This document shows, piece by piece, positions 1 to 64,000 of a stretch of DNA of 64,000 nt. Position numbers and translations under genes: made by a program. The notes beneath the pieces were generated by a model. That model worked only from the letters and a program-made list of their open reading frames with translations, ran no database searches and was not told the DNA's origin. Each line of letters begins with the position of its first letter. The stretch's first letter is position 1. Source of the DNA: Streptomyces sp. NL15-2K (GTDB lineage Bacteria; Actinomycetota; Actinomycetes; Streptomycetales; Streptomycetaceae); NCBI RefSeq assembly GCF_030551255.1, contig NZ_CP130630.1:12089001-12153000 (forward strand). The letters run 5' to 3'.

Positions 1-51
1 CCCGAAGTTCAACCGGTCGCCGCTGTCGGCACCACACCCCCGGCAAAGAGC

Positions 52-2265
52 ATGGATGACATGAAGAATCTTCCCGTACACATGGCTCGTTGGAGCGCCG
101 TCCATCCGTGGCGTGGCATCGTCGGCTGGTTCGTTTTCGTCGTCCTGTGCCTCGGTATCGGCATCTCCGTCGGCACCAATGCGGCGACCACCGAGGACTT
201 CCGCATCGGCGAGGCGGGACGCGGCGAGGCGATCGCCGCGGAGGGCGCGTTACAGCAGCGCCCCGTCGAACACGTCCTGATCACCGCGAAGCCGGGCGCC
301 GGAAAGCTCGACATCGCCGCGGCCGACTCGGCCGCCGCCGACGTCGCCGCCCGGATGCGCAAGCTGCCCGAGGTGCTCTCCGTCACCGACCCGGTGCGCG
401 GCGCGGACAACACGGCGGTGCGGGTCACCGTCACCATGAAGGGCCCGGAGCTGGAGGGCAAGGAGCACGTCGACCCGCTGATCGAGCAGACCGCGGCCGT
501 ACAGAAGGCCAACCCCGGGCTGCGCGTCGAGGAGACCGGATCGCCTTCCATCAGCAAGGGCGTCGACAAGCTGCGCGGCGACGACCTCGCGCGCACCGAG
601 ATGATCGCCCTGCCGGTCACCCTCATCACCCTGCTGCTGGTCTTCAGCTCCGTGGCGATGGCCCTCGTACCGCTGCTGCTCGCCCTGTCCTCGATCGCCG
701 CGGCCGTCGGCCTGACGATGGTGGCCTCGCACGTCTTCCCGGACAATGGCATCAGCACCAACATCATCCTGCTCATCGGCCTCGCGGTCGGCGTCGACTA
801 CACGCTCTTCTACCTCAAGCGCGAACGTGAGGAACGAGCCCGCGCCGGCGGCAAACTGAGCCCGCAGGCCGTCGTCGAACTCGCCGCCGCCACGTCCGGC
901 CGGGCCGTTGTCGTCTCCGGCCTCGCGGTCGCCGTCTCCAGCGCCACCCTCTACCTCGCCGACGACGTCATCTTCTCGTCCATCGCCACCGGCGCGGTCC
1001 TCGTCACCCTCGTCGCCGTCGTCAGCTCCCTGACCGTGCTGCCCGCCCTCCTCGCCAAACTGGGCATGCGCGCCGAGCGCCGTGCCGAGCGCAGGGCGGC
1101 CCGCGGGCTCGCGCCGAAGAAGCAGAAGACGCAACGGACCGGCCCCGGCCGCCTGACCGCCGCGGTGCTGCGCCCCGTCGCCAAACACCCCGTCGCCGCG
1201 CTCACCGTCACCGTTGTCGGGCTGCTCGCCCTCGCCGCTCCGGTCCTCGGCCTCAAGCTCACCGACATGGGCCGCGAGACACACTCCCGCTCCATCGAAG
1301 CCATGCAGGTCTACGACCGGCTGAACGCGGCCTACCCGGAACTGAAGTCCATGCACCAGGTCGTCGTCCGCGCCGACGCCGACCGTTCGCCCGAGGTGAC
1401 CGCCGCCCTGCGCGAACTCGCCGCCGACGTCAAGGATGACCCGCGCCTGAGCGGCACTTCCCAGCTGACCACGTCGCCCGACAAGCGGATCAGCATGCTC
1501 CAGCTACAGGTCCCGCACTACGTCAGCAGCGACAAGGCCCAGTCGTCGCTCAAGGACATCCGCGACACGTACCTCCCGGAGACCGTCGGCCAGGTGAAGG
1601 ATGCCGAGTTCGCGGTGACCGGTGACGTCGCCCGCTACACCGACTACCCGGCCCACCAGGAACAGAAGCTGCCCCTCATCATCGGGGCACTGCTCCTGGT
1701 CACCTTCGCCATGACCGTCTGGGCGTTCCGCTCCGTGGTCCTCGGCGTGGTCGGCATCCTGCTCAACCTCCTCTCCGCCGCCGCCTCGCTCGGTATCCTC
1801 GTCATGGTCTTCCAGCACACCTGGGCGGAAGGCCTGGTCGACTTCACCTCCACCGGTTCGATCGGCACCCGCGTCCCGCTGTTCCTCTTCGTGATCCTGT
1901 TCGGCCTGTCGATGGACTACCAGGTCTTCGTGATCAGCCGGATCCGGGAGGCAGCCCTGCGCGGAGTCCCGACCCGCAAGGCCGTGATCGAGGGCGTCGG
2001 CAGCTCGGCCGGCGTGGTGACCAGCGCCGCCGTGATCATGGTCACGGTCTTCGCCAGCTTCGCGGCCCTGCACATAATCGAGATGAAGCAGATCGGCTTC
2101 AGCCTCGCGGTCGCCGTCCTCCTGGACGCCTTCGTCATCCGCATGCTGGTCCTGCCGTCCATGATGCTCCTGCTCGGCGAGGCCAACTGGTGGCCCTCGC
2201 GCGGAGTGCGCCGTGCCCGCCGCAGCACCGAACAGGCCCCCCGCCCCCTGGAATCGGTAAGCTGA
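52..2265 (+). CDS. MMPL-family membrane exporter
   Basis: This 737-residue protein is an MMPL/RND-type transporter, expected to export lipids or small-molecule drugs across the membrane using the proton gradient. The layout is typical: one N-terminal helix, an extracytoplasmic domain, a block of helices from about residue 180 (TEMIALPVTLITLLLVF), a second helix near 380, a second soluble domain, and a final helix block from about 540. The motif GLAVGVDYTLFYLKR, repeated as LFGLSMDYQVFVISR in the second half, is the family signature. The start may be this ATG or the in-frame ATG nine bases on. It precedes a sensor kinase and regulator by 50 bases on the same strand, so the three probably form a self-regulated export operon. 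The substrate cannot be read from sequence. Confidence 0.93.
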   Translation: MDDMKNLPVHMARWSAVHPWRGIVGWFVFVVLCLGIGISVGTNAATTEDFRIGEAGRGEAIAAEGALQQRPVEHVLITAKPGAGKLDIAAADSAAADVAARMRKLPEVLSVTDPVRGADNTAVRVTVTMKGPELEGKEHVDPLIEQTAAVQKANPGLRVEETGSPSISKGVDKLRGDDLARTEMIALPVTLITLLLVFSSVAMALVPLLLALSSIAAAVGLTMVASHVFPDNGISTNIILLIGLAVGVDYTLFYLKREREERARAGGKLSPQAVVELAAATSGRAVVVSGLAVAVSSATLYLADDVIFSSIATGAVLVTLVAVVSSLTVLPALLAKLGMRAERRAERRAARGLAPKKQKTQRTGPGRLTAAVLRPVAKHPVAALTVTVVGLLALAAPVLGLKLTDMGRETHSRSIEAMQVYDRLNAAYPELKSMHQVVVRADADRSPEVTAALRELAADVKDDPRLSGTSQLTTSPDKRISMLQLQVPHYVSSDKAQSSLKDIRDTYLPETVGQVKDAEFAVTGDVARYTDYPAHQEQKLPLIIGALLLVTFAMTVWAFRSVVLGVVGILLNLLSAAASLGILVMVFQHTWAEGLVDFTSTGSIGTRVPLFLFVILFGLSMDYQVFVISRIREAALRGVPTRKAVIEGVGSSAGVVTSAAVIMVTVFASFAALHIIEMKQIGFSLAVAVLLDAFVIRMLVLPSMMLLLGEANWWPSRGVRRARRSTEQAPRPLESVS

Positions 2266-2315
2266 TCGACTCGACCGCCGGCCCCTCAACTCCCTTACGA
2301 ACGAGGTGAATCAGC

Positions 2316-3503
2316 GTGACGCAGTGGGAGCAGCAGCCGGGTGACCGGCTCACCCCGGACCGTATCCGCCGCTGGAACTCGGCAGGCTGGATCCTGTTCG
2401 GCCTGCTGCCCCCGGCGGTCGCCGTGCTCGACGCGTCGCCGGCCCGGAAGTACTGGATGCTCGGCCTGCTCACTCTGATCGCGCTGTGCCACACCGTCGT
2501 TCTCACCCGGCCGGACAACCCCGTCCTGCGTCCCCGTACCTACCTCGCCGTCCTCGCCCTCGTCCTGGGCGCGACGTCCTACCTGCTGGACGGCGGGGCC
2601 GCCTTCTACGTGGTGTCCCTGCCGCAGTTCTGGCTCTTCACCCGCGCCCCGCGGGACGCGATCACGCTCAGCGGTGCCGCCGCGGCCCTCACCGTGCTCG
2701 GCGGCACGCTCGGCCAGGGCTGGAGCCCCCAATTCCTCACCGGGAACGCGGTGTTCACCGTCGTCGCCTACGCCGCAGGGGTGGGTCTGGGGCTGTGGGT
2801 GCACCGCTTCGTCGGCGAGAGCAACGAGCGACAGGAGCAACTGACCACCGAACTGGCCATCACTCAGGAGGAGTTGGCGACCGTGTATCAGCAGCAGGGC
2901 GCGGCCGAGGAACGCGAACGGCTCGCCCGGGAGATCCACGACACCCTCGCCCAGGGCTTCGCCTCCATCGTGGTGCTCGCGGAGGCCGCCCGCGCCGCCA
3001 CCGTCACCGACCCCGTGCGCTGCGCCGAGCAGCTCACCTCCATCGAGCAGACCGCGCGCGAGAACCTGGCCGAGGCCCGGGTGCTCGTCGGCTCCGCCCC
3101 TGAGAGCGGCGTCGCGGCCGGCTCGCTGGCCACCACCCTGCGCAGAACCCTGGACCGCTTCGTCCAGGACACCGGCCTCACCGTCGCCGCAGAACTGCCC
3201 GACATGGACCTGGACCAGCGCACCCGCGTCGCCCTGCTGCGCTGCGCGCAGGAGTCCCTTGCCAACGTGCGCAAACACTCGGGCGCCTCCACCGTCGGCG
3301 TCGTCCTCACCGAACTCGCGGGCGGTGTCGAGCTGGAGATCACCGACGACGGCTGCGGCTTCGTCGTCGAGGAGTCCCAAGGTTTCGGCCTCGACGGCAT
3401 GCGCCGACGGCTGGCCGAGCTCGACGGTGAACTCACCGTCACCAGCTCCCTCGGGGACGGCACCCGTGTCCTCGCCGGCCTTCCCACGCACAGTCAGGAC
3501 TGA
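2316..3503 (+). CDS. sensor histidine kinase, NarL/LiaS type
   Basis: A 395-residue two-component sensor kinase. Residues 1-165 hold about five or six hydrophobic segments with no large extracellular loop, which suggests sensing within or at the membrane. A short coiled coil (about 165-200) leads to the HisKA_3 dimerisation box REIHDTLAQG, with His208 as the predicted phosphate acceptor. The ATPase domain has the N-box-like ESLANVRKHSGAS, the G1 motif ITDDGCGF and GFGLDGMRRR. It starts at GTG after ACGAGGTGAA and ends three bases before the regulator gene. Partner: the downstream NarL-type regulator. Likely target: the MMPL gene just upstream (inference from position). Confidence 0.93.
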   Translation: MTQWEQQPGDRLTPDRIRRWNSAGWILFGLLPPAVAVLDASPARKYWMLGLLTLIALCHTVVLTRPDNPVLRPRTYLAVLALVLGATSYLLDGGAAFYVVSLPQFWLFTRAPRDAITLSGAAAALTVLGGTLGQGWSPQFLTGNAVFTVVAYAAGVGLGLWVHRFVGESNERQEQLTTELAITQEELATVYQQQGAAEERERLAREIHDTLAQGFASIVVLAEAARAATVTDPVRCAEQLTSIEQTARENLAEARVLVGSAPESGVAAGSLATTLRRTLDRFVQDTGLTVAAELPDMDLDQRTRVALLRCAQESLANVRKHSGASTVGVVLTELAGGVELEITDDGCGFVVEESQGFGLDGMRRRLAELDGELTVTSSLGDGTRVLAGLPTHSQD

Positions 3504-3505
3504 CC

Positions 3506-4153
3506 ATGACCGACACCGCGTACGACCGGATCCGCGTGGTCGTGGTGGACGACCACGCCGTGATGCGCGCCGGAGTCATCGCCCTGCTGGCCAACGAGCC
3601 CACGATAGAGATCGTCGGCGAGGCGAGCGACGGCCGCGAGGGCGTCGACCTCGTCGAGCGGCTCGCCCCCGATGTGGCCCTCCTCGACCTGCGCATGCCG
3701 GTGCTCGATGGCGTGGCCGCCACCACCGAGATCGTCGCCCTGCCGGTGGCCACCCGGGTGCTGATCCTCACCACGTACGACACGGACGTCGAGATCGAAC
3801 GAGCCGTGGAGGCCGGCGCCGTCGGCTACCTCCTCAAGGACACGACCCGCGAGCAGCTCGCCGACGCCATCCGCTCGGCGGCGCGCGGTGAGACGGTCCT
3901 CGCGCCCAAGGTCGCGGAGCGCCTCGTGGCTCGGATGCGCCGCCCCGAGCCGGTCGTGCTCACCGCCCGCGAGCGGGACGTGCTGAGAGCGGTCGCCGAC
4001 GGCCTGTCCAACGCCGAGATCGGCCGTCGCCTGGTCATCGGCGAGGCCACGGTGAAGACGCATCTTCTGCGGGTCTTCGCGAAACTCGACGTCAGCGACC
4101 GCACCCGCGCCGTCGTCGTCGCCCTGGAACGGGGACTCCTTGCGCGCTCCTGA
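3506..4153 (+). CDS. NarL/FixJ-family response regulator
   Basis: A 215-residue response regulator. The receiver domain (about 1-125) has the acidic pair VVDDHA, the phosphoacceptor Asp61 in LLDLRMP, and the conserved Lys in YLLKD. The C-terminal LuxR-type helix-turn-helix begins near residue 150 with LTARERDVLRAVADGLSNAEI and includes GEATVKTHL. It is separated from the kinase gene by two bases, so the pair is co-translated. It probably activates or represses the MMPL operon in response to its kinase. All key residues are present. Confidence 0.93.
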   Translation: MTDTAYDRIRVVVVDDHAVMRAGVIALLANEPTIEIVGEASDGREGVDLVERLAPDVALLDLRMPVLDGVAATTEIVALPVATRVLILTTYDTDVEIERAVEAGAVGYLLKDTTREQLADAIRSAARGETVLAPKVAERLVARMRRPEPVVLTARERDVLRAVADGLSNAEIGRRLVIGEATVKTHLLRVFAKLDVSDRTRAVVVALERGLLARS

Positions 4154-4371
4154 GGCCCGGGCGCCCTAGCCAGAACGCACGGAGCTCCTGGAATTGGCCG
4201 TCCCTGTGGTTGCGCTCCGACGTGCGCAGGGGCGGCCGTTCGTTCCCGCCTCTCGCGCCCAACGTCCCTCGCCTGGCTACGAGCGCGTTCGCGCCTAACG
4301 CCACGACAAGCGCACCTCACCACGGCCCGTGACTCGACGCCCTTACCAGTCACGTCCGCTCCTGCGCGACC

Positions 4372-4612
4372 ATGCTCACCGAACGCCGGGGCGAGCGCCT
4401 GCCCGACCGGCTCGACGCCGTCCGGCAGGACGACCTGCCCAGCCTCCACACCCTTGCCGCAGGCATCGACCGCGACGCCGTCATCGCCGGCCTGACTCTG
4501 CCCTGGAGCTCGGGCGTCGTGGAAGGGCACGTCAACCGGATCAAGATGCTCAAGCGCCAGATGTTTGGCCGCGCAGTTCACACTCCTGCGGAAGGGCGTC
4601 CTCATGTCCTGA
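4372..4612 (+). pseudogene. ISL3-family transposase, C-terminal remnant
   Basis: Only the last part of an ISL3-type transposase is left. The frame reads LTERRGERLPDRLDAVRQDD, then LPWSSGVVEGHVNRIKMLKR and QMFGRA, which is the conserved end of the DDE domain with its Glu. Immediately after QMFGRA the frame is lost. The expected continuation FTLLRKGVLMS is readable in another frame and stops at 4610-4612. The catalytic aspartates upstream and both inverted repeats are absent, so the element cannot move. It marks an old insertion between the two-component system and the next gene. Confidence 0.75.
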
Positions 4613-4634
4613 TCACCGACGACGGGAGGACTCG

Positions 4635-5201
4635 ATGGCGGCAGCGTCGGCGGATGTGGGAGCCTTCTCCTCCCCGATGATGAGCGAGAAGACTTCGATG
4701 ACGCGCGACGACGCCCTCGATCGGCTCAGACACATCGCGCGTGAGAGGGCGTTCGGCAGGCACGTCGGATCTGACCGGCTCATTCAGGCAGGGCTGGACG
4801 CGCTGATTGCCGGGGTTGAGAGCCCGTCCCTCGCCATGCTGGCTGGCCTGCTCCGGAGCGAAGAGCCGGAAGCGCCAGCGCTCTTCGACCAGGTGCTGGA
4901 GGAGCTGGGTCTGCTCTTCCACCCGCCCGCGGACCCCCGGGCCGCAAAGTGGGCAATGGCCTACTGGATCGCCGGTCGGATCGCCGACGCGTCCCTGGAT
5001 CCCGCCGCCGGCACTCACCTCATCTGGGCAGACATCGCCTATGACCTCGGCTACCCCGAAGAGCTGGAACCCCTTGTGCACTGCGCGCAGAACCTGGACG
5101 GCTGGGAGAAGAGCTGGGGCGTCTCCTACGAGGAACTCAGCAGAGAAGCGGTCGAGGCGGCGAAGCAGTTCCTGAACAAGCGGCCGACAGCAGAGGACTG
5201 A
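4635..5201 (+). CDS. hypothetical soluble protein
   Basis: A 188-residue protein with no recognised catalytic motif. The start at 4635 is chosen because GGGAGGA lies four bases upstream; in-frame ATGs at 4677 and 4680 lack such a site. The sequence is mainly alpha-helical and acidic: a first helical half (DDALDRLRHIARERAFGRHV), a central segment rich in Pro-Ala (LLFHPPADPRAAKWAMAYW) and a tail ending FLNKRPTAED. There is no signal peptide or membrane helix. Codon use is typical of the genome, so it is a real gene. It follows a transposase remnant and is convergent with the hydrolase at 5501, with a hairpin terminator between. Function unknown. Confidence 0.7.
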   Translation: MAAASADVGAFSSPMMSEKTSMTRDDALDRLRHIARERAFGRHVGSDRLIQAGLDALIAGVESPSLAMLAGLLRSEEPEAPALFDQVLEELGLLFHPPADPRAAKWAMAYWIAGRIADASLDPAAGTHLIWADIAYDLGYPEELEPLVHCAQNLDGWEKSWGVSYEELSREAVEAAKQFLNKRPTAED

Positions 5202-5374
5202 CAGCTCGTCTTCGCCACCGCGATTGGGTCAGCTCCTGTCTGAACCCCTTACTCAGCGTGGCCGCGTCACAGAAGTTGAGCCAGACCTCGGGAAACCGAC
5301 AGCACCTGGACACCACCAGATTGGGCAGCGCCCGAAGCACTGCAGAAATCGAACAGTTCATGGCTCCGGGCAGC

Positions 5375-5405
5375 GCGGGCCCCTGCCCGGTTGGCAGGGG
5401 CCCGC
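5375..5405. terminator. bidirectional hairpin terminator
   Basis: A perfect 13-bp stem (GCGGGCCCCTGCC and its complement) with a 5-base loop CGGTT lies between two convergent genes (4635-5201 + and 5501-6244 -). There is no clear T-tract, as is usual in Streptomyces. The rest of 5202-5500 shows no supported gene. Confidence 0.75.
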
Positions 5406-5500
5406 AACGTAACCCGCAAAGGAACGCCGGGACCTGCCCTCGACGAGCAGCATCCTGGCCAACACGGCTTACCGACTGCTGGTGGCCTGACGGCCCGGCC

Positions 5501-6244
5501 TCACTTCAGGTGCCGGGCGAAGAACCGGGCCCCGGCGTCGAGTTCGAACTGCGGGACGCCGGTGTGCCCGCCGAGATTGGCGTGCAGGGTCTTCTCCTTG
5601 GAGCCGAAGGCGTCGAACAGGTCCAGAGCCGCCTGCCGGTCGTTCCCTTCGTCGTCCCACTGCAGCAGGACATGCAGCGGAATGGTGACCTGGCGGGCCT
5701 CCTCGAACATGACGGCCGGCACGAGACTCCCCGCGAAGAAACCGGCGGCCACGATGCGCGACTCGACCACCGCAAGGCGGACGCCGATGGAGATCACTCC
5801 CCCCTCGTACCCGACCGGGCCGCCGATCTCGGGCAGCGACAGGAGGGCGTCCAGGGAGCCCTGCCATTCCGGGACCGCCTTTTCGACCAGCGGGAGAATG
5901 AGGGCGTCGACGATCTCGTCGCCGACCGGCTCGCCGGCCTCCATCACCCGCCGCAGGTCGGCGCGGGCCTGCTCGGCGGCGGCCCAACGGGGTCGTTCAC
6001 CGCTCCCGGGGAGCTCAATGGTGGCCGCGGCGAATCCGTACTCCGCCGCGTAATACCGGGCCCGCCCCGCCAGTCGGGGGTACATCTTGCGCAGTCCGAG
6101 CGGGGGGTGGCCGATCAGGATCAGCGGCGCCGGTGCGGACGCGGACGCGGACGCGGGCATCCACAGGATGCCGGGGATCTCGCCGAGGGTGAATCCGCGC
6201 TCGAGGACACCGTCGTCGAGACGCTGTTCAGTAGTGAAGTGCAT
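5501..6244 (-). CDS. alpha/beta hydrolase
   Basis: A 247-residue alpha/beta-hydrolase-fold protein without a signal peptide, so cytoplasmic. The oxyanion region is LILIGHPPLG near residue 45. The nucleophile is probably the Ser in GGVISIGVRL, a divergent form of the Gly-x-Ser-x-Gly elbow. A C-terminal His lies in NLGGHTGVP, and the acid is likely in LLQWDDEGND. This resembles dienelactone-hydrolase-like and acyl-ester hydrolases of actinobacteria, but the substrate is not evident. A run ASASASAPAP near residue 32 is encoded by a small repeat. It stands alone, convergent with the upstream hypothetical gene. Confidence 0.8.
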   Translation of the reverse strand: MHFTTEQRLDDGVLERGFTLGEIPGILWMPASASASAPAPLILIGHPPLGLRKMYPRLAGRARYYAAEYGFAAATIELPGSGERPRWAAAEQARADLRRVMEAGEPVGDEIVDALILPLVEKAVPEWQGSLDALLSLPEIGGPVGYEGGVISIGVRLAVVESRIVAAGFFAGSLVPAVMFEEARQVTIPLHVLLQWDDEGNDRQAALDLFDAFGSKEKTLHANLGGHTGVPQFELDAGARFFARHLK

Positions 6245-7180
6245 GGTCGTGCCTTTCGGGAGTGCCCATGAACGGCGCTCCCGGACGACCTATCGCCCGA
6301 CCGTGACCCCGGAGGGGAGCACCCATGTCGATATTGCGTTCACGGGTACCACCTCCTCGTTCTCCAGCACGGCTCCGGAAAACGTAGCAGTGGTCGCGGA
6401 TGTCCGCCAAACGGGTTCTTGCGTGCGCTCCGTGGCCAGGTGCAATAGCCCCGAACAGGTGACAGAGGCATTGGTGTCGACTCCCCGGCTGTGGTCGATG
6501 CCGTACGGGCTCTCTCGTGATGTTCGTCCTCGAGGAGCAGCTGGATTCAGCGCACCTGCTTCGCGGACTTCCACAGATACACGCGGACTTCCGCGGATAC
6601 AGGTGCGGGACCAACAGCCCGGCCGGGCCGCCGTGTGGCGCGACGGCACACGCGCCCCATGGTTGTTCATCGAGCTCGACGAGGACATGACCGGTGCCAG
6701 ACCTGGCCTCTGCACCCTGTGAGCAACTGCTTCAGTGCATGACCGATTAACTGTATTCACTTATTCGATCTGATCAGGGCCTGCCGTGCCAGAGGTCGGC
6801 CGTGATGGTGATCCGCAGCGGCTATGTCCGTCTCATCGTGACGATTTGTACGGCTATGTTATCTCGAGTGAACGCCAAAGTGCGACCTATCGGCGCATGA
6901 CGTATGGACGCCACACCCTCAATGTGTGCACACTATGGCCGATCCAATCTGATCCTCTGAGGGGTGGAACAACCCGCCCCGGGCCGCCAGAGAGATCCGC
7001 GCAGACGCCCACGAACTCCGTGACGCTGGATGTCGCCCACTGCCCCGGCCCGCCGGGCGTCGTACAGCCAGCCCCACGCACCGCCCACCGGCCGTGCCCC
7101 CTCTCCGTGTCCAGCCCACCGGCTGTTCGTTTCGCACGGTCGGACCGAGGTCGCACGGCCGGTGCACCCAGGAGGTCCCC
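6245..7180. other. long non-coding region, part of it low in GC
   Basis: About 0.94 kb without a convincing gene on either strand. It is the upstream region of the hydrolase on the left and of the broken ABC gene on the right. The stretch at about 6720-6960 is clearly poorer in GC than its surroundings (for example GATTAACTGTATTCACTTA near 6745). It contains a GTGTGCACAC palindrome at 6924-6933 that resembles the motif repeated in the catabolic island downstream. Short coding-like pieces near 6520-6720 break into several frames and were not called. Confidence 0.5.
6563..6602. repeat. 20-bp tandem repeat, two units
   Basis: GCGGACTTCC-ACAGATACAC is followed directly by GCGGACTTCC-GCGGATACAG, matching at 17 of 20 positions. 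It lies in the non-coding region and its role is unknown. It could be a paired protein-binding site. Confidence 0.6.
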
Positions 7181-7656
7181 ATGTCGCAGATCCCCGCAAC
7201 ACCTCATCAGTCCGGGCCGGCTTCGCTCCGCCCGTCCGACCAGCCCACAAAACAGCTGACTGTGGCCGTCTTCCCGGGGGCCGGCTCCGTGCACCTGTAC
7301 CACGCCCTCGACTTCAGATCGCACCCGACCTCATCACCAATGTGGCGATCACCCCGCGAGCCGCCGCCACCGCGTGGTACGCCCGCGCCTACCTCGAGGT
7401 CTGCCGCCTCAGCACCTCGGAACTCCTGACCTCCGGCGCGCCGGGCATCGAGGCGGCGCTGGTCCGGCACGGTTGGTCTCCGGCCAACGCGCGGGCCGCC
7501 GTCCCCGGTCTGCTGGGCCCCGCCGGTCTGTCGACACGGCCCGAGGTGACCCTGCCCGGCCTGGAGGCGGTGGCCGACCTGCGCCGCCGCTTCGATCCTG
7601 CCCGGCAGCCCACCTGCTCGCTCTCGTCTCTGATGGGGCCGGGCCAGGGGGCCTGA
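7181..7656 (+). pseudogene. ABC-transporter substrate-binding protein, internally deleted
   Basis: The start at 7181 follows a good AGGAGG site. The first 43 codons end QLTVAVFPGAGSVHLYHALD, which looks like the first strand of an SsuA/taurine-type binding protein. The reading then shifts frame and continues as APDLITNVAITPRAAATAW through RPEVTLPGLEAVADLRRRF to a stop at 7656, which looks like the C-terminal lobe. About two thirds of the expected length is missing, so this is a deletion derivative and not a single frameshift. No lipobox or partner permease and ATPase genes are nearby. It may once have imported an aromatic or sulfonate substrate for the island that follows. The family assignment is by eye. 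Confidence 0.45.
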
Positions 7657-7707
7657 CGACGGTCGCACAGCCATCACGGAAAACAGCCTCCGCCGTGCGA
7701 GCAGGCT

Positions 7708-7731
7708 GCATCCGCATCCGCATCCGCATGC
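7708..7731. repeat. short GCATCC tandem repeat
   Basis: Three consecutive GCATCC hexamers followed by GCATGC, in the leader between the broken binding-protein gene and the MFS gene. A similar hexameric GC-rich repeat occurs within the hydrolase gene near 6130. Likely replication slippage; no function is evident. Confidence 0.5.
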
Positions 7732-7833
7732 GCACTCGAGCGCCGACCGGGGCGCGGCCATGCCAACGCGCGTGCGCCGCATGCGAGGCCGAGAGATACC
7801 TCCCCGACACAGCACAATGCGAAAGGAACGGTC

Positions 7834-9219
7834 ATGCACGACGACAGTCGCAAGGGAATCGGTGGCAACGCCACCTGGCGGCCGGTGACCCTGCTGGTAC
7901 TTGCCATCTGCGGGATCACCGTCGTCGCCGACGGATACGACGTGGTCGTTTACGGCGCGGTGATTCCGTCCCTTCTCCATGAGCCGGGCTGGGGCCTGAC
8001 TCCGGCCGGTGCCGGTCTCATCGGTTCGGTTGCTCTGGTCGGAATGCTCATGGGAGCGACGACCGTCGGCACGCTCACCGACACACTGGGCCGGCGCAGG
8101 ATGTTGATCGGCTGCCTGATCTGGTTCTCGGTGATGACAGGCCTGTGCGCGATCGCACCCACTCCTGAAGTGTTCGGTGCGTTCCGGTTCCTGGCCGGCC
8201 TCGGGCTCGGCGGTGTGCTGCCGACCGCCACGGCGCTCGCCGGTGAGTACTCGCATCCGAAAACGCGCAATCTGGTGTTCGCGATCGTGTTCAGTGGCTT
8301 TCCTGTGGGCGGCATCCTCGCCGCTCTCTCCGGGATGCTCGTCATTCCCCGGTCCGGCTGGCAGCCGATGTTCCTGCTCGGTCTCGTCCCACTCCTGCTC
8401 GTCGTGCCACTGGCCGTCAGATACCTGCCCGAGTCGATCGTGTTCCTCCAAGCGAAGGGCCGGTACGCCGAGGCCAGGAAGACAGCCGACCGTTGGAACA
8501 TTCCACTCGATGACGCGCAGGAGGAAGCAGCGGCGTCAGCGGAGGCGCGGTCCGGACTCGACTCGGGCGGCATGTCGTCCGTGAAGGCTCTCTTTTCACA
8601 CAGCTACATCGCGGCGACTCTTTGCTTCCTGGCCATGACGTGTCTGTGCCTGTTCATGATCTACGGACTCAACACCTGGCTCCCGGAGATCATGCGTCGG
8701 GCGGGCTACTCCTCCGGCTCCGCCCTCGCCTTTCTCCTCGTGTTCAACATCGGGGCTGTCGTAGGCACGATCGTCATCTCCCTGGCAGCGGATCGACTCG
8801 GCTCAAAGCCGATCATCGTCACCACGTATCTCCTGGCCAGTGTGTCCGTGATCCTGCTCAGCCTGCGGCTGCCGACGGGGATGCTGTACCTGGCCGTCGC
8901 TCTGGGCGGCGTCGGGGCGATGGGGACGCAGACGTTCGTTCTCGCCTACGTCTCCAAGCACTATCCGGTGCGGATGGGTGCCACAGCCATGGGCTGGACG
9001 CTTGGGTTCGGCCGTATTGGTTCGATGCTCGCGCCGCCGGTGCTCGGGCTGATCATCGGGGCCGGGTGGGCGTTCCAGTGGAACTTCTACGCCCTCGCCA
9101 TACCCGGCGTCATGGGCGCCGTACTGATAGGGCTGGTCCCCCGCGCGCCGGGCACGGAATCCTCCGGTGGACACGGGCAGGCAGGCGGGACCGTGCGTTC
9201 CCTGGTCGAGCCGACCTGA
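7834..9219 (+). CDS. MFS transporter, aromatic acid:H+ symporter (AAHS) type
   Basis: A 461-residue major-facilitator protein with twelve hydrophobic segments. The AAHS signature is visible: the first helix carries DGYDVVVYGAVIPSLL with the Asp needed for substrate coupling, the loop 2-3 motif is GTLTDTLGRRRMLIG, and the motif between helices 8 and 9 is SLAADRLGSKP. It is predicted to import a benzoate- or hydroxybenzoate-like acid with protons. The start follows GAAAGGAAC. It lies upstream of the FadR-type regulator and the ring-cleavage genes, which fits an uptake role for that pathway. The exact substrate is inferred only from family and context. Confidence 0.9.
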   Translation: MHDDSRKGIGGNATWRPVTLLVLAICGITVVADGYDVVVYGAVIPSLLHEPGWGLTPAGAGLIGSVALVGMLMGATTVGTLTDTLGRRRMLIGCLIWFSVMTGLCAIAPTPEVFGAFRFLAGLGLGGVLPTATALAGEYSHPKTRNLVFAIVFSGFPVGGILAALSGMLVIPRSGWQPMFLLGLVPLLLVVPLAVRYLPESIVFLQAKGRYAEARKTADRWNIPLDDAQEEAAASAEARSGLDSGGMSSVKALFSHSYIAATLCFLAMTCLCLFMIYGLNTWLPEIMRRAGYSSGSALAFLLVFNIGAVVGTIVISLAADRLGSKPIIVTTYLLASVSVILLSLRLPTGMLYLAVALGGVGAMGTQTFVLAYVSKHYPVRMGATAMGWTLGFGRIGSMLAPPVLGLIIGAGWAFQWNFYALAIPGVMGAVLIGLVPRAPGTESSGGHGQAGGTVRSLVEPT

Positions 9220-9254
9220 TCCGGTATCCGGTGGCAGGGCCTGACCCGCCGGCT

Positions 9255-9283
9255 CCGGGGCACGCACGCGGTGCGTGCCCCGG
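9255..9283 (+). terminator. hairpin terminator after the MFS gene
   Basis: A perfect 13-bp stem (CCGGGGCACGCAC and its complement) with a GCG loop, 35 bases after the MFS stop codon. It should separate the transporter transcript from the regulator gene. Confidence 0.7.
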
Positions 9284-9551
9284 CTCTGCCTTCGTCGCCC
9301 CGTCGCGGCCGGCCGCATCCAGAGGCGAACACGAGCGAGAGCAAGGTGCCGGAGACGACGATGCCTGAAGCGGCCCTCAGACCGGTCAACGGTCCTGGCG
9401 CAGGGCGAGAGATCGCGGTGGTGCGGCTGAAGCCCTCGTCTCAGCGCCCTCCCGGGGCCAGGCCACCGCGGCGCCTGGGACACCCACCTGTGAAGCCCGC
9501 TGGCGTGGTGGAGTTCTGCCGTGCTCGACCGTGCGAGCTTCCGAGAGTGAG

Positions 9552-9663
9552 TGCATACAGTGAGAAGCCGGTGTGAACGTGTGCATCACCTCGTTGCCCA
9601 GTCCTGGCTCGATCCCGTGCCATCCATCCGATCAGGCTGCATACACCTGGGTAGACTTCCGGC
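9552..9663 (+). promoter_or_regulatory. promoter and operator region of the FadR-type regulator
   Basis: TGCATACA occurs at 9552-9559 and again at 9638-9645. A -10 hexamer TAGACT sits at 9652-9657, and the GTG start is at 9664, seven bases on. That spacing predicts a leaderless transcript starting at the GTG. The second motif copy would lie just upstream of the -10 box, where bound repressor would block polymerase, so autoregulation is likely. The same motif occurs near 12544 and, as TGCACACA, near 12673. Confidence 0.5.
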
Positions 9664-10467
9664 GTGAGTGTGAGCAGGAGTGAGTCCCTCGAGGAGCAAT
9701 GGCCGACTGGAAACGGGAGCGAAGCGGCGGTCTCATCCGCGCCGCCGGGCTCGACTCCCGTGGCCGCGGCCGGCGGACGTCGGCTCGCCCTTGACGTTCA
9801 CGGGCGGCTGCGCGCCATGATCCTCAGCGGTGAGCTGCCTCCGGGGTCGGTGCTGCTCCAGGCCGAGATGGCCCGGAAGCTGGGTGTCAGCCGTACGCCG
9901 ATGCGTGAGGCGTTCCGCCTGCTTCAGGAAGAAGGGCTCATCGACGCGCGGCCCGACCAGCGGGCACGGGTGAAGGCGGTGGACCCCGAAGACCTGGACG
10001 GTGTGTACGGGGCTCGCATCATGCTCGAAACCCTCGCTGTCCGTGTGACGGCGAAGTCGCTCACGGACGAGGACCTCGAGCGTATGAGCGATGTACTCAA
10101 GCGGATGCAGGAACTGGCGGGCACCGACCAGTCGGACGAGTGGTACGCCGCCCACAAGGAGTTCCACCACATCTCGACTCAGGCGGTGGGCACACACCTA
10201 CAACGGATGCTCGCGTCGCTCGGCGAACACAGCGAGCGCTACATCAGACTGGCCCAGCTGGGCGTACCCGGTTCACATGCCAGGGCTCACAAGGAGCACG
10301 AAGCGTTGCTGGCGGCCCTGCGGGGGAGTGACCCCGCAGAGGCCGCACGCGTGGTCGCCGGTCATCTCGCCCGCACCGCTTTGGGTGTGCTGGCCGAAGC
10401 CGCCCCCGAGTACGAACCCGCGGCCACTCGGACAGCGTTGGGCATCGCCGGCGGCAGTCAGTCCTGA
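9664..10467 (+). CDS. GntR-family regulator, FadR (FCD) subfamily
   Basis: A 267-residue DNA-binding regulator. After a low-complexity N-terminus of about 35 residues comes the winged helix (about 40-105) with ILSGELPPGSVLLQAEMARK and LGVSRTPMREAFRLLQEEGL. The C-terminal FCD ligand domain follows: RIMLETLAVRVT near 118, then the expected His residues in HKEFHHIS and HKEHEALL, which usually hold a metal with an organic acid. Such proteins repress catabolic genes until a pathway acid binds. It lies between the importer and the enzyme genes and is convergent with the dehydrogenase. It is likely the local regulator. Confidence 0.9.
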   Translation: MSVSRSESLEEQWPTGNGSEAAVSSAPPGSTPVAAAGGRRLALDVHGRLRAMILSGELPPGSVLLQAEMARKLGVSRTPMREAFRLLQEEGLIDARPDQRARVKAVDPEDLDGVYGARIMLETLAVRVTAKSLTDEDLERMSDVLKRMQELAGTDQSDEWYAAHKEFHHISTQAVGTHLQRMLASLGEHSERYIRLAQLGVPGSHARAHKEHEALLAALRGSDPAEAARVVAGHLARTALGVLAEAAPEYEPAATRTALGIAGGSQS

Positions 10468-10492
10468 CGCCAGGGGTATGCCGGTATGCCCC

Positions 10493-11608
10493 TCAGGCGT
10501 CCCAGTCCGGCAGCCTCAGGGTCAGTGCCACGCGCCCGACGTTGTTGTCGTCCTCCATGTAGCGGTGGGCGTCGGCGGCGCGGGCGATGGGAAACGTGCG
10601 GTCGACGACGGCACGGAACCCGTGCTCCACCTGGGTCCACAGGGTTTTGACCGAGGCCGGGTTTCCGGTGCGTACGCCGATGATGCGGTGGCAGTTGGAG
10701 TACAGGCGAAGCAGATCGACCTGGACCTTGCCTCCCAGGAAGGCGCCGGAGGTGACCACGGTGCCGCCACGGGCCAGGGAGTCGAGGGTGGCGTCCCACA
10801 CGGCCGGATTGCCGAGATTGTCGACGGCGATGTCGACGCCGTGGCCGCCGGTGGCCTCGCGTACTCGCTCGACGAAGTCGGCGGCGGCGGTGTCGAGTAC
10901 GACGTCGGCGCCCGCCGCGGCCAGCGCCTTGCGCTTCTCCGGCGACCGGGACGTGGCGATGACCCTCGCGCCGAGGTGCTGGGCGAGTGCGGCCGTGGTG
11001 GAGCCGAGTGCGGAGGCGGCGCCCTGGACGAGCACCCAGTGCCCGGGGCGGAGTCCCGCCTGTACGAGCTGGTTGGCGGCCACCGGGCCGACCTGGGCCA
11101 AGGAGGCGGCCATCGCGGGTGGAATCCCGTCCGGAACCCGGTGGACGTTGCGGGCGGGCACCGCGCAGAACTGCGCGTAGGCGCCGGGCCGGTGCGTGCC
11201 GACCAGGGAGAGACCGGCACAGGCTTCTTCGCGGCCCTCCGCGCAGTGAGCACAGCTGCCGCACGCGACCGCGGGATACACAGCCACTCGGTCTCCGACC
11301 CGGACGGACTCCACTCCGTCTCCCAAGGCGGCCACGACGCCGGAGTGGTCCGCGCCGAGGACGTGGGGCAGCTGGAAACGGGCGTAGGGGTGGTGGCCCG
11401 CCCGCGCCGTGAGGTCGAGCAGCCGGCCGATGCCGACCGCCGCGACCTGCACCAGGACGTCGCCGGGGCCGGGGCGGGGGATGCCGATCGTGGCCTCTTC
11501 CAGGACGTCGGGCGTTCCGAAACGGCGGAACACCATGGCGCGCATGGTTTCGGGTACGGGCATCGGCTCGGGCCAGCCGTGCGCCGAGGCGACCGCAGTG
11601 CTGTTCAT
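10493..11608 (-). CDS. zinc-type alcohol dehydrogenase / quinone oxidoreductase-like (MDR)
   Basis: A 371-residue medium-chain dehydrogenase/reductase. It has the GroES-like fold with HVLGADHSGVVAALGDGVE and the four-cysteine structural-zinc lobe CGSCAHCAEGREEAC near residue 120. The nucleotide-binding fold follows with LVQGAASALGSTTAALAQ. The position of the usual catalytic-zinc Cys reads VAAVGIGRLLD, so catalytic zinc is probably absent and the reaction may be a quinone or enone reduction. Its ATG overlaps the TGA of the upstream fumarylacetoacetase-type gene (ATGA at 11605-11608), so the two are translationally coupled. The partner genes point to aromatic or ring-fission metabolism. Confidence 0.88.
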   Translation of the reverse strand: MNSTAVASAHGWPEPMPVPETMRAMVFRRFGTPDVLEEATIGIPRPGPGDVLVQVAAVGIGRLLDLTARAGHHPYARFQLPHVLGADHSGVVAALGDGVESVRVGDRVAVYPAVACGSCAHCAEGREEACAGLSLVGTHRPGAYAQFCAVPARNVHRVPDGIPPAMAASLAQVGPVAANQLVQAGLRPGHWVLVQGAASALGSTTAALAQHLGARVIATSRSPEKRKALAAAGADVVLDTAAADFVERVREATGGHGVDIAVDNLGNPAVWDATLDSLARGGTVVTSGAFLGGKVQVDLLRLYSNCHRIIGVRTGNPASVKTLWTQVEHGFRAVVDRTFPIARAADAHRYMEDDNNVGRVALTLRLPDWDA

Positions 11609-12501
11609 GACGCCACCACCTTGTTCTGCAGCCGGCCGATCCGTTCGATCTCGACGACGACGTCGTCCCCGGCCGCGAGGAACTCCCCCCGCGGCACTCC
11701 GCAGCCGGCCGGTGTTCCGGTGAGGATGACGTCCCCGGGTTCCAGCCTGGTGAGACGGCTGGCCGCCGCGACCACCTCGTGTATCGGCACCATCATCTGC
11801 GCGGTCGAGGAGTCCTGCTTCACCACGCCGTTGACACTGAGCCGGATCCGCAGGTTCTGCGGGTCGGGAATCTGCCAGGCGGGCACGAGTCCCGGGCCGA
11901 GCGGGCAGAAACCGTCCTGTCCCTTGTGGCCGAGCCAGTCGTAGGCGAACGGTTCTGCCACCGGCATCGCCGAGGTGAGGCGGTCCCGGGCGGAGATGTC
12001 GTTTGCCGCCAGGTAGCCGGCCATGTGGTCGAGTGCCTGCTCGCATGCGATGTCGCGCCCGGCCCGCCCGATGACGACGGCGAGCTCGGCCTCCCAGTCG
12101 ACACGGGCGCCGGCGTAGCCGGGCAGCGGCACCGGGTCTCCCGGTCCCGTCACGGTCGTCGTCGGCGGCTTGAGGAAGAAGAACGGCTCGCCCAGCGCGT
12201 CGGGGCGCTCGATGCCCATTTCGGCGACGTGGTCCCAGTAGTTGGCGCCCGCGCAGAGCACCTTGCCCGGATACGTCAGCGGGGGAGCGAGCCGGGCACC
12301 GGCGACGGCTTCCGACACTGCCGGGGTCCAGTCGCGCAGCGATGGCGCGAGTGAGTCCCAGTGGCCCAGCGCCTCCATCAGCGTGAGACCCGCGATCTCG
12401 GGCGGCGCTTGAACCACAGTGCCGTTGACGCCCACGCCGACGGTGACCGTCTCCGAGTCGTCGACCCGATACTGCACCAGCGACCATTGAGGCGGTTTCA
12501 T
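11605..12501 (-). CDS. fumarylacetoacetate hydrolase family enzyme
   Basis: A 298-residue FAH-superfamily protein. The N-terminal cap domain covers residues 1 to about 75. The catalytic domain starts KVLCAGANYWDHVAEMG and carries the metal ligands in VDWEAELAVVIG, with later conserved parts AGYLAANDISARD and VILTGTPAGCGVPRG. Members cleave C-C bonds of acylpyruvates or hydrate and decarboxylate ring-fission products. Here it would act on the product of the divergent extradiol dioxygenase (inference). The start at 12501 is backed by GGAGGAGCC directly upstream. It is the first gene of a two-gene operon with the dehydrogenase. Confidence 0.9.
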   Translation of the reverse strand: MKPPQWSLVQYRVDDSETVTVGVGVNGTVVQAPPEIAGLTLMEALGHWDSLAPSLRDWTPAVSEAVAGARLAPPLTYPGKVLCAGANYWDHVAEMGIERPDALGEPFFFLKPPTTTVTGPGDPVPLPGYAGARVDWEAELAVVIGRAGRDIACEQALDHMAGYLAANDISARDRLTSAMPVAEPFAYDWLGHKGQDGFCPLGPGLVPAWQIPDPQNLRIRLSVNGVVKQDSSTAQMMVPIHEVVAAASRLTRLEPGDVILTGTPAGCGVPRGEFLAAGDDVVVEIERIGRLQNKVVAS

Positions 12502-12540
12502 GGCTCCTCCAACAAGCGGCTCTCTAGGCCAGCTGAACCA

Positions 12541-12685
12541 TAGTGCATACACATTGGCTCGTGAAGGGTGGGCGTCCATGTCGCGCGAAGTGGACGCATC
12601 GGGCAGAGCAGGACCGCCGTTCCAAAGGTCGGAAATGGTTGCCTCTGAAGTCTGGACGCCAATCAGTAAAGGTGCACACACTTGG
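12541..12685. promoter_or_regulatory. divergent promoter region with paired TGCAYACA motifs
   Basis: Between the FAH gene (-) and the dioxygenase gene (+), the motif occurs as AGTGCATACACATTGG at 12542-12557 and GGTGCACACACTTGG at 12671-12685. Both have the same polarity and share the 3' extension (TTGG). They match the copies in front of the FadR-type regulator. A common repressor controlling both directions is likely. Confidence 0.45.
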
Positions 12686-12737
12686 AGAGGGTGGAGTTCG
12701 CTACGACGCGGGTCCACCAGAACCATGAGGAGTGCAC

Positions 12738-13652
12738 ATGTTGCGTGTCAAAGGTCTTCTGCACTACGGACTCCAAGTGCCGTCGCTGGACGCGGGTGAA
12801 AGCTTCTACAGCGCGTTCGGACTGGAGACGGCGGAGCGTGGCAACGCGGTGGTGATCCGCTGCGACGGCCGGGAGCAGGACCAGACGGTGCTGATGGAGG
12901 GACCGGTCAAGCGGCTCCATCACGTGGCTTTCGCCGTGGAGCCGGGCTCGCTGCCCGCGTGGCAGCGCCACCTGGAAGGCCTCGGGGTGAAGCTGCTCGA
13001 CGCGCCCGCCGACGTGCCCGGCGGGCTGTGGCTGCGCGATCACGAGGGCAACCTGATCAACCTCCGTGACGAGGGGGTCGCCCCTTGGCGCGACTTCGGC
13101 ACCACGGACGCGCAGGACGCCAACGTCGGCGACCGCAGGCGCCGGGTCGACCACGCGCGCTGGCTGGACGCGAACGAGAAGCCCCGCCCCCAGCGCCTCG
13201 GGCACATGCTGATCTTCAGCACCGATCTGGACGCCTCCGAAGTCTTCTACTCCCGCACCCTCGGGTTGCGCCTGTCGGACCGCATCCGAGGGATCGCGAC
13301 CTTCATGAACTCCGGGCCCGGCGACCACCACGTCTTCGGCTTCGTCCCGGGAACGCACCCCGGCCTGCACCATTCCAGCTGGATGGTCGCCGACATCGAC
13401 CAGATCGCCATGGGCGCGCGGAACATGGCCGCCTCGGGCTACTCCAAGGGCTGGGGCCTGGGCCGGCACACCCTCGGTTCGAACCTCTTCCACTACGTCC
13501 AGGACCCTTGGGGCAGTTGGATCGAGTACTCCGGCGACATGGACTGCATCACCGAGAACTGGAAACCGAACGACTGGGACTGCCCGCCCGCCGTATGGAG
13601 CCCCGACATGCCGGCCGACTTCATCACCAACCAGGAAGAGAAGCCCTTCTGA
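12738..13652 (+). CDS. type I extradiol ring-cleavage dioxygenase (VOC fold)
   Basis: A 304-residue two-domain vicinal-oxygen-chelate enzyme. The three Fe(II) ligands of type I extradiol dioxygenases are in place in the C-terminal half: His156 in RLGHMLIFS, His211 or His212 in GLHHSSWMV and Glu263 in WIEYSGD. Their spacing matches catechol 2,3-dioxygenases and biphenyl-diol dioxygenases. It opens a catecholic ring next to the hydroxyls using O2. The ATG at 12738 is favoured because GAGGAG lies six bases upstream; a GTG at 12732 overlaps that site. It is divergent from the FAH/dehydrogenase operon and is the core enzyme of the island. No ring hydroxylase is visible in the window. Confidence 0.9.
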   Translation: MLRVKGLLHYGLQVPSLDAGESFYSAFGLETAERGNAVVIRCDGREQDQTVLMEGPVKRLHHVAFAVEPGSLPAWQRHLEGLGVKLLDAPADVPGGLWLRDHEGNLINLRDEGVAPWRDFGTTDAQDANVGDRRRRVDHARWLDANEKPRPQRLGHMLIFSTDLDASEVFYSRTLGLRLSDRIRGIATFMNSGPGDHHVFGFVPGTHPGLHHSSWMVADIDQIAMGARNMAASGYSKGWGLGRHTLGSNLFHYVQDPWGSWIEYSGDMDCITENWKPNDWDCPPAVWSPDMPADFITNQEEKPF

Positions 13653-13680
13653 CGCCGTCGCAGGGCTGTTCGGTAACCGG

Positions 13681-14559
13681 TCAGGGGAGTGCGGTGGCGG
13701 TACGGCCCGATGTGACACGGAGGAGGTCGAGATTTCCCGCGTCGCTGCTTCCCATCGCTGCCGTGTAGGTGACCATGCGCAGGTCGGCGCCGGGGACGAT
13801 GAGGACGTCGCAGTCGAGCAGGATGTCGCCGATCTCCGGATGCCGGATCGTCTTGCGGTCGGTCGTGTGCTGGATGGCGGCCGTCTGCGTGGCCCAGAGA
13901 CGAGCGAACGCGTCGGAGACCTCTCGCAGTTCCTGCACGAGACGACCGAGCTGGGCGTCCGCGGGGTAGCGGGACACGGCGTCTTTGAGGTCGGCGACGA
14001 TCGACGCCTCGAACGCGTCCTGTCCCCGCTCGGACCGGACGTCGAGCATCGCGGCGTGCGCGGCGCCGTTGCCGAACAGGGCGCGGGCGAGGTTGCGTTC
14101 GGTGGTCGGTACAAGGGCGGGGTCGCCGTGCAGGGCGCTCCACGTGGTGTTCCACCACACCAGGGTCCAGTCGGCCGTGAACACGCCGATCGGGACGTCG
14201 CCCAAGCGCGCGGCGAGCCGCTGGATCCCCGGCGGCACATGGGTGCTGACCGTCCCGTCCTGGGGCGGCAGAAGCCCGGCGCTCCGGTACAGCTGGTCGC
14301 GCTCGGTGCGGGAGAGCTGCAGGGCCCGGGCGAGGGCGCCGACGACCTGGCCGGAGGGGTTCTTCGCGCGTGACTGTTCCAGACGCAGGACGTAGTCGAC
14401 GGAAAGCCCGGCCAGCTGCGCCAGTTCCTCGCGGCGCAGCCCCGGTGCGCGACGGCCGTCCGTGACGGTGAAGCCGGCGTCGGTCGGACAGAGGCGGTCG
14501 CGCCAGGTGCGCAGGAGCGCGGCGAAATCGGAGCGGGAGTCCGAGCGGGAGGAATCCAT
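13681..14559 (-). CDS. XRE-type regulator with MmyB-like ligand domain
   Basis: A 292-residue transcription factor. The helix-turn-helix (about residues 10-80) includes APGLRREELAQLAGLSVDYV and LRLEQSR. The C-terminal MmyB/PAS-like domain (about 110-270) has DWTLVWWNTTWSALHGDP, a fold that in relatives binds fatty-acid-like ligands. These regulators usually sit divergently from a short-chain dehydrogenase they control. Here the dehydrogenase (16419) has been pushed 1.7 kb away by an IS110 insertion, so the native intergenic region is split. The start at 14559 gives the normal family length. Confidence 0.88.
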   Translation of the reverse strand: MDSSRSDSRSDFAALLRTWRDRLCPTDAGFTVTDGRRAPGLRREELAQLAGLSVDYVLRLEQSRAKNPSGQVVGALARALQLSRTERDQLYRSAGLLPPQDGTVSTHVPPGIQRLAARLGDVPIGVFTADWTLVWWNTTWSALHGDPALVPTTERNLARALFGNGAAHAAMLDVRSERGQDAFEASIVADLKDAVSRYPADAQLGRLVQELREVSDAFARLWATQTAAIQHTTDRKTIRHPEIGDILLDCDVLIVPGADLRMVTYTAAMGSSDAGNLDLLRVTSGRTATALP

Positions 14560-14671
14560 GGGTTCATTCTCGCCGCGCGGCGCAGCGTCAGCCTGGGTAC
14601 TGCCAGTCCTAGTGACGGGGACGGCACTGGTTGGCGTCGGCGCAAGTGGCGAACGTGGAGTTGTGCCCGAG

Positions 14672-14720
14672 CCGGGCGCCATCGCCTGACGTTGACCGGG
14701 CGCCATCGCCTGACCGTTGA
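14672..14720. repeat. 24-25 bp tandem duplication at the IS110 left flank
   Basis: CCGGGCGCCATCGCCTGAC-GTTGA is followed directly by CCGGGCGCCATCGCCTGAC-CGTTGA. The two units are identical apart from one added C. The second unit ends four bases before the left end of the IS. It lies in the former XRE-SDR intergenic region. Confidence 0.8.
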
Positions 14721-14728
14721 GGAGCCCC

Positions 14729-14995
14729 GTTACCTTTTTCGTGGCCCCGCAATGGGGCGCCTGGCCCCCGGGTCCGGTATGGCTGTGTGCCCCCTGTCGT
14801 ACGGATGACCTGGGGGGTGTTGCCGCCGGGCTTCGGGGCACCGCTTGACCGCTGATGAGGGGCCTGACGACCGCCTGGTCCGGCGCAATGCCGGGCCGTT
14901 TCACTGGTGGCATGTCTGCGTAACGTGGTTGCCGGCGTGTGGTGCCGCAGGGACGGCCGGGAGTTGAGGAGACGAGTGGCGAGGGGCACGCGTAC
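14729..14995 (+). ncRNA. candidate IS110 bridge RNA region
   Basis: The long non-coding left end of IS110-group elements encodes the bridge (seek) RNA that pairs with target and donor DNA. Here it holds strong hairpins and guide-like segments. GCCCCC (14789-14794) and GGGGGGTG (14812-14819) flank a small stem, and both fit a G-C6 target such as the two sites occupied. GGGGCACC (14835-14842) equals the element's right end, and GTAACGTGG (14920-14928) nearly complements its left end CCCCGTTAC. The pairing is by eye and the run of C/G allows chance matches. The same region is repeated in copy 2. Confidence 0.35.
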
Positions 14996-16219
14996 ATGGT
15001 CGACACGACCGCGATAGATCTTTTCCTCGGCCTGGACCTGGGCAAGGAGTTCCACCACGCCCACGGCCGGACCGAAGACGGCAGAACCGTGCACGACAAG
15101 CGGCTGCCCAACACCGAGCCGAAACTGCTGGAGCTGTTCACCAGGCTGGTGGCGAAGTTCGGCACTGTCCTGGTGATCGTGGACCAGGTCGCCAACATCG
15201 GCGCGCTGCCGCTGACGGTGGCCCGCGCGGCCGGCTGCCGGGTGGCCTACCTGCCCGGGCTGTCGATGCGGCGGGCCGCCGACCTGCACCCGGGCGAGGC
15301 CAAGACCGACGCCCGCGACGCGTTCGTGATCGCCGAGACCGCCCGCACCATGCCGCACACCCTGCGCGCGGTGGACCGCGACGACGAGGTGCTGGCCGAG
15401 CTGACCATGCTCACCGGCTACGACAACGACCTGGCCGGCGAGGTCAACCGCGCCACCAACCGGCTGCGCGGCCTGCTCTCTCAGATCCACCCCTCTCTCG
15501 AGCGTGTGCTCGGCCCGCGCCTGGCCTACCCCTATATCCAGGCGCTCCTCCAACGGCACGGCTCCCCGGCGAGACTGAGGAAACTGGGCCGGGCCCGCTG
15601 CGAGGCCCTGCTCAAGGTGCACGGTTCGCGCAAGGCCCACCACCTGACCGCAGAGATCTTCGACGCGCTCGCCGAGCAGACCCTTGTCGTGCCGGGCACC
15701 GAGGCATCCGCGCTGATCGTGCCGGGACTCGCCGCCCAGCTCGCCGCCGCCCACACCCAGCGCCGCCAGGCCGAGCAGGAGATCGCCGCCCTGCTGGAGG
15801 CCCTCCCTCTTTTCCACCTCCTGACCTCCCTGCCCGGCCTGGGCGTCAGGACCACAGCGGCCGTGATCGTCGCGATCGGCGACGGCACCGGCTTCCCCAC
15901 CGCCGGACACCTCGCCTCCTACGCCGGACTCGCCCCCGCCACGAAGTCCTCGGGCACCTCCATCCGCGGCGAGCACGCACCCCACCGCGGCAACCGGCTC
16001 CTCAAACGCGCCCTGTTCCAGGCCGCGTTCGCCGCGATCGGCTGCAAAGCCGACCCGTCCTCCCGGATCTACTACGACCGGCAACGCGCACGCGGCAAGA
16101 CCCACACCCAGGCGATCCTCCGCCTGGCCCGCCAGCGCGTGAACGTCATCCACGCCATGATCCGCACCGGGGCCCTCTACGAAGCACGCACCCCGAACGA
16201 CGTCGACCTCGCCGCCTGA
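14996..16219 (+). CDS. IS110-family transposase (DEDD recombinase), copy 1
   Basis: A 407-residue IS110 transposase. The RuvC-like N-terminal domain shows Asp14 in FLGLDLGKEF, Asp63 in VLVIVDQVANIG (Glu in most relatives), and Asp105/Asp108 in AKTDARDAFV. The C-terminal transposase_20 domain has LTSLPGLGVRTTAAVIVAIG and the presumed nucleophilic Ser322 in SSGTSIRGEH. The ATG at 14996 begins at the family's usual N-terminus; an upstream GTG at 14939 would add 19 atypical residues. The protein is the same as that of the copy at 25337-26560, which implies recent movement. Confidence 0.93.
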   Translation: MVDTTAIDLFLGLDLGKEFHHAHGRTEDGRTVHDKRLPNTEPKLLELFTRLVAKFGTVLVIVDQVANIGALPLTVARAAGCRVAYLPGLSMRRAADLHPGEAKTDARDAFVIAETARTMPHTLRAVDRDDEVLAELTMLTGYDNDLAGEVNRATNRLRGLLSQIHPSLERVLGPRLAYPYIQALLQRHGSPARLRKLGRARCEALLKVHGSRKAHHLTAEIFDALAEQTLVVPGTEASALIVPGLAAQLAAAHTQRRQAEQEIAALLEALPLFHLLTSLPGLGVRTTAAVIVAIGDGTGFPTAGHLASYAGLAPATKSSGTSIRGEHAPHRGNRLLKRALFQAAFAAIGCKADPSSRIYYDRQRARGKTHTQAILRLARQRVNVIHAMIRTGALYEARTPNDVDLAA

Positions 16220-16418
16220 CGACTCCACCGCCCCTACCCTCCAAGCCCCATCACGCCCGCGCACCGGCACGGCCACTCCGGCCCTGCCGGCCACCGGGAT
16301 GCCCATCAGCCACCCGATCCGCCAGGAACATCCCGCTTCGCGGGACGTTCCCGAAAACCACGATCAACCCCTACAAGCCGACCCCCCGGGGTTGACGAAA
16401 CAGATAGGGGCACCCCCC

Positions 16419-17369
16419 ATGCAGCACACCATCGTGATGACGGGCGCGAGCCGCGGGATCGGCCGCGTCGCCGCGGAGCACCTCCTGTGCCGGTCGCCGG
16501 ACGTGCACCTGCTCGTCGTCGCCCGAGGCTCCTCCGGCGCACAACTCGCCGCGGAACTCGCCACGGGCGGGCACACGGTCTCCCACGTCTCGGCGGACCT
16601 CTGCTCGCTTCCCAGCGTCCGCTCGGCCGCCACCGGGATCCGCGACCGGCTCGACAAGGGTGAACTCCCGCCGCTGCGCGGCTTCGTGGGCAACGCGGGC
16701 ACGCAGTACACGAACGCGCTCACCGAGACACCCGAAGGTTTCGAGTCCACCTTCGCCGTCAACGTACTCGCCAACCACCTGTTCGTCCGCCTGCTCCAGG
16801 ACCGCTTCGCCGCGCCCGCCCGAATCGTGATCACCGCGAGCGACACCCACTTCGGCGACTTCAGGCACAACATGGGCATGGTGCCCGGCCCGGCCTGGAA
16901 GTCCCCGGACGTCCTCGCCCGCACTGGCGCCTTCCCCGAACCGGACACCACGACCGCCGGGCGCACCGCGTACTCGACGAGCAAGCTGGCCGCCCTCTAC
17001 CTCGTGCACGAGTACGCGCGCCGCCTGCCGGCCGGGATCGACGCCGTCGCCTACAACCCGGGCTTCGTCCCCGGCACCGGCCTCGCCCGCAACGCAGGGC
17101 CCGTCTCCCGGTTCGCGATGCGGCGCATCCTGCCGGTGATGACCCTCACGCCGTTCGCCACCCGCCGCAGCGCCGCCGGCCGCTACCTCGCCGACGTCGT
17201 CCTGGGCACGACCCAGGCACCGACCGGCTCCTACGTCGACCGCGGCCGTGCGGACCGCTCGTCGCAGGAGTCCTACGACCCGCAGCGCGAGCGTGAACTG
17301 TGGGATGCCGCCGAACAGCTCACCGCCGCGTACGCCGCCGGGGCGGATGGGCTCTCAGATGACTTCTGA
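16419..17369 (+). CDS. short-chain dehydrogenase/reductase
   Basis: A 316-residue SDR of the retinol-dehydrogenase/protochlorophyllide-reductase-like group. It has the cofactor motif TGASRGIG at the N-terminus, VGNAGTQ for the NAG motif, the active-site Ser in ITASDTH and the YSTSK Tyr-Lys pair. The native ATG at 16419 directly follows the right end of the IS110 copy. Its original GAGGAG site is now on the far side of the element. Translation must rely on AGGGG inside the IS (16406-16410) or on an in-frame start within the IS at 16299. The protein itself is intact. It is the usual partner of the divergent XRE regulator. Confidence 0.88.
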   Translation: MQHTIVMTGASRGIGRVAAEHLLCRSPDVHLLVVARGSSGAQLAAELATGGHTVSHVSADLCSLPSVRSAATGIRDRLDKGELPPLRGFVGNAGTQYTNALTETPEGFESTFAVNVLANHLFVRLLQDRFAAPARIVITASDTHFGDFRHNMGMVPGPAWKSPDVLARTGAFPEPDTTTAGRTAYSTSKLAALYLVHEYARRLPAGIDAVAYNPGFVPGTGLARNAGPVSRFAMRRILPVMTLTPFATRRSAAGRYLADVVLGTTQAPTGSYVDRGRADRSSQESYDPQRERELWDAAEQLTAAYAAGADGLSDDF

Positions 17370-17448
17370 CGAACCCGCACGGTCTCGACCCAATGATCTC
17401 GGGGTGCAACGGCCGGAGGCGGACGAGGACACCCCGGCCGTGGCTCGT

Positions 17449-18102
17449 TCAGCCCAGCACCAGCGGGATCTTCGCGGCCATCGCACCCAACGCGGCTTTC
17501 TCGGCGTCCGTCGGCGCGCGACGTCCGGTCCCGACCAGCAGCGCGTCCTTGTCGGAGAACGACGCCGGAATCGGTGCCCCGGCGATCTTTTCCAGCGAGG
17601 CGCGGGCCGCCGCGAGGGTCTCGGCCGGCGGCTCGGCGGCCGAGGGGAGGTGCGCGATCAGGTCCAGGTGGTGCAACGTCCATTCCACGACGTACGCGGA
17701 CAGGTAGTCGCCGACGGTCAGCACTTTGTCCTGCGTACTGACTCGGACGCCAGGGTCGGCGAGTTCGGCGGCACGCCCGGCGGCGGAACCGACGTCGTCG
17801 AAATGGAACCTGAGCAGCGCCGGGTCGCCGTACGCGGCGGCCAGCCGGGGGATCAGTGCGTCGAGCGGATCCTCGCCGGTCGGGGGCTCGACAAGGTCCC
17901 AGTAGGTGACCGAGTCCGCGGTCGGCTCGGTTTCGGCGGGCGTGACCAGCGTGATCAGGACGTCCTGGGCGTCGATGATCAGGTGGCACACCAGGTCCCG
18001 CACGAGCCAGCCGGTACAGCCGGACGGCCGTTCCCAGTCCTGGTCGGAGAGTTCGTCGACCGCTGTCCGCAATGCCGTCCAAGAGCGTGAGAAGAGATCC
18101 AC
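17449..18102 (-). CDS. mycothiol-dependent maleylpyruvate isomerase family protein
   Basis: A 217-residue DinB/MDMPI-fold protein. The expected metal site is visible: His40 in RDLVCHLI, and Glu and His in VVEWTLHHLDL. The first helices read WERPSGCTGWLVRDLV, the usual opening of the TIGR03083-type group. Members use mycothiol for isomerisation or thiol transfer, but most of the group are uncharacterised, so the reaction is unknown. It is not next to a gentisate pathway, so a maleylpyruvate role should not be assumed. It is convergent with the SDR gene and monocistronic as far as can be seen. Confidence 0.8.
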   Translation of the reverse strand: MDLFSRSWTALRTAVDELSDQDWERPSGCTGWLVRDLVCHLIIDAQDVLITLVTPAETEPTADSVTYWDLVEPPTGEDPLDALIPRLAAAYGDPALLRFHFDDVGSAAGRAAELADPGVRVSTQDKVLTVGDYLSAYVVEWTLHHLDLIAHLPSAAEPPAETLAAARASLEKIAGAPIPASFSDKDALLVGTGRRAPTDAEKAALGAMAAKIPLVLG

Positions 18103-18356
18103 TCAGGCACGGTAGGCCGTACCGGGACGGCGGACAAACGCATTTGGACGGCTGACTCCCGTACCCGGGACGGTCGGATCCCGACGCCCGGCAGCCCCTG
18201 CACACCGCGCGCCGCGCCCGAGGCGCCCTGACCGTCGACGAAGCGGGTCAGGAACCTCTCGGCGACACATCGTGGCCGCGGCTCGGCCCGGACAGCGCCA
18301 AGCGTGAGCACAACTGTGCGTTCGACGCCGCCCGCGCGAAGCATCGCCGCAGGCGG

Positions 18357-18785
18357 CTACGTACCGGCGGTCATGGCGTCACGGACGAGCGCGGTGTCCA
18401 CGAACTGCTCGAAATGGACGATGAGTCCGCCGCGGACAGTGAAGTGGTGCGCGACCCGCACGTCGATCTCCTTGCCCGTGGCCTTGTTGGTCGCCGTATA
18501 GCGGGCGAGGACGACGACGTTCTCGCCGTCCACGACGTAGGTGTCGTCGTGGGCGGTCCAGTCGTCCCACTCCTGGGCGAGCCGCTCCATGACGTGCGAG
18601 GTGACGCCGTCGGGGGTGCGGTAGGTGCCGGCGAGGGGGAAGCCGGCCATCTCGGTCCACTCCACGTCCGGGGCGAGGGTGGCGCGCAGGGCCTTGAGGT
18701 CGCCGGCGGCCGAGGCGAGGTACTGGCGGCGTACGACGTCGGCGGGTGCGGGGGAGGTGGCGAAGTCGGTGTTCTCGTACGTCAT
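18357..18785 (-). CDS. SnoaL-like / nuclear transport factor 2 family protein
   Basis: A 142-residue NTF2-fold protein. The first helix is ADVVRRQYLASAAGDLKALRA, followed by LAPDVEWTEMAGFPLAGTYR and a C-terminal strand IVHFEQFVDTALV, as in SnoaL-like and ketosteroid-isomerase-like proteins. No catalytic residues can be fixed from sequence. The ATG at 18785 lies five bases after the stop of the MBL gene; an alternative GTG at 18800 would overlap it. The two genes are therefore coupled and under the MarR-type operator at 19693-19720. Confidence 0.8.
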   Translation of the reverse strand: MTYENTDFATSPAPADVVRRQYLASAAGDLKALRATLAPDVEWTEMAGFPLAGTYRTPDGVTSHVMERLAQEWDDWTAHDDTYVVDGENVVVLARYTATNKATGKEIDVRVAHHFTVRGGLIVHFEQFVDTALVRDAMTAGT

Positions 18786-18790
18786 GCCGG

Positions 18791-19597
18791 TCAGCCCCAC
18801 TTCATCTCGCCCTTGGCGACCTTCGCGCCGATCTGGGCGGCGATCCGCATGCCGTTGTCCGGGCAGCGCTTGACCAGGGCATCGGTCAGCGCGGCGCCGT
18901 CGGCCGCCTTGGCCAGTTCCTCCTCGAAGGCGAGGAGGTAGTCGCGGGTGGCGGTGATGGCGGAGGCGTCGGCGGGGGTACCGGGCAGGCGGTGGCCGGG
19001 GACGACCAGCCGCGGGTCGAGCGCGGACATCTCGTCCAGCAGACCGACCCAGGCGGCGCGGTCCTCGGGAGTGGGCGTGTCGGCGACCCAGACGTGCTCC
19101 TGCTGGAAGAGCAGGACACCTCCGAGGAGGGCACGCTGCTCGGCCTGCCAGAGGTAGTGGCGGTCGGGCAGGGCGGCCGGGCCGCCCTTGAGCTCGAAGC
19201 GGTGGCCTTCCAGGGTGAGGTCGCCGGTCAGCGGGGTGAGGCCGACCAGACGGGTGGGCAGGTTGGGGCCGAGGGTCTCCCAGGCCTTGAGCTTGCCTTC
19301 GTAGGAGTGCTGGATGTGCTCGATGACGATCGGGGTGGCGACGAACCGCGCGTCGGGGAAGGTGTCCGCGAGGACTTCGGCGCCGAAGTAGAAGTCGGGA
19401 TCGCCGTGGCTGACGAACACGGTGGTCAGCTTCTTGCCGGAGTCGAGGATCTCGGCGGCCAGGCGATGGCCGTCGGCCCGTGTGAAGCCGGCGTCGACGA
19501 GCAGGGCCTTGCTCTCGCCGGTGACGAGGGTGGCGGTCTTGTTCTTGCTGCCGGCGGGGAAGTCGAGGTCGAGGACCTTGAAGGAGAGGGTGCTCAT
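18791..19597 (-). CDS. MBL-fold hydrolase with degenerate metal motif
   Basis: A 268-residue metallo-beta-lactamase-fold protein. Strands KALLVDAGFTRAD and TVFVSHGDPDFYFG mark the fold, but the canonical HxHxDH motif reads SHGDPDFY: one His and both Asp remain, and the second and final His are lost. Later landmarks are WVADTPTPEDR and LVVPGHRLPG, with a His at the usual position. This pattern occurs in a branch of uncharacterised MBL proteins, so activity may be altered or single-metal. It heads an operon with the SnoaL-like gene. The promoter carries a perfect palindrome, and the MarR gene lies just upstream. Confidence 0.82.
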   Translation of the reverse strand: MSTLSFKVLDLDFPAGSKNKTATLVTGESKALLVDAGFTRADGHRLAAEILDSGKKLTTVFVSHGDPDFYFGAEVLADTFPDARFVATPIVIEHIQHSYEGKLKAWETLGPNLPTRLVGLTPLTGDLTLEGHRFELKGGPAALPDRHYLWQAEQRALLGGVLLFQQEHVWVADTPTPEDRAAWVGLLDEMSALDPRLVVPGHRLPGTPADASAITATRDYLLAFEEELAKAADGAALTDALVKRCPDNGMRIAAQIGAKVAKGEMKWG

Positions 19598-19692
19598 GAG
19601 TGCTCCTCAGAGGCGGGGGGAACGGCAGGCAGGGAAGGTGGGGTCAGGACAGGGTGCGGCGTCCGCCCGGTGCGGTACGCCCCCGCGAAGCA

Positions 19693-19720
19693 ACGTTATC
19701 TGACTCGTCAGATATTTCAA
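19693..19720 (-). promoter_or_regulatory. promoter of the MBL/SnoaL operon with embedded palindromic operator
   Basis: On the minus strand, TTGAAA (19715-19720) and TAACGT (19693-19698) lie 16 bases apart. The spacer holds the perfect palindrome ATCTGAC-TC-GTCAGAT (19698-19713). A repressor bound here would block polymerase. The nearest regulator gene is the MarR-type gene 103 bases further upstream. Confidence 0.65.
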
Positions 19721-19822
19721 TCAGGGCGCTCTGCCAGGTGTCGTCCGAGCCCTGAAACGGGGGCGCGGCACGCCATGCGCCGGCGGCACGGCAGTTCGTA
19801 CCCCGAGGCCGCGTCAGGCCGC

Positions 19823-20317
19823 TCAGGGCAGAAGCGGTAGGGAGCCGCCGGCCGAGTGGCTGAGGATCCGCAGGTCCTCGGCGAACCGTTCCCGGTGGGA
19901 AGCGGGCAGGGGCTCCAGGAAGTACCGCTTGATGTTCTCGACGTGGAGCCGGGAGGCGTGTACGGCCGTCTCCTCGCCGAGCGGGGTCAGCCGTACCAGC
20001 CGTCCTCGCCGGTCGCCCGGATCCGTGGCCCGTTCCACCAGCCCGGCCGTCTCCATCCGGTCCACCAGCCGAGTCACGCCGCCCGTGGTGAGCACCTGCT
20101 CGCGGCTGATCGTCCGCATCGACAGCCCCGGCCCGCCCGTCCGCGCCAGGATCAGCAGTACCTCGTACATCAGGTGGCTGATCCCGCACTCCTCCTCGAT
20201 CTTCCGGCCCAGGATGTACTCCAACCGGTTCGCGGCCCCCTGCAGTCGCCCGAAAGCCAGGACCAGCTCGTGGTCGGCCGCCTCCTTGGCGGTCGAGATC
20301 TCCTCATGCGCGCCCAC
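19823..20317 (-). CDS. MarR-family transcriptional regulator
   Basis: A 164-residue MarR protein. The dimerisation helices (VLAFGRLQGAANRLEYILGR) lead into the winged helix with MRTISREQVLTTGGVTRLVD as recognition region and DPGDRRGRLVRLTPLG as the wing, which carries the conserved Asp-Arg-Arg. It is upstream of and co-directional with the MBL/SnoaL pair, whose promoter spacer contains a palindrome of the size MarR dimers bind. It probably represses that operon and is relieved by a small ligand. GGAGGTGG precedes the ATG, and TAGGTT near 20347 may be its -10 box. Confidence 0.88.
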   Translation of the reverse strand: MGAHEEISTAKEAADHELVLAFGRLQGAANRLEYILGRKIEEECGISHLMYEVLLILARTGGPGLSMRTISREQVLTTGGVTRLVDRMETAGLVERATDPGDRRGRLVRLTPLGEETAVHASRLHVENIKRYFLEPLPASHRERFAEDLRILSHSAGGSLPLLP

Positions 20318-20464
20318 GCCACCTCCGTACGTTCATCACTCCGGAACCTACCCTGCGCGATCAGCCGGCGGCCGGTGCGCACAGGAGCCGAGGGTCCCCG
20401 CAGGGTCGACGTCTCAGCGAGATGTTGTGCGAAGTCTTGACGCGGCCCGTCCGGCACCGTAGAT

Positions 20465-20494
20465 ATGACTGCGCAGTCATGACAGCGCAGTCAT
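20465..20494. promoter_or_regulatory. palindromic operator with extra half-site
   Basis: ATGACTGCGCAGTCAT (20465-20480) is a perfect 16-bp palindrome, followed by a direct repeat of its half, GCGCAGTCAT, at 20485-20494. It lies between divergent MarR (-) and LacI (+) genes. This form is common for TetR- or LacI-type dimers. It may be the LacI protein's own site, but its distance from the LacI ATG (72 bases or more) also allows control of the MarR side. Confidence 0.55.
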
Positions 20495-20565
20495 ACAGCC
20501 GATCGAATGTGACCGCCCCGCTGGGACTGGCTAGGATTCGGGCTGTCGAACACCGGGAGACACCA

Positions 20566-21690
20566 ATGACGCGAGTGGGAGGACGGGGCGGAAGCCCCGC
20601 GCCGCGCAGCGTGGACGTGGCCCGGTTGGCCGGCGTCTCGCAGAAGACGGTGTCGAGGGTCCTCAACGGAGAGCGTTACGTCTCCGACGAGGTGCGCCGG
20701 CGTGTGCTCGAAGCGGCCGGGGAACTCGGCTACCGACTGAACAACGCGGCCAGGGCCCTGGCCTCCGGACGGACCCGCTCCATCGGCGTGGTCACGCTGG
20801 GGACCGCCCTGTACGGACCCGCCTCGCTCCTGATCGGCATCGAGCGCGCCGCACGGGACGCCGGATATGCGCTCCGGGTGGTCAACACCCTGGAAGGCGA
20901 CCCGGGAGGTGTCGTCGGCGCCGTGGAATCGCTCCTGGAACAGGGCGTGGACGGCATCGTCGTCTCCGAGCCGATCGACGAGGGAGCCGTCCCGCTCAGC
21001 GTCGACGTGCCGGTCCTGGTGCTCGGCGCACCGGCGGCGTTCGGCGGTCCCCGGGCGGTGGCCACGGGGGTCGGTGCCGAACTCCTGGCGCGGGTGGCGA
21101 CGGAACACCTGCTGGACCTGGGGCATGTGACGGTTCATCACCTCGCCGGTCCGCAGCGGTGGTTCGCCGCCCGTGACCGTCTCGCCGGCTGGCGCAGTGC
21201 CCTCACGGCGTACGGCAGGGAGCGGCCGGCCGTGCTCGTCGGCGACTGGTCGGCCGCGTCGGGATACGCGCTGGGCCGCGAGCTCGCCTGCGCCGGTGAT
21301 GCGACCGCGGTGTTCGCCGCCAACGACGACATGGCCATCGGTCTGATCCGCGCGCTGGTGGAAGCCGGTCTGAGCGTGCCGGACGACATCAGCGTGGTCG
21401 GCTTCGACGACATCCCCGTCGCCGCCTATGTGAGCCCTCCGCTGACCACGGTGCGTCAGCCGTTCGACGCCGTGGCGCACGAAGGGCTGCGGCTCCTGGT
21501 GCAGGCCATCGAGAAGCCGGACGTGGAGCTGCCCCCGGCCAACGACCCGCCGGTCGACCTCGTCCTGCGTGCCTCGACCGCGCCCCCGCCGCCCCGGAAC
21601 AAACCTGGGCACGGCCGCCGTACCGGCTCCCGGCCGCGCGGCGGAGCGCACGCACCCCCGGCGGCGGACGGCCCGCCCGCCCTCGACTGA
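20566..21690 (+). CDS. LacI-family transcriptional regulator
   Basis: A 374-residue LacI protein. The helix-turn-helix is SVDVARLAGVSQKTVSRVLN with the hinge NNAARALASGRTRSIGV. The periplasmic-binding-protein-like sensor domain follows, with AANDDMAIGLIRALVEAG and VVGFDDIPVAAYVSPPLTTV. About 45 extra Pro/Arg-rich residues extend the C-terminus. The start at 20566 is chosen because GGGAG precedes it and the motif begins at normal distance; earlier in-frame starts would run through the palindromic operator. It precedes the sugar ABC operon in the same direction and is its probable repressor, released by a galactoside. Confidence 0.9.
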   Translation: MTRVGGRGGSPAPRSVDVARLAGVSQKTVSRVLNGERYVSDEVRRRVLEAAGELGYRLNNAARALASGRTRSIGVVTLGTALYGPASLLIGIERAARDAGYALRVVNTLEGDPGGVVGAVESLLEQGVDGIVVSEPIDEGAVPLSVDVPVLVLGAPAAFGGPRAVATGVGAELLARVATEHLLDLGHVTVHHLAGPQRWFAARDRLAGWRSALTAYGRERPAVLVGDWSAASGYALGRELACAGDATAVFAANDDMAIGLIRALVEAGLSVPDDISVVGFDDIPVAAYVSPPLTTVRQPFDAVAHEGLRLLVQAIEKPDVELPPANDPPVDLVLRASTAPPPPRNKPGHGRRTGSRPRGGAHAPPAADGPPALD

Positions 21691-21968
21691 CCCGAACTCG
21701 CCGGCCCGGGCCCCACTCGCTCGCGGCCGGCGGTGAGCCCACCCGCGCTCACCACCCCGCACATCCCTCCACGACCGAGGACCTCCGCTGTCCGGCCCGC
21801 ACGGCGCGTGCCGGTCGCAGCTCGCGCGACGTACACCCGAGCGGGGCCGACCCGATGCCCCGGTAGCGACAACCGCGCCCAGCCTCTCCTTCCACCTCAT
21901 TCCTTTCCACCCGTGCGACGCGCCCTCGCCAGGCGTGCCGTCCCAACGCCCATCGGCGGGAGCTCACC

Positions 21969-23354
21969 ATGCCCGGATCCTTCGCCCACTCGTCCTCCAT
22001 GAGCCGTCGGCTCTTCCTCACCGCGACCGGAGCGGTGTCGCTCTCAGCCGCGCTGTCCGCCTGCGGTGGCAGCGACTCCGGCGGCTCGTCCGCCGCCACC
22101 AAGCCGGTCAGCCAGGCCGACATCGACAAAGCGATGAAGACGCCCACCCAGCTGACCTTCTGGACCTGGGCCCCGGACATCGCGCAGGAGGTCGCGCTCT
22201 TCGAGAAGAAGTACCCGGCCGTCAAGGTCAAGGTCGTCAACGCCGGCCAGGGAGTGGCCCACTACACCAAGCTGCGCACCGCGCTCAAGGCCGGCACCGG
22301 CGCCCCCGACCTGGCACAGATCGAGTACCAGGCGGTACCGACCTTCACGATCACCGACAGCCTGCTGGACCTGAGCCCGTACGGCGCGGCTGCGCTGAAG
22401 GACCAGTTCGTCGACTGGACGTGGGGGCAGGTCAGCGGCCCCGACGGCCAGATATGGGCGATCCCGCAGGACACCGGCCCGATGGGCATGCTCTACCGCA
22501 AGGACATCTTCGACAAGCACGGCATCCAAGTGCCCAGGACCTGGGACGAGTTCGCGGCGGCGGCACGCAAGCTCCACCAGGCCGACCCGGACGTCTACCT
22601 GACCAACCTGGCGGCGAACGAGCCGGCCGCCTGGCACGGCCTGATGTGGCAGGCGGGCGCCAAGCCGTACGCGACCTCCGGCAAGAGCACCCTGTCGATC
22701 GGCGTCGACGACGCCACCTCCAAGAAGCTCGCCGACTTCTGGGGCGGGCTCGCGAAGGAGGGCGTCATCAGCACCGACCCCGACTTCACCGACGCCTGGT
22801 ACGCCGGATTCAACAAGGCCAAGTACGCCACCTGGCTCACCGCCGCCTGGGGCCCCGCCTTCCTCTCCGGGTCGGCCAAGGCGACCTCCGGCAAGTGGCG
22901 GGCGGCGCCACTGCCTCAGTGGGACGCGTCCAAGCCGAGCTCCGGCAACTGGGGCGGCTCCACGACCGCGGTCGTGAAGTCCACCAAGAATCCGATCGCG
23001 GCGGCGTTGTTCGCCCAGTTCCTCAACAGCGACCCCGAGAGCGCGAAGATGTTCGCCACCAAGCAGCTCTTCTTCCCGGCGACCAAGGCCCTGCTCGCGG
23101 ACGCGAGTTTCACCGGCGACGCGCCCGCCTTCTACGGCGGCCAGAAGGTCAACCAGATCTTCGCCGACATCAGCGGCACGGTCTCGCCGTCCTTCCAGTG
23201 GCCGCCTTTCCTCGACCAGGTCGCCACGGACTGGACCGAGACCGTCGGCAAGTCCCTCGCCGACAAGGCGGACACCGCCGCGGCACTCGGCGCGTGGCAG
23301 TCGCGGATCACCACGTACGCCAAGAACCAGGGCTTCACCGTCAAGGGGGCGTGA
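21969..23354 (+). CDS. sugar ABC transporter substrate-binding lipoprotein
   Basis: A 461-residue family 1 extracellular solute-binding protein. The N-terminus has a twin-arginine-like signal SRRLFLTATGAVSLSAALSAC ending in a lipobox with the Cys to be lipidated, so it is anchored outside the membrane. Conserved parts include QLTFWTWAPDIAQEVALFEK and GTGAPDLAQIEYQAVP. It captures an oligosaccharide for the two permeases that follow; with a GH42 beta-galactosidase in the operon, a beta-galacto-oligosaccharide is likely (inference). No ATPase gene is present; actinobacterial systems often share an MsiK-type ATPase encoded elsewhere. Confidence 0.92.
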   Translation: MPGSFAHSSSMSRRLFLTATGAVSLSAALSACGGSDSGGSSAATKPVSQADIDKAMKTPTQLTFWTWAPDIAQEVALFEKKYPAVKVKVVNAGQGVAHYTKLRTALKAGTGAPDLAQIEYQAVPTFTITDSLLDLSPYGAAALKDQFVDWTWGQVSGPDGQIWAIPQDTGPMGMLYRKDIFDKHGIQVPRTWDEFAAAARKLHQADPDVYLTNLAANEPAAWHGLMWQAGAKPYATSGKSTLSIGVDDATSKKLADFWGGLAKEGVISTDPDFTDAWYAGFNKAKYATWLTAAWGPAFLSGSAKATSGKWRAAPLPQWDASKPSSGNWGGSTTAVVKSTKNPIAAALFAQFLNSDPESAKMFATKQLFFPATKALLADASFTGDAPAFYGGQKVNQIFADISGTVSPSFQWPPFLDQVATDWTETVGKSLADKADTAAALGAWQSRITTYAKNQGFTVKGA

Positions 23355-23355
23355 G

Positions 23356-24336
23356 ATGACCTCCCCCCAGTTCTCGACCGCGCTCGAACAGGGGGTACCC
23401 CCACCCACCGCGGCCGCCACCAAGGAATCGCGCAGGGCGGGACCGCCCCGCCGTCGCCCCGCCGGCCGCCCCCAACACCGGGCGGCGGGCCCCCTGTTCG
23501 TCGCACCGTTCCTGGTGCTGTTCCTGCTGCTCTTCCTCGCCCCGCTCGGCTACGCCGCCTACCTCAGCCTCTTCCAGGAACGCCTCGTCGGCGGCACGGT
23601 CTTCGTCGGAGTGGACAACTACCTCACCGCTCTCAAGGACCCGCTCCTTCGCCACGGAGTCGGCCGGGTCGCGCTGTTCTTCGTGATCCAGGTCCCCGTC
23701 ATGCTGCTGCTGGCGCTGCTGTTCGCCCTCGCGCTGGACAGCGGTCTGCTGCGGCTGGCCCGCGTGATCCGGCTGGGCATCTTCGTGCCGTACGCGGTCC
23801 CGAGCGTGGTCGCCACGCTGATGTGGGGCTACCTGTACGGACCGGACTTCGGGCCCTTCGCCCAGCTGAGCCGGAAACTGGATCTGCCGGCCCCGCAGTT
23901 CCTCACCGACAGCTGGATGCTCGGCAGCCTCGCGAACATCGTGACCTGGGAGTTCGTGGGCTACAACATGATCATTCTGAACGCGGCCCTGCGCACCGTT
24001 CCCCACGATCTGTACGAGGCGGCAGCGATGGACGGGGCGGGCGCCTGGCGGATCGCGTGGTCCATCAAACTGCCCGCGCTGAAGCCGGCGCTCCTGCTGA
24101 CCCTGCTGTTCTCCGTGATCGGCAGCTTCCAGCTGTCCAACGAACCGAGCCTGCTGATGAAGATCGCCCCGGACGTCATCAGCAGTTCCTACACCGCCAA
24201 CCTCTACGGCTACTCCCTCGCCTTCACCGGCCAGCAGGTCAACTACGCGGCCACGGTCTCGTTCCTGCTGGGCCTGGTCATCGTGATCGCCTCCTACGCC
24301 GTCCTGCTCACCGCGAACCGCAGGAGGACGCCATGA
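23356..24336 (+). CDS. sugar ABC transporter permease (MalF-like)
   Basis: A 326-residue permease with six predicted helices after a Pro/Arg-rich cytoplasmic N-terminus of about 40 residues. The coupling motif EAAAMDGAGAWRIAWSIKLP near residue 220 is the EAA loop that contacts the ATPase. The start is one base after the binding-protein stop, and its end overlaps the ATG of the second permease (ATGA). Domain order and spacing are normal. It should pair with the second permease, which is disrupted, so the transporter is probably inactive. Confidence 0.92.
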   Translation: MTSPQFSTALEQGVPPPTAAATKESRRAGPPRRRPAGRPQHRAAGPLFVAPFLVLFLLLFLAPLGYAAYLSLFQERLVGGTVFVGVDNYLTALKDPLLRHGVGRVALFFVIQVPVMLLLALLFALALDSGLLRLARVIRLGIFVPYAVPSVVATLMWGYLYGPDFGPFAQLSRKLDLPAPQFLTDSWMLGSLANIVTWEFVGYNMIILNAALRTVPHDLYEAAAMDGAGAWRIAWSIKLPALKPALLLTLLFSVIGSFQLSNEPSLLMKIAPDVISSSYTANLYGYSLAFTGQQVNYAATVSFLLGLVIVIASYAVLLTANRRRTP

Positions 24337-25137
24337 CCACGACCACCCCTGCGGCCACGGTCGCCCCGCCCACGGACCGTCCCCCCACCGCGCGTCGAGG
24401 AGCGCGCGCACCGTCGGCCCGGCGCCGCCGCAGCACCCCGCTGACGATCGCCATGCTGGCCGCCCTCGCCTACTTCCTCCTGCCGCTGTTCTGGCTGCTC
24501 GTCGCCTCCACCAAGAGCACCCAGGACCTCTTCAACACCTTCGGCCTGTGGTTCTCCCGCGCCCCGCAACTGCTGACGAACATCCGGGCGACCTTCACCC
24601 AGGACGACGGGGTCTTCGCGCACTGGCTGCTCAACACGGCCGTGTACGCGGGCGTCAGCGCGCTGGGCGCCGCACTGCTCGCGGCCGCCGCCGGTTACGG
24701 CTTCGCCAAATTCCGGTTCCGCGGCGACCGCGCCGCCTTCAACCTCGTACTCGGCGCCGTCATGGTCCCGGCCACGGCCCTGGCGATCCCGACGTACCTG
24801 TTGTTCGCCAAGGTCGGCCTGGTCAACACGCCCTGGGCGATCATCCTGCCGTCCCTCGTGAACCCCTTCGGTCTCTACCTGATGCGCGTCTACGCCGAGG
24901 ACGCCGTACCGGACAGCCTCCTGGAGGCCGCCCGCATCGACGGGGCGGGCGAGGTACGGATCTTCTTCCGGATCGCCCTCAGACTGCTGGCCCCGGGCCT
25001 GGTGACCGTCCTGCTCTTCACACTCGTGGCGACCTGGAACAACTACTTCCTGCCGCTGATCATGCTCAACGACCCGAAGCTGTACCCCATCACGGTCGGG
25101 CTGTCCTCCTGGGCCGCCCAGGCCCAGAACGGCGGGG

Positions 25138-26831
25138 GGGGGGTGCCCCTATCTGTTTCGTCAACCCCGGGGGGTCGGCTTGTAGGGGTTGATCGTGGTT
25201 TTCGGGAACGTCCCGCGAAGCGGGATGTTCCTGGCGGATCGGGTGGCTGATGGGCATCCCGGTGGCCGGCAGGGCCGGAGTGGCCGTGCCGGTGCGCGGG
25301 CGTGATGGGGCTTGGAGGGTAGGGGCGGTGGAGTCGTCAGGCGGCGAGGTCGACGTCGTTCGGGGTGCGTGCTTCGTAGAGGGCCCCGGTGCGGATCATG
25401 GCGTGGATGACGTTCACGCGCTGGCGGGCCAGGCGGAGGATCGCCTGGGTGTGGGTCTTGCCGCGTGCGCGTTGCCGGTCGTAGTAGATCCGGGAGGACG
25501 GGTCGGCTTTGCAGCCGATCGCGGCGAACGCGGCCTGGAACAGGGCGCGTTTGAGGAGCCGGTTGCCGCGGTGGGGTGCGTGCTCGCCGCGGATGGAGGT
25601 GCCCGAGGACTTCGTGGCGGGGGCGAGTCCGGCGTAGGAGGCGAGGTGTCCGGCGGTGGGGAAGCCGGTGCCGTCGCCGATCGCGACGATCACGGCCGCT
25701 GTGGTCCTGACGCCCAGGCCGGGCAGGGAGGTCAGGAGGTGGAAAAGAGGGAGGGCCTCCAGCAGGGCGGCGATCTCCTGCTCGGCCTGGCGGCGCTGGG
25801 TGTGGGCGGCGGCGAGCTGGGCGGCGAGTCCCGGCACGATCAGCGCGGATGCCTCGGTGCCCGGCACGACAAGGGTCTGCTCGGCGAGCGCGTCGAAGAT
25901 CTCTGCGGTCAGGTGGTGGGCCTTGCGCGAACCGTGCACCTTGAGCAGGGCCTCGCAGCGGGCCCGGCCCAGTTTCCTCAGTCTCGCCGGGGAGCCGTGC
26001 CGTTGGAGGAGCGCCTGGATATAGGGGTAGGCCAGGCGCGGGCCGAGCACACGCTCGAGAGAGGGGTGGATCTGAGAGAGCAGGCCGCGCAGCCGGTTGG
26101 TGGCGCGGTTGACCTCGCCGGCCAGGTCGTTGTCGTAGCCGGTGAGCATGGTCAGCTCGGCCAGCACCTCGTCGTCGCGGTCCACCGCGCGCAGGGTGTG
26201 CGGCATGGTGCGGGCGGTCTCGGCGATCACGAACGCGTCGCGGGCGTCGGTCTTGGCCTCGCCCGGGTGCAGGTCGGCGGCCCGCCGCATCGACAGCCCG
26301 GGCAGGTAGGCCACCCGGCAGCCGGCCGCGCGGGCCACCGTCAGCGGCAGCGCGCCGATGTTGGCGACCTGGTCCACGATCACCAGGACAGTGCCGAACT
26401 TCGCCACCAGCCTGGTGAACAGCTCCAGCAGTTTCGGCTCGGTGTTGGGCAGCCGCTTGTCGTGCACGGTTCTGCCGTCTTCGGTCCGGCCGTGGGCGTG
26501 GTGGAACTCCTTGCCCAGGTCCAGGCCGAGGAAAAGATCTATCGCGGTCGTGTCGACCATGTACGCGTGCCCCTCGCCACTCGTCTCCTCAACTCCCGGC
26601 CGTCCCTGCGGCACCACACGCCGGCAACCACGTTACGCAGACATGCCACCAGTGAAACGGCCCGGCATTGCGCCGGACCAGGCGGTCGTCAGGCCCCTCA
26701 TCAGCGGTCAAGCGGTGCCCCGAAGCCCGGCGGCAACACCCCCCAGGTCATCCGTACGACAGGGGGCACACAGCCATACCGGACCCGGGGGCCAGGCGCC
26801 CCATTGCGGGGCCACGAAAAAGGTAACGGGG
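25138..26831 (-). mobile_element. IS110-family insertion sequence, copy 2
   Basis: 1,694 bp in inverted orientation to copy 1, with the same ends and an identical-length layout; the two look identical wherever compared. It lies within a G-run (C-run in the element's orientation) of the permease gene. The run is now eight C's on the left side and ten on the right, against four and six at copy 1. The site read in the element's direction is GGCG followed by C's, similar to the G-C6 context of copy 1. Confidence 0.9.
25337..26560 (-). CDS. IS110-family transposase, copy 2
   Basis: 407 residues, the same protein as the copy at 14996-16219, with Asp14, Asp63, Asp105, Asp108 and Ser322 all present, so presumed active. 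A long open frame on the opposite strand of this region is a high-GC shadow and encodes nothing recognisable. The gene is antisense to the interrupted permease. Confidence 0.93.
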   Translation of the reverse strand: MVDTTAIDLFLGLDLGKEFHHAHGRTEDGRTVHDKRLPNTEPKLLELFTRLVAKFGTVLVIVDQVANIGALPLTVARAAGCRVAYLPGLSMRRAADLHPGEAKTDARDAFVIAETARTMPHTLRAVDRDDEVLAELTMLTGYDNDLAGEVNRATNRLRGLLSQIHPSLERVLGPRLAYPYIQALLQRHGSPARLRKLGRARCEALLKVHGSRKAHHLTAEIFDALAEQTLVVPGTEASALIVPGLAAQLAAAHTQRRQAEQEIAALLEALPLFHLLTSLPGLGVRTTAAVIVAIGDGTGFPTAGHLASYAGLAPATKSSGTSIRGEHAPHRGNRLLKRALFQAAFAAIGCKADPSSRIYYDRQRARGKTHTQAILRLARQRVNVIHAMIRTGALYEARTPNDVDLAA

Positions 26832-26999
26832 GGGGCGCCAGCACCGACCTGTTCGCGCTCGTCGTGACCGGATCCCTGATCTCGATCCTCCCGCTCGTCG
26901 CGGCCTTCCTGCTGCTCCAGCGCTACTGGCAGAGCGGACTGGCCACCGGCAGCGTCAAGCAGTAGCCCCCTCACCCCCTTCTCCTCGGAGGTTCCCCAC

Positions 27000-29165
27000 A
27001 TGGCGGATCTGCCCGTCCGCGTCCTCTTCGGCGCCGCGTACTACCACGAGTACACGCCCGCGTACGACCCCGAACTGCGGCCCGACGAGCGGCTCAAGAC
27101 CGACCTGGACCTGATGGCCGCGGCGAACTTCAGCGTGATCCGGGTGGGGGAGTCGGTCTGGTCGACCTGGGAGCCGGAGAACGGGAAGTTCGACCTCGAC
27201 TGGCTCCAGCCGGTCCTCGACGGCGCCCACGAGCGCGGCATCTCCGTCATCGTCGGCACCCCGACGTACGCGGTGCCGCCGTGGCTGGCCCGCCAGTACC
27301 CGGAGATCACCGGCGAGTACGCCACCGGGCGGCGGCTCGGCTGGGGCGGCCGCCAGGAGGCCGACTTCACCCACCCCGCCTTCCGATTCCACGCCGAACG
27401 GGTCATCCGCAAGATGGTCGCCAGGTACGCCGACCACCCGGCGGTCATCGGCTGGCAGGTGGACAACGAACCGGGTCTGCACCTCCTCCACAACCGTGGC
27501 GTCTTCGAGCGCTTCGTCGACCACCTGCGCGAGAAGTACGGCGACGTCGAGACCCTCAACCGCGAGTGGGGCCTGGTCTACTGGTCGCACCGCCTGACCA
27601 CGTGGGCGGACCTGTGGACGCCGGACGGCAACGTCCAGCCCCAGTACGACGTCGCCTGGCGGGAGTTCCAGGCCCGCCAGGTCATGGAACTCATCGGCTG
27701 GCAGGCCGACCTCGTCCGCGAGTACGCCCGCCCCGGTCAGTTCGTCACCACCTGTATCTCCTACACCCGGCAGGGCGTGGCGGACGACGAGTTGTCCTCC
27801 CCCCTCGACATCGCCTCCGGCAACCCCTACTACGACATGCAGGACGGTCTGCTGCTGCCCGACCCCACGCCCGACGACCACGAGCAGATCTGGAAGACCA
27901 CCGGCGTCTGGTCGATGTACCAGACCGCGGACTGGATGTTCTCCTCCCGCCAGGAACCCTTCCTGGTCACCGAGACCAACGCGGCCTCCATCGGCTTCCC
28001 CTGGGACAACCGCCCCGCCTACGACGGCCAGTGGCGGCAAGCCGCCTGGGCGCATGTCGCGCGGGGCGCGCGGATGGTCGAGTACTGGCAGTGGCAGACC
28101 CTGCGCTTCGGCGCGGAGACCTACTGGGGAGGTGTCCTGCCGCACAGCGGACAGCCGGGCCGTGCCTATGCCGAACTGGCCCGCCTGGGCGCCGAGTTCG
28201 ACAAGGCGGGCCCGCTCGTCGCGGGGATCGAGCCGGATGCCGACATCACCATGGTCTACTCGACGCCCAGCAAGTGGCTCATGCAGAAGTACCCGCCGCT
28301 CGCCACCGCCGACGGCGAACCGGATCCCGCCGCCTACCACCGCATCCTCGACCCGTTCTACCGCGGCGCCTTCGACGCCGGCCGCCAGGTGCGCATCGTG
28401 CACGCCCGGCAGTTGCACGACCCGCGCGGTGAGCGGCAGGGGCTTACGCCCGAGGAGGCCGTGCGCCGGCACCCGGTCCTCGTCGTCCCCGGCCTGTACC
28501 TCGCCCACGACGAGACGGTCGACTGGCTCGCCGCCTACGCCCACGCCGGCGGCCACCTGCTCCTCGGCCCGCGCACCGCCTACGCCGACCACGAGGCACG
28601 GGCCCGGCACGAACGGGCACCCGGGCGCCTCGCCGAGGCCGCCGGCGTCCACTACGACGAGTTCAGCAACCTCGCAGGCGCCGTACCGGTCCGCCCCGCG
28701 GCCGACGGCCCGTTGCGGTTGCCGGACGACGCGGCGGCGACGCACTGGGTGGACGGTCTCACCGTCACCGACGCCGACGTCCTCGCGGGCTACGAGCACC
28801 CGCACTTCGGCCGCTGGCCGGCGATCACCACCCGTCGCCACGGCGCGGGCCGCGTCACGTACGTGGGCACCCTGCCCGACCGAGCCCTCGCCCGCGCCCT
28901 GGCCGCATGGCTGGCCCCCGCCGCCCGCCACGGCTGGGGAGACCTCCCGGCGTCCGTGACCGCGACGACCGGCACCTCCTCCGACGGGCGCCGCGTCCAC
29001 GTGGTCCACAACTGGAGCTGGGAGCCCACCCGGGTCGAGGCCCCCGCGGCGCTGACCGACGTCCTGGGCGGCGCCGAGGTTCCCGCCGGTACGGAGGTGG
29101 AGCTGGGCGCATGGGACGTACGTGTGTTCGCCACGGCGGCGGACGCTCGGGAGGACGACCGATGA
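27000..29165 (+). CDS. beta-galactosidase, glycoside hydrolase family 42
   Basis: A 721-residue GH42 enzyme. The TIM barrel (about 1-400) opens FGAAYYHEYTP and carries the general acid/base Glu157 in WQVDNEPGLH and the nucleophile Glu325 in FLVTETNAAS. The trimerisation domain follows (VVPGLYLAHDETVDWL) and then a C-terminal beta domain (VHVVHNWSWEPTRVEAP). No signal peptide, so it acts on imported galactosides in the cytoplasm. GGAGG precedes the ATG. It follows the broken permease by 34 bases and belongs to the LacI-controlled operon. Without the permease its substrate supply is doubtful. Confidence 0.93.
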   Translation: MADLPVRVLFGAAYYHEYTPAYDPELRPDERLKTDLDLMAAANFSVIRVGESVWSTWEPENGKFDLDWLQPVLDGAHERGISVIVGTPTYAVPPWLARQYPEITGEYATGRRLGWGGRQEADFTHPAFRFHAERVIRKMVARYADHPAVIGWQVDNEPGLHLLHNRGVFERFVDHLREKYGDVETLNREWGLVYWSHRLTTWADLWTPDGNVQPQYDVAWREFQARQVMELIGWQADLVREYARPGQFVTTCISYTRQGVADDELSSPLDIASGNPYYDMQDGLLLPDPTPDDHEQIWKTTGVWSMYQTADWMFSSRQEPFLVTETNAASIGFPWDNRPAYDGQWRQAAWAHVARGARMVEYWQWQTLRFGAETYWGGVLPHSGQPGRAYAELARLGAEFDKAGPLVAGIEPDADITMVYSTPSKWLMQKYPPLATADGEPDPAAYHRILDPFYRGAFDAGRQVRIVHARQLHDPRGERQGLTPEEAVRRHPVLVVPGLYLAHDETVDWLAAYAHAGGHLLLGPRTAYADHEARARHERAPGRLAEAAGVHYDEFSNLAGAVPVRPAADGPLRLPDDAAATHWVDGLTVTDADVLAGYEHPHFGRWPAITTRRHGAGRVTYVGTLPDRALARALAAWLAPAARHGWGDLPASVTATTGTSSDGRRVHVVHNWSWEPTRVEAPAALTDVLGGAEVPAGTEVELGAWDVRVFATAADAREDDR

Positions 29166-29278
29166 AGCGAGCCGCAGGGCCGTACGGCGACGGCTTCGGC
29201 AGTTCCGGAGCGACGGTGAGAGACCGGGGCGCGCGTCGACAGCCAAATGCTGGACATGCCACCGCAATTGGAGGAGTC

Positions 29279-31123
29279 ATGCACGGAAGAAGGCCGACGA
29301 AGGCACTGGGAACCTTCATCGCGGCAGGCGCGATGCTGGTGATACCCATGGCCAGTGCGCAGGCGTACAACCCGACGGGCGGGATCATGTACCAGCTCGG
29401 AAACGAGCCGTGCCTGAAGGGACGGGGCAACTGCGCGGTCTACCCGAAGTCGGCGCAGCTGCCGAGCGGGCGTCTCGTCGCCTCGTTCGAGAAGGCCACG
29501 GTCGTACCGGAGACGGGCAGCGCCGACGGCGAGACGCTCCCGGTGTACAAGAGCGACGACCACGGAACGTCGTGGCAGCCGTTGTCGGAGGTCAAGGCCC
29601 CGGCGTACCTCTCCAGCGACCCGAAGTACGCCAAGTACACGAGCAACTGGACGAACCCGTACCTCTACGTGATGCCGCAGACGGTCGGGAACCTCAAGGC
29701 GGGCACGCTGCTCCTCGCGAGTGTCGTGTCGGGCGACGACCACTACTACCGTGAGCACAAGGCGGCCGACCCGAACTGGACGCCGTCCAACGACGGAGAC
29801 CGCAGCGACCTGGCGATCGCCCTGTACTCGAGCACCGACGACGGCGCGTCGTGGAAGGTCGTCAACGTCATCGCCACCGGTGGCTGGCAGGGCGGCAGCG
29901 CGGGCGCGGTCGGCAAGAACGTCGCCGCCGCGAACACGCACCAGCAGGTGGATCCCCTCTGGGAGCCGTACCTGATGGTCCACAACGGCCGGCTGGTCTG
30001 TTACTACTCGGACGAGAACGACTACATCGGCTTCAATCCGGTCACCGGCGTCCCGACCCTGGATCCCGCGAACGACACCGCTCCGGACTCGCACGGCCAG
30101 ATCCTCGTCCACAAGACCTGGAACGGGCGCGGCGCGCAGTGGAGCGCTCCCGTCGTCGACGTCGCGGGCCTGACCCAGAACATGGGAGGCGGCAAGACGG
30201 AGATCGGAGGCGGCCGGCCGGGCATGACGAACGTCGTCCCGACGACGGACGGGAAGTGGCTCCTCACCTTCGAGTACTGGGGCGGCGGAACCAACACCAA
30301 GTACCTGCTCGCCGACGCCCCGCTGAAGTTCTACCGCGGCTCCCCGACCGGCGAGGCCGTCACCTCACTGCCGGTCGACGCCGGTTCCCGTCCGCTCGCG
30401 GTCAACGGCAGTCCGGTCGTCATCCGGCTTCCCGACGGGCGCCTGGTGTACAACGCCGCCGGCAGCGGCAACGTCTGGGTCAACGAGAGCGGACGCAGCG
30501 ACGGGGCGTGGAAGGAGTACCAGACGACCTCACGGGCGGGATACAGCCGCAACCTGCAGTACGTCCGGGGCACCGGCCGCATCGCGATCCTCAACAACCA
30601 GGACACGTCGACGATCGCCTACGCCGAGGTCGATCTCGGCCACTCGGACGGCGCCTACTACCAGCTCGTGAACCGCAAGACCGGTCAGGTCATCGGCACC
30701 GGGGGCAAGACCAACGACGCGAACATCGGCAACGGAGACGTTCCCGACGTCCGCCTAGAGAACGCCGGTTCGACGGCGAACAAGGACACCCAGTTCTGGC
30801 ACGTGGTGACCGAACCACAGGGCGGCACGACCCTGCTGAACAAGTCGGGCGGCCGCGCGGCCGCCATCTGGACGGGGAATGCGACGGTCGGCCAGCGGAT
30901 CGGCCAGTGGGTCGACAACAGCGCCACGGGCAGCTGGAACGTCATCAGGACCGCCGACGGCTACTACAAGTTCCAGGCGCTCAAGAACCCGGACGTGTAC
31001 CTGACCGGTGCATCCGCCGGGGCGCCGCTGACCTTGCAGAACGCGGTCGCGGACGGCTCGCAGGAGTGGCGGCTCGTCCAGCGGGCTCCGACCTCCGTGG
31101 ACCTGACGCGGGACAGGCGTTGA
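29279..31123 (+). CDS. secreted sialidase-like beta-propeller with ricin-type lectin domain
   Basis: A 614-residue secreted protein. The signal peptide ends near ASAQA (about residue 30). The body (30-440) is a sialidase-superfamily propeller with Asp-box-like repeats SDDHGTSW and STDDGASW. Residues from about 455 form a ricin-B-type trefoil with YYQLVNRKTGQVI, LNKSGGRAAAIW and YKFQALKNPDVYL. The start has GGAGGAG upstream; no native start lies closer to the GH42 gene. It likely binds and perhaps cleaves an extracellular galactose-containing polymer, feeding the operon (inference); the catalytic residues were not assigned. The stop may be premature, as coding continues in another frame. Confidence 0.82.
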   Translation: MHGRRPTKALGTFIAAGAMLVIPMASAQAYNPTGGIMYQLGNEPCLKGRGNCAVYPKSAQLPSGRLVASFEKATVVPETGSADGETLPVYKSDDHGTSWQPLSEVKAPAYLSSDPKYAKYTSNWTNPYLYVMPQTVGNLKAGTLLLASVVSGDDHYYREHKAADPNWTPSNDGDRSDLAIALYSSTDDGASWKVVNVIATGGWQGGSAGAVGKNVAAANTHQQVDPLWEPYLMVHNGRLVCYYSDENDYIGFNPVTGVPTLDPANDTAPDSHGQILVHKTWNGRGAQWSAPVVDVAGLTQNMGGGKTEIGGGRPGMTNVVPTTDGKWLLTFEYWGGGTNTKYLLADAPLKFYRGSPTGEAVTSLPVDAGSRPLAVNGSPVVIRLPDGRLVYNAAGSGNVWVNESGRSDGAWKEYQTTSRAGYSRNLQYVRGTGRIAILNNQDTSTIAYAEVDLGHSDGAYYQLVNRKTGQVIGTGGKTNDANIGNGDVPDVRLENAGSTANKDTQFWHVVTEPQGGTTLLNKSGGRAAAIWTGNATVGQRIGQWVDNSATGSWNVIRTADGYYKFQALKNPDVYLTGASAGAPLTLQNAVADGSQEWRLVQRAPTSVDLTRDRR

Positions 31124-31302
31124 AGCATCTGACCGCGAGCAGCGTCGGAACGAAGGCCATCCTGTCGCTGAACGCCGCCGCGTCGGATCCCGCGGGCACG
31201 GCCACGCACGTGAACAAGACCGGCCAGGTCTACGTGGTGTTCGACGACACGCCGCTGAAGTGGGACACGGCCAAGGTGCGGGGCACTGCCTCCGGACAAT
31301 GA
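31124..31302 (+). pseudogene. frameshifted C-terminal extension of the secreted lectin protein
   Basis: Directly after the stop at 31123, another frame on the same strand reads ALKHLTASSVGTKAILSLNA, then ATHVNKTGQVYVVFDDTPLK and WDTAKVRGTASGQ to a stop at 31302. The residue pattern and codon use look like a beta-sandwich tail domain. It has no start of its own. A one-base change near 31110 would join it to the lectin protein, giving about 675 residues. Confidence 0.5.
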
Positions 31303-31388
31303 TCCGGGCGCTGATCCGCCCACGCGAACAGCTCGAACACCTCCGTCGCAAAGTCCTGCGCACCCCACCGCACTCGGCCAACTCCCCG

Positions 31389-31409
31389 CCCCGCACATTC
31401 GGTGCGGGG
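31389..31409 (+). terminator. hairpin terminator after the galactoside operon
   Basis: CCCCGCAC-ATTCG-GTGCGGGG forms an 8-bp stem with a 5-base loop, 87 bases after the tail frame ends and upstream of the SRPBCC gene. Confidence 0.55.
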
Positions 31410-31484
31410 AGACCGATGACTTTTCGTGCGCCCGGTCGTCTACCGATGCGACAGCCGACCATGAGCGAGACGAGGCGACGAGAC

Positions 31485-31937
31485 ATGAGCACTGAGCAGA
31501 CCACCGCGGCCAACGGCTTCTCCTACACGCTGACCCGAACACTGGACGCCCCTGCGGCCAAGGTGTGGCGGGCGTGGACCACCCCCGAGCAGTATGCGCA
31601 GTGGGCTTACGCCGCTGCCGGCTCCGTCGAGATGGACGTACGGCCTGGCGGAGCGTGGAAGGCCACGATGGTCACACCCGACGGGGGCCAGTTCCCGCTG
31701 ACCGGCTCTTACCTCGAGGTCGCCGAGAACCGCCTCCTCGTGGTCGGCATGGACGTGCCCGGCAAGCCCGTGCCCGCAGCCATGACCATGGAACTCGACG
31801 AGCAGGACGACCACCACGTGCGGATCGTGCTCCGCCAGACCTGCGACACCGCCGAGGAACGCGACATGGCCGAACAGGGCAGCACCATGCTCCTCGACAG
31901 CCTGAGCGCCTTCCTGGCCGAAGAGACGAAAGACTGA
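31485..31937 (+). CDS. SRPBCC (AHSA1-like) domain protein
   Basis: A 150-residue START/SRPBCC-fold protein: YTLTRTLDAPAAKVWRAWTT is the typical first strand and helix, then GGAWKATMVTPDGGQFPLTG and the long C-terminal helix EQGSTMLLDSLSAFLAEE. These proteins bind hydrophobic ligands in a deep cavity; the ligand here is unknown. The ATG at 31485 is favoured for fold length; ATGs at 31446 and 31461 would add a short charged leader. Relatives are often preceded by an ArsR regulator, which is absent here. Confidence 0.78.
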   Translation: MSTEQTTAANGFSYTLTRTLDAPAAKVWRAWTTPEQYAQWAYAAAGSVEMDVRPGGAWKATMVTPDGGQFPLTGSYLEVAENRLLVVGMDVPGKPVPAAMTMELDEQDDHHVRIVLRQTCDTAEERDMAEQGSTMLLDSLSAFLAEETKD

Positions 31938-31988
31938 ACGCCGCGCCCTCTTTTCCGCCCCTGCCTCCGCCTCCGTGTCAGAAATATA

Positions 31989-32024
31989 AAACGCAACAAG
32001 ACGAATGTGCGTTTCTATTTTTCG
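31989..32024 (+). terminator. factor-independent terminator in an AT-rich pocket
   Basis: AAACGCA and TGCGTTT form a 7-bp stem separated by 12 bases and followed by a T-rich tract (TTTCTATTTTT). Such U-tract terminators are rare in this high-GC genome. The surrounding 60 bases are strongly AT-rich. It separates the SRPBCC gene from the YihY gene. Confidence 0.55.
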
Positions 32025-32068
32025 CGAATTCGGGCATGGAAGGTCCGCGCCACGGATACCCGTGCGGA

Positions 32069-33130
32069 ATGGTACGGACACTGAAACGGCATGGAAGGCA
32101 CGGCGCAGCCGGCCAGAAGGCCGAGCCCGTGCGGGCACCGGAGGCACCGGAGGCGGGGCCGGATGAGCAGGTGGAGCGGCAGGCGCCGGACACTCCGACG
32201 GATCTGCCCCGGCGCTCCTGGGGGGCGGTGCTGAAAGGCACCCTCAGGGAGTTCAAGAAGGATGAGCTGACCGACCGGGCCGCGGCGCTGACCTACTACG
32301 GGATCCTGGCGCTGTTCCCGGCACTGCTCGCGCTGATCTCGCTGCTCGGGGTCGTCGGCCGGTCCGCGACGCAGGAGGTACTGGACAACATCCAGAATCT
32401 TGCCCCGGGCGCGGCGCGGGACGTCCTGAACAACGCGGTGCGGGAGTTGCAGGGCAACGCCGGGATCGGCTCGGTGATGGCGATCGTGGGCCTGGTGCTC
32501 GCGGTGTGGTCGGCGTCCGGCTATGTCGCCGCGTTCATCAGGAGTGCGAACGCGGTCTACGACGTCCCCGAGGGCCGTCCGGTGTGGAAGGTGCTGCCGG
32601 TGCGGGTCGGGGTGACCGTGGCGTTGATGATCATGGCCGTGGTCAGCGCGCTGATCGTCGTGTTCACCGGCGGCCTGGCACGGGAGGTGGGTACCGCGCT
32701 GGGCGTCGGTGACACAGCACTGACGGTGTGGTCGATCGCGAAGTGGCCGGTGCTGGTGCTCCTGGTCACGATCATGATCGCGGTCCTGTACTGGGCGACG
32801 CCCAACGCGCGGGTCCGCGGCTTCCGCTGGATCACGCCGGGCAGTTTCCTGGCGCTGGTGATCTGGATGATCGCCTCGGCCGGGTTCGCGATCTATGTGG
32901 CGAACTTCGCCTCGTACAACAAGACCTACGGCACGCTCGCCGGTGTGATCATTTTCCTGGTGTGGCTGTGGATCACCAATCTGGCGATCCTGCTCGGCTT
33001 GGAGTTCGATGCGGAGCTGGCTCGCCAGCGCGCTGTAGCAGGCGGTCACCCGGCTGAGAAGGAGCCGTATGTGCAGCCCCGCGACACGCGGAAGTGGGAC
33101 GAGGAGGACCGCCGCCGTCTTGAATCCTGA
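32069..33130 (+). CDS. YihY/virulence factor BrkB family membrane protein
   Basis: A 353-residue protein of the YihY family. A charged cytoplasmic N-terminus of about 55 residues leads to the family opening FKKDELTDRAAALTYYGILA, followed by six predicted membrane helices with VWSASGYVAAFIRSANAVYD and the conserved ASYNKTYGTLAGVIIFLVW. The tail is hydrophilic (PYVQPRDTRKWDEEDRRRLE). Once named RNase BN in error, the family has no proven function; roles in transport or envelope stress have been suggested. The start is uncertain: ATG at 32036 and 32069 both lack strong sites. Confidence 0.9.
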   Translation: MVRTLKRHGRHGAAGQKAEPVRAPEAPEAGPDEQVERQAPDTPTDLPRRSWGAVLKGTLREFKKDELTDRAAALTYYGILALFPALLALISLLGVVGRSATQEVLDNIQNLAPGAARDVLNNAVRELQGNAGIGSVMAIVGLVLAVWSASGYVAAFIRSANAVYDVPEGRPVWKVLPVRVGVTVALMIMAVVSALIVVFTGGLAREVGTALGVGDTALTVWSIAKWPVLVLLVTIMIAVLYWATPNARVRGFRWITPGSFLALVIWMIASAGFAIYVANFASYNKTYGTLAGVIIFLVWLWITNLAILLGLEFDAELARQRAVAGGHPAEKEPYVQPRDTRKWDEEDRRRLES

Positions 33131-33179
33131 GGTGGCGTCTCACCGACCGGCGGGGGCCCGGTGGGAAGTCGGCTCATCA

Positions 33180-33947
33180 AGGGCTCGGTGGCGGATCCGC
33201 GCGGCGGGGATCGTACGCCGGCCAGGGGGTCGTTCGCCTGAAGGCCGCCCTGGGTACGGCGGGCCACGCCCGGCGGCGCAGCAGGCGGCCGAGCACGGCA
33301 AAATCTGGTGGGCCGCGGCCGGGGCAGTCGCCGCCGCTTGGGTGGCGGCGGCCACGGCGACAGGCGCAGGCGTCGTCGAACGCGGCCCTCGGCTCCCGAT
33401 CCGCGGGGCCCGCGCCCGGGCTCGCGAACATCTCCGGGCCCTGTCGGGGGCCGCCGCCGAGGTGGGGGATGCCGCGATCACGACATCGGCGGACCACACC
33501 CGCTCGACGGCCGCGGTGACGTCCGGGTCGCTCCCGCCGAGCAGGCCGGCCCCGAGCGCGGTGACTTCGAGGACCTCGCAGTCGAGTCCGAGGCCCGCCG
33601 CGAGGCGTTCGGCGGCATCGCGGGAGCGCGAGCCCGGTCCTCGCCGAGCTCGGCGAGGAGCGAGCCGACGAGACGTCCGGGACTTGCGTCCGCGGCGACG
33701 ATCTCGCGCAGCTCACCCAGGCGGAACGACTGCGGCAGCGTCGAAGGTCGTAGTCGGCGTTGCGCGAAAGGTAGGTGGCGACGGCCTCCTCGTCCAGAAC
33801 TCGTGCACCGCGTCGCGGCGTGCCCGCGGCCTCGGCGCGATCTCGTTCGATGTCGTCGCCGATCTCCGGGCGGTCGACGGCGTACGTGCCCGTCGCCGTC
33901 GGCGTGGGCTCCTCGGCGGGGGAGTCCGGCTTGTCCGTGGCCCACAT
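33180..33947 (-). pseudogene. degraded NADPH-dependent FMN reductase-like gene
   Basis: No single frame is open across this region, but minus-strand pieces in successive frames resemble a flavoprotein. An N-terminal part VLDEEAVATYLSRNADYDLR is followed, after shifts, by AAGLGLDCEVLEVTALGAG, AVERVWSADVVIAASPT (typical of the FMN-binding loop) and PVAVAAATQAAAT. The segment after ASPT that normally carries the dimer contact is missing, and further shifts follow in GC runs. At least four changes are needed, so it is a true relic. Apparent long frames on the plus strand here are shadows. The family call is by eye. Confidence 0.38.
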
Positions 33948-34034
33948 GCCGCTCGGGAGTGGCCAAACCTGCCCAGTTGATCTGCCCGCACGTTGCGTTC
34001 CGCCCCCTGTGCGCCGTCACTGTGGACGCGCCGT

Positions 34035-34236
34035 CTAGTGCCCCGGCAGGCAACGTTTGCCCGTTAAGGAGCGGCGTCCGGTGCGTGCTCTCGGCGTGCC
34101 GGCCGAAAGCCCTCGTACTGGACGTACTTGGGCTTTCGGCCGGTGCGGCGAGTGGGGGCACCTCCCACGCCTTTAAGGCAGTGGGGGAGCGTGCCGGGCG
34201 TCGCGACGGGGCGAACGTTGCCTGTCGGGGCACTAG
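34035..34236. mobile_element. 202-bp MITE-like element with terminal inverted repeats
   Basis: The ends are inverted repeats of about 30 bp: CTAGTGCCCCGGCAGGCAAC on the left against CTAGTGCCCCGACAGGCAAC (complement of the right), continuing as CGTT-T/C-GCC. CTAG at both outer ends suggests a TA- or CTAG-type target. It has no coding capacity. Inside are two long hairpins: CGGCCGAAAGCCC with its complement around 34101-34141, and CTCCCACGCCTT paired with AAGGCAGTGGGGGAG at 34160-34189. It was probably mobilised by a transposase encoded elsewhere. Confidence 0.8.
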
Positions 34237-34245
34237 GGTGCGGGC
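34234..34245 (+). promoter_or_regulatory. -10 box at the MITE edge, leaderless start
   Basis: TAGGGT (34234-34239) straddles the right end of the MITE (CACTAG) and native DNA (GGT). The ATG of the SDR gene is at 34246, six bases on, and has no ribosome-binding site. This fits a leaderless mRNA whose -10 element is partly supplied by the insertion. Confidence 0.45.
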
Positions 34246-35025
34246 ATGACCTCGCAGACCTACCTTTCTCAACTGTTCTCGCTGGACGGCCGGGTTGCTG
34301 TGGTGACTGGCGGAAGTTCCGGGATCGGCCGCGCCATTGCCGGGGCTCTCGCGCGAGCGGGCGCGGGCGTTGTGGTGGTGGCGCGCAGGGAGGAGGAACT
34401 GGCCGCCACGGTCGATGAGTTGTCGGCGGATGGCTGCCGGGCGGCCTGGGTGAGCGCCGACCTGCGCACCCGCGACGGGGTGCGTGCGGCGGCGGAGGAA
34501 GCGGCCGGGGTGTTCGGGGAACCCGACATCCTCGTGAACAGCGCCGGAGTCAACCTGCGGCCGCCGATGGGCGAGGTGGGCGAGGAAGTGTGGGACACCA
34601 CGATGGCGGTGAACCTGGATGCGCCCTATCTACTGGGCCAGCGGTTCGGGCCCGGCATGGCCGCGCGGGGCTTCGGGCGGATCATCCACATCACCTCCCA
34701 GCAGGCGCATCGGGCGTTCGTCCAGAGCGGTGCCTACGGGGTCTCCAAGGGTGCGTTGGAATCGCTGGCTCGCTCACAGGCTGAGGCGTGGTCGCCGCAT
34801 GGCGTCACCTGCAACACGCTGGTGCCGGGCTTTGTGATGACGCCGCTCAACGCGCGGTTGTCCTCCGACCCGGAGAAGGTGGCGGCGCTGGCTGCGCGCA
34901 CGATGGTCGGGCGCAACGGGCTGGCCGAGGACTTTGCGGGTGCGGTGGTGTTCCTGGCCAGCCGCGCCTCCGCCTACGTCACCGGGCAGGCGATCTTCGT
35001 CGACGGCGGGTTTTCCGTTCACTAG
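34246..35025 (+). CDS. SDR-family oxidoreductase (gluconate 5-dehydrogenase-like)
   Basis: A 259-residue classical SDR. It has TGGSSGIGRAIAGAL for the cofactor, NSAG, the catalytic Ser in IHITSQQAHRAF and the YGVSK pair, then PGFVMTPLNARLSSDPEKV and a C-terminal VTGQAIFVDGG. Arg residues after the second strand (VVVARREEEL) favour NADP. The closest named relatives oxidise sugar acids such as gluconate, but the substrate is not certain. It begins directly beside the MITE and appears to be single. Confidence 0.9.
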   Translation: MTSQTYLSQLFSLDGRVAVVTGGSSGIGRAIAGALARAGAGVVVVARREEELAATVDELSADGCRAAWVSADLRTRDGVRAAAEEAAGVFGEPDILVNSAGVNLRPPMGEVGEEVWDTTMAVNLDAPYLLGQRFGPGMAARGFGRIIHITSQQAHRAFVQSGAYGVSKGALESLARSQAEAWSPHGVTCNTLVPGFVMTPLNARLSSDPEKVAALAARTMVGRNGLAEDFAGAVVFLASRASAYVTGQAIFVDGGFSVH

Positions 35026-35179
35026 CCCAACACCGCCTGAAAACCGAGCCGGTGGCGAACGCGAGCAGGGCCGGGGGAATTCTCGGGGCACTGGCATCGG
35101 CTGCGAGGCCGGCTGTCAGGGGCTGGCTTGTGGTGTGGGTCAGGGGTGCCGGTCGGGCGGCTGTCGGCGAGGTCTCCAA

Positions 35180-35400
35180 TGGGCCGCGAGCGTTCCCACG
35201 CGGTACCAGCGGGGGTGGCGAGGGATTCCGGGCGGAGGCGTCCGTGGTGTCTGCCGCTGACCGAGCGGGTGCTGCTGGTGCCTGCCCACTACCGCACGAA
35301 CCTGACCATGCGGCAGCTCGCGCCGCAGTTCGGTGGCTCCCCGGCGACCGCCGCGACGGGCGGCAGCGCGACGACGGCCTGCCGCACGCGGTCCGGCGGG
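35180..35400 (+). pseudogene. IS5-type transposase N-terminal remnant
   Basis: The segment LPLTERVLLVPAHYRTNLTM-RQLAPQFG is the N-terminal helix-turn-helix part of an IS5/IS1647-like transposase, preceded in another frame by RYQRGWRGIPGGG. After QFG the frame decays (GGSPATAATGG). The DDE domain is missing. It is unrelated to the neighbouring gene functions and marks an old insertion. The rest of 35026-35490 shows nothing else. Confidence 0.65.
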
Positions 35401-35490
35401 GGAGACGCAGGTCACATTCGTCCATGTCACAGGGCGTCGGGCTACCCCGTCTCAGGGGTGTAGCCACTGACGACCACAGAGGAGCACACC

Positions 35491-35964
35491 ATGGACGCGC
35501 GACTGAACTTCTTCGCCAGCCCGACCGCCGGCAAGGTGCTCAAGCACTTCATGGCGGCGGGCAAGGCGCTCAAGGACTCGCCGCTGCCGACCGCGACGCA
35601 GGAGCTGGTGGCGCTTCGCGTGAGTCAGATCAACGGCTGCGCCGTCTGCATCGACATGCACACCAAGGAGGCCGCCGCTGCCGGCGATACCCCGGTACGG
35701 CTGAACCTGGTCGCGGCATGGCGGGAGGCCACGGTCTTCACCGAGGCCGAGCGTGCCGCGCTGGAGCTGGCGGAGCAGGGGACCCGGGTCGCGGATGCGG
35801 CCGGTGGCGTCAGCGACGACGTGTGGGCGAACGCCGCCAAGCACTACGACGAGGAGCAGCTCACCGCCCTGGTGGTCCTGGTCTCCTTCATGAACACGGC
35901 GAACCGGCTGAACATCATCACCCAGCAGCCGGCCGGCAACTATGAGCCCGGGCAGTTCCACTGA
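35491..35964 (+). CDS. carboxymuconolactone decarboxylase / AhpD-like protein
   Basis: A 157-residue all-alpha protein. The AhpD redox motif is present as INGCAVCIDMHTKEA, with the CxxC pair and the following His, so it is probably a peroxidase or disulfide reductase and not a lactone decarboxylase. A long C-terminal helix (LTALVVLVSFMNTANRLNII) completes the fold. The ATG is preceded by AGAGGAG. Such genes are often controlled by their own sigma factor or regulator, but none is adjacent. Confidence 0.85.
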   Translation: MDARLNFFASPTAGKVLKHFMAAGKALKDSPLPTATQELVALRVSQINGCAVCIDMHTKEAAAAGDTPVRLNLVAAWREATVFTEAERAALELAEQGTRVADAAGGVSDDVWANAAKHYDEEQLTALVVLVSFMNTANRLNIITQQPAGNYEPGQFH

Positions 35965-36108
35965 ACGGCATCAGCAACTGGCCCGGGGCCCGACCGCGGG
36001 CTCCGGGCCGCCGGGATTCTGGGCGCTACTCCGGCCTGCCGGTGGTCCGGATGATCAGGGCCGTGGGTTCCCGAGCCGCTGCGCCTCGCCAGGCCGTCAC
36101 TGTCGATG

Positions 36109-37059
36109 TCAGTCGGCCACGCCGCCGGCGAACGGCATCGTCTGCCATTGGTCGACGGCCGGCTTCAAATACTCCATCAACAGGGGAAGTTGAGGAACGA
36201 GCGTGAGGGAGGCGATGGCTCGCAGCATCCCCACGGCGTTCACGAAGCTCAGGACATCCTCGTTCAACGGCCTCATGCCGTTGCGCTGCGCGCCGCGGTT
36301 GTAGGCGGATTCGAGGGCGGGACCGAGAGCGGCCAGGTCCCACTCGACGGGGCCCAACGTGACGAGCTCGAAGTCGGCGTAGAGGTCCCCGTCCACCCCG
36401 GAGAAGATATTCGCGGGCGGGGAGTCGCCGTGGATGGGTTGGAGGCCGATCCCCGGGAACCTTTCCTCGAACGCCGTACGTGAGCGCACGATAGGTTCCA
36501 GGACCCGCAATTCGCGGCGTGCGCGGTCCAGATCGGTCGGCCCGATGAGGTCGGGGCGCTTTTCGAGCAGAGCAAGGCTGTCTGCGATGAACTGAGGTTC
36601 GGCCGCGGACAGAAACGACAGCCGGCCCGGGTATGCGCGCATCGCGGCGTGCAGGTCAGCTGTGATTTCGGAGTTCGCCACGTAGTCGGGCTCTTTGTCT
36701 CGGTCTTCCTCGACGAACTGCCAGAACGTCATCGAGAACCCGCCGCGCTGAACGGGTTCCCTCGGCACGAGCGGGCTGGGAGGGATCACAGGGGTTCCCT
36801 GGTCTGCGAGCCACCGTGCCACGTCCAGTTCCGCCTGCTGGCGGGATCCCTGGAAATCGAGGCTCACGTGGTGCGGCAGGACGGTGGGAATCCGGGCCAC
36901 GACCGGTGAGGGCGCGAGGTGGACAACGACGGAGAACAGTTCATGGAGCACCCGGGCATCCGTGACGGTGAGTCCGAGGTCGCGCCCTGCTCCGACAGCC
37001 GCGTCGACTGCGGCGGAGGTGCGGCGGGCGATGTCCTGGGGTGTCACTAACTCAGTCAT
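36109..37059 (-). CDS. aminoglycoside phosphotransferase-fold kinase
   Basis: A 316-residue APH/choline-kinase-type protein. The catalytic loop is LQPIHGDSPPANIF, with the Brenner-motif Asp and Asn. The metal-binding motif reads LYADFELVTLG, with Asp followed by Phe-Glu. The N-lobe includes VVHLAPSPVVARIPTVLP. Many such enzymes in soil actinobacteria phosphorylate small molecules other than antibiotics, so resistance is only one option. The start at 37059 gives a natural N-terminus (MTELVTPQDIARR); an earlier start at 37092 has no better support. Confidence 0.82.
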   Translation of the reverse strand: MTELVTPQDIARRTSAAVDAAVGAGRDLGLTVTDARVLHELFSVVVHLAPSPVVARIPTVLPHHVSLDFQGSRQQAELDVARWLADQGTPVIPPSPLVPREPVQRGGFSMTFWQFVEEDRDKEPDYVANSEITADLHAAMRAYPGRLSFLSAAEPQFIADSLALLEKRPDLIGPTDLDRARRELRVLEPIVRSRTAFEERFPGIGLQPIHGDSPPANIFSGVDGDLYADFELVTLGPVEWDLAALGPALESAYNRGAQRNGMRPLNEDVLSFVNAVGMLRAIASLTLVPQLPLLMEYLKPAVDQWQTMPFAGGVAD

Positions 37060-37198
37060 GACTCGATCGTCGCATGCTCGCAGAATGCCCACACATCGTC
37101 GTACCCGGCATGTCTGGACCGCTTACCACGGTGAGATGGGCGAGCAGTTGCATTCGTGTTTTGTATCTCGGATGTGGGGCTGACCGCTGCGCTGCGGA

Positions 37199-37345
37199 AC
37201 TCTGGACGCGCCGCTGGTTTTCCTGGCGGACTCGTTCGACCTGGTCGTGATGGCACTGGTCTACCACCACGTTGACGCGCGCGGACAACTGCTCGCCGAG
37301 ATCCAGCGCGTCCTGCGGCCGGGCGGCATCCTGCCCTCGCACTTT
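37199..37345 (+). pseudogene. SAM-dependent methyltransferase fragment
   Basis: The reading SFDLVVMALVYHHVDARGQL and LAEIQRVLRPGGIL is the typical post-motif I to motif III region of a class I methyltransferase. There is no upstream Gly-rich SAM-binding motif and no downstream remainder; the frame passes into unrelated sequence. It is a 50-residue relic between the kinase gene and the MFS gene. Confidence 0.65.
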
Positions 37346-37523
37346 CGCCTGTCCGGTGAGGTTGGCTCGGCGACGTCCTTCATTCGGGCAGCCACCCAAG
37401 GCTGCCCAAAAACTCCATTGACCTCACTGCGCGCGCGGTTACAACGTGGGGGCTTGCGGATCTTGTGGCCCTGGCGTATCCGGCAGATCCCCCTGACCCC
37501 ACACACGAATGGAGGGCCGCCCA

Positions 37524-37595
37524 GTGCGAACGATCGGCGCCCCTTACCCGGACGGACGCCGAGCGGCGGGGTTCACCGCACCCGGCAAGCCGTGA
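37524..37595 (+). CDS. possible 23-codon leader ORF coupled to the MFS gene
   Basis: GTG 37524 is preceded by GGAGGG and reads VRTIGAPYPDGRRAAGFTAP to a TGA that overlaps the GTG of the MFS gene (GTGA at 37592-37595). It may be a coupling leader peptide, or the original N-terminus of the transporter now out of frame. The MFS start has no ribosome-binding site of its own, which supports coupling. Confidence 0.3.
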   Translation: MRTIGAPYPDGRRAAGFTAPGKP

Positions 37596-38884
37596 GGTGG
37601 CCGCGAGTCCGGGACGGCGCCGTCTGGGCGATACCCGTGGCGCTGGCCATCGACGCCATCGGCACCGGGCTCTATCTCCCGCTGTCCATGGTCTACTCCC
37701 TCACCGTCACCGACCTGTCGGAGACCGGCGTCGGTCTGCTGCTGACCGCCGCCACCGCCTGCTCGTTGCTGCTGCCGCTGCTCGTCGGGCGGATCGTCGA
37801 CCGCATCGGGCCGCGGCAGGTGGTGATCGCGGGGTTGTTGTTGCAGGCCGCCGGGTTCTTCCTGTACCTGGGGGTGGCCGGTCCGGTGTCGCTGTTCCTC
37901 GCGGCGCTTGTCGAGGCGGTGGGGCTGCGGGTGTACTGGTCGTCGGTCTTCACGCTGATCGCCGAGCAGGCGGACGGGGAGGCCAGGGACCAGTGGTTCG
38001 CCCGGGCGGGCATGATCCGGGCGGCCGGCACCGGCGTCGGCACGGTGGTCGCGGGCGTGCTGTTCGCGCTCGCCTCGCAGCACGCCTATCGGGGAATGGT
38101 GCTGGCGGATGCGATCACCTTCGTCGTCGCAGCGGTGACCGTCGGGCTGTTCGTACGCGGTGCACGGCGGGCGGGTGGCGGGCCTGACGGTCAATCCTCG
38201 GACGGCGTACGGCATTTGCTGCGCAACCGGCCGTATCTGGGCCTGATCGGCGTGAACGTCCTGTTCAACATCTGCACGGTCTTCCTCGCCGTGGCGACAC
38301 CGGTCTACGTGATCCGTGGGCTGCACGCGCCGGGCTGGGCGGTCGGCGCCTTCCTCACGATCACCACGGCGGTCGTGGCCACCTGTACGGCCGAGGTCAC
38401 CCGTCGCTCCCGACGGCGCACTTCCCGGGGCGGCGCGATGGCTTGGGGCGGGCGGCTGTGGGCGGCCTGGTGCGTGGCCGCCGCCATGGCGGTGCTCCTG
38501 CCGCGGGGCCCGCTGCTGGTCGGCTACCTGGCGCTGGTGATGCTGCTGTGGGCTACGGCGGAGATGCTGCACGGGCCGGCCTCGAACGCCCTCTCCGCGG
38601 AGGCGGCGCCGGAGGGGGCGCGAGGGACCTATCTGGCTGCGTTCCAGTACTCGTTCGCGACGGCGGACATGGTGACGCCCGGCCTGTTCGGCGTCCTCTA
38701 TGGCATGAGCCGGGTGCTGCCGTGGGTGGTCGTGGCCTGCCTGGCGCTGACGGCGAGCGTGGCGATCCGGCCTCTGGAGCGGCGCTTGACCGGCGGCAAA
38801 GCGGCGGAAGGCCCGTCGTGGGAGCCGTGGACAGGTGACGCGGTGCGGGAGGCGCCTGAGCGGCGGGGTGCGGGAGACGCCTGA
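37592..38884 (+). CDS. MFS transporter
   Basis: A 430-residue major-facilitator protein with about eleven or twelve hydrophobic segments. Loop 2-3 reads VGRIVDRIGPRQVVIAGLLL, the usual MFS motif A. The fifth-helix region holds AGTGVGTVVAGVLFALAS. The pattern resembles actinobacterial drug-efflux MFS proteins, but no substrate can be assigned. The GTG start is taken because it overlaps the stop of a short upstream frame with a good GGAGGG site. The hydrophilic C-terminus ends in a Gly-Arg-rich tail. Confidence 0.83.
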   Translation: MRWPRVRDGAVWAIPVALAIDAIGTGLYLPLSMVYSLTVTDLSETGVGLLLTAATACSLLLPLLVGRIVDRIGPRQVVIAGLLLQAAGFFLYLGVAGPVSLFLAALVEAVGLRVYWSSVFTLIAEQADGEARDQWFARAGMIRAAGTGVGTVVAGVLFALASQHAYRGMVLADAITFVVAAVTVGLFVRGARRAGGGPDGQSSDGVRHLLRNRPYLGLIGVNVLFNICTVFLAVATPVYVIRGLHAPGWAVGAFLTITTAVVATCTAEVTRRSRRRTSRGGAMAWGGRLWAAWCVAAAMAVLLPRGPLLVGYLALVMLLWATAEMLHGPASNALSAEAAPEGARGTYLAAFQYSFATADMVTPGLFGVLYGMSRVLPWVVVACLALTASVAIRPLERRLTGGKAAEGPSWEPWTGDAVREAPERRGAGDA

Positions 38885-38973
38885 GCGGCGGCTGACCGAC
38901 ACTGCGGACCGCGGGAGGAACGCGGTGCGGACGGAGGCCGGGGGTGTTTCAGCGCGGCGGCGTCGAACGCGGC

Positions 38974-39147
38974 ATGAGACGAACCGGCCGCCGGCTCATC
39001 AGCATGGTCATGGGCCACTGGTGGATCTCCTGTCACGGCAGCACCAGGACCGGCTCGAACTGCGCGGAATCAAGGCGGCGCGTCGACGAGCCGCCTTCCA
39101 CAGCCGATGTGTTGCTGTGTCACCGCTGTGCTACGGCGGTGTATTGA
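38974..39147 (+). CDS. possible small cysteine-containing protein
   Basis: A 57-codon frame with high GC at third positions in its first half. It reads MGHWWISCHGSTRTGSNCAE and ends VLLCHRCATAVY, giving two Cys pairs that could bind zinc. There is no clear ribosome-binding site and no recognised family. It may be spurious. Confidence 0.2.
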   Translation: MRRTGRRLISMVMGHWWISCHGSTRTGSNCAESRRRVDEPPSTADVLLCHRCATAVY

Positions 39148-39200
39148 CGCGAAGAAGGGCGTGACCTGCGGGCTCTGGGGAGCTTCATAGTCATCACAGA

Positions 39201-39235
39201 GCGGGGAGCCGGCGGAAACGCCGCCGGCTCCCCGC
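39201..39235. terminator. 15-bp hairpin in front of the lipoprotein gene
   Basis: A perfect stem GCGGGGAGCCGGCGG with loop AAACG and its complement ends 30 bases before the lipoprotein ATG. With no T-tract it may end transcription from upstream. If the promoter lies before it, it would be part of the leader and could act as an attenuator or stabiliser. Confidence 0.65.
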
Positions 39236-39265
39236 TACTCCCCACGTCGGAAGGAACCTCCCGTG

Positions 39266-40081
39266 ATGAACCGCCACCTGCGCAAGGCCGCCGTCGCCAC
39301 CGCCGCGATCACAGCCGGGCTGCTGATGACGGCGTGCCAGAACGGCACGAACGACAGCTCGTCCGGCAAGAGCGCGACGGGCGCGGCGGCGGTCGCAGAG
39401 CAGGCGTCGGACTCCCAGAACTCGAAGGGCGTCAGTGGCTCGTTCAAGAACGGCAAGGTCACCTATCTCGCCCCGGGCAAGTACATCGTGGCCGTACCGG
39501 GCAAGGGCGACCAGGAGTTCCTGGTCGCCGATGACACCGAGGTGTACGGCGTCGGCACCATATGCGGCGAGGCGGGATCCAAGGTGGACGCGCCGTGCAC
39601 GCTGGACCAGCTGGAGGCGGCTACCAAGAAGGGCGCCGTGAGCGCCGACGTGGAGATGAAGAAGGGCATCGCGACCCTGGTGACCGAGCGGCGTGCCGCC
39701 CAGCAGGGCACTGACACCGGATCCGGCTCCTCCGGTTCGGGTGCCGGCTCCGGCTCGGACTCCGCCTCCGACGAGACCGTCATCGACGGCATCAACAAGG
39801 GCAAGGGTGTCAACGGAACCTGGTTCGGCAACGTCTCCTACCTGGCGCCGGGAAAGTACACCGTCTCCGACATGAAGGGCGTCGAGCAGCAGTTCCTCGT
39901 CGGTGAGGACACCGCGATCTGGGGCTATGGCGACATCTGCGGCGACACGAACACAGGTGAGGGCGGCCAGGGCGGCATCGAGTGCACCGAGGCCGAACTG
40001 GAGAAGGCCGCCAAGAAGGGCTTCACCGCCGAGGTAGTGATCAGCAACGGCGTTGCGACCACCATTCGCGACGACCACTGA
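39266..40081 (+). CDS. lipoprotein with two tandem copies of an unknown domain
   Basis: A 271-residue exported lipoprotein: signal RHLRKAAVATAAITAGLLMT followed by the lipobox Cys at ACQNG. Two copies of an 80-90 residue domain follow. The first (about 54-140) has KVTYLAPGKYIV, EFLVADDTEVYGVGTICG and a terminal IATLVTE. The second (about 182-271) has NVSYLAPGKYTV, QFLVGEDTAIWGYGDICG and VATTIRD. Each has two Cys that could pair. A Gly-Ser-rich linker (GSGSSGSGAGSGSDSAS) joins them. Start: GGAAGGAACC precedes the ATG. Function unknown; it lies outside the cell membrane. Confidence 0.82.
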   Translation: MNRHLRKAAVATAAITAGLLMTACQNGTNDSSSGKSATGAAAVAEQASDSQNSKGVSGSFKNGKVTYLAPGKYIVAVPGKGDQEFLVADDTEVYGVGTICGEAGSKVDAPCTLDQLEAATKKGAVSADVEMKKGIATLVTERRAAQQGTDTGSGSSGSGAGSGSDSASDETVIDGINKGKGVNGTWFGNVSYLAPGKYTVSDMKGVEQQFLVGEDTAIWGYGDICGDTNTGEGGQGGIECTEAELEKAAKKGFTAEVVISNGVATTIRDDH

Positions 40082-40165
40082 GCCGCACCACCCCCGCGGC
40101 GTGCCCGCGGCGACCACCTACGGTGTGCGGGGCGACGCAGGGGACGGGCGAAAGAGACGGGCGGA

Positions 40166-41326
40166 TCAAGAGACTGTGGCGGTCGGCGGGGTCCACCGGT
40201 GAGTGCGGGGCACCGCGCTGGAGATGCCGTAGTCCTTCTTGAGATGTTCGGGGATCGCATAGTGCATGACGCGTCCGCGGGTGAGGGAGGACAGCTCGAA
40301 GACGGTGGTGAGGTGGCCGAGGCGGTCCAGGGCCCAGGCGCCGAGCGGGGAGCGGTCCTCGATGGTCTCCAGGACGCCGAGGAGGTGGGGCACGGCCTTG
40401 ACGACGGTGTCCCACGGGGTGCGGGGCACATGGAGCCAGTCGGCGCAGGTGTCGCCGATGAGGTAGCGGATGAGGGCGGAGACGATCGGGTCGCAGAGGG
40501 TGCCGGGCACCACCTCCTCGTAGAGGTCGATCAACTGCCGGGTCAGGTGCGTGCCCTCCTCGGAAGGTCCCATGTGCCGGACCATGTACAGGTCGAGGAA
40601 CTGGCGGGCCTCGTCGAGGGACTTGGGGACGGGGCCCTGGTCGATGCCGAGCATGGCACCGACGACGCGCCAGGCGTAGTAGTAGGCTTCCGCGCCTTCC
40701 GTCGACATGTGGATGCCGAGGCGGTGCAGGCTGTCCAGCACGAGCAGGGAGAAGAACATCTGCCCGCCGATCATGTCCTCCTGGCAGATCGGCGTCCCGT
40801 GGGCCTCGGTGTCCCAGCGGTTCTCACGTTTGAGGTGGTGGCGGATGGAGGCGTGCAGGAGGCGGACCTTCTGGGCGGCGGGGATGAAGCGGCTGCCGGC
40901 CTCGAAGGCGTCGGGCTGCATCAGGTAGACGGTGAACTGGCCGGTCTCCGCCATCCGTTTGGAGGGGTACTTCAGCCCGTGGGAGGTCGACAGCAGTTTC
41001 GCCACGTGCGGGACGACGTAGCAGGCGGGCATCGAGGCGAAGGACAGCGCGGTGGAGATGTGCACGTTGTTGTCGATGAAGAACAGCCGGGCCTTCTCCA
41101 TCTCCGACCAGTCCACCCAGGCCGGCGGGACGCGGGTGGCCTCGAGGTACTCGCGCGCGACGTCGGGCAGCCCGTCCGGCAGGGGAGCGCCGGCGGTGGA
41201 GACGTAGCGCATCAGGGTGTTGAACTTGGCCACCTCACCGCGTTCGAAGAGTGCGGTGACGGTGGCGTCGGCGAGTTCGTCACCGGCCTGCCGCAGGGCG
41301 TCCATCGATGCCTCGGTGTAAGTCAT
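40166..41326 (-). CDS. MpaB/Lcp-like oxygenase (DUF2236)
   Basis: A 386-residue protein of the DUF2236 group, which includes heme-dependent latex-clearing proteins and the fungal MpaB oxygenase that cleaves a prenyl side chain. Family segments seen: KVRLLHASIRHHL with the candidate heme-pocket residues, ICQEDMIGGQMFFSLLVLDS, and YYYAWRVVGAMLGI. No signal peptide, so cytoplasmic or membrane-associated. It is the last gene of an operon with a polyprenyl synthase, 25 bases downstream. This suggests oxidation or cleavage of the prenyl product (inference). The heme ligands cannot be proven by eye. Confidence 0.8.
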   Translation of the reverse strand: MTYTEASMDALRQAGDELADATVTALFERGEVAKFNTLMRYVSTAGAPLPDGLPDVAREYLEATRVPPAWVDWSEMEKARLFFIDNNVHISTALSFASMPACYVVPHVAKLLSTSHGLKYPSKRMAETGQFTVYLMQPDAFEAGSRFIPAAQKVRLLHASIRHHLKRENRWDTEAHGTPICQEDMIGGQMFFSLLVLDSLHRLGIHMSTEGAEAYYYAWRVVGAMLGIDQGPVPKSLDEARQFLDLYMVRHMGPSEEGTHLTRQLIDLYEEVVPGTLCDPIVSALIRYLIGDTCADWLHVPRTPWDTVVKAVPHLLGVLETIEDRSPLGAWALDRLGHLTTVFELSSLTRGRVMHYAIPEHLKKDYGISSAVPRTHRWTPPTATVS

Positions 41327-41351
41327 GGCAGGGTTCCTTGTCTTCCATGGG

Positions 41352-42407
41352 TCAGGACAGGCGGACCGTCGCCGAATGCGCCAGTGCGGTCAGGGCAACG
41401 GCGGCGTGCGCCGGTACGTCCAGCTCATGGAGGGCATCGAGAGCCTTCTCGATCCGTGCCCTGATCATGTTCTCGATGCGGTCGGGCGCCTTCAGCCGGC
41501 GCATCACCTCGCGCACGGTGTTCAGACCCGCTCCGTCAAGGTCACCTCGGCCCAGCAGGGCCCGCAGCAGTTCCCGCTCGCCGTCGCCGGCGAGGCGCCA
41601 TGTCTCTGCCAGTAGCGCCGTGGGCCGCTGGCCGCGCACATCGTCGGCGTTGGCCTTGCCGGTGCGTTCCGGGTCTCCGAACAGGCCGAGCAGGTCGTCC
41701 CGTAGCTGGAACGCCTCGCCCAGCGGCAGCCCGTACGCGGAGTAGCCCTCGCGCTGCCGTGCGCCCGCCCCGGCCAGGGCACCCCCGATCAGCAGCGGCT
41801 GCTCGACGGTGTACTTGGCGCTCTTGTACCGGATCACCTTCAGCGACGCCTCGGTGTCCGGACCGGCTCCGGTACGCAGGATCTCCAAACACTCGCCCGC
41901 GATCAGTTCGCGGGCCATCACCGACCATAACGGGCGGGCCCGGAGGAGATATGCGGCGGGCAGCCCACTGGTGGCGAACAGCTGTCCGGCCAGCGCCATC
42001 AGCAGGTCTCCCACCAGCATCGCCAGCGACCGTGCGGCGGTATCGGAGCCAGGACGGTGCCCTACGGCACCGCGCAGGGCGACGTGGGCCGTGGGCCGCC
42101 CGTGCCGTAGCGGGCTGTCGTCGATGAGATCGTCGTGCACGACCGCGGCGGCGTGCACCAGCTCCATGGAGGCCGCCGCCCGCACCAGGGCATCGCTGTC
42201 CGGCTGTCCCACCGCACGCCACCCCCAGTAGCAGAACGCCGCCCGCAGTCGCTTGCCGTCCGCGACCGCCGTCTCCAACTGCTCGGCCACCGCGCCCAGG
42301 AGCGGATCGATGGCCGCCAACTCATCGGCCTCCTGGGAGACGAACCGGCGCAGCACCTGGTCGACGCGGGCTTTGAACGCGGCCGGCTCCCAACGGTCAG
42401 ACGCCAT
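41352..42407 (-). CDS. polyprenyl (geranylgeranyl-type) diphosphate synthase
   Basis: A 351-residue trans-prenyltransferase. Both aspartate-rich motifs are intact: the first as VVHDDLIDDSPLRHGRPT near residue 90 and the second as FQLRDDLLGLFGD near 235, with GKRLRAAFCYW for IPP binding. The residues before the first motif (ASMELVHAAA) are small or medium-sized, which suits a C20 or longer product, but length cannot be fixed. The ATG at 42407 lies inside the end of the small upstream gene (11-base overlap), and the oxygenase gene follows. The operon lacks a cyclase or UbiA-type transferase. Confidence 0.9.
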   Translation of the reverse strand: MASDRWEPAAFKARVDQVLRRFVSQEADELAAIDPLLGAVAEQLETAVADGKRLRAAFCYWGWRAVGQPDSDALVRAAASMELVHAAAVVHDDLIDDSPLRHGRPTAHVALRGAVGHRPGSDTAARSLAMLVGDLLMALAGQLFATSGLPAAYLLRARPLWSVMARELIAGECLEILRTGAGPDTEASLKVIRYKSAKYTVEQPLLIGGALAGAGARQREGYSAYGLPLGEAFQLRDDLLGLFGDPERTGKANADDVRGQRPTALLAETWRLAGDGERELLRALLGRGDLDGAGLNTVREVMRRLKAPDRIENMIRARIEKALDALHELDVPAHAAVALTALAHSATVRLS

Positions 42408-42675
42408 CGGCGGCCTTCCGAGCCAGCGCCTGCCGGGCGAGTATCTCCAAGTGGGCCGGGGGCACGGCCGCGTACCGGTCCAGCACCAGGCGCCCACGCG
42501 CCATGAGATCGTGCTCGGCCTCCGCCGTCAGCTCCGCGGCGTCCGAGCGGCGCAGCAGCCCCCGCACCGTCCCCAGAGCCGAACCCAGCGTGCTCACCGC
42601 CAGATCGGCCACTCCGGCCGCAAGCAGCAGCGCCCGGCCTTCCAGGCCCCCGTGTTGTCCGGCTTCTTGCGTCAT
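42397..42675 (-). CDS. small helical protein in the prenyl synthase operon
   Basis: A 92-residue protein with no recognised domain. It has an amphipathic N-terminal half with a hydrophobic stretch ALLLAAGVADLAVSTLGSAL and a charged second half (AAELTAEAEHDLMARGRLVL). It is the first gene of the operon and overlaps the synthase start, so it is co-translated with it. It may be a partner or membrane tether of the synthase (inference). Confidence 0.65.
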   Translation of the reverse strand: MTQEAGQHGGLEGRALLLAAGVADLAVSTLGSALGTVRGLLRRSDAAELTAEAEHDLMARGRLVLDRYAAVPPAHLEILARQALARKAADGV

Positions 42676-42904
42676 GCCATCTCCCCCACCCGCTGCTGAT
42701 CCAGGCGGCGCTGGCCGCACGCCGTCCTTCCGAGCATCGCGTCACACCGGACGTGAGAACGGGAGAACTCCCGATCGAGTGATCACATCGCTCGACCGTA
42801 CGGATTACAGCTACTGCGGTCCCGCACCGGCACGCCCTCGCAGCGTGCCGTCATGTCGCCAAAGCTGTTGAGATGCTGCCGTAGGTCGGGGAGGGTCTGT
42901 GGCC

Positions 42905-43456
42905 ATGGAGTTCTTCTGCTACCACCGCGATCGGCCCGGTTCCGTCACGTTGCGCAACGCGCTGCTGGAAGAGCACTGGTCGTACATGGACCGTTACGCG
43001 GCCGAGATGATCGCTCGCGGCCCGACCTTCGCCGCCGACGGCGACACGCCCACCGGCAGTGTGCACATCGTCGACCTGCCGGATCCCGCTGCCGCCCGCG
43101 CGTTCGCCTTCGACGAGCCCAACTACCAGGCCGGCGCGTACCGGGACGTGCTGCTGCGCCGGTGGCGCAACATGCTGGGACGCACCATGTGGGATTTCCC
43201 TGGTGGCCGGACCGGGGGCAACCGGTACCTGGTGCTCGGCCTCGGCGCGGGGCAGGCCGCCGACCTCGTAGTGCCGCCCGACCAGGACGAGCTGATCGCG
43301 TACGGGCCGCTGCTGTCCGACGACGGTGCCACCTGGCTGGGTACGGCCGTGCTGCTCAGGACCCCGGACCGGGACACGGCGCGCGCTGTCCTGACCCGGG
43401 ACCAGTATGCCGACATCGAGGTCCATGACTGGGAGTTCGGCGGGCGGCGGTCATGA
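42905..43456 (+). CDS. YCII-related (dimeric alpha-beta barrel) protein
   Basis: A 183-residue protein with the YCII pattern: MEFFCYHRDRPG, LLEEHWSYMDRYAAEMIARG and PDPAAARAFAFDEPNYQAG, the last being the common segment of the fold. The second half (about 105-183) is a less typical extension that includes a Gly-rich turn (GGRTGGNRYLVLGLG). Start may be ATG 42905 or GTG 42899; GGGGAGGG lies close upstream. It is divergent from the prenyl synthase operon and shares its 230-base promoter region. Function unknown. Confidence 0.75.
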   Translation: MEFFCYHRDRPGSVTLRNALLEEHWSYMDRYAAEMIARGPTFAADGDTPTGSVHIVDLPDPAAARAFAFDEPNYQAGAYRDVLLRRWRNMLGRTMWDFPGGRTGGNRYLVLGLGAGQAADLVVPPDQDELIAYGPLLSDDGATWLGTAVLLRTPDRDTARAVLTRDQYADIEVHDWEFGGRRS

Positions 43457-43543
43457 ACCAAGGACGCGCCACGCCGACGGCATCTGGCGGTTGACTTCAG
43501 GAGCGTGTCGCCAGGGGATCACCCTGTCATGCAGGTGAAAACA

Positions 43544-43572
43544 CTGGCCGGGCGGTCGCGACGCCCGGCCAG
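43544..43572 (+). terminator. hairpin terminator after the YCII gene
   Basis: CTGGCCGGGCG and its exact complement form an 11-bp stem around the loop GTCGCGA, 88 bases after the stop codon. Confidence 0.7.
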
Positions 43573-44039
43573 CGCGCGCAGTCTGGTCACCGCGGTAGTG
43601 ATACCGATATCGCCGGTCCCACGGGCACGTACCGCCCGGCCACATGCTGCACCGACCAGCCGCGCCCTGCCCGCACGGCGAGCGTCCATGCGAATCAGTG
43701 CTCGACGGCACGCCTCTCGATGCCACGCCGCCCGCTCGAGGTGAGGACGGCGACCGTGCCCCGCTCACCACACGTCTGGGCCGCATACGCGCCGCACGGC
43801 GGATCCCCCCGTCGGCGCCATCACCCGGACAGGCTAATGCGGCCTGTCCTCATCCGTGCCAGCCGCACCGTGCGGCGAGGCCGGCCAGGGCATTCCCGGC
43901 CCCGCCCCGCCAGGCGATCTTGGCGTGGGTCCCGCAGGATGGTGCCGGTTGCCCGCCCACGGAGGTCGCTGACGGCAGCCGTGTCCCGTGTACGGCGGAT
44001 CGCCGCCCCATTCTTCATTCTTCGCTCAGGGAGCCTCGC
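43573..44039. other. intergenic region, no gene seen
   Basis: About 470 bases between the YCII terminator and the next gene. An open frame runs through it in phase with the downstream gene, but its composition (Pro/Arg-rich, no site for initiation) is that of non-coding high-GC DNA. It presumably contains the promoter of the downstream gene. Confidence 0.5.
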
Positions 44040-45092
44040 ATGGCAGTGATGACGGAGGAACTCGTACCGGTGCTGGAGGATGCGCGCCAGGCTCATGCCG
44101 CGGTCCTCGACCGGCTCCGGGCGGATGCGACGATCACCCCGCCGGGCCCGTACCGGCAGATGCTCGAACGCCAGGCCACCGAGATTCAGATCAGCCTGCA
44201 GCGCATTCGGCGCCAGGAGCGTGCCCTGCAACCCCGGGGCCTCATGGGCACCGCGGTCAGTGTGACCCAGTCCGTTTCGCGGGGCGCGGCGCGCACGGCG
44301 ATGCTGCCGCTGACGATCGGGTCGGTGGCCGTCCGGGGAATGCTGCCTGGCGGGGGCCCGGCCGATCCGCGACGGCTGCTGAGGAACGCGGAGGACGAGT
44401 ACGCGGCCGCGGCGCGAGCCCTGGCGGCGTGCCGGGCGGGGGAGGTCCTCGCCGAGCAAGTGGACGACGAGTCCACCGCCGATCTGCTGGGCTCGCTGCG
44501 CCGCCAGGACGAGGAACTGCTGCGGGCGCTGGAGGACAGACTCGCCGAACAAGCTCGCACCATGGCGGCATCCACCAACGGCTTCGGCCCGGGTGAGAGT
44601 CGCAACGCAGGCCTGGCCGAGGCAGCCGCCCAGACCATGCGGACCGTATTCGACCGGGCACAGGACGTGGCCGAGCGCGGCTTCCGGTGGGCCCGGGGTG
44701 CGGCCGAGGGTGCGGTGCGGACGACGCCCGAGCCCGGTCCCATGGCCGAGGAAATCCTGGGAGCGGTCAGGCGCGAGGAGGACCTGCCGATTCCCGGCTT
44801 CAGCCAGCTCAGCACGGATCAGATCGAGAGGCGACTGCGCACGCTCTCCCAGCTGGATCTGACGGTCGTCGAGGGCTACGAGCGCGCGCACGCGAACCGG
44901 AAGCGAGTCCTTGACGCCATCGAGCAGCTGCGCGAGGAGCAGCCGTGGGTCGGCTACGACGCCATGGACCCGGAAGACATCAGCGCGAGCCTGCAGGACG
45001 CTCCGTCCAACGAGGCCCGTCAGGTGCTCGAGTACGAACAGCGCCACCGGCAACGGCAGGACGTCATCGCCGCCGCCGAGGCACGCCTCTAG
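44040..45092 (+). CDS. helical hypothetical protein
   Basis: A 350-residue mostly alpha-helical, charged protein without a signal peptide. The N-terminal 45 residues (LVPVLEDARQAHAAVLDRLR) look ferritin-like. A weakly hydrophobic stretch follows (TAMLPLTIGSVAVRGMLPGG near 85). A middle part is rich in Glu and Ala (EDEYAAAARALAACRAGEVL), and the end carries LSTDQIERRLRTLSQLDLTV and VEGYERAHANRKRVLDAIEQ, a known hairpin motif near the C-terminus of actinobacterial stress proteins. AGGGAG precedes the ATG. No enzyme motif is visible. It may be a structural or stress protein. Confidence 0.75.
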   Translation: MAVMTEELVPVLEDARQAHAAVLDRLRADATITPPGPYRQMLERQATEIQISLQRIRRQERALQPRGLMGTAVSVTQSVSRGAARTAMLPLTIGSVAVRGMLPGGGPADPRRLLRNAEDEYAAAARALAACRAGEVLAEQVDDESTADLLGSLRRQDEELLRALEDRLAEQARTMAASTNGFGPGESRNAGLAEAAAQTMRTVFDRAQDVAERGFRWARGAAEGAVRTTPEPGPMAEEILGAVRREEDLPIPGFSQLSTDQIERRLRTLSQLDLTVVEGYERAHANRKRVLDAIEQLREEQPWVGYDAMDPEDISASLQDAPSNEARQVLEYEQRHRQRQDVIAAAEARL

Positions 45093-45194
45093 CCAGGCAG
45101 GCCCGGGGAGGCTCCCGCACGGGCGGGACGTGCGTGGGCCGGGCCGGACCACTCTCCGGCTGTGATCGGGCGCCGACGGAACGCTGCCCGTCTG

Positions 45195-46238
45195 TCAGAT
45201 CGCGGAACCCGCATCGGTGCCACTGGGTCCCGGCTGCGACTGCCGTGCGGGGTCGGTGGCACGGAGGATCGCGTGGGCGACCAGGTCGGGAGCGTCCAGC
45301 ATCGGCACGTGACCGCAGTCGGGCAGCGGCACCAGGCGGGCGTCAGGGATCATCGCGCGGACACGTGCCGCCTGCCGTGCCGGCAGAAGGCGGTCGCGGG
45401 TGCCCCACGCGATCGTGACCGGTACATCGGGGATGTCGCCGGTGAACAGACCTGGTGCACGCCCGGCCCGCAGGGTCGCCTTGAACGCCGCCGACTCCCG
45501 CAGCGTCCGCAGCGCCGCGACCACCACATGCGGCGGGCACAGCTCGGGTCGGCCGTACAGGGTGCCGGTCAGCACGGCGCGGGCGGGCGCGGTGCGCACC
45601 AGTGCCTGCAGCGCCGGGTCGGGCAGCAGCCGAACTCCCTGGCGGGCCGCGTTCACCATGGCGTAGGTGTAGCGCCGCTCGGCGCCGGTCCAGAAGCCGG
45701 CCGGAGCGATCGCCGTCACGCTGCGCGCCAGCCCTGCCTGCCCCAGGCGCAGCGCGATCAGCCCGCCCAGCGAGTGACCCACCACGTGCGGCCGCTCCAC
45801 ACCCAGCGCCGCAAACACCGAACCCAGCCACAGCACGGCCGTATCCAGGTCACGAGGGATACCGGGATCCAGGTCGGGAGACTCGCCGAAGCCCGGGAGG
45901 TCCATCGCGATGATCTCCCGCTGTTCGGTCAGCAGGGGCATGACCGTGTCCCAGGTCAGCCGGTGAGAGCCGAGCCCGTGCAGCAGGACCACGGGTTCGC
46001 CGGCCCCCTGCCGCTCGTACGCCACTGTCACGGGCCCCAGGTCCGCGGCCTGGCCCTGCACGAACCAAGCCGTCCGCGGCTCGACAACGACGTGTCCCCG
46101 CTCACTACCGGATCCCGCTGCGGACTGTCGCCGCAATAGCGGCCCGCCGAGCAGGAGGCCCCACTGGCCGGCCGCGGCCTGGCCGACGCGGCCACCACCT
46201 CGGCCGGCTGCCGAACCGAGCGCAGATATCCAGGCCAT
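45195..46238 (-). CDS. alpha/beta hydrolase
   Basis: A 347-residue alpha/beta-hydrolase. Oxyanion strand VVLLHGLGSHRLTW, nucleophile elbow VVGHSLGGLIALRLG, acid in IAWGTRDRLLPARQ and catalytic His in LPDCGHVPMLDAP are all present, so the enzyme should be active. The first 55 residues are Gly/Arg-rich and poorly conserved, so the true start may be later than 46238. Relatives include esterases, epoxide hydrolases and C-C hydrolases; the substrate is not evident. It is convergent with the helical protein gene. Confidence 0.87.
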   Translation of the reverse strand: MAWISALGSAAGRGGGRVGQAAAGQWGLLLGGPLLRRQSAAGSGSERGHVVVEPRTAWFVQGQAADLGPVTVAYERQGAGEPVVLLHGLGSHRLTWDTVMPLLTEQREIIAMDLPGFGESPDLDPGIPRDLDTAVLWLGSVFAALGVERPHVVGHSLGGLIALRLGQAGLARSVTAIAPAGFWTGAERRYTYAMVNAARQGVRLLPDPALQALVRTAPARAVLTGTLYGRPELCPPHVVVAALRTLRESAAFKATLRAGRAPGLFTGDIPDVPVTIAWGTRDRLLPARQAARVRAMIPDARLVPLPDCGHVPMLDAPDLVAHAILRATDPARQSQPGPSGTDAGSAI

Positions 46239-46376
46239 CGCCCAACACCTCACACGCCCGTGACTCACTCCACCACTGACGAAGCTCAGGTAACTCTCAT
46301 TACGGAAACACACGAGGAATCGTTCACATTCCTGACAGGCAAGGGAGAGAAACCCTCGTTCGTCCCGCTCCTGTGT

Positions 46377-46565
46377 TCAGGACTTGGTGGATGCCATAGC
46401 GGCTTGGAACTCCTCCATGCAGGGGAAACAGTGCTTGTCGGTCGGCGCCCGCCCGCTGGGCTCCTCGCGCTTCTCCACCCCGCACAGCGTCAGCGTCCTG
46501 TCGGCCGTCAGCACATGCCATATCGGTTCCCCCGAGGTGTCCGCGCCGCACCACATTTCGTGCAT
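46377..46565 (-). CDS. small conserved Cys/His-rich hypothetical protein
   Basis: A 62-residue protein MHEMWCGADTSGEPIWHVLT followed by LTLCGVEKREEP and DKHCFPCMEEFQAAM. Four Cys and a His in spaced pairs suggest a zinc-binding fold. Small proteins of this form are widespread in Streptomyces, but their role is unknown to me. It is upstream of the hydrolase gene on the same strand, 138 bases away. Confidence 0.65.
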   Translation of the reverse strand: MHEMWCGADTSGEPIWHVLTADRTLTLCGVEKREEPSGRAPTDKHCFPCMEEFQAAMASTKS

Positions 46566-46783
46566 GGTCAGCTCCCTCAGTAGGAATGAAAGGCCACTCT
46601 CCTACCATCACGGCAGAGAAAGGCCGACGCCTCGCGGCAGCGCCATGTGGGTGACACCGGCCGGAGGGCCTGGCGTGACGTGGGACATACACGTTTACCG
46701 CCCGGTTTGGCTAGCTTGATGTGCTTGCCCGCGCACAGGTCGCGTCCCCGGGTGCCCCGTCCTATCGATCGTCCAGGAGACTC

Positions 46784-48484
46784 ATGCGCCCCCGAATTGC
46801 CTCCGTTCCGCCCCTCGCCCTGGTCGGCGGTGCGCTGACCATCGGCGTCGGCGGTCTGTATCTCGCCGGTCTGCTGCTCACGGGCGGTGAGATAGACGCG
46901 GGTACGACGGTGCGCGGCGTGGACATCGGGGGCCTGAGCCCTGGCGAGGCCACCCGGAAGCTGGAGAAGCACCTCGCCGCGTCCGGCTCACAGGAACTGC
47001 GCGTGAAGGTCGGCGACCGCAGGGGCGCGGTCGATCCGCGGCGGGCCGGACTCACCTTCGACGCTCGACAGACCGTCGACCGGGCGGCGCGCAGCGGAGC
47101 CGATCCGTTCAGCGTGATCGGCGGGCTCTTCCGCTCGGGTGGTGACATCGAGCCGGTCGTACGCGTCGACGAGGACAAGACCCGCGCCGCCCTCGAGAAG
47201 CTGTCGAAAACACTTGATCAAAAGGTCCGCGACGGTGCGATCACCTTCACCGACGGGCAGGTCGAGCAGGTCGCTGCGCGCAGCGGGCATGCGCTGGACG
47301 TGGACGCCGCGGTGGACACGCTGCGCACCTCCTTCCTGCGCGGCAAGGCGGACTCGGTCACGGCCCTGCCCGCCCGCGAGACCAAGCCGAAGGTCACGGC
47401 GGACGAGGTGCGGCGGGCGGTGCGCGAGTTCGCGCAGCCGGCCGTGTCGGCGCCCATCACGCTCACCACGGGCGGCAAGCGGTTCACGATCGACCAGACC
47501 GTCGTGAGCGAGTACCTCACGATGCGGCCGGACGACACCGGCAGGCTGATACCGAGGCTCGACGGCAAGGGCCTGCTCGCCGCCCAGGCGGTGGCCCGCC
47601 CCCTGGCCGACATCGTCGGCAGGGCCGAAAACGCCAGGCTGCGGCTCGACGGTGACAAGGTCGAGGTGGCCGCCGACGGCAGAATCGGCCAGGAAGTCAC
47701 CGACAAGGCGCTGAGCAAGGCCGTGCTGCCGCTGCTCACCAAGTCGGGCGCCGACCGCACCGGCGAACTGGCCACGCGCAAGACCCAGCCGGAGGTGACC
47801 CGCGCGAACGCCGCGCAGCTGGGGCTGACGGAGAAGATGTCCTCCTTCACCGTCAACTTCGAACCGGCCGCATACCGTACGAAGAACGTCGGCCGGGCCG
47901 TGGAACTCATCAACGGCTCCGTCGTCATGCCGAACAAGACCTGGAGCTTCAACCGGACCGTCGGCGAGCGGACCGAGGCCAACGGCTTCGGCGAGGGCAT
48001 CATCATCCTCAACGACCAGTTCACCAAGGCGTCCGGAGGAGGCGTTTCCGCCGTCGCCACGACCGTCTTCAACGCGATGTTCTTCGCCGGGGTGAAGCCC
48101 GTGGAGTACGGCGCCCACTCCTTCTACATCGAGCGTTACCCGGAGGGCCGAGAGGCGACGGTCGCCTGGGGCAGCCTCGATCTCAGGTTCACCAACGACT
48201 CCGGAAACGCCATCTACATCCAGGCCGAGTCCACCGACACCTCCGTGACCATCACCTTCCTCGGCACCAGGAAGTACGACGAGATCAAGTCGGTCAAGGG
48301 CCCGCGCACCAAGGTGATACAGCCGGAGCAGAAGGTGAGCACCGACAAGGAGTGCGTGCCGCAGACTCCTCTCGAGGGCTTCGACGTCGCCGTGGAGCGG
48401 GTCTTCTACAACGACGGCCGGGAAGTGAAGCGGGAGCCGTTCCGCACCCGCTACGTCCCGCGTGACGAGATCACCTGCGAATGA
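46784..48484 (+). CDS. VanW family protein with peptidoglycan-binding-like domains
   Basis: A 566-residue envelope protein. One N-terminal helix (ALVGGALTIGVGGLYLAGLL) anchors it. Two PG_binding_4-type repeats follow, the first opening TTVRGVDIGGLSPGEATRKL. The C-terminal VanW domain (about 370-510) has VELINGSVVMPNKTWSFNRT and GGGVSAVATTVFNAMFFAG, where Ser-Ala replaces the usual Cys-Gln or Ser-Gln. The family is tied to vancomycin-resistance clusters and cell-wall upkeep without a known reaction. CAGGAGA precedes the ATG. The VanY gene at 56054 is not adjacent. Confidence 0.88.
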   Translation: MRPRIASVPPLALVGGALTIGVGGLYLAGLLLTGGEIDAGTTVRGVDIGGLSPGEATRKLEKHLAASGSQELRVKVGDRRGAVDPRRAGLTFDARQTVDRAARSGADPFSVIGGLFRSGGDIEPVVRVDEDKTRAALEKLSKTLDQKVRDGAITFTDGQVEQVAARSGHALDVDAAVDTLRTSFLRGKADSVTALPARETKPKVTADEVRRAVREFAQPAVSAPITLTTGGKRFTIDQTVVSEYLTMRPDDTGRLIPRLDGKGLLAAQAVARPLADIVGRAENARLRLDGDKVEVAADGRIGQEVTDKALSKAVLPLLTKSGADRTGELATRKTQPEVTRANAAQLGLTEKMSSFTVNFEPAAYRTKNVGRAVELINGSVVMPNKTWSFNRTVGERTEANGFGEGIIILNDQFTKASGGGVSAVATTVFNAMFFAGVKPVEYGAHSFYIERYPEGREATVAWGSLDLRFTNDSGNAIYIQAESTDTSVTITFLGTRKYDEIKSVKGPRTKVIQPEQKVSTDKECVPQTPLEGFDVAVERVFYNDGREVKREPFRTRYVPRDEITCE

Positions 48485-48489
48485 GCCCG

Positions 48490-48826
48490 TGAACGAGGGC
48501 TCGGCCCACTCGATGACCGCTGTCCAGTCCGGCGCCCGCGGACGGCTCCGGTGGCCGCGCTCCTCGGTCGCGACTTTGTGATTGACCCGCACCCCGGCGT
48601 CGTGCAGGTCGGCGGTGACCCGCGGCGCAGCTGCCGCTTCTCTTCTCGACCGCTCTCGCATCACGGGCCCTGGGCACGACAGTCTGCTCGGCATCCCGGC
48701 CCACGTGCGGATCGTCTCGTGGTTGACGCCCTGGTCCTTGGCGACCGACGCGTGGGTGCCGCCGGGCGTGGCTCGGTACCGCCAGTCGGGCTGGTGCTTT
48801 GTTGCCGTACTCTGCGTCAGGCCCAC
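48490..48826 (-). pseudogene. IS3-family transposase remnants
   Basis: Pieces of both open reading frames of an IS3 element are fused. HASVAKDQGVNHETIRTWAG is the helix-turn-helix of OrfA, and AAPRVTADLHDAGVRVNHK is the start of OrfB, followed by RAPDWTAVIEWAEPSFTGS. Most of the DDE domain is gone. It abuts the end of the VanW gene on the other strand. Confidence 0.65.
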
Positions 48827-48996
48827 GGCGCCCGGTATGGGTCCGCCGGGGGCGCCTGGGTGGTTTTGAGCCTGTCAGCTTCGGTTTGGATGGCCAGCTC
48901 TACGCTGTCACAGAGCTGCCCTGAGGGCCGACACTTGCGGATGGTTGAGCGCAGAGGATAGCCCATACAGTCGCTGGCTCTTCCTCCCTTGGCCCA

Positions 48997-49359
48997 CTAG
49001 ACGCTTTCGTTGATCAGCTCGGGCTCGGATACGCCCGAACCTTTGCTGAACCGCTCGAAATAGACGACGGCCAACCCTGGGTCACGGACGCCATGCAGTT
49101 GTGGTCGTTGTCCCGCCCGCAGCCCGGATTCGTGGCCTCGCCGCGGGTTGTTCCGGGGAAGCCACCATGGGCAGGCGCATGTCATGGCCACGAGCAGCTG
49201 AGCGTATCGATCATGCTCGCCTCGCGCGAGATGGGCATCAAACGCGATCGGAAGCGCCGTTCGGATCGCGTCGTCTTCACACTCGGCAGCGAGCTTGCCG
49301 GCCTCGATGAGCAGCATCAGCTCAAGCTCAATGGCGTACTGCGGCATGAGCATGACCAT
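48997..49359 (-). CDS. hypothetical protein
   Basis: An open frame of 120 codons with a plausible N-terminal half (MPQYAIELELMLLIEAGKLA, AIRTALPIAFDAHLARGEHD) and a poorer second half. Starts at 49359, 49353 or 49347 are possible. GC is lower than in neighbouring genes. No family was recognised, and it may be a remnant, as it lies in a region with many decayed genes. Confidence 0.35.
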   Translation of the reverse strand: MVMLMPQYAIELELMLLIEAGKLAAECEDDAIRTALPIAFDAHLARGEHDRYAQLLVAMTCACPWWLPRNNPRRGHESGLRAGQRPQLHGVRDPGLAVVYFERFSKGSGVSEPELINESV

Positions 49360-49558
49360 GGGCAGGAGAAAATCCGTCCTGCCCAATACCCCAAGTCACC
49401 GCAACAAATGCTCAGTGTTCGGCGGGCCCGAACGGTTGTGCAGCGAGTCGGGCAAGGGCCTTGGGCAAGCTCCGCCACGACATCGGGGCCGCCGGGCGGG
49501 CGACAGCGGAACCGCCTCGGCTTTTGGCGACGGCGAGCGAGGCTCGCGCACCGTACGG

Positions 49559-50074
49559 TCAGTCGTCCCCGTCGGCCATCCGCTGGGCCCGTACGCCGGC
49601 GGGGGTGCAGGTGATGTCGTACGCCAGGTCGTCCGCGTCGTCGGCGCTGGGCTCCGCCTCCAGCCGGGCCACCGGGGCGGGGCTGCGTTCCACATCCTCG
49701 TCGAATGCGTAACCGTCGTCCGGGCTCCAGGAGACGAGGTGCACCCTCCCGTCGGGACGGCACTCGACGGTGGCGGTACCGCCGGTAAAGCGGACTGCTT
49801 CCCGGTCGGGGGTGGGCGACGGGCTCGGTGCGGACGGAGGGTTCGGTGTGGGGGTGGAGGGCGGGCCCGAAGGGGACGGAGAGCGCGGTGTCGTCGCCTC
49901 GGCACGCGAGGCCGCGCCCCCCGCCAGCGCCCGCCGTACCGCCACGTCGTCCAGCGCGCGGCCGTGCTCGGGTGTGCCCGCGTCGGCGCTCGCGAGTTGC
50001 CACGCGGCCAGTCCGCCCGCGCCGGTGCCGACGGCGACCCAGGCCGCGGTCACCAGGGCACTGCGCCAGTTCAC
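49559..50074 (-). CDS. membrane-anchored hypothetical protein
   Basis: A 171-residue protein: one N-terminal helix (ALVTAAWVAVGTGAGGLAAW), a Pro/Ser/Thr-rich linker (SPSGPPSTPTPNPPSAPSPS) and a small extracytoplasmic domain of about 75 residues. That domain has RFTGGTATVECRPDGRVHLV and ends ITCTPAGVRAQRMADGDD, with two Cys that could pair. The GTG start follows GAGAGGTGG. It is divergent from the broken response-regulator gene; such proteins often lie beside this kind of two-component system in Streptomyces. Confidence 0.7.
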   Translation of the reverse strand: MNWRSALVTAAWVAVGTGAGGLAAWQLASADAGTPEHGRALDDVAVRRALAGGAASRAEATTPRSPSPSGPPSTPTPNPPSAPSPSPTPDREAVRFTGGTATVECRPDGRVHLVSWSPDDGYAFDEDVERSPAPVARLEAEPSADDADDLAYDITCTPAGVRAQRMADGDD

Positions 50075-50273
50075 GGGACCACCTCTCTGGACGACGGACG
50101 ATGTATGGGCCTTGTACGGTCTGTCCCGCACCGCTGCGCGGCAGGACGCGAGAAGATGCTGCCGTACGTTTCCCTAAGGGCCGGTTAAGACATCTGTAAG
50201 GGTGCCTGCCCGAGGCCCCGTCGATTCACCTGAAATACCTTTCACGACCACCGTCTGGCTACCGTGTCGGTCA

Positions 50274-50956
50274 TGGCCCACCTACTTGTCGTGGAGGACG
50301 ATCCCGCGCTGCGCGGCGCACTGGTACGTGCCCTGCGGCGATGACCAGCCCGCCGGATTTGGTCGTACTGGACCTGGCGCTGCCGGACGGACGGCGGGCA
50401 GGTGCTGCGCATGCTGCGGGCGGTCAGTGACGTACCGGTGATCGTGGCGACCGCGCGGGACGAGGAGCCGGAGATGGTCGCCCTGCTGGAGGGCGGCGCC
50501 GACGACTACATCGTCAAGCCGTTCGGGGCGGCCCAACTCGACGCGCGGATCAAGGCGGTGCTGCGGCGGCTGGGCACGGCGGAACCGGAGGAGCCGCTGC
50601 GGGTGGGCGGACTCGTCGTGGACCCGGCCGGCCGTGAGGTCGCCCTCGACGGCCGGGTCCTCGACCTCACGCCCCGGGAGTTCGACCTGCTCGCACACTT
50701 GGTCCGCCGTGCCGGGCAGGTCGTCTCCCGCCGCGAGCTGCTCGCCGAGGTCTGACAGCAGCCGCTGGGCGGTGCCGACAAGACGGTCGACGTCCATCTG
50801 TCGTGGCTGCGGCGGAAGCTGGGGGAGACGGCCCAGGCACCGCGCTACCTGCACACGGTCCGCACAGTGGGGGTGAAGCTGGTAGCGCCCGAACCCGACG
50901 GCCGGATCGGCGAGATGGGCCAGACCGGCGGGACCGCCGGGGAAGGGGAGCCGTAG
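50274..50956 (+). pseudogene. OmpR-family response regulator, disrupted
   Basis: The gene begins MAHLLVVEDDPALRGALVRA and hits a stop after about 23 codons. About 20 residues are then missing. The phosphoacceptor strand DLVVLDLALPDG lies in the next frame, and from 50400 a good frame reads VLRMLRAVSDVPVIVATARD through the Lys of YIVKPFG and the winged-helix start LDLTPREFDLLAHLVRR. A TGA at 50752-50754 replaces the expected Trp before QQPLGGADKTVDVHLSWLRR, after which the recognition helix continues to 50956. Three separate defects make it a pseudogene. It overlaps the kinase gene, also broken. Confidence 0.8.
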
Positions 50957-52260
50957 TGCGGCGTCGGCTGCTCCTGCTGACAGGGGCCACCACCGCCCTC
51001 ATCCTGGGCGCCCTGCTGGTGCCGCTCACCCTGCTCACCCGGACACACGCCGCCGACCGGGCCACCGCGGAGGCGACCGCGAGAGCACAGTGGGTGGCGT
51101 CGGCGGTGGGACCCGTACTGGCGAGCGGTGCGCAAGCGGCGGCGGGCGCCGAGCAGACCGTACGGAGCGCCAATGGTGCCGGTCTTCCCCGGACATCGCT
51201 GATCCTCGCCGACGGAACCGTCGCCGGCGCCCCCGCGCCGGTCACGGACGCGGTCCGGCTCGCGCGTACGGGGCCGGGCGTTCACGTACGAGCCGTCCGA
51301 CGGCGGACGGGTCGTGCTGGTCCCGGTGCACGGCGCTCCGGACGGCACGGCGGTGGTCCAAGTGGCCTTGAGCCCCGAGCAGTTGCACGACGGCGTCCTC
51401 GCGTCCTGGCTGGTGCTGGCCGGGATCGGCACCGGCCTCGTCCTCCTGGGGCTGGTGCTCGCCGACCGATTGGGCGCGCGGCTGGTGGGTGCGACACGCT
51501 CGCTGGCCGGGACGGCGGACCGGCTGGCGGGGGGCGACCTGACGGCCCGCGCGGAACCGGCCGGTCCACCGGAACTGCGCCTGATCGGCGACCAGCTGAA
51601 CCGGCTCGCCGCCCGCATCGACGAACTCCTCGCCGCCGAGCGCGAGAACGCCGCCGATCTCGCCCACCGTCTCCGTACCCCCGTCGCCGCGCTCAGGCTG
51701 GACGCCGAGACCTTGCGTGATCCCGCAGAGGCCGAACGGATCACGACGGGCGTGGCAGCCCTGGAGCACGGCGTCGACGAGGTCATCCGCCGGGCGCGTC
51801 GCCCTCTACGGGAGGCCGAGCCCGCCTGTGACCTCTCGGCCGTCGCCCGCGGTCGGACCGCGTTCTGGACGCCGTTGGCCGAGGATCAGGACCGGGCCGT
51901 CGAGGTCGACACACCGCCCGGCTCCCTTCGCGTTCCCGTCCCGCCCGACGAACTCGCTGCCGCGCTCGACGCGTTGATCGGCAACGTGTTCGATCGCACC
52001 CCCCCCAGGGCACGGGCTTCCGTGTCACGGTCCGGACGGCGGGTGACATCGCCGAGCTCCTGGTGGAGGACGAGGGTCTTGGCTTTTCCGACGGCGGAGT
52101 CGGCCCCCACCCGACCGCCCGTGGCACCAGCGGTGCGGGCTCCACCGGCCTGGGCCTGGACATCGCGCGCCGTACGGCGGAGGAGCCGGGCGGCACGTTC
52201 ACGGCGGAGAGCGCACCGGGGGCGAAGGTGACGCTCTCGTTCCCGAGGGCCGCCGACTGA
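50956..52260 (+). pseudogene. sensor histidine kinase, two frameshifts
   Basis: GTG 50956 overlaps the regulator's TAG. The first frame gives a membrane helix and a sensor loop to about 51270. After a shift, a long frame carries SWLVLAGIGTGLVLLGLVLA, the HAMP region (RSLAGTADRLAGGDLTARAE) and the histidine box ENAADLAHRLRTPVAALRLD. A second shift in a run of eight C's near 52000-52010 leads to VEDEGLGFSDGG and GLGLDIARRTAEE of the ATPase domain, ending at 52260. The pieces are collinear and every domain is present, so one or two bases would restore the gene. Confidence 0.78.
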
Positions 52261-52299
52261 CTGCCTGCTCCGACGGCCGTCGGACCACCGCCTGACCGC

Positions 52300-53109
52300 T
52301 TACGGGAACACCCTGCGCACCACCCGCGCCCACGCGTTCGCCCCCAACTCCGGCCGTACGGCCGCCAGTCCGGCGCTGTACTTGGTGAACCCGGCCGGCC
52401 GCACCCCGTACCCGTGCAGCATCCGGTCCGCCTCCGTCAGGTGCCCCCGTGTCTTCGTCTCGACGAGCACGAGACCACCGTCCGCGACGGCTCGCCCGCC
52501 CGTCGCCTCGTCCCGCACGACCAGACCCGCGTCACAGGTCACCCGCTGTCCGTCGGCGACGAACGTGACGCGCCGGTAGTCCGTGCGCAGTGAGGGCGGG
52601 AGACCGTGCGGGACGTCGAGCATGCCGTACGACTCCCGGAGCACCCGCGCCAGGAACCGCAGCCGTACGCCGTCCAGCGGACGGTCGCCCCCGGCCATCC
52701 GCTGCCGTTGCTTCACCGTCTCGCCCCGACCACTCTTGAGCTTGGCCTCGAACTGCCGCTCCCCGCTGTCCTCGTACACCCGCTCCCTGATCCGGAAACG
52801 GCGTCGGCGGCCCTGCCGGTGGTCGTGGAAGGTGCGCAGCTCCGGGGGGTCGTAGTAGGTGGAGCGGTACCGGAAGCAGCGCAGACCGTCGATGGCGAGT
52901 ACACGGAAGGCGGGGCGGCCGCCGGGCCGGTGCGGATCGGTCAGCCGGGCCGCGAAGTCCTCGAAGACGGAGACGGGCACGAGGTAACTGTTGTCACGGC
53001 GGGCCAGCAACTCGGCACGGGCGTTCAGTTCGGCCAGCGACATCGGGTGCGCGGCGACCGCGGCCCGCTCGAGGGCGCCCAGGGCCTCGGCAGGGGTACC
53101 GCTCACCAC
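52300..53109 (-). CDS. VTC-domain (polyphosphate polymerase-like) protein
   Basis: A 269-residue protein with the VTC/CYTH-like tunnel fold. The opening is RRDNSYLVPVSVFEDFAARL, then the basic strands CFRYRSTYYDPPELRTFHDH and RRRRFRIRERVYEDSGERQF, with the Lys in EAKLKSGRGETVK and a C-terminal acidic strand LVLVETKTRG. These match polyphosphate polymerase catalytic domains, although bacterial members are mostly untested. It overlaps the end of the DUF4956 gene and is co-translated with it, a pairing found in other bacteria. Confidence 0.83.
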   Translation of the reverse strand: MVSGTPAEALGALERAAVAAHPMSLAELNARAELLARRDNSYLVPVSVFEDFAARLTDPHRPGGRPAFRVLAIDGLRCFRYRSTYYDPPELRTFHDHRQGRRRRFRIRERVYEDSGERQFEAKLKSGRGETVKQRQRMAGGDRPLDGVRLRFLARVLRESYGMLDVPHGLPPSLRTDYRRVTFVADGQRVTCDAGLVVRDEATGGRAVADGGLVLVETKTRGHLTEADRMLHGYGVRPAGFTKYSAGLAAVRPELGANAWARVVRRVFP

Positions 53110-53777
53110 GCGGCGGGCTCCTTCGGCGTGGTGCGCGGCGCGGGCGTGCCGGATGCGGCGGGGGTACGGGAGACCTCAGGCGGACGGGTTGCAGGCGGCA
53201 CCGGCACATAGTCGGCTGCCCGGTACCGCACCTCCACCACGGTCAGGTCCCGCACATAGTCCACCTCGCGCACCGTCCACCCGTACGGTTCCCCGAGCCG
53301 TCGCCGCAACTCCGCGCGGAGGGCGTCCTCGTCCTCGTACACCGCGTCGAGCGTGACGACCGTGCGCCGCTCGTGCGCGTACAGGCGCGGGTGATCGGCC
53401 GCGTACAGGACGAGCAGGAGTACGCCCGCGAGTGTCGCGGCGACGCCGAGGCCGAGCCCGGGGAGCCAGCACAGCAGCCCCAGGACGAGCGTCGTGAAGT
53501 AGTACGCCACCTCCTGGTGCCGTACCGAGTCGGAGCGCAACCGGACGATCGACAGGACTCCGAACAGCCCGAAGCCCAGCGCCAACCCGCCGTTGTCGCC
53601 GACCCGGCCGAGCGCGGCGACGACCGCGAACAGCGCGACGTTCAGCGCGAGATACGCGGGTACGAGCTCACGCCTGCGATGCCGGCGGTGGAAAACACCG
53701 CACGTCAGCAGTGTCACAGTGACGAGATCGAGCCCGAGGTGGGCGGCCATCTCTCCAAGATTTCCTGTGCTGTCCAT
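53103..53777 (-). CDS. DUF4956 membrane protein
   Basis: A 224-residue protein with about four or five helices (LDLVTVTLLTCGVFH, AYLALNVALFAVVAALGRVG, FTTLVLGLLCWLPGLGLGVA) and a cytoplasmic domain from about 140 (VVTLDAVYEDEDALRAELRR). The motif LALGFGLFGVLSIVRLRSDS is diagnostic for DUF4956. The family almost always accompanies a VTC-domain gene, as here, and is thought to form a membrane partner. The tail is Pro/Ala-rich. Start taken as ATG 53777. Confidence 0.83.
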   Translation of the reverse strand: MDSTGNLGEMAAHLGLDLVTVTLLTCGVFHRRHRRRELVPAYLALNVALFAVVAALGRVGDNGGLALGFGLFGVLSIVRLRSDSVRHQEVAYYFTTLVLGLLCWLPGLGLGVAATLAGVLLLVLYAADHPRLYAHERRTVVTLDAVYEDEDALRAELRRRLGEPYGWTVREVDYVRDLTVVEVRYRAADYVPVPPATRPPEVSRTPAASGTPAPRTTPKEPAAW

Positions 53778-53945
53778 GACCACGACGCTAGGGAGCAAGA
53801 GGTTAAACGGACCGCTGCCGGGGGTTAAAACAGCAGCAGCGCCCCGATGCCTGCCGGTCGGTCAAGCCCTCGACGAACTGCGACACCGCCTGCCCGGGCG
53901 AGGGCCGGGAGGGGTCCCGGTCGGGGCGAGGTTCCATGGGCGACC

Positions 53946-54461
53946 ATGATGCGTAGAACCTCATCCACCGCAGTCGTCGCCGTTGTTGTCGCTGTCGTGT
54001 TCGCCGCTCTCACGTCGTGTTCCTCGGATTCTTCCGGCGGGTCCCCCGCCAAGGGCCGGGCCAGCGGGTCCGGTTCCGGGGCACCGGCGTCCGACCCCAC
54101 GCCGAGCCCCACGAAGACGGCCACGCCGTCGCCCTCGCCGACCGGTCCGTGCGCTGACGGGACGTGCGAGATCGAGGTCGCCGTGGGGGACGTCGTGACA
54201 GTGCCGGAAACGTACGGCCTCGGGCCGATCGAGGTGACGGCGATCACCGGCAGCAGGGTCGAGATGGTCGCGCCGCTGACAGGGTCGGGCTACAGCGTTT
54301 CGGGCTGTTCCGGTGGCGGCGGCGTGTCGTCGGCAGGCGGTGGCGGCGTCGGGCTGAGCTGCGGCAAGGGAACCGCCGCGACCATCAACGACGCCATGAG
54401 CCTGGAGGTCGTCGAGATCCTCGACACCGCCGCCGTCCTCCGTATCAAACCCGCCGGGTGA
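53946..54461 (+). CDS. small exported lipoprotein
   Basis: A 171-residue lipoprotein: signal STAVVAVVVAVVFAALTSC with a lipobox Cys near 25, a Ser/Gly/Pro-rich linker (SPTKTATPSPSPTG) and a domain of about 100 residues from CADGTCEIEVAVGDVVTVPE. That domain has two Cys pairs and a Gly-rich loop (GCSGGGGVSSAGGGGVGLSC). It resembles unnamed actinobacterial lipoproteins. It is divergent from the DUF4956/VTC operon. Confidence 0.72.
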   Translation: MMRRTSSTAVVAVVVAVVFAALTSCSSDSSGGSPAKGRASGSGSGAPASDPTPSPTKTATPSPSPTGPCADGTCEIEVAVGDVVTVPETYGLGPIEVTAITGSRVEMVAPLTGSGYSVSGCSGGGGVSSAGGGGVGLSCGKGTAATINDAMSLEVVEILDTAAVLRIKPAG

Positions 54462-54599
54462 CGTACGGCTCGGGCCGAGTTCACCGGGTCCCAGTCGGGA
54501 CTCCTGGACAGCAGCGATGTGATCGAGGCAGAACCCGGCGAACGCGCGAGATCACCGCCCCCTGCGAAGGTGGCCGCATCCGCACCGAGCGGCCGGACC

Positions 54600-54789
54600 C
54601 GTTGGCCTGCCCTTCGATCAGTTCCGCGGCATCGGTGACGCTCTGGTGGGCGGTCACGTCCAGCGGCACCCTGAACGCGTCCACCCCGGCGGTGCGCAGG
54701 TTCTCAACGGCGGCCTCGCGCCGGGCCGCGTCGCGGGCTCCCACTCTCACGCGGTGCCCGAGGGCGCCCAACCCGGGCACGGCCCCCAT
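54600..54789 (-). pseudogene. truncated short-chain dehydrogenase
   Basis: The frame reads GALGHRVRVGARDAARREAA and VENLRTAGVDAFRVPLDVTA, then HQSVTDAAELIEG before unrelated sequence. This is the second strand and following helix of an SDR with the Asp before VT. The glycine-rich start and the whole catalytic half are missing. A relic of about 60 codons. Confidence 0.6.
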
Positions 54790-54820
54790 GCCGCAAACCG
54801 TGCGCTAGGCCGGGGCAGGT

Positions 54821-54856
54821 CCCGTTCCCGTTCCCGTTCCGGTTCCGGTTCCGGTG
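54821..54856. repeat. hexameric microsatellite
   Basis: Six consecutive 6-bp units: CCCGTT three times, CCGGTT twice and CCGGTG once. It lies between the SDR relic and the EEP gene, outside coding sequence. Likely slippage-prone. Confidence 0.8.
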
Positions 54857-54953
54857 CGGTGGGCTTGAGCCGGCTGCCCATGTTGAGGCGGCTGTCGCCG
54901 TAGGCCGTGGGGCGCGTCCGGAACAGCGGGGTGAGGGCCCACTGTCCTCGTGT

Positions 54954-56030
54954 TCACCAGCTGATTTCGGCTGCCACCGGCAGGTGGTCGCTGCCGGTGG
55001 CCGGCAGTGACCACGAGCTCTCCGGCTTCACGCCGCGAACCAGGATCTGGTCGATCCGCACCACCGGGAACTTTGCCGGCCAGGTGAAGCCGAAGCCATC
55101 CCCGGCCGCGTCCTGGGCCGAGCGCAGCTGCGAGGTGATGTCGGCGAACGCGCGGTCGTCCATGGTGCCGTTCAGGTCGCCGAGCAGCACCACCCGCTCG
55201 TTCTGCTCGGCGGCGATGGCCTTGCCGAGCGCCTGCGCGTTTCTGTCCCGCGAGTCTGTCCAAAAGCCCGCCCTGGCATTCACCCGTGCGGACCCCAGGT
55301 GGGCCACATACACCGCCAGCGGACCCTGATCCGTGGCCGCCGTGGTGCGCAGCGCCCGGTTGTAGGCCATCTTGATGTCGACCGGCTTGGTGTCCCCCAG
55401 CGGCCCGACGTCCTGCTTGATGTCGACCGGCTGGGTGTCCGACAGCGGCAGCTTGCTCCACAGCCCGACCGTGCCCTTCACCGTGTGGTACGGGTACGCC
55501 TTCGCCAGACCCTCCTCGTACAGCGGCTTCGCCTGCGGGGTGATCTCCTCCAGGGCCAGCACGTCCGCGCCGGAGGCGGCCAGGTCGCGGGCGGTGCCGA
55601 CCGGGTCGGGGTTGCCGGCACCGACGTTGTGGCTGGCCACGGTGAGGTCGCCGCCCGGGTGGGACTTGTCACGGAGCAGCCCGCCGAAGAGGTTCAGCCA
55701 CACCAGGACCGGCAGCAGCAGCGCGACCACCGCGGAGGCGGAGCGGCGCCACAGCGCCCCGGCCAGCAGCACCGGGATGAACAGGCCGAGCCACGGCAGG
55801 ACGGTCTCCGCCAGGCTGCCGAGGTTCCCGATCCGGTTCGGGATCTTCGCGTGCAGCAGCATGAACAGGCCCAGCAGCACCGCCAGCGCCGCGAGCACCA
55901 GGCCGCGCTTCCACGGCTCCGGCCGGAAGCCGATGCGGATCGCCCGCCGGATGCCCGGGCGCCAGGTACCGGAGCCGGTGTCCCGGCGGAGGCTGGCCTG
56001 CCCGGTTTCCGCCGTGTCCACCTGCGTCAT
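54954..56030 (-). CDS. membrane-anchored endonuclease/exonuclease/phosphatase (EEP) protein
   Basis: A 358-residue EEP-fold protein after three predicted helices in the first 120 residues (LVLAALAVLLGLFMLLHAKI and others). The external catalytic domain shows TVASHNVGAGN, the metal Glu in LALEEITPQ, VVLLGDLNGTMDD and the final GSDHLPVAAEISW, so all key residues are present. Such membrane-tethered members may be nucleases or phosphodiesterases acting outside the cell. It is 23 bases downstream of the VanY gene and probably co-transcribed. The start at 56030 gives a normal N-terminus. Confidence 0.87.
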   Translation of the reverse strand: MTQVDTAETGQASLRRDTGSGTWRPGIRRAIRIGFRPEPWKRGLVLAALAVLLGLFMLLHAKIPNRIGNLGSLAETVLPWLGLFIPVLLAGALWRRSASAVVALLLPVLVWLNLFGGLLRDKSHPGGDLTVASHNVGAGNPDPVGTARDLAASGADVLALEEITPQAKPLYEEGLAKAYPYHTVKGTVGLWSKLPLSDTQPVDIKQDVGPLGDTKPVDIKMAYNRALRTTAATDQGPLAVYVAHLGSARVNARAGFWTDSRDRNAQALGKAIAAEQNERVVLLGDLNGTMDDRAFADITSQLRSAQDAAGDGFGFTWPAKFPVVRIDQILVRGVKPESSWSLPATGSDHLPVAAEISW

Positions 56031-56053
56031 CGTCTGTCCTTGCTCACTGCCGG

Positions 56054-56749
56054 TCACTGCTGCGTCCTCGGGTCCTGGGTGGGGTCGGCATACATACGCG
56101 GGCAACCACGATCGATCGCAGTGGTGCGCAGTTCGTAGTGCCAGGGTTCGTTCCTGTAGATCTGGCACATCCCGTACTCGGCACCATGCTTGGACAGCCA
56201 CTCCGTCGCATCGGAGCGCCCGATGTCGACCGCGTCCCCCGACACGTGAGGCGAGGTCGCCGCGGTGGCCACCCATCGGGCGGCCTCGTCTTCAGACCCG
56301 TACGTGGAGACCGCCTCGCGAAGAAGCTGATTCTGGTCCTCCGGGGAACGCCAGCCGCTGTTGACGTAGAACTCGACTCCGTCCTCCGCGGCATCCGTTG
56401 CAGCCTGGCGGAGGGCCCTGAGCAGATCTGGATCGAGATTGGCCACAGCCGGAATCTCGTCGCCGAAGACAGTCACGCCGTCGGGAACGGCACCGACAGC
56501 CTCGCCAGGCACACCACGGTGCTCACTGCGATGACCGTTCGGTGACGGGGCCGAGGGGGACTTCGCGGGCGGTGCGGCCGAGGAGGGCTTTACTGGCGAT
56601 GCGGCCGAGGAGTCTGAGGAGTCCGAGGAATTCTGCGACTGGTAGCCAATGGCTGCGGTGATCGCTGCGATGACGACTGTCAGGCCGACGACAAGGAGCC
56701 AGCGAATCCGGCGGGCCGTCGGTCGTGCTGATGGTGGGGTTCGAGCCAT
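56054..56749 (-). CDS. D-alanyl-D-alanine carboxypeptidase, VanY type
   Basis: A 231-residue anchored enzyme. One N-terminal helix (WLLVVGLTVVIAAITAAIGY), a Ser/Pro/Lys-rich linker, and the VanY domain from about residue 95. The zinc and catalytic motifs are intact: SPHVSGDAVDIG and EPWHYELR, plus YVNSGWRSPEDQNQLL. It removes the terminal D-Ala from cell-wall stem peptides, which can lower glycopeptide binding. It is divergent from a ruined VanR/VanS-like pair that presumably once controlled it. No VanH, VanA or VanX is seen, so it is not a full resistance cluster. Confidence 0.9.
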   Translation of the reverse strand: MARTPPSARPTARRIRWLLVVGLTVVIAAITAAIGYQSQNSSDSSDSSAASPVKPSSAAPPAKSPSAPSPNGHRSEHRGVPGEAVGAVPDGVTVFGDEIPAVANLDPDLLRALRQAATDAAEDGVEFYVNSGWRSPEDQNQLLREAVSTYGSEDEAARWVATAATSPHVSGDAVDIGRSDATEWLSKHGAEYGMCQIYRNEPWHYELRTTAIDRGCPRMYADPTQDPRTQQ

Positions 56750-56836
56750 GCTGCCAGTCAAGGCAGCGCGGTGTTGTCGGCACGTATGTGGTTTTCGATA
56801 CGTCGACGATATGCACCGGCTCGTAGCATCAGCAGC

Positions 56837-57122
56837 ATGCGCGTGTTGATCGTCGAGGACGAACCGTATCTGGCAGAAGCCATTCGCGATGGCCTGCGGC
56901 TGGAAGCGATCGCGGCGGACATCGCCGGGTGACGGCGACCCGCATGCCGATCCTCCTGCTCACCGCAGCCGACCGTCTCGACGACAAGGCCTCCGGGTTC
57001 GGAAGATCGCAGGTCTTCGGCTGGACCGGTTCCGCGGAGAGGTCTACCAGGACGGCCGCTACGTGGCGCTGACCAGGAAGCAGTTCGCCGTGCTCGAAGT
57101 CCTCGTCGCCGCCGAAGATCGG
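56837..57122 (+). pseudogene. VanR-like response regulator, internally deleted
   Basis: Three collinear pieces in different frames: MRVLIVEDEPYLAEAIRDGL up to a stop near 56930, then VTATRMPILLLTAADRLDDK, and then IAGLRLDRFRGEVYQDGRYV with ALTRKQFAVLEVLVAAE. The phosphoacceptor Asp strand, the Lys loop and the DNA-binding helix are all missing. The losses total about 130 residues, so it is beyond repair by point changes. It is divergent from the VanY gene. Confidence 0.72.
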
Positions 57123-57124
57123 CT

Positions 57125-57839
57125 ACCGCATCGACACACAACCGGAGGCGGGGACGGGGGAGGAGACGGTGGATAGGGCGCCTGTGCTGAGCGTTCGCAT
57201 CAAGCGGCGGTGTGGGTTTTCCTGCTGAGGGACTTGCCCGAGGTGAAAGGCGGCATCGGCGGATTGCAGGTCCGCTCCGAGCTCGCGCTCAACTTCGCGT
57301 CGGGGGCAGCCGTAGCCATGGCGTTCCTGCTGGTGTTCGGTCTCCTGGGAGGCTGGGTCCTCGCCGGCCGTATGCTCGCCCCTGACCCGCATCACCCACG
57401 CCACACGCATGGCCACGAACGGATCACTCTCCCACCGGATCCAGCTAGTGGGCCGCAAGCTCCTGCTGCAGCTGACCACGAACCCTCGCGCACAACGCGA
57501 TCGTCCACAAGCTGCCTGAACAGGGCACCGTGTGTGTCAATACCAGCCTCCGCCCCAAGACTGTGGTGCTCACTGTCGAGAACACCGGTGAGAAACTCAC
57601 TCCAGAGCTGGCCTCGACACTCACCGAACCATTCCAGCGCGGCACCGAGCGCATACACGCCGACCACGCAGGGGTCGGCCTCGGCCTGGCAATCGTCAAG
57701 ACCATCACCCACGCCCACGACGGAACGCTCACCCTCACCCCGCGCTCTGCCGGTGGGATCCGCGTCACTGTGGAACTTCCGTCACGCTGCGCTTCAGCAG
57801 TGGCTCACCTCACACCCAGACGCGCCCCGGCTCCGCTGA
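57125..57839 (+). pseudogene. VanS-like sensor kinase, internally deleted
   Basis: Fragments in order: YRIDTQPEAGTGEETV (end of the regulator's winged helix), a helix FASGAAVAMAFLLVFGLLGG, a HAMP piece RITHATRMATNGSLSHRIQL, the N-box as LAHNAIVHKLPEQG across a shift, and the ATPase G boxes VLTVENTGEKLTPELASTLT and HAGVGLGLAIVKTITHAHDG. The dimerisation segment with the phosphorylated His is absent. The last part (57530-57839) is open and could look like a small gene, but has no sensor or His box. Confidence 0.72.
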
Positions 57840-57959
57840 GTCAGTCCTCGCGGGCCAGGAGCCTCGCCCCTTGGCTGCCACTGATCAGGCTCCTCACTCG
57901 AAGATCCACGTCCCGCGGCTGGTCGTCCGCCACTTAACCTGTCAGGCAGGATGGGCGCC

Positions 57960-58493
57960 ATGACCGAGATTCGCACCCCCCGCCTCATCCTTCGTCGCTG
58001 GTATGACGACGACCTCGCGCCTATGGCGGACATCAATGCGGACCCCCAGGTCATGCACTGGATCGACGATGGCTCGGTCCGCGACCTGGACGACACGGCG
58101 GAGGCCATCGAGCGGTGGGAAGAGGAATGGGACGAGGAGGGCTTCGGCCTCTTCGCCGTCGAGTTGCTGGCCTCGGGCGAAGTGGCCGGTTTCGCGGGTC
58201 TGTCCGTGCCCGATTTCCTGCCGGAGGTGCTGCCCGCCGTGGCGATCAGCTGGCGGCTCGGCTCACAGTTCTGGGGCCAGGGATACGCGTCGGAAGCTGC
58301 CCATGCCACGCTGGAGTTCGCGCTCCAGGACCGTGGTCTCGACCGGGTCATCAGCGTCAACCGGGTGGGTAATGACGCCTCGGAGAACGTCGTCCGCAAG
58401 CTCGGCATGGAGCCGGAACGCGAGACGGCACACCCGGTGCACGGGTTTCCGCTGCGCGTTCATGCCATCGATCTCACCGAGTTTCATGCGTGA
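57960..58493 (+). CDS. GNAT-family N-acetyltransferase (RimJ/RimL-like)
   Basis: A 177-residue GNAT protein. It has TPRLILRRWYDDDLAPMADI at the start, GFAGLSVPDFLPEVLPAVAI, and the acetyl-CoA segment WRLGSQFWGQGYASEAAHAT followed by VISVNRVGNDASENVVRKLG. This pattern matches the RimJ/RimL subgroup, which acetylates protein N-termini or small amines. The ATG at 57960 has AGGA nine bases upstream. Its stop overlaps the GTG of the next gene. Confidence 0.88.
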   Translation: MTEIRTPRLILRRWYDDDLAPMADINADPQVMHWIDDGSVRDLDDTAEAIERWEEEWDEEGFGLFAVELLASGEVAGFAGLSVPDFLPEVLPAVAISWRLGSQFWGQGYASEAAHATLEFALQDRGLDRVISVNRVGNDASENVVRKLGMEPERETAHPVHGFPLRVHAIDLTEFHA

Positions 58494-58993
58494 GTTCGGA
58501 GCAGCCGTCAGGTCAGCATGAGGTAGCCGACCGCTGCCCGACGTCCTCGACTGCGGTGCCCCTCACACCGTTCGGCCAACCCCGCCCCGCCGGGGCGACC
58601 GCGGCGGGGACTCGGGACCGGTCCCGAGCCAGGTCCCTACTCTCCGGTGGTGTGGAGCGGCATCTTCTTGTTCTCATCGGCGGCCTGGCGATCGGGAGCG
58701 TGGCCATCATCGGCTACCTCAAGTTGCTGCACTGGTCGATGGAGTCGTACGTGGTCCGTGCCGCCGACTTCCTGCTGGCGGTCGGTGGAGCCGGCATCCT
58801 GCTCGCCGCCGGGTTCGCCACTGCCCGCTTCGGACTCGGGATGGTGGAGCGGCAGAGCCTGTTCGTGGGCCTGGCTGTTTCGGTGGCATACGGGATCCTT
58901 CGCCTCGCCTGGGTCGCAGCGGGGCTACCCACCCCCTTCACCGACTACGACCGCTGGCGCGACGAGGACCATCGCGACTACTGGAATCTTTGA
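58490..58993 (+). CDS. small membrane protein, unknown function
   Basis: A 167-residue protein coupled to the GNAT gene by a GTGA overlap. A Pro/Thr-rich cytoplasmic tail of about 55 residues leads to three helices (LLVLIGGLAIGSVAIIGYLK, FLLAVGGAGILLAAGFATAR, SLFVGLAVSVAYGILRLAWV) and a short acidic C-terminus (RWRDEDHRDYWNL). No family recognised. Confidence 0.65.
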   Translation: MSSEQPSGQHEVADRCPTSSTAVPLTPFGQPRPAGATAAGTRDRSRARSLLSGGVERHLLVLIGGLAIGSVAIIGYLKLLHWSMESYVVRAADFLLAVGGAGILLAAGFATARFGLGMVERQSLFVGLAVSVAYGILRLAWVAAGLPTPFTDYDRWRDEDHRDYWNL

Positions 58994-59111
58994 GAACACC
59001 GGATCAGCAGTGTCGCGCCCGGCCAACCCGAGCTGGGGTGCTCTGGAAGTCACTCAGGGCCCGTATCCTCCTCCAGCCGCAGTCGTCACGGAAGCGCGGT
59101 GACAACCAGAT

Positions 59112-59694
59112 TCAGAAATCCACCGCCGCCGAACCACAATCGGATGGGAAACCAACTCCCTGGGCGTCTGAAGCGATGTTGTTGCCGCAGGTCAAAGTCA
59201 CACTACGAGTCGCGAACCAGATTCCCAGGGCGTCGCCGAAGGCGCGGTTGTCGTCGCCGCCGTCGGCGATCGGCAGGACGGACTCCTCCAGGACTGGCGT
59301 ACTCGGCTCGGGCTCGCCTGTGATCGGCCACAGCACGACCGCGCCCTGCGAGCAGTTCCATCCCTCGGTGTTCTCGATGATGTGGCGCACCTGATCGGCG
59401 TACGCCGAGGCCGAGTGGTCGAAGTCGGCCGGCAGGTGGACCGGCCGGACAACGGGCCTTCCTCGTTCAACACGGACTCCCCGATGAGCCGCAGCGCCGA
59501 CGCGCCATCGTCCTCCGGCGCCAGGCCCGCCCGCGCTGCCTTCCAGTGGTTCCCCGGCCAGTCGAGGACTGGCAGTGGCGCACGGCGCGCTCAGCCAGGT
59601 GGCCGGGGAACAGCACCCGTGACGCCGGCTCCACCGCGGTCGCCGTCCTGATCGTCGCGGCGGTCATCGCGGCCACTTCGCTGACCGCGGCCAT
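59112..59694 (-). pseudogene. hypothetical protein gene, disrupted
   Basis: A well-coded minus-strand frame at 59112-59390 reads HIIENTEGWNCSQGAVVLWP, then VLPIADGGDDNRAFGDALGI and VTLTCGNNIASDAQGVGFPS. Upstream, the same strand continues in shifted frames (DFDHSASAYADQ, then ALRLIGESVLNEEGP). An N-terminal anchor-like start is near 59660. The two Cys and lack of motifs give no function. It is best seen as a secreted or anchored hypothetical protein with two frameshifts. Confidence 0.4.
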
Positions 59695-59959
59695 CGGGGT
59701 TGGGAACTGCTGCCGATGTCGTCGGTCTGGCTCCCCACGGCTCTGACGACTCCGCTGCTTGCCGCCCTAGGCTTCGCCCCTGCGGGCGGCCGCTCCGCGC
59801 CACCGAGCACCGCGCGGCAGGACGGTGCCCAGCCGCCCGTGGCGGCCCGAACCGGCGGGCGCGGCGCCGGTACCGTCGGGACACCCCCGGGGCGCCCCGG
59901 CCGACGGCGGTCACGAGGTCCGCAACCACCGGGCCGACGGAGGCTGAGGGTCCGCCGGG

Positions 59960-60516
59960 GATGGACGTTCCAGCGGCCCGGCCGCGCGGTCCCGGCCGGG
60001 GTGCTGTCCGCCGGAGGGACGAGGCGGAAGAACTCCAGCGTCCTCGCGTGCTGCTCCTCGGTGTCAGGCACCTCGTCGCCCGGGCCCGCTCCATGGCCGC
60101 CCAGGCGGCATCCGGCGCGATGCCCTCGAGGATCATCAGGGAGACCGCGATCAGGGAGGGCCTTCCGATGGCGCAGCGGCAGTGCGCCACGACATGGGCG
60201 CCAGTCCACAGCTCCGCCGCGAGCCCCCGCAGCGCCGCCAGCACAACGGGGATCGACGGGACCGTGAAGTCGGGGATGGGCAGGGCGACGAACCGCAGCC
60301 CGGCGGCCTCGGCGAGGCGGGGCTCGTCGGCGAGCCCCAGTTCGGCGCGCTCGGCGTCGGGGAGGGCGCAGACGACGATGTCGGCGCCGGCGCCACGCAG
60401 GGCCGCCATGTCGGCGGCCAGGTGCCCGTGACCGCGGGGCCGGACCATGGTGCTCTGGCGTCCCGGTCCCCGCAGACCGGTGACGGTGAACAGGACGGGG
60501 CGGACGGCTCGGTCAT
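59960..60516 (-). pseudogene. protein tyrosine/dual-specificity phosphatase-like, frameshifted
   Basis: ATG 60516 overlaps the MBL stop (TGATG) and reads MTEPSAP, then loses one base in a C-run. The next frame continues VLFTVTGLRGPGRQSTMVRP with IVVCALPDAERAELGLADEP and the phosphatase loop VVAHCRCAIGRPSLIAVSLM, the CX5R signature with Cys and Arg intact. A second shift follows RARGDEVPDTEEQ, and the tail is HARTLEFFRLVPPADS. Two single-base changes would restore it. It would dephosphorylate proteins or small phosphates. The end is approximate. Confidence 0.65.
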
Positions 60517-61114
60517 CAGGCGGACGACCCCGGCGGGAGCCAGCGGTAGCAGCCGCCGCACTCGGCGGCGAGCCAGCCGTTGAGGCTGGCCAGGCCCCGC
60601 TCGTTGACCTGCCCGTCGTGGATGCCGTAGGCGTGTTCCGGCTCGATGGCGCGGACGAAGTCGATGGCCTCGTCCGTCTTCATCCATGACCCCTGCAGTG
60701 GGACCAGCAGGGTCTCCACCGGTCGGTCGGGACGGTGCAGGGAGTCCCCGGGGTGGTACACGCGGTCCTCGACGAGGTAGCCGAGGTGGCGCAGTCCGGG
60801 AGGTCGCCGTAGATGCGCGCGTGCCGCCCACCCTGGGCGGTCACCCGGAAACCGACAGCGGTGAACTCCTCGCCGGTGACGACGCCGGTGAAGTCCAGGC
60901 CAGGGAGCCGCGCCGACTCGGGAGCGTAGATGGGCACGCCCAGCCCCTTCAGCCGCAACAGGTCGACGTGATCGTCGTGCTCGTGGGTCACCAGGACCGC
61001 GTCCGCGCCGACGAGTGCCTCGGGCTCGCTCCAGACGCCGGGATCGATGACCAGAGTGCCGCCGCCGTCGTGCTCCAACCGGACACAGGAATGGGTGTAC
61101 TTGGTAATTCGCAC
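60516..61114 (-). pseudogene. MBL-fold hydrolase, single frameshift
   Basis: GTG 61114 starts VRITKYTHSCVRLEHDGGG, TLVIDPGVWSEPEALVGADA and the full metal motif VLVTHEHDDHVDLL, typical of a UlaG/YtnP-like MBL protein. Near 60801 one base is lost after ARIYGDLPD, and the rest is in another frame: HLGYLVEDRVYHPGDSLHRP with VPLQGSWMKTDEAIDFVRAI and YGIHDGQVNERG. The stop overlaps the ATG of the phosphatase gene. One base would restore a 199-residue enzyme. Confidence 0.75.
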
Positions 61115-61599
61115 CCGCGTGAGCGTAGTTCGGAGGCTTTGTTGATTCCTTCGGCGAGTGGCCGGAAAATGCCGGCCGGCCGCGCCGTGGGGTGTTCCTG
61201 GGCGAGCAGCGACAACCAGATGTCCCGTGCGCTCCGGCGGAGTCGACATCCCGTCAATTCCCCATGTGCACCCGGGAGTTCTGGTAAGAAGCTGCCCGCC
61301 CCTAGCGTCGGATCATGGACATATCGAACAATCTTCGGGAAGGTGGCAGATCCCCAATCGGAGAACGTGGTCAGCGACATCGCCTCGTCGCCACCGCCAG
61401 TTCGGATCAACCAGGTGACGATTAACGGGCCTCTGACACCCCATCAGCCCATGTGTCACTCAGCTTGAACTCGCGTGTCGGGAACGGCTGACGTCACGTG
61501 ATCCCTGTCGGCGCGACCGCATCATGTGGGTGCGCAAGGAGGCGGGCTGACGCCCGACTGCTCGCCCGGGCTTGCCCAGGTGCCGGGTCCGGGTGGCAG

Positions 61600-62010
61600 C
61601 GGCAGCGGGCCTGGATGGAAGTCATCTCGTGGAGGGCCGTGGAAGGTACGGACGTGGTCACTCTCCATGTCCTGTACGGGGAGGCGCCCCCGACCGGGTG
61701 CCGGAGGTGCGGGCGATCGCGACGTGGCTGGCGGGGCGGGCGGAACGGGAGTTCGGCGGGCACCACGATCTGATCGCGCTCGGCGACTTCAACATCGACC
61801 GCGCAGGCGACCCCCTGTTCCAGGCGGACCCGACCCACAGGGCCTCGGAGGCCACTTCGAAACCCCGTCGGTGGATCAAGGCTAAGCCGAAGCCGTACGT
61901 CGACTGCGCGTCGGCAACGGCGCCGACCCGGACACCCACATCCGTCCACCGCTGTCAGGCGCCCCGGCCCTGGCCGACGGCTACTACGTCTCCCCGACCT
62001 CGTTAGGCAT
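61600..62010 (+). pseudogene. EEP-type nuclease fragment
   Basis: Pieces DVVTLHVLYGEAP, then after a shift RVPEVRAIATWLAGRAEREF and DLIALGDFNIDRAGDPLFQA, the metal-binding GDFN of an endonuclease/exonuclease/phosphatase domain. The following part is again shifted and contains KPKPYVDCASATAP. The N-terminal half with the catalytic Glu and the final His motif are absent. Confidence 0.55.
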
Positions 62011-62037
62011 GGAGTGGTCCATCTGGTGATGCTCCGC

Positions 62038-62640
62038 TCACCGGTCGTCCTGGTCGAGAAGCAGGCGTAGGAAGTCGTTGACCGGACCGATGATGTCGAG
62101 GTCCTGGTCGAGGACCCACTGCAGCTGGAGGCCGTTGAGCACGGCATGGAAGAGAGCCGCGGCGCTCTCGGGGCTGACGCCCTCGCGCAACCGGCCGCGG
62201 GCCGCCTTGTCGAGGAATCCTTCGGCGAACTGCGTGCGCCCGCGTTCGTTGCGCTCGACGAAGTAGGTGTGGGCGGGATGATCCGTGCGTGAGGCCGCGG
62301 CGGCGAGCTCGATCCACAGGCGTATGAGCTCCGGGGCCTTCTGGTGGTGACGGATGAGCTCACCAAGGTAGGGCGCGAGCTGGTCGAAGCTGTCGACCTG
62401 CGCTGCGCCGTGCTGCCACTCCTCGGAATCTCGCTCGGCGAGCACCGCGGCAAGGAGCTCCTCCTTGTTGCGGAAGTGATGGAGGAGTCCGGCGTGGGTG
62501 ATGCCGGCCCGCTCCGCGATGTCCCGCAGGGAGGCCTTGGCGTAGCCGTTGTCGGCGAAGCTGTCGCGTGCCGCCCGTACGATCTCCGCTCGGCGGGCCG
62601 CTGTTTTGGCGTACGGCCCGCGCGCTGTTGCCTGACCCAC
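62038..62640 (-). CDS. TetR-family transcriptional regulator
   Basis: A 200-residue TetR protein. The DNA-binding domain is RAEIVRAARDSFADNGYAKA, then SLRDIAERAGITHAGLLHHF and RNKEELLAAVL. The ligand domain has helices such as LGELIRHHQKAPELIRLWIE and LREGVSPESAAALFHAVLNG. The GTG at 62640 gives the usual N-terminus length. It is divergent from the GH3 gene across an AT-rich 155-base region, which suits local control of a beta-glucosidase-like gene. Confidence 0.88.
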   Translation of the reverse strand: MGQATARGPYAKTAARRAEIVRAARDSFADNGYAKASLRDIAERAGITHAGLLHHFRNKEELLAAVLAERDSEEWQHGAAQVDSFDQLAPYLGELIRHHQKAPELIRLWIELAAAASRTDHPAHTYFVERNERGRTQFAEGFLDKAARGRLREGVSPESAAALFHAVLNGLQLQWVLDQDLDIIGPVNDFLRLLLDQDDR

Positions 62641-62795
62641 GGTGCGCTCACTCTTCCCAATGAAGCCAGTTCGGACAGGTCTTGCGCAGCAATTGACCCT
62701 CAAAAAACCTACCACACGGTTGGGATTAGTTCGTCCCCGCCTCGGGGCTGAGTGAACGGTGGCGCTCTGGTTGCGAGAGCCGGCTGCGCCTTCCC
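62641..62795. promoter_or_regulatory. AT-rich divergent promoter region
   Basis: The TetR/GH3 intergenic region holds a low-GC stretch (GGTAGGTTTTTTGAGGGTCA on the minus strand, near 62700-62717) and the short inverted repeat AACC-TACCACAC-GGTT (62706-62721). It may be the TetR binding site. The exact promoter hexamers were not assigned. Confidence 0.4.
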
Positions 62796-63875
62796 GTGTT
62801 CGCGGCACCGCCCACCTCGTTCAGCGACGACAAGATCGGGAAGCTGGCGTCCCGGCTGTCGCTCGAGCAGAAGGTCGCACAGCTGACCTGTATGAATGTC
62901 ATGAACCTGTTGGACCGTGCCGCGCACCCGAGCGACGCGCGGAGCCCGGTGGTCGATCCGGGGAAGCTGGCGGCGCTGCGACCGCACGGTCTCGGCCACC
63001 TCGCGATGGCTTGGTTCCTCGGCCACGACGCGGACAGTTCGCGGTCGGTGCTGGCCGGGGTGCAGGAGGCCGTGCGCGAGGTGTCCCCGTACGGGAGCGG
63101 CGCGATGGTCCACAACGATGCGGTCAACGGCTTCATGCACGTTTCCGGTTCGCAGTTCCCGACGGCCTGGGCTAAGGCCGCGACATGGCAGCCGGACCTC
63201 GTGCGACGCGCCGCCGCGGTGAGCGCGGCCCACATGCGCGACGCCGGAATGCAACTCGCCCTCTCACCGCTCATGGACCTCGCACGGACCCGCGCTGGGG
63301 CCGGGTGCACGAGTCCTACGGCGAGGACCAAGAGCCGGCGGCGCAGTTCGCGGTCGCGTTCGTGCACGGCACGCAGGGCGAGAACGGCGCGACGGGTGTG
63401 CTGGCCACGGCGAATCACTCGGCGGCAATGGCGCCTCGGAAGGGGCTGAACAAGGCCGTCACCCAGCTCGGCCGGTCGGGCGCTGCCTGACGAGTACGCT
63501 GTCCCGTTCCGCCGGGCGATCAGCAAGGCCGGGCTGGGCACGATCATGAACTCCTACAACGAGATCGACGGCATCCCGGCGGTGGCCAGCCGCTGGCTGC
63601 TCACCGAACTGCTGCGCGGCGAGCTCGGCTTCGACGGGCTGGTGGTCAGCGATTACGACGCACTCCCGATGCTGACCGAGGTCTTCCACACCGCCACCAC
63701 CCCCGGACGGGCAGCGGTCGAGGCGCTGACCGCCGGAATGGACGTCGACCTGCCCAGCGGCAAGATCTACGACCACATCGTGCCCGAGGTGGAGGCCGGG
63801 CGGCTGGACGAGGAGCTCGTCGACCAGGCTCGAGCCGCCCCCGCGAACGCCGTTGCCGACGGAGAGGACTCGTGA
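62796..63875 (+). pseudogene. glycoside hydrolase family 3, frameshifted and truncated
   Basis: The GTG-started frame reads KLASRLSLEQKVAQLTCMNV to QLALSPLMDLA. After a shift near 63285 it gives DPRWGRVHESYGEDQEPAAQ and TQGENGATGVLATAN. Another shift near 63480 leads to AGLGTIMNSYNEIDGIPAVA and the nucleophile Asp in GLVVSDYDALPML, ending at 63875 with a short helix. Only the N-terminal barrel is present; the C-terminal domain that supplies the acid/base is lost. It resembles a beta-glucosidase or xylosidase. The remaining 63876-64000 shows no gene. Confidence 0.72.
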
Positions 63876-64000
63876 TCGACACTGTGCGGCTTTCCACGCC
63901 CCATGACCTGACCGCTTGAACACCGTGCAGTGCCGAGCCATCGTCCTCGGCACGGCGCGCTTGCGGATGCGGTCGGCTGTCCGGCGTGAGCAAGCCGCTG

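Follow-up and report, generated by a model that had tools for sequence, protein, structure and literature searches.

A bridge-RNA-type guide in a Streptomyces IS110 element that very likely steers insertion into C-runs

Introduction

How an insertion sequence might be led into homopolymer runs is the question raised by a locus of Streptomyces sp. NL15-2K, where a stretch of 64,000 nt (the window) holds two copies of one IS110 element, each in a run of C or G. Bridge RNAs in IS110 left ends, the order of their guides and the covariation of these guides with donor and target are described in PMC11208160, which predicts such RNAs in 85.7% of IS110s. Similarly, PMC11187229 describes upstream seekRNAs and their natural redirection in ISXne4 and ISMch6. 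An earlier note on this DNA had proposed that the left end of the element encodes a bridge RNA, and comparative structure, covariation of guides with element ends and natural retargeting among relatives all fit that proposal. The element very likely carries a bridge-RNA-type guide that steers it into C-runs, given relatives in which insertion sites and ends changed along with the guides (features in Table 1).

Table 1. Features of the IS110 element in the window, with positions counted from the first base of the window.
Feature	Position	Strand	Basis or remark
IS110 copy 1	14725..16418	+	1,694-nt perfect repeat
IS110 copy 2	25138..26831	-	features mirrored: position = 41556 minus copy-1 position
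Right donor (RD) GTTAC, start of left end	14729..14733	+	sequence, relatives
5ʹ hairpin GCCCC/GGGGC before target loop	14744..14758	+	paired by eye; present in relatives
Bridge-RNA two-loop region	14767..14942	+	covariance model R1 match; predicted extent, not RNA ends
Target-binding loop	14770..14833	+	RNAalifold, comparative pair test
Target-loop outer stem	14770-14777/14826-14833	+	RNAalifold consensus
Target-loop inner stem	14780-14783/14822-14825	+	RNAalifold consensus
Left target guide (LTG) GCCCCC	14789..14794	+	C5 part supported, G not
Target-loop apical stem	14796-14799/14806-14809	+	RNAalifold consensus
Right target guide (RTG) and handshake-like segment CTGGGGGGTG	14810..14819	+	8 nt 14812-14819 complementary to right end CACCCCCC
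Left donor guide (LDG) AGGGGC	14858..14863	+	tracks right end
Right donor guide (RDG) GTAACGTGG	14920..14928	+	RDG/left-end switch in relatives
Recombinase gene	14996..16219	+	PF01548 and PF02371
TTGAC	16392..16396	+	kept at nearly constant distance from right end in listed relatives
Left donor (LD) AGGGGC in right end	16406..16411	+	partner of LDG
Right-end C-run	16413..16418	+	read by target-loop 3ʹ arm; crossover inferred around 4th-5th C

The element and its insertion sites

The recombinase combines a DEDD domain (PF01548, E 1.6e-46) with a Transposase_20 domain (PF02371, E 2.2e-21), the domain pair of the IS110 family. Its matches in the PDB, IS621 (1.6e-12) and ISCro4 (6.1e-12), cover residues 261-422 only. 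The motifs GLD, KTDARDA and SSGTS are present and may correspond to the DEDD residues and catalytic serine of IS621; the second acidic residue occurs as VIVDQ, which is not aligned to IS621. The start at ATG 14996 was picked by inference, and the reading frame is open from GTG 14939. The gene is preceded by 271 bp that hold the covarying RNA and followed by about 200 bp. Judged from its sequence, the element belongs to the IS110 group, not to IS1111. The TTGAC close to the right end is possibly the −35 box of a circle-junction promoter; a convincing −10 box was not identified at the junction.

As the earlier note had it, the window copies are identical (100% over 1,694 nt); they form an inverted pair. 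The genome contains eight full copies, none of which has a mismatch to that in the window, and all eight lie in C-runs, in agreement with the homopolymer sites claimed for the two window copies. Runs of C or G of at least 5 nt cover only 710 of the 64,000 window bases (136 runs). The homopolymer target had also been called unusual, which would be true by comparison with the target sites that PMC11208160 and PMC11208158 describe for bridge RNAs but not within the clade, where most of the elements fetched are of the C-type.

One of the eight sites is a locally duplicated stretch whose second copy is unoccupied and reads T-CCCCCC-A, with 6 C. The occupied copy reads T-CCCC-GTTACC on the left and GGGGCA-CCCCCCC-A on the right, i.e., 4+7 C, so that 5 Cs are left for the circle junction if the duplicated runs were once equal. 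This in-genome empty site suggests that the circle junction holds about five Cs. With that number supplied by the junction, the target runs of the eight copies would have measured 5, 5, 5, 6, 13, 11, 10 and 10 C. The 1,694-bp unit would thus include target bases, and the Cs at its very ends (about 14725-14727 and 16417-16418) probably come from the target or were exchanged. A search of 100 relatives for empty sites homologous to that of copy 1 gave some match in 44 genomes, and the homologs viewed (L285-L287) had no C-run.

Copy 1 (14719-14728, 16419) has come to lie between a Shine-Dalgarno-like GAGGAG and the start codon (ATG) of a gene whose product has a TGASRGIG motif and is presumably SDR-like; an AGGGG of the right end of copy 1 stands 8 nt before that ATG. 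In Microbacterium sp. oral taxon 186 (L081, L082), long inverted repeats enclose the insertion in their loop, a setting that may be reminiscent of REP or terminator hairpins.

Structure of the left-end RNA

Folding of the left end and a search with known models had been suggested as checks. A search of 14400-16800 against Rfam gave no match, and the single-sequence fold of the window RNA was no better than those of shuffled sequences (z −0.51; 56/200 shuffles equally good). The structural evidence is therefore comparative only. In an RNAalifold consensus of 40 aligned left ends of relatives, the first loop is enclosed by an outer and an inner stem and contains an apical stem, and the second loop has closing stems. 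The guide loops are thus both enclosed by stems, and that for the target precedes that for the donor, as in IS621. For the donor loop, this consensus gave no clear apical stem.

Over 22 pairs and 40 sequences, 95.0% of cells were paired, compared with 86.1% after shuffling (0/500), in a test that excludes the LTG/RTG pairs and with shuffles that ignore relatedness. Pairs changed on both sides numbered 11 (7.5 in shuffles), the covariation score was 0.408 (0.238 in shuffles), and controls in which the structure was slid along the alignment reached 50.0% paired at most. The covariance model has matches in 42 of the 394 genomes of the class, some of which contributed to the model.

A separate IS110 of the same genome, 74% diverged, carries a group II intron-like insert inside its bridge-RNA gene at two loci (L281, C1:44900-50000; L283, C1:3971000-3976100). 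The insert begins with GTGCG, ends with AC, encodes reverse transcriptase and maturase domains, and lies in sense orientation in L283. It interrupts one strand of the stem closing the target loop, a break that splicing might in principle restore. A related copy (L282, C1:12213200-12216200) is without the insert, and at all three loci the donor guide is interrupted by another IS110 (346 aa). An Rfam search of the insert loci gave no match.

Donor guides and element ends

The donor guides covary with the ends of the element, as judged from the relatives. The LDG segment of the second loop, which follows CGCTGAT, reads GGGG, GAGG, GAGA, GGGA or GAAG, and the right end (ATA-NNNN-CA) reads likewise. 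By a reading rule that was fixed after the sequences were seen, 117 of the 120 distinct RNAs have an LDG tetramer equal to the LD (in shuffles, 38.1 on average and 59 at most); of the 214 model matches, 53 were without a right end found and 19 without an LDG, and the LDG of the window has one extra base beside it. The rule is broken by L124 and L128/L129. On a tree of 109 recombinases, all 7 LDG changes fall on a branch with the identical LD change, and at L124 one further LD change is unmatched by the LDG.

The earlier note had quoted its guide strings correctly, and its choice for the RDG (14920-14928) holds. The first base of the RDG fits the left end in 97 of 99 scored RNAs, G occurring with GTTAC (52) and A with GTTAT (45). 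The other 2 scored RNAs deviate, and a further 25 of the total of 124 were not scorable. This switch appears to be essentially one clade-level change. The LDG had been read as GGGGCACC at 14835-14842, where the string is indeed present. Of 127 distinct RNAs, just 12 have the 6-mer of the element's own right end in the corresponding stretch, each of them in the GGGG class; that candidate was rejected in favor of the covarying segment at 14858-14863.

Such matches could also be the product of chance or shared ancestry in GC-rich DNA, as C and G runs are common (the 136 in the window) and relatedness inflates covariation. This explanation is scarcely credible and already largely refuted by the seven joint changes of LDG and LD on the tree and by four independent non-C guides that match at 6/6 positions.

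Target guides and natural retargeting

In C-type elements, the arms of the target loop, CCCCC on the 5ʹ side and GGGGGGTG on the 3ʹ side, are mutually complementary. Among 120 distinct RNAs, positions −1 to 6 of the right end, which are CA and the six bases after it, match the target loop in 120, 116, 119, 115, 116, 112, 109 and 104 cases, and positions 7-9 in 20, 36 and 34, totals that the C-type majority makes weak evidence when taken alone. Interrupted or odd right ends occur in 13 elements with C guides. Two target guides around a small stem (14789-14794 and 14812-14819), aimed at a C-run, had been proposed for the window, and both structure and retargeting fit them. The target had been given as G-C6, of which the C-run stands and the leading G was rejected: in 144 left ends, none of the three guide bases before the C-run is followed significantly by the target (p 0.20, 0.09 and 0.16), the base next to the run giving p 0.20.

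An enzyme that itself recognizes C-runs, with the left-end RNA as a structural or regulatory leader and its CCCCC/GGGGGG arms just a hairpin, would explain why C-type arms pair mutually in the predicted fold and why guide bases outside the run do not track the target. This is very unlikely in view of Arthrobacter MA-N2, whose recombinase is 83-85% identical to those of C-type Arthrobacter relatives and yet goes to ACGCTC, with both arms changed. The arms of these elements (L115 and others; 9 model matches in the genome) are GACGCTC and TGAGCGTG. Their left ends read ACGC[T/C]C-GTTACC in 8/8 readable cases, with GACGC in 6/8, and their right ends CACGCTCA in 6/6 readable cases, although several of these sites have more of their flanks in common, as would members of a single repeat family, so that they are not fully independent.

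Three further elements carry changed guides. In L124, the arms are GACGCTC and TGAGAGTG, with GGACGCTC at the left end and CACTCTCA at the right end. L130 has the arms CTCCTCCT and GATTTGTG with the ends CTCCTCCC (left) and CACAAATC (right), and L225 the arms GCGCCCCT and AAAAAGTG with the ends TCGCCCCC and CACTTTTT, respectively. Mutual pairing of the arms is lost in L130 and L225, and both arms have kept their fit to the respective DNA end, which favors guides over a mere RNA stem and counts against recognition of C-runs by the recombinase itself.

With right ends located by a guide-independent anchor, the non-C guides of L115, L124, L130 and L225 match their own right ends (CGCTCA, CTCTCA, CAAATC and CTTTTT) at 6/6 positions after CA, and the left guides fit the left flanks. 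The right end of L225 was located without a pattern containing CTTTTT. Four CTTTTT right ends of another genome (G569) were not counted as independent, the search pattern having contained the predicted sequence (reversed control, 0). L227, at a contig end, was left out of the right-end comparison, and for the altered-guide RNAs L229, L230, L233, L234 and L238 right ends were not found in the fetched DNA. A comparison of guides with the insertion sites of related copies, suggested earlier as a check, finds changed guides together with changed sites in four relatives. On this comparison, target guides covary with insertion sites in the four non-C variants and not outside the C-run in C-types.

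It could still be argued that the RNA mainly recognizes the element's own ends and that C-runs are chosen through homology between donor and target. The strongest evidence concerns the donor, the target loop has a 3ʹ arm that matches a right end made up partly of donor sequence, and target covariation is absent outside the run within C-types. This account is nevertheless unlikely, since in elements whose donor and target are not alike the left guides agree with the left flank of the target: target CGC versus donor CTC in L124, CTCC versus CAAA in L130, and CCCC versus CTTT in L225. Recognition of the target through the target guides remains the preferred reading, and there is high confidence that this is a bridge-RNA IS110, whose left-end RNA has covarying stems, an LDG that tracks the right end, and target-loop arms that, in relatives where the guides are altered, fit the left flank (5ʹ arm) and the right end (3ʹ arm).

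Crossover and proposed mechanism

Target-derived variation extends on the left up to about the 4th base before the C that precedes GTTACC and begins on the right at about the 4th-5th base after GGGGCA. These limits would place the exchange around the 4th-5th base. Immediately 5ʹ of it, the donor of L124, L130 and L225 is unlike the target, and the bases of this stretch agree with the 5ʹ arm in the target and with the 3ʹ arm in the donor. A fixed 2-nt core was rejected as inconsistent with L130 and L225, in which the bases near the 4th-5th position after GGGGCA, the putative core, differ between the left and right ends.

In the proposed mechanism, the element would be excised as a circle whose junction resembles GGGGCA-CCCCC-GTTACC. 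In a complex of recombinase and RNA, LDG and RDG would bind the circle, and a C-run of the genome would be bound by LTG (CCCCC) on the bottom strand and by RTG (GGGGGG) on the top strand. Donor and target would then be cut inside the shared C-run and the strands exchanged. Because a C-run allows several registers of donor and target, the number of Cs at each end would vary; because donor and target share the run, the target guides would be mutually complementary and the element's own ends usable as targets. Tandem copies, expected where C-run ends serve as targets, were seen at L041, L058, L072, L084 and L140, in which a second left end directly follows the right end.

A more specific reading, given about an even chance, is that the target loop has a dual role in this actinobacterial clade. 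Its 5ʹ arm would read the target, and its 3ʹ arm the 4-5 crossover-side donor bases together with the first target bases beyond, while the LDG stops short of the crossover. Such a dual role would lead donor and target to converge on one short sequence, usually a C-run, with self-complementary guides, a slipping crossover and use of the element's own ends as targets (tandem copies). Both the mutual pairing of target guides and the reading of crossover-side donor bases by an arm of the target loop would be unusual among bridge-RNA IS110s.

Comparison with known systems

IS621, as described in PMC11208160 and PMC11208158, resembles the present element in its domains (PF01548 and PF02371), in an RNA located in the left end before the gene, in the order LTG, RTG, LDG, RDG, and in a discontiguous RDG (GTAACG-T-GG). 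Also shared is a handshake-like segment 3ʹ of the RTG (PMC11208158), which has about 4-5 nt here and 2 in IS621. Unlike in that description of IS621, the enzymes of this clade measure 407-426 aa (about 326-328 in IS621), the target is a C-run, and the target guides are self-complementary. Moreover, from the alignments, the LDG appears to match the donor 5ʹ of the crossover-proximal bases, whereas that of IS621 reaches the core. The seekRNAs of ISEc21 and ISMch6 are likewise upstream and non-coding, with the bottom-strand match before the top-strand match, and one relative was naturally redirected; in the parts of PMC11187229 drawn on here, the target is a linear sequence in an IS3-family transposase gene and the donor guide is not the focus. 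The same paper assigns the subgroup that includes IS110 to the size class 395-455 aa, a size in which the Streptomyces IS110 proper resembles the present element. PMC12500396 mentions an IS110 in Kocuria.

In the titles and abstract openings of the open-access papers searched, no C-run-targeting IS110 was named. ISAar29 is, by its name, an Arthrobacter element. It might belong to the same clade, which has perhaps been described before. ISAar29 is one of the six structures in Durrant et al.

The clade forms a natural retargeting series (CCCCCC, CGCTCA, CTCTCA, CAAATC and CTTTTT). Its enzymes are moderately similar, and bridge-RNA pairing rules thereby become testable outside the IS621 branch. 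A homopolymer target would offer a simple and abundant landing site in GC-rich genomes, and a poorly specific one. If the extended handshake is real, donor and target specificity would be split differently in designs based on such enzymes.
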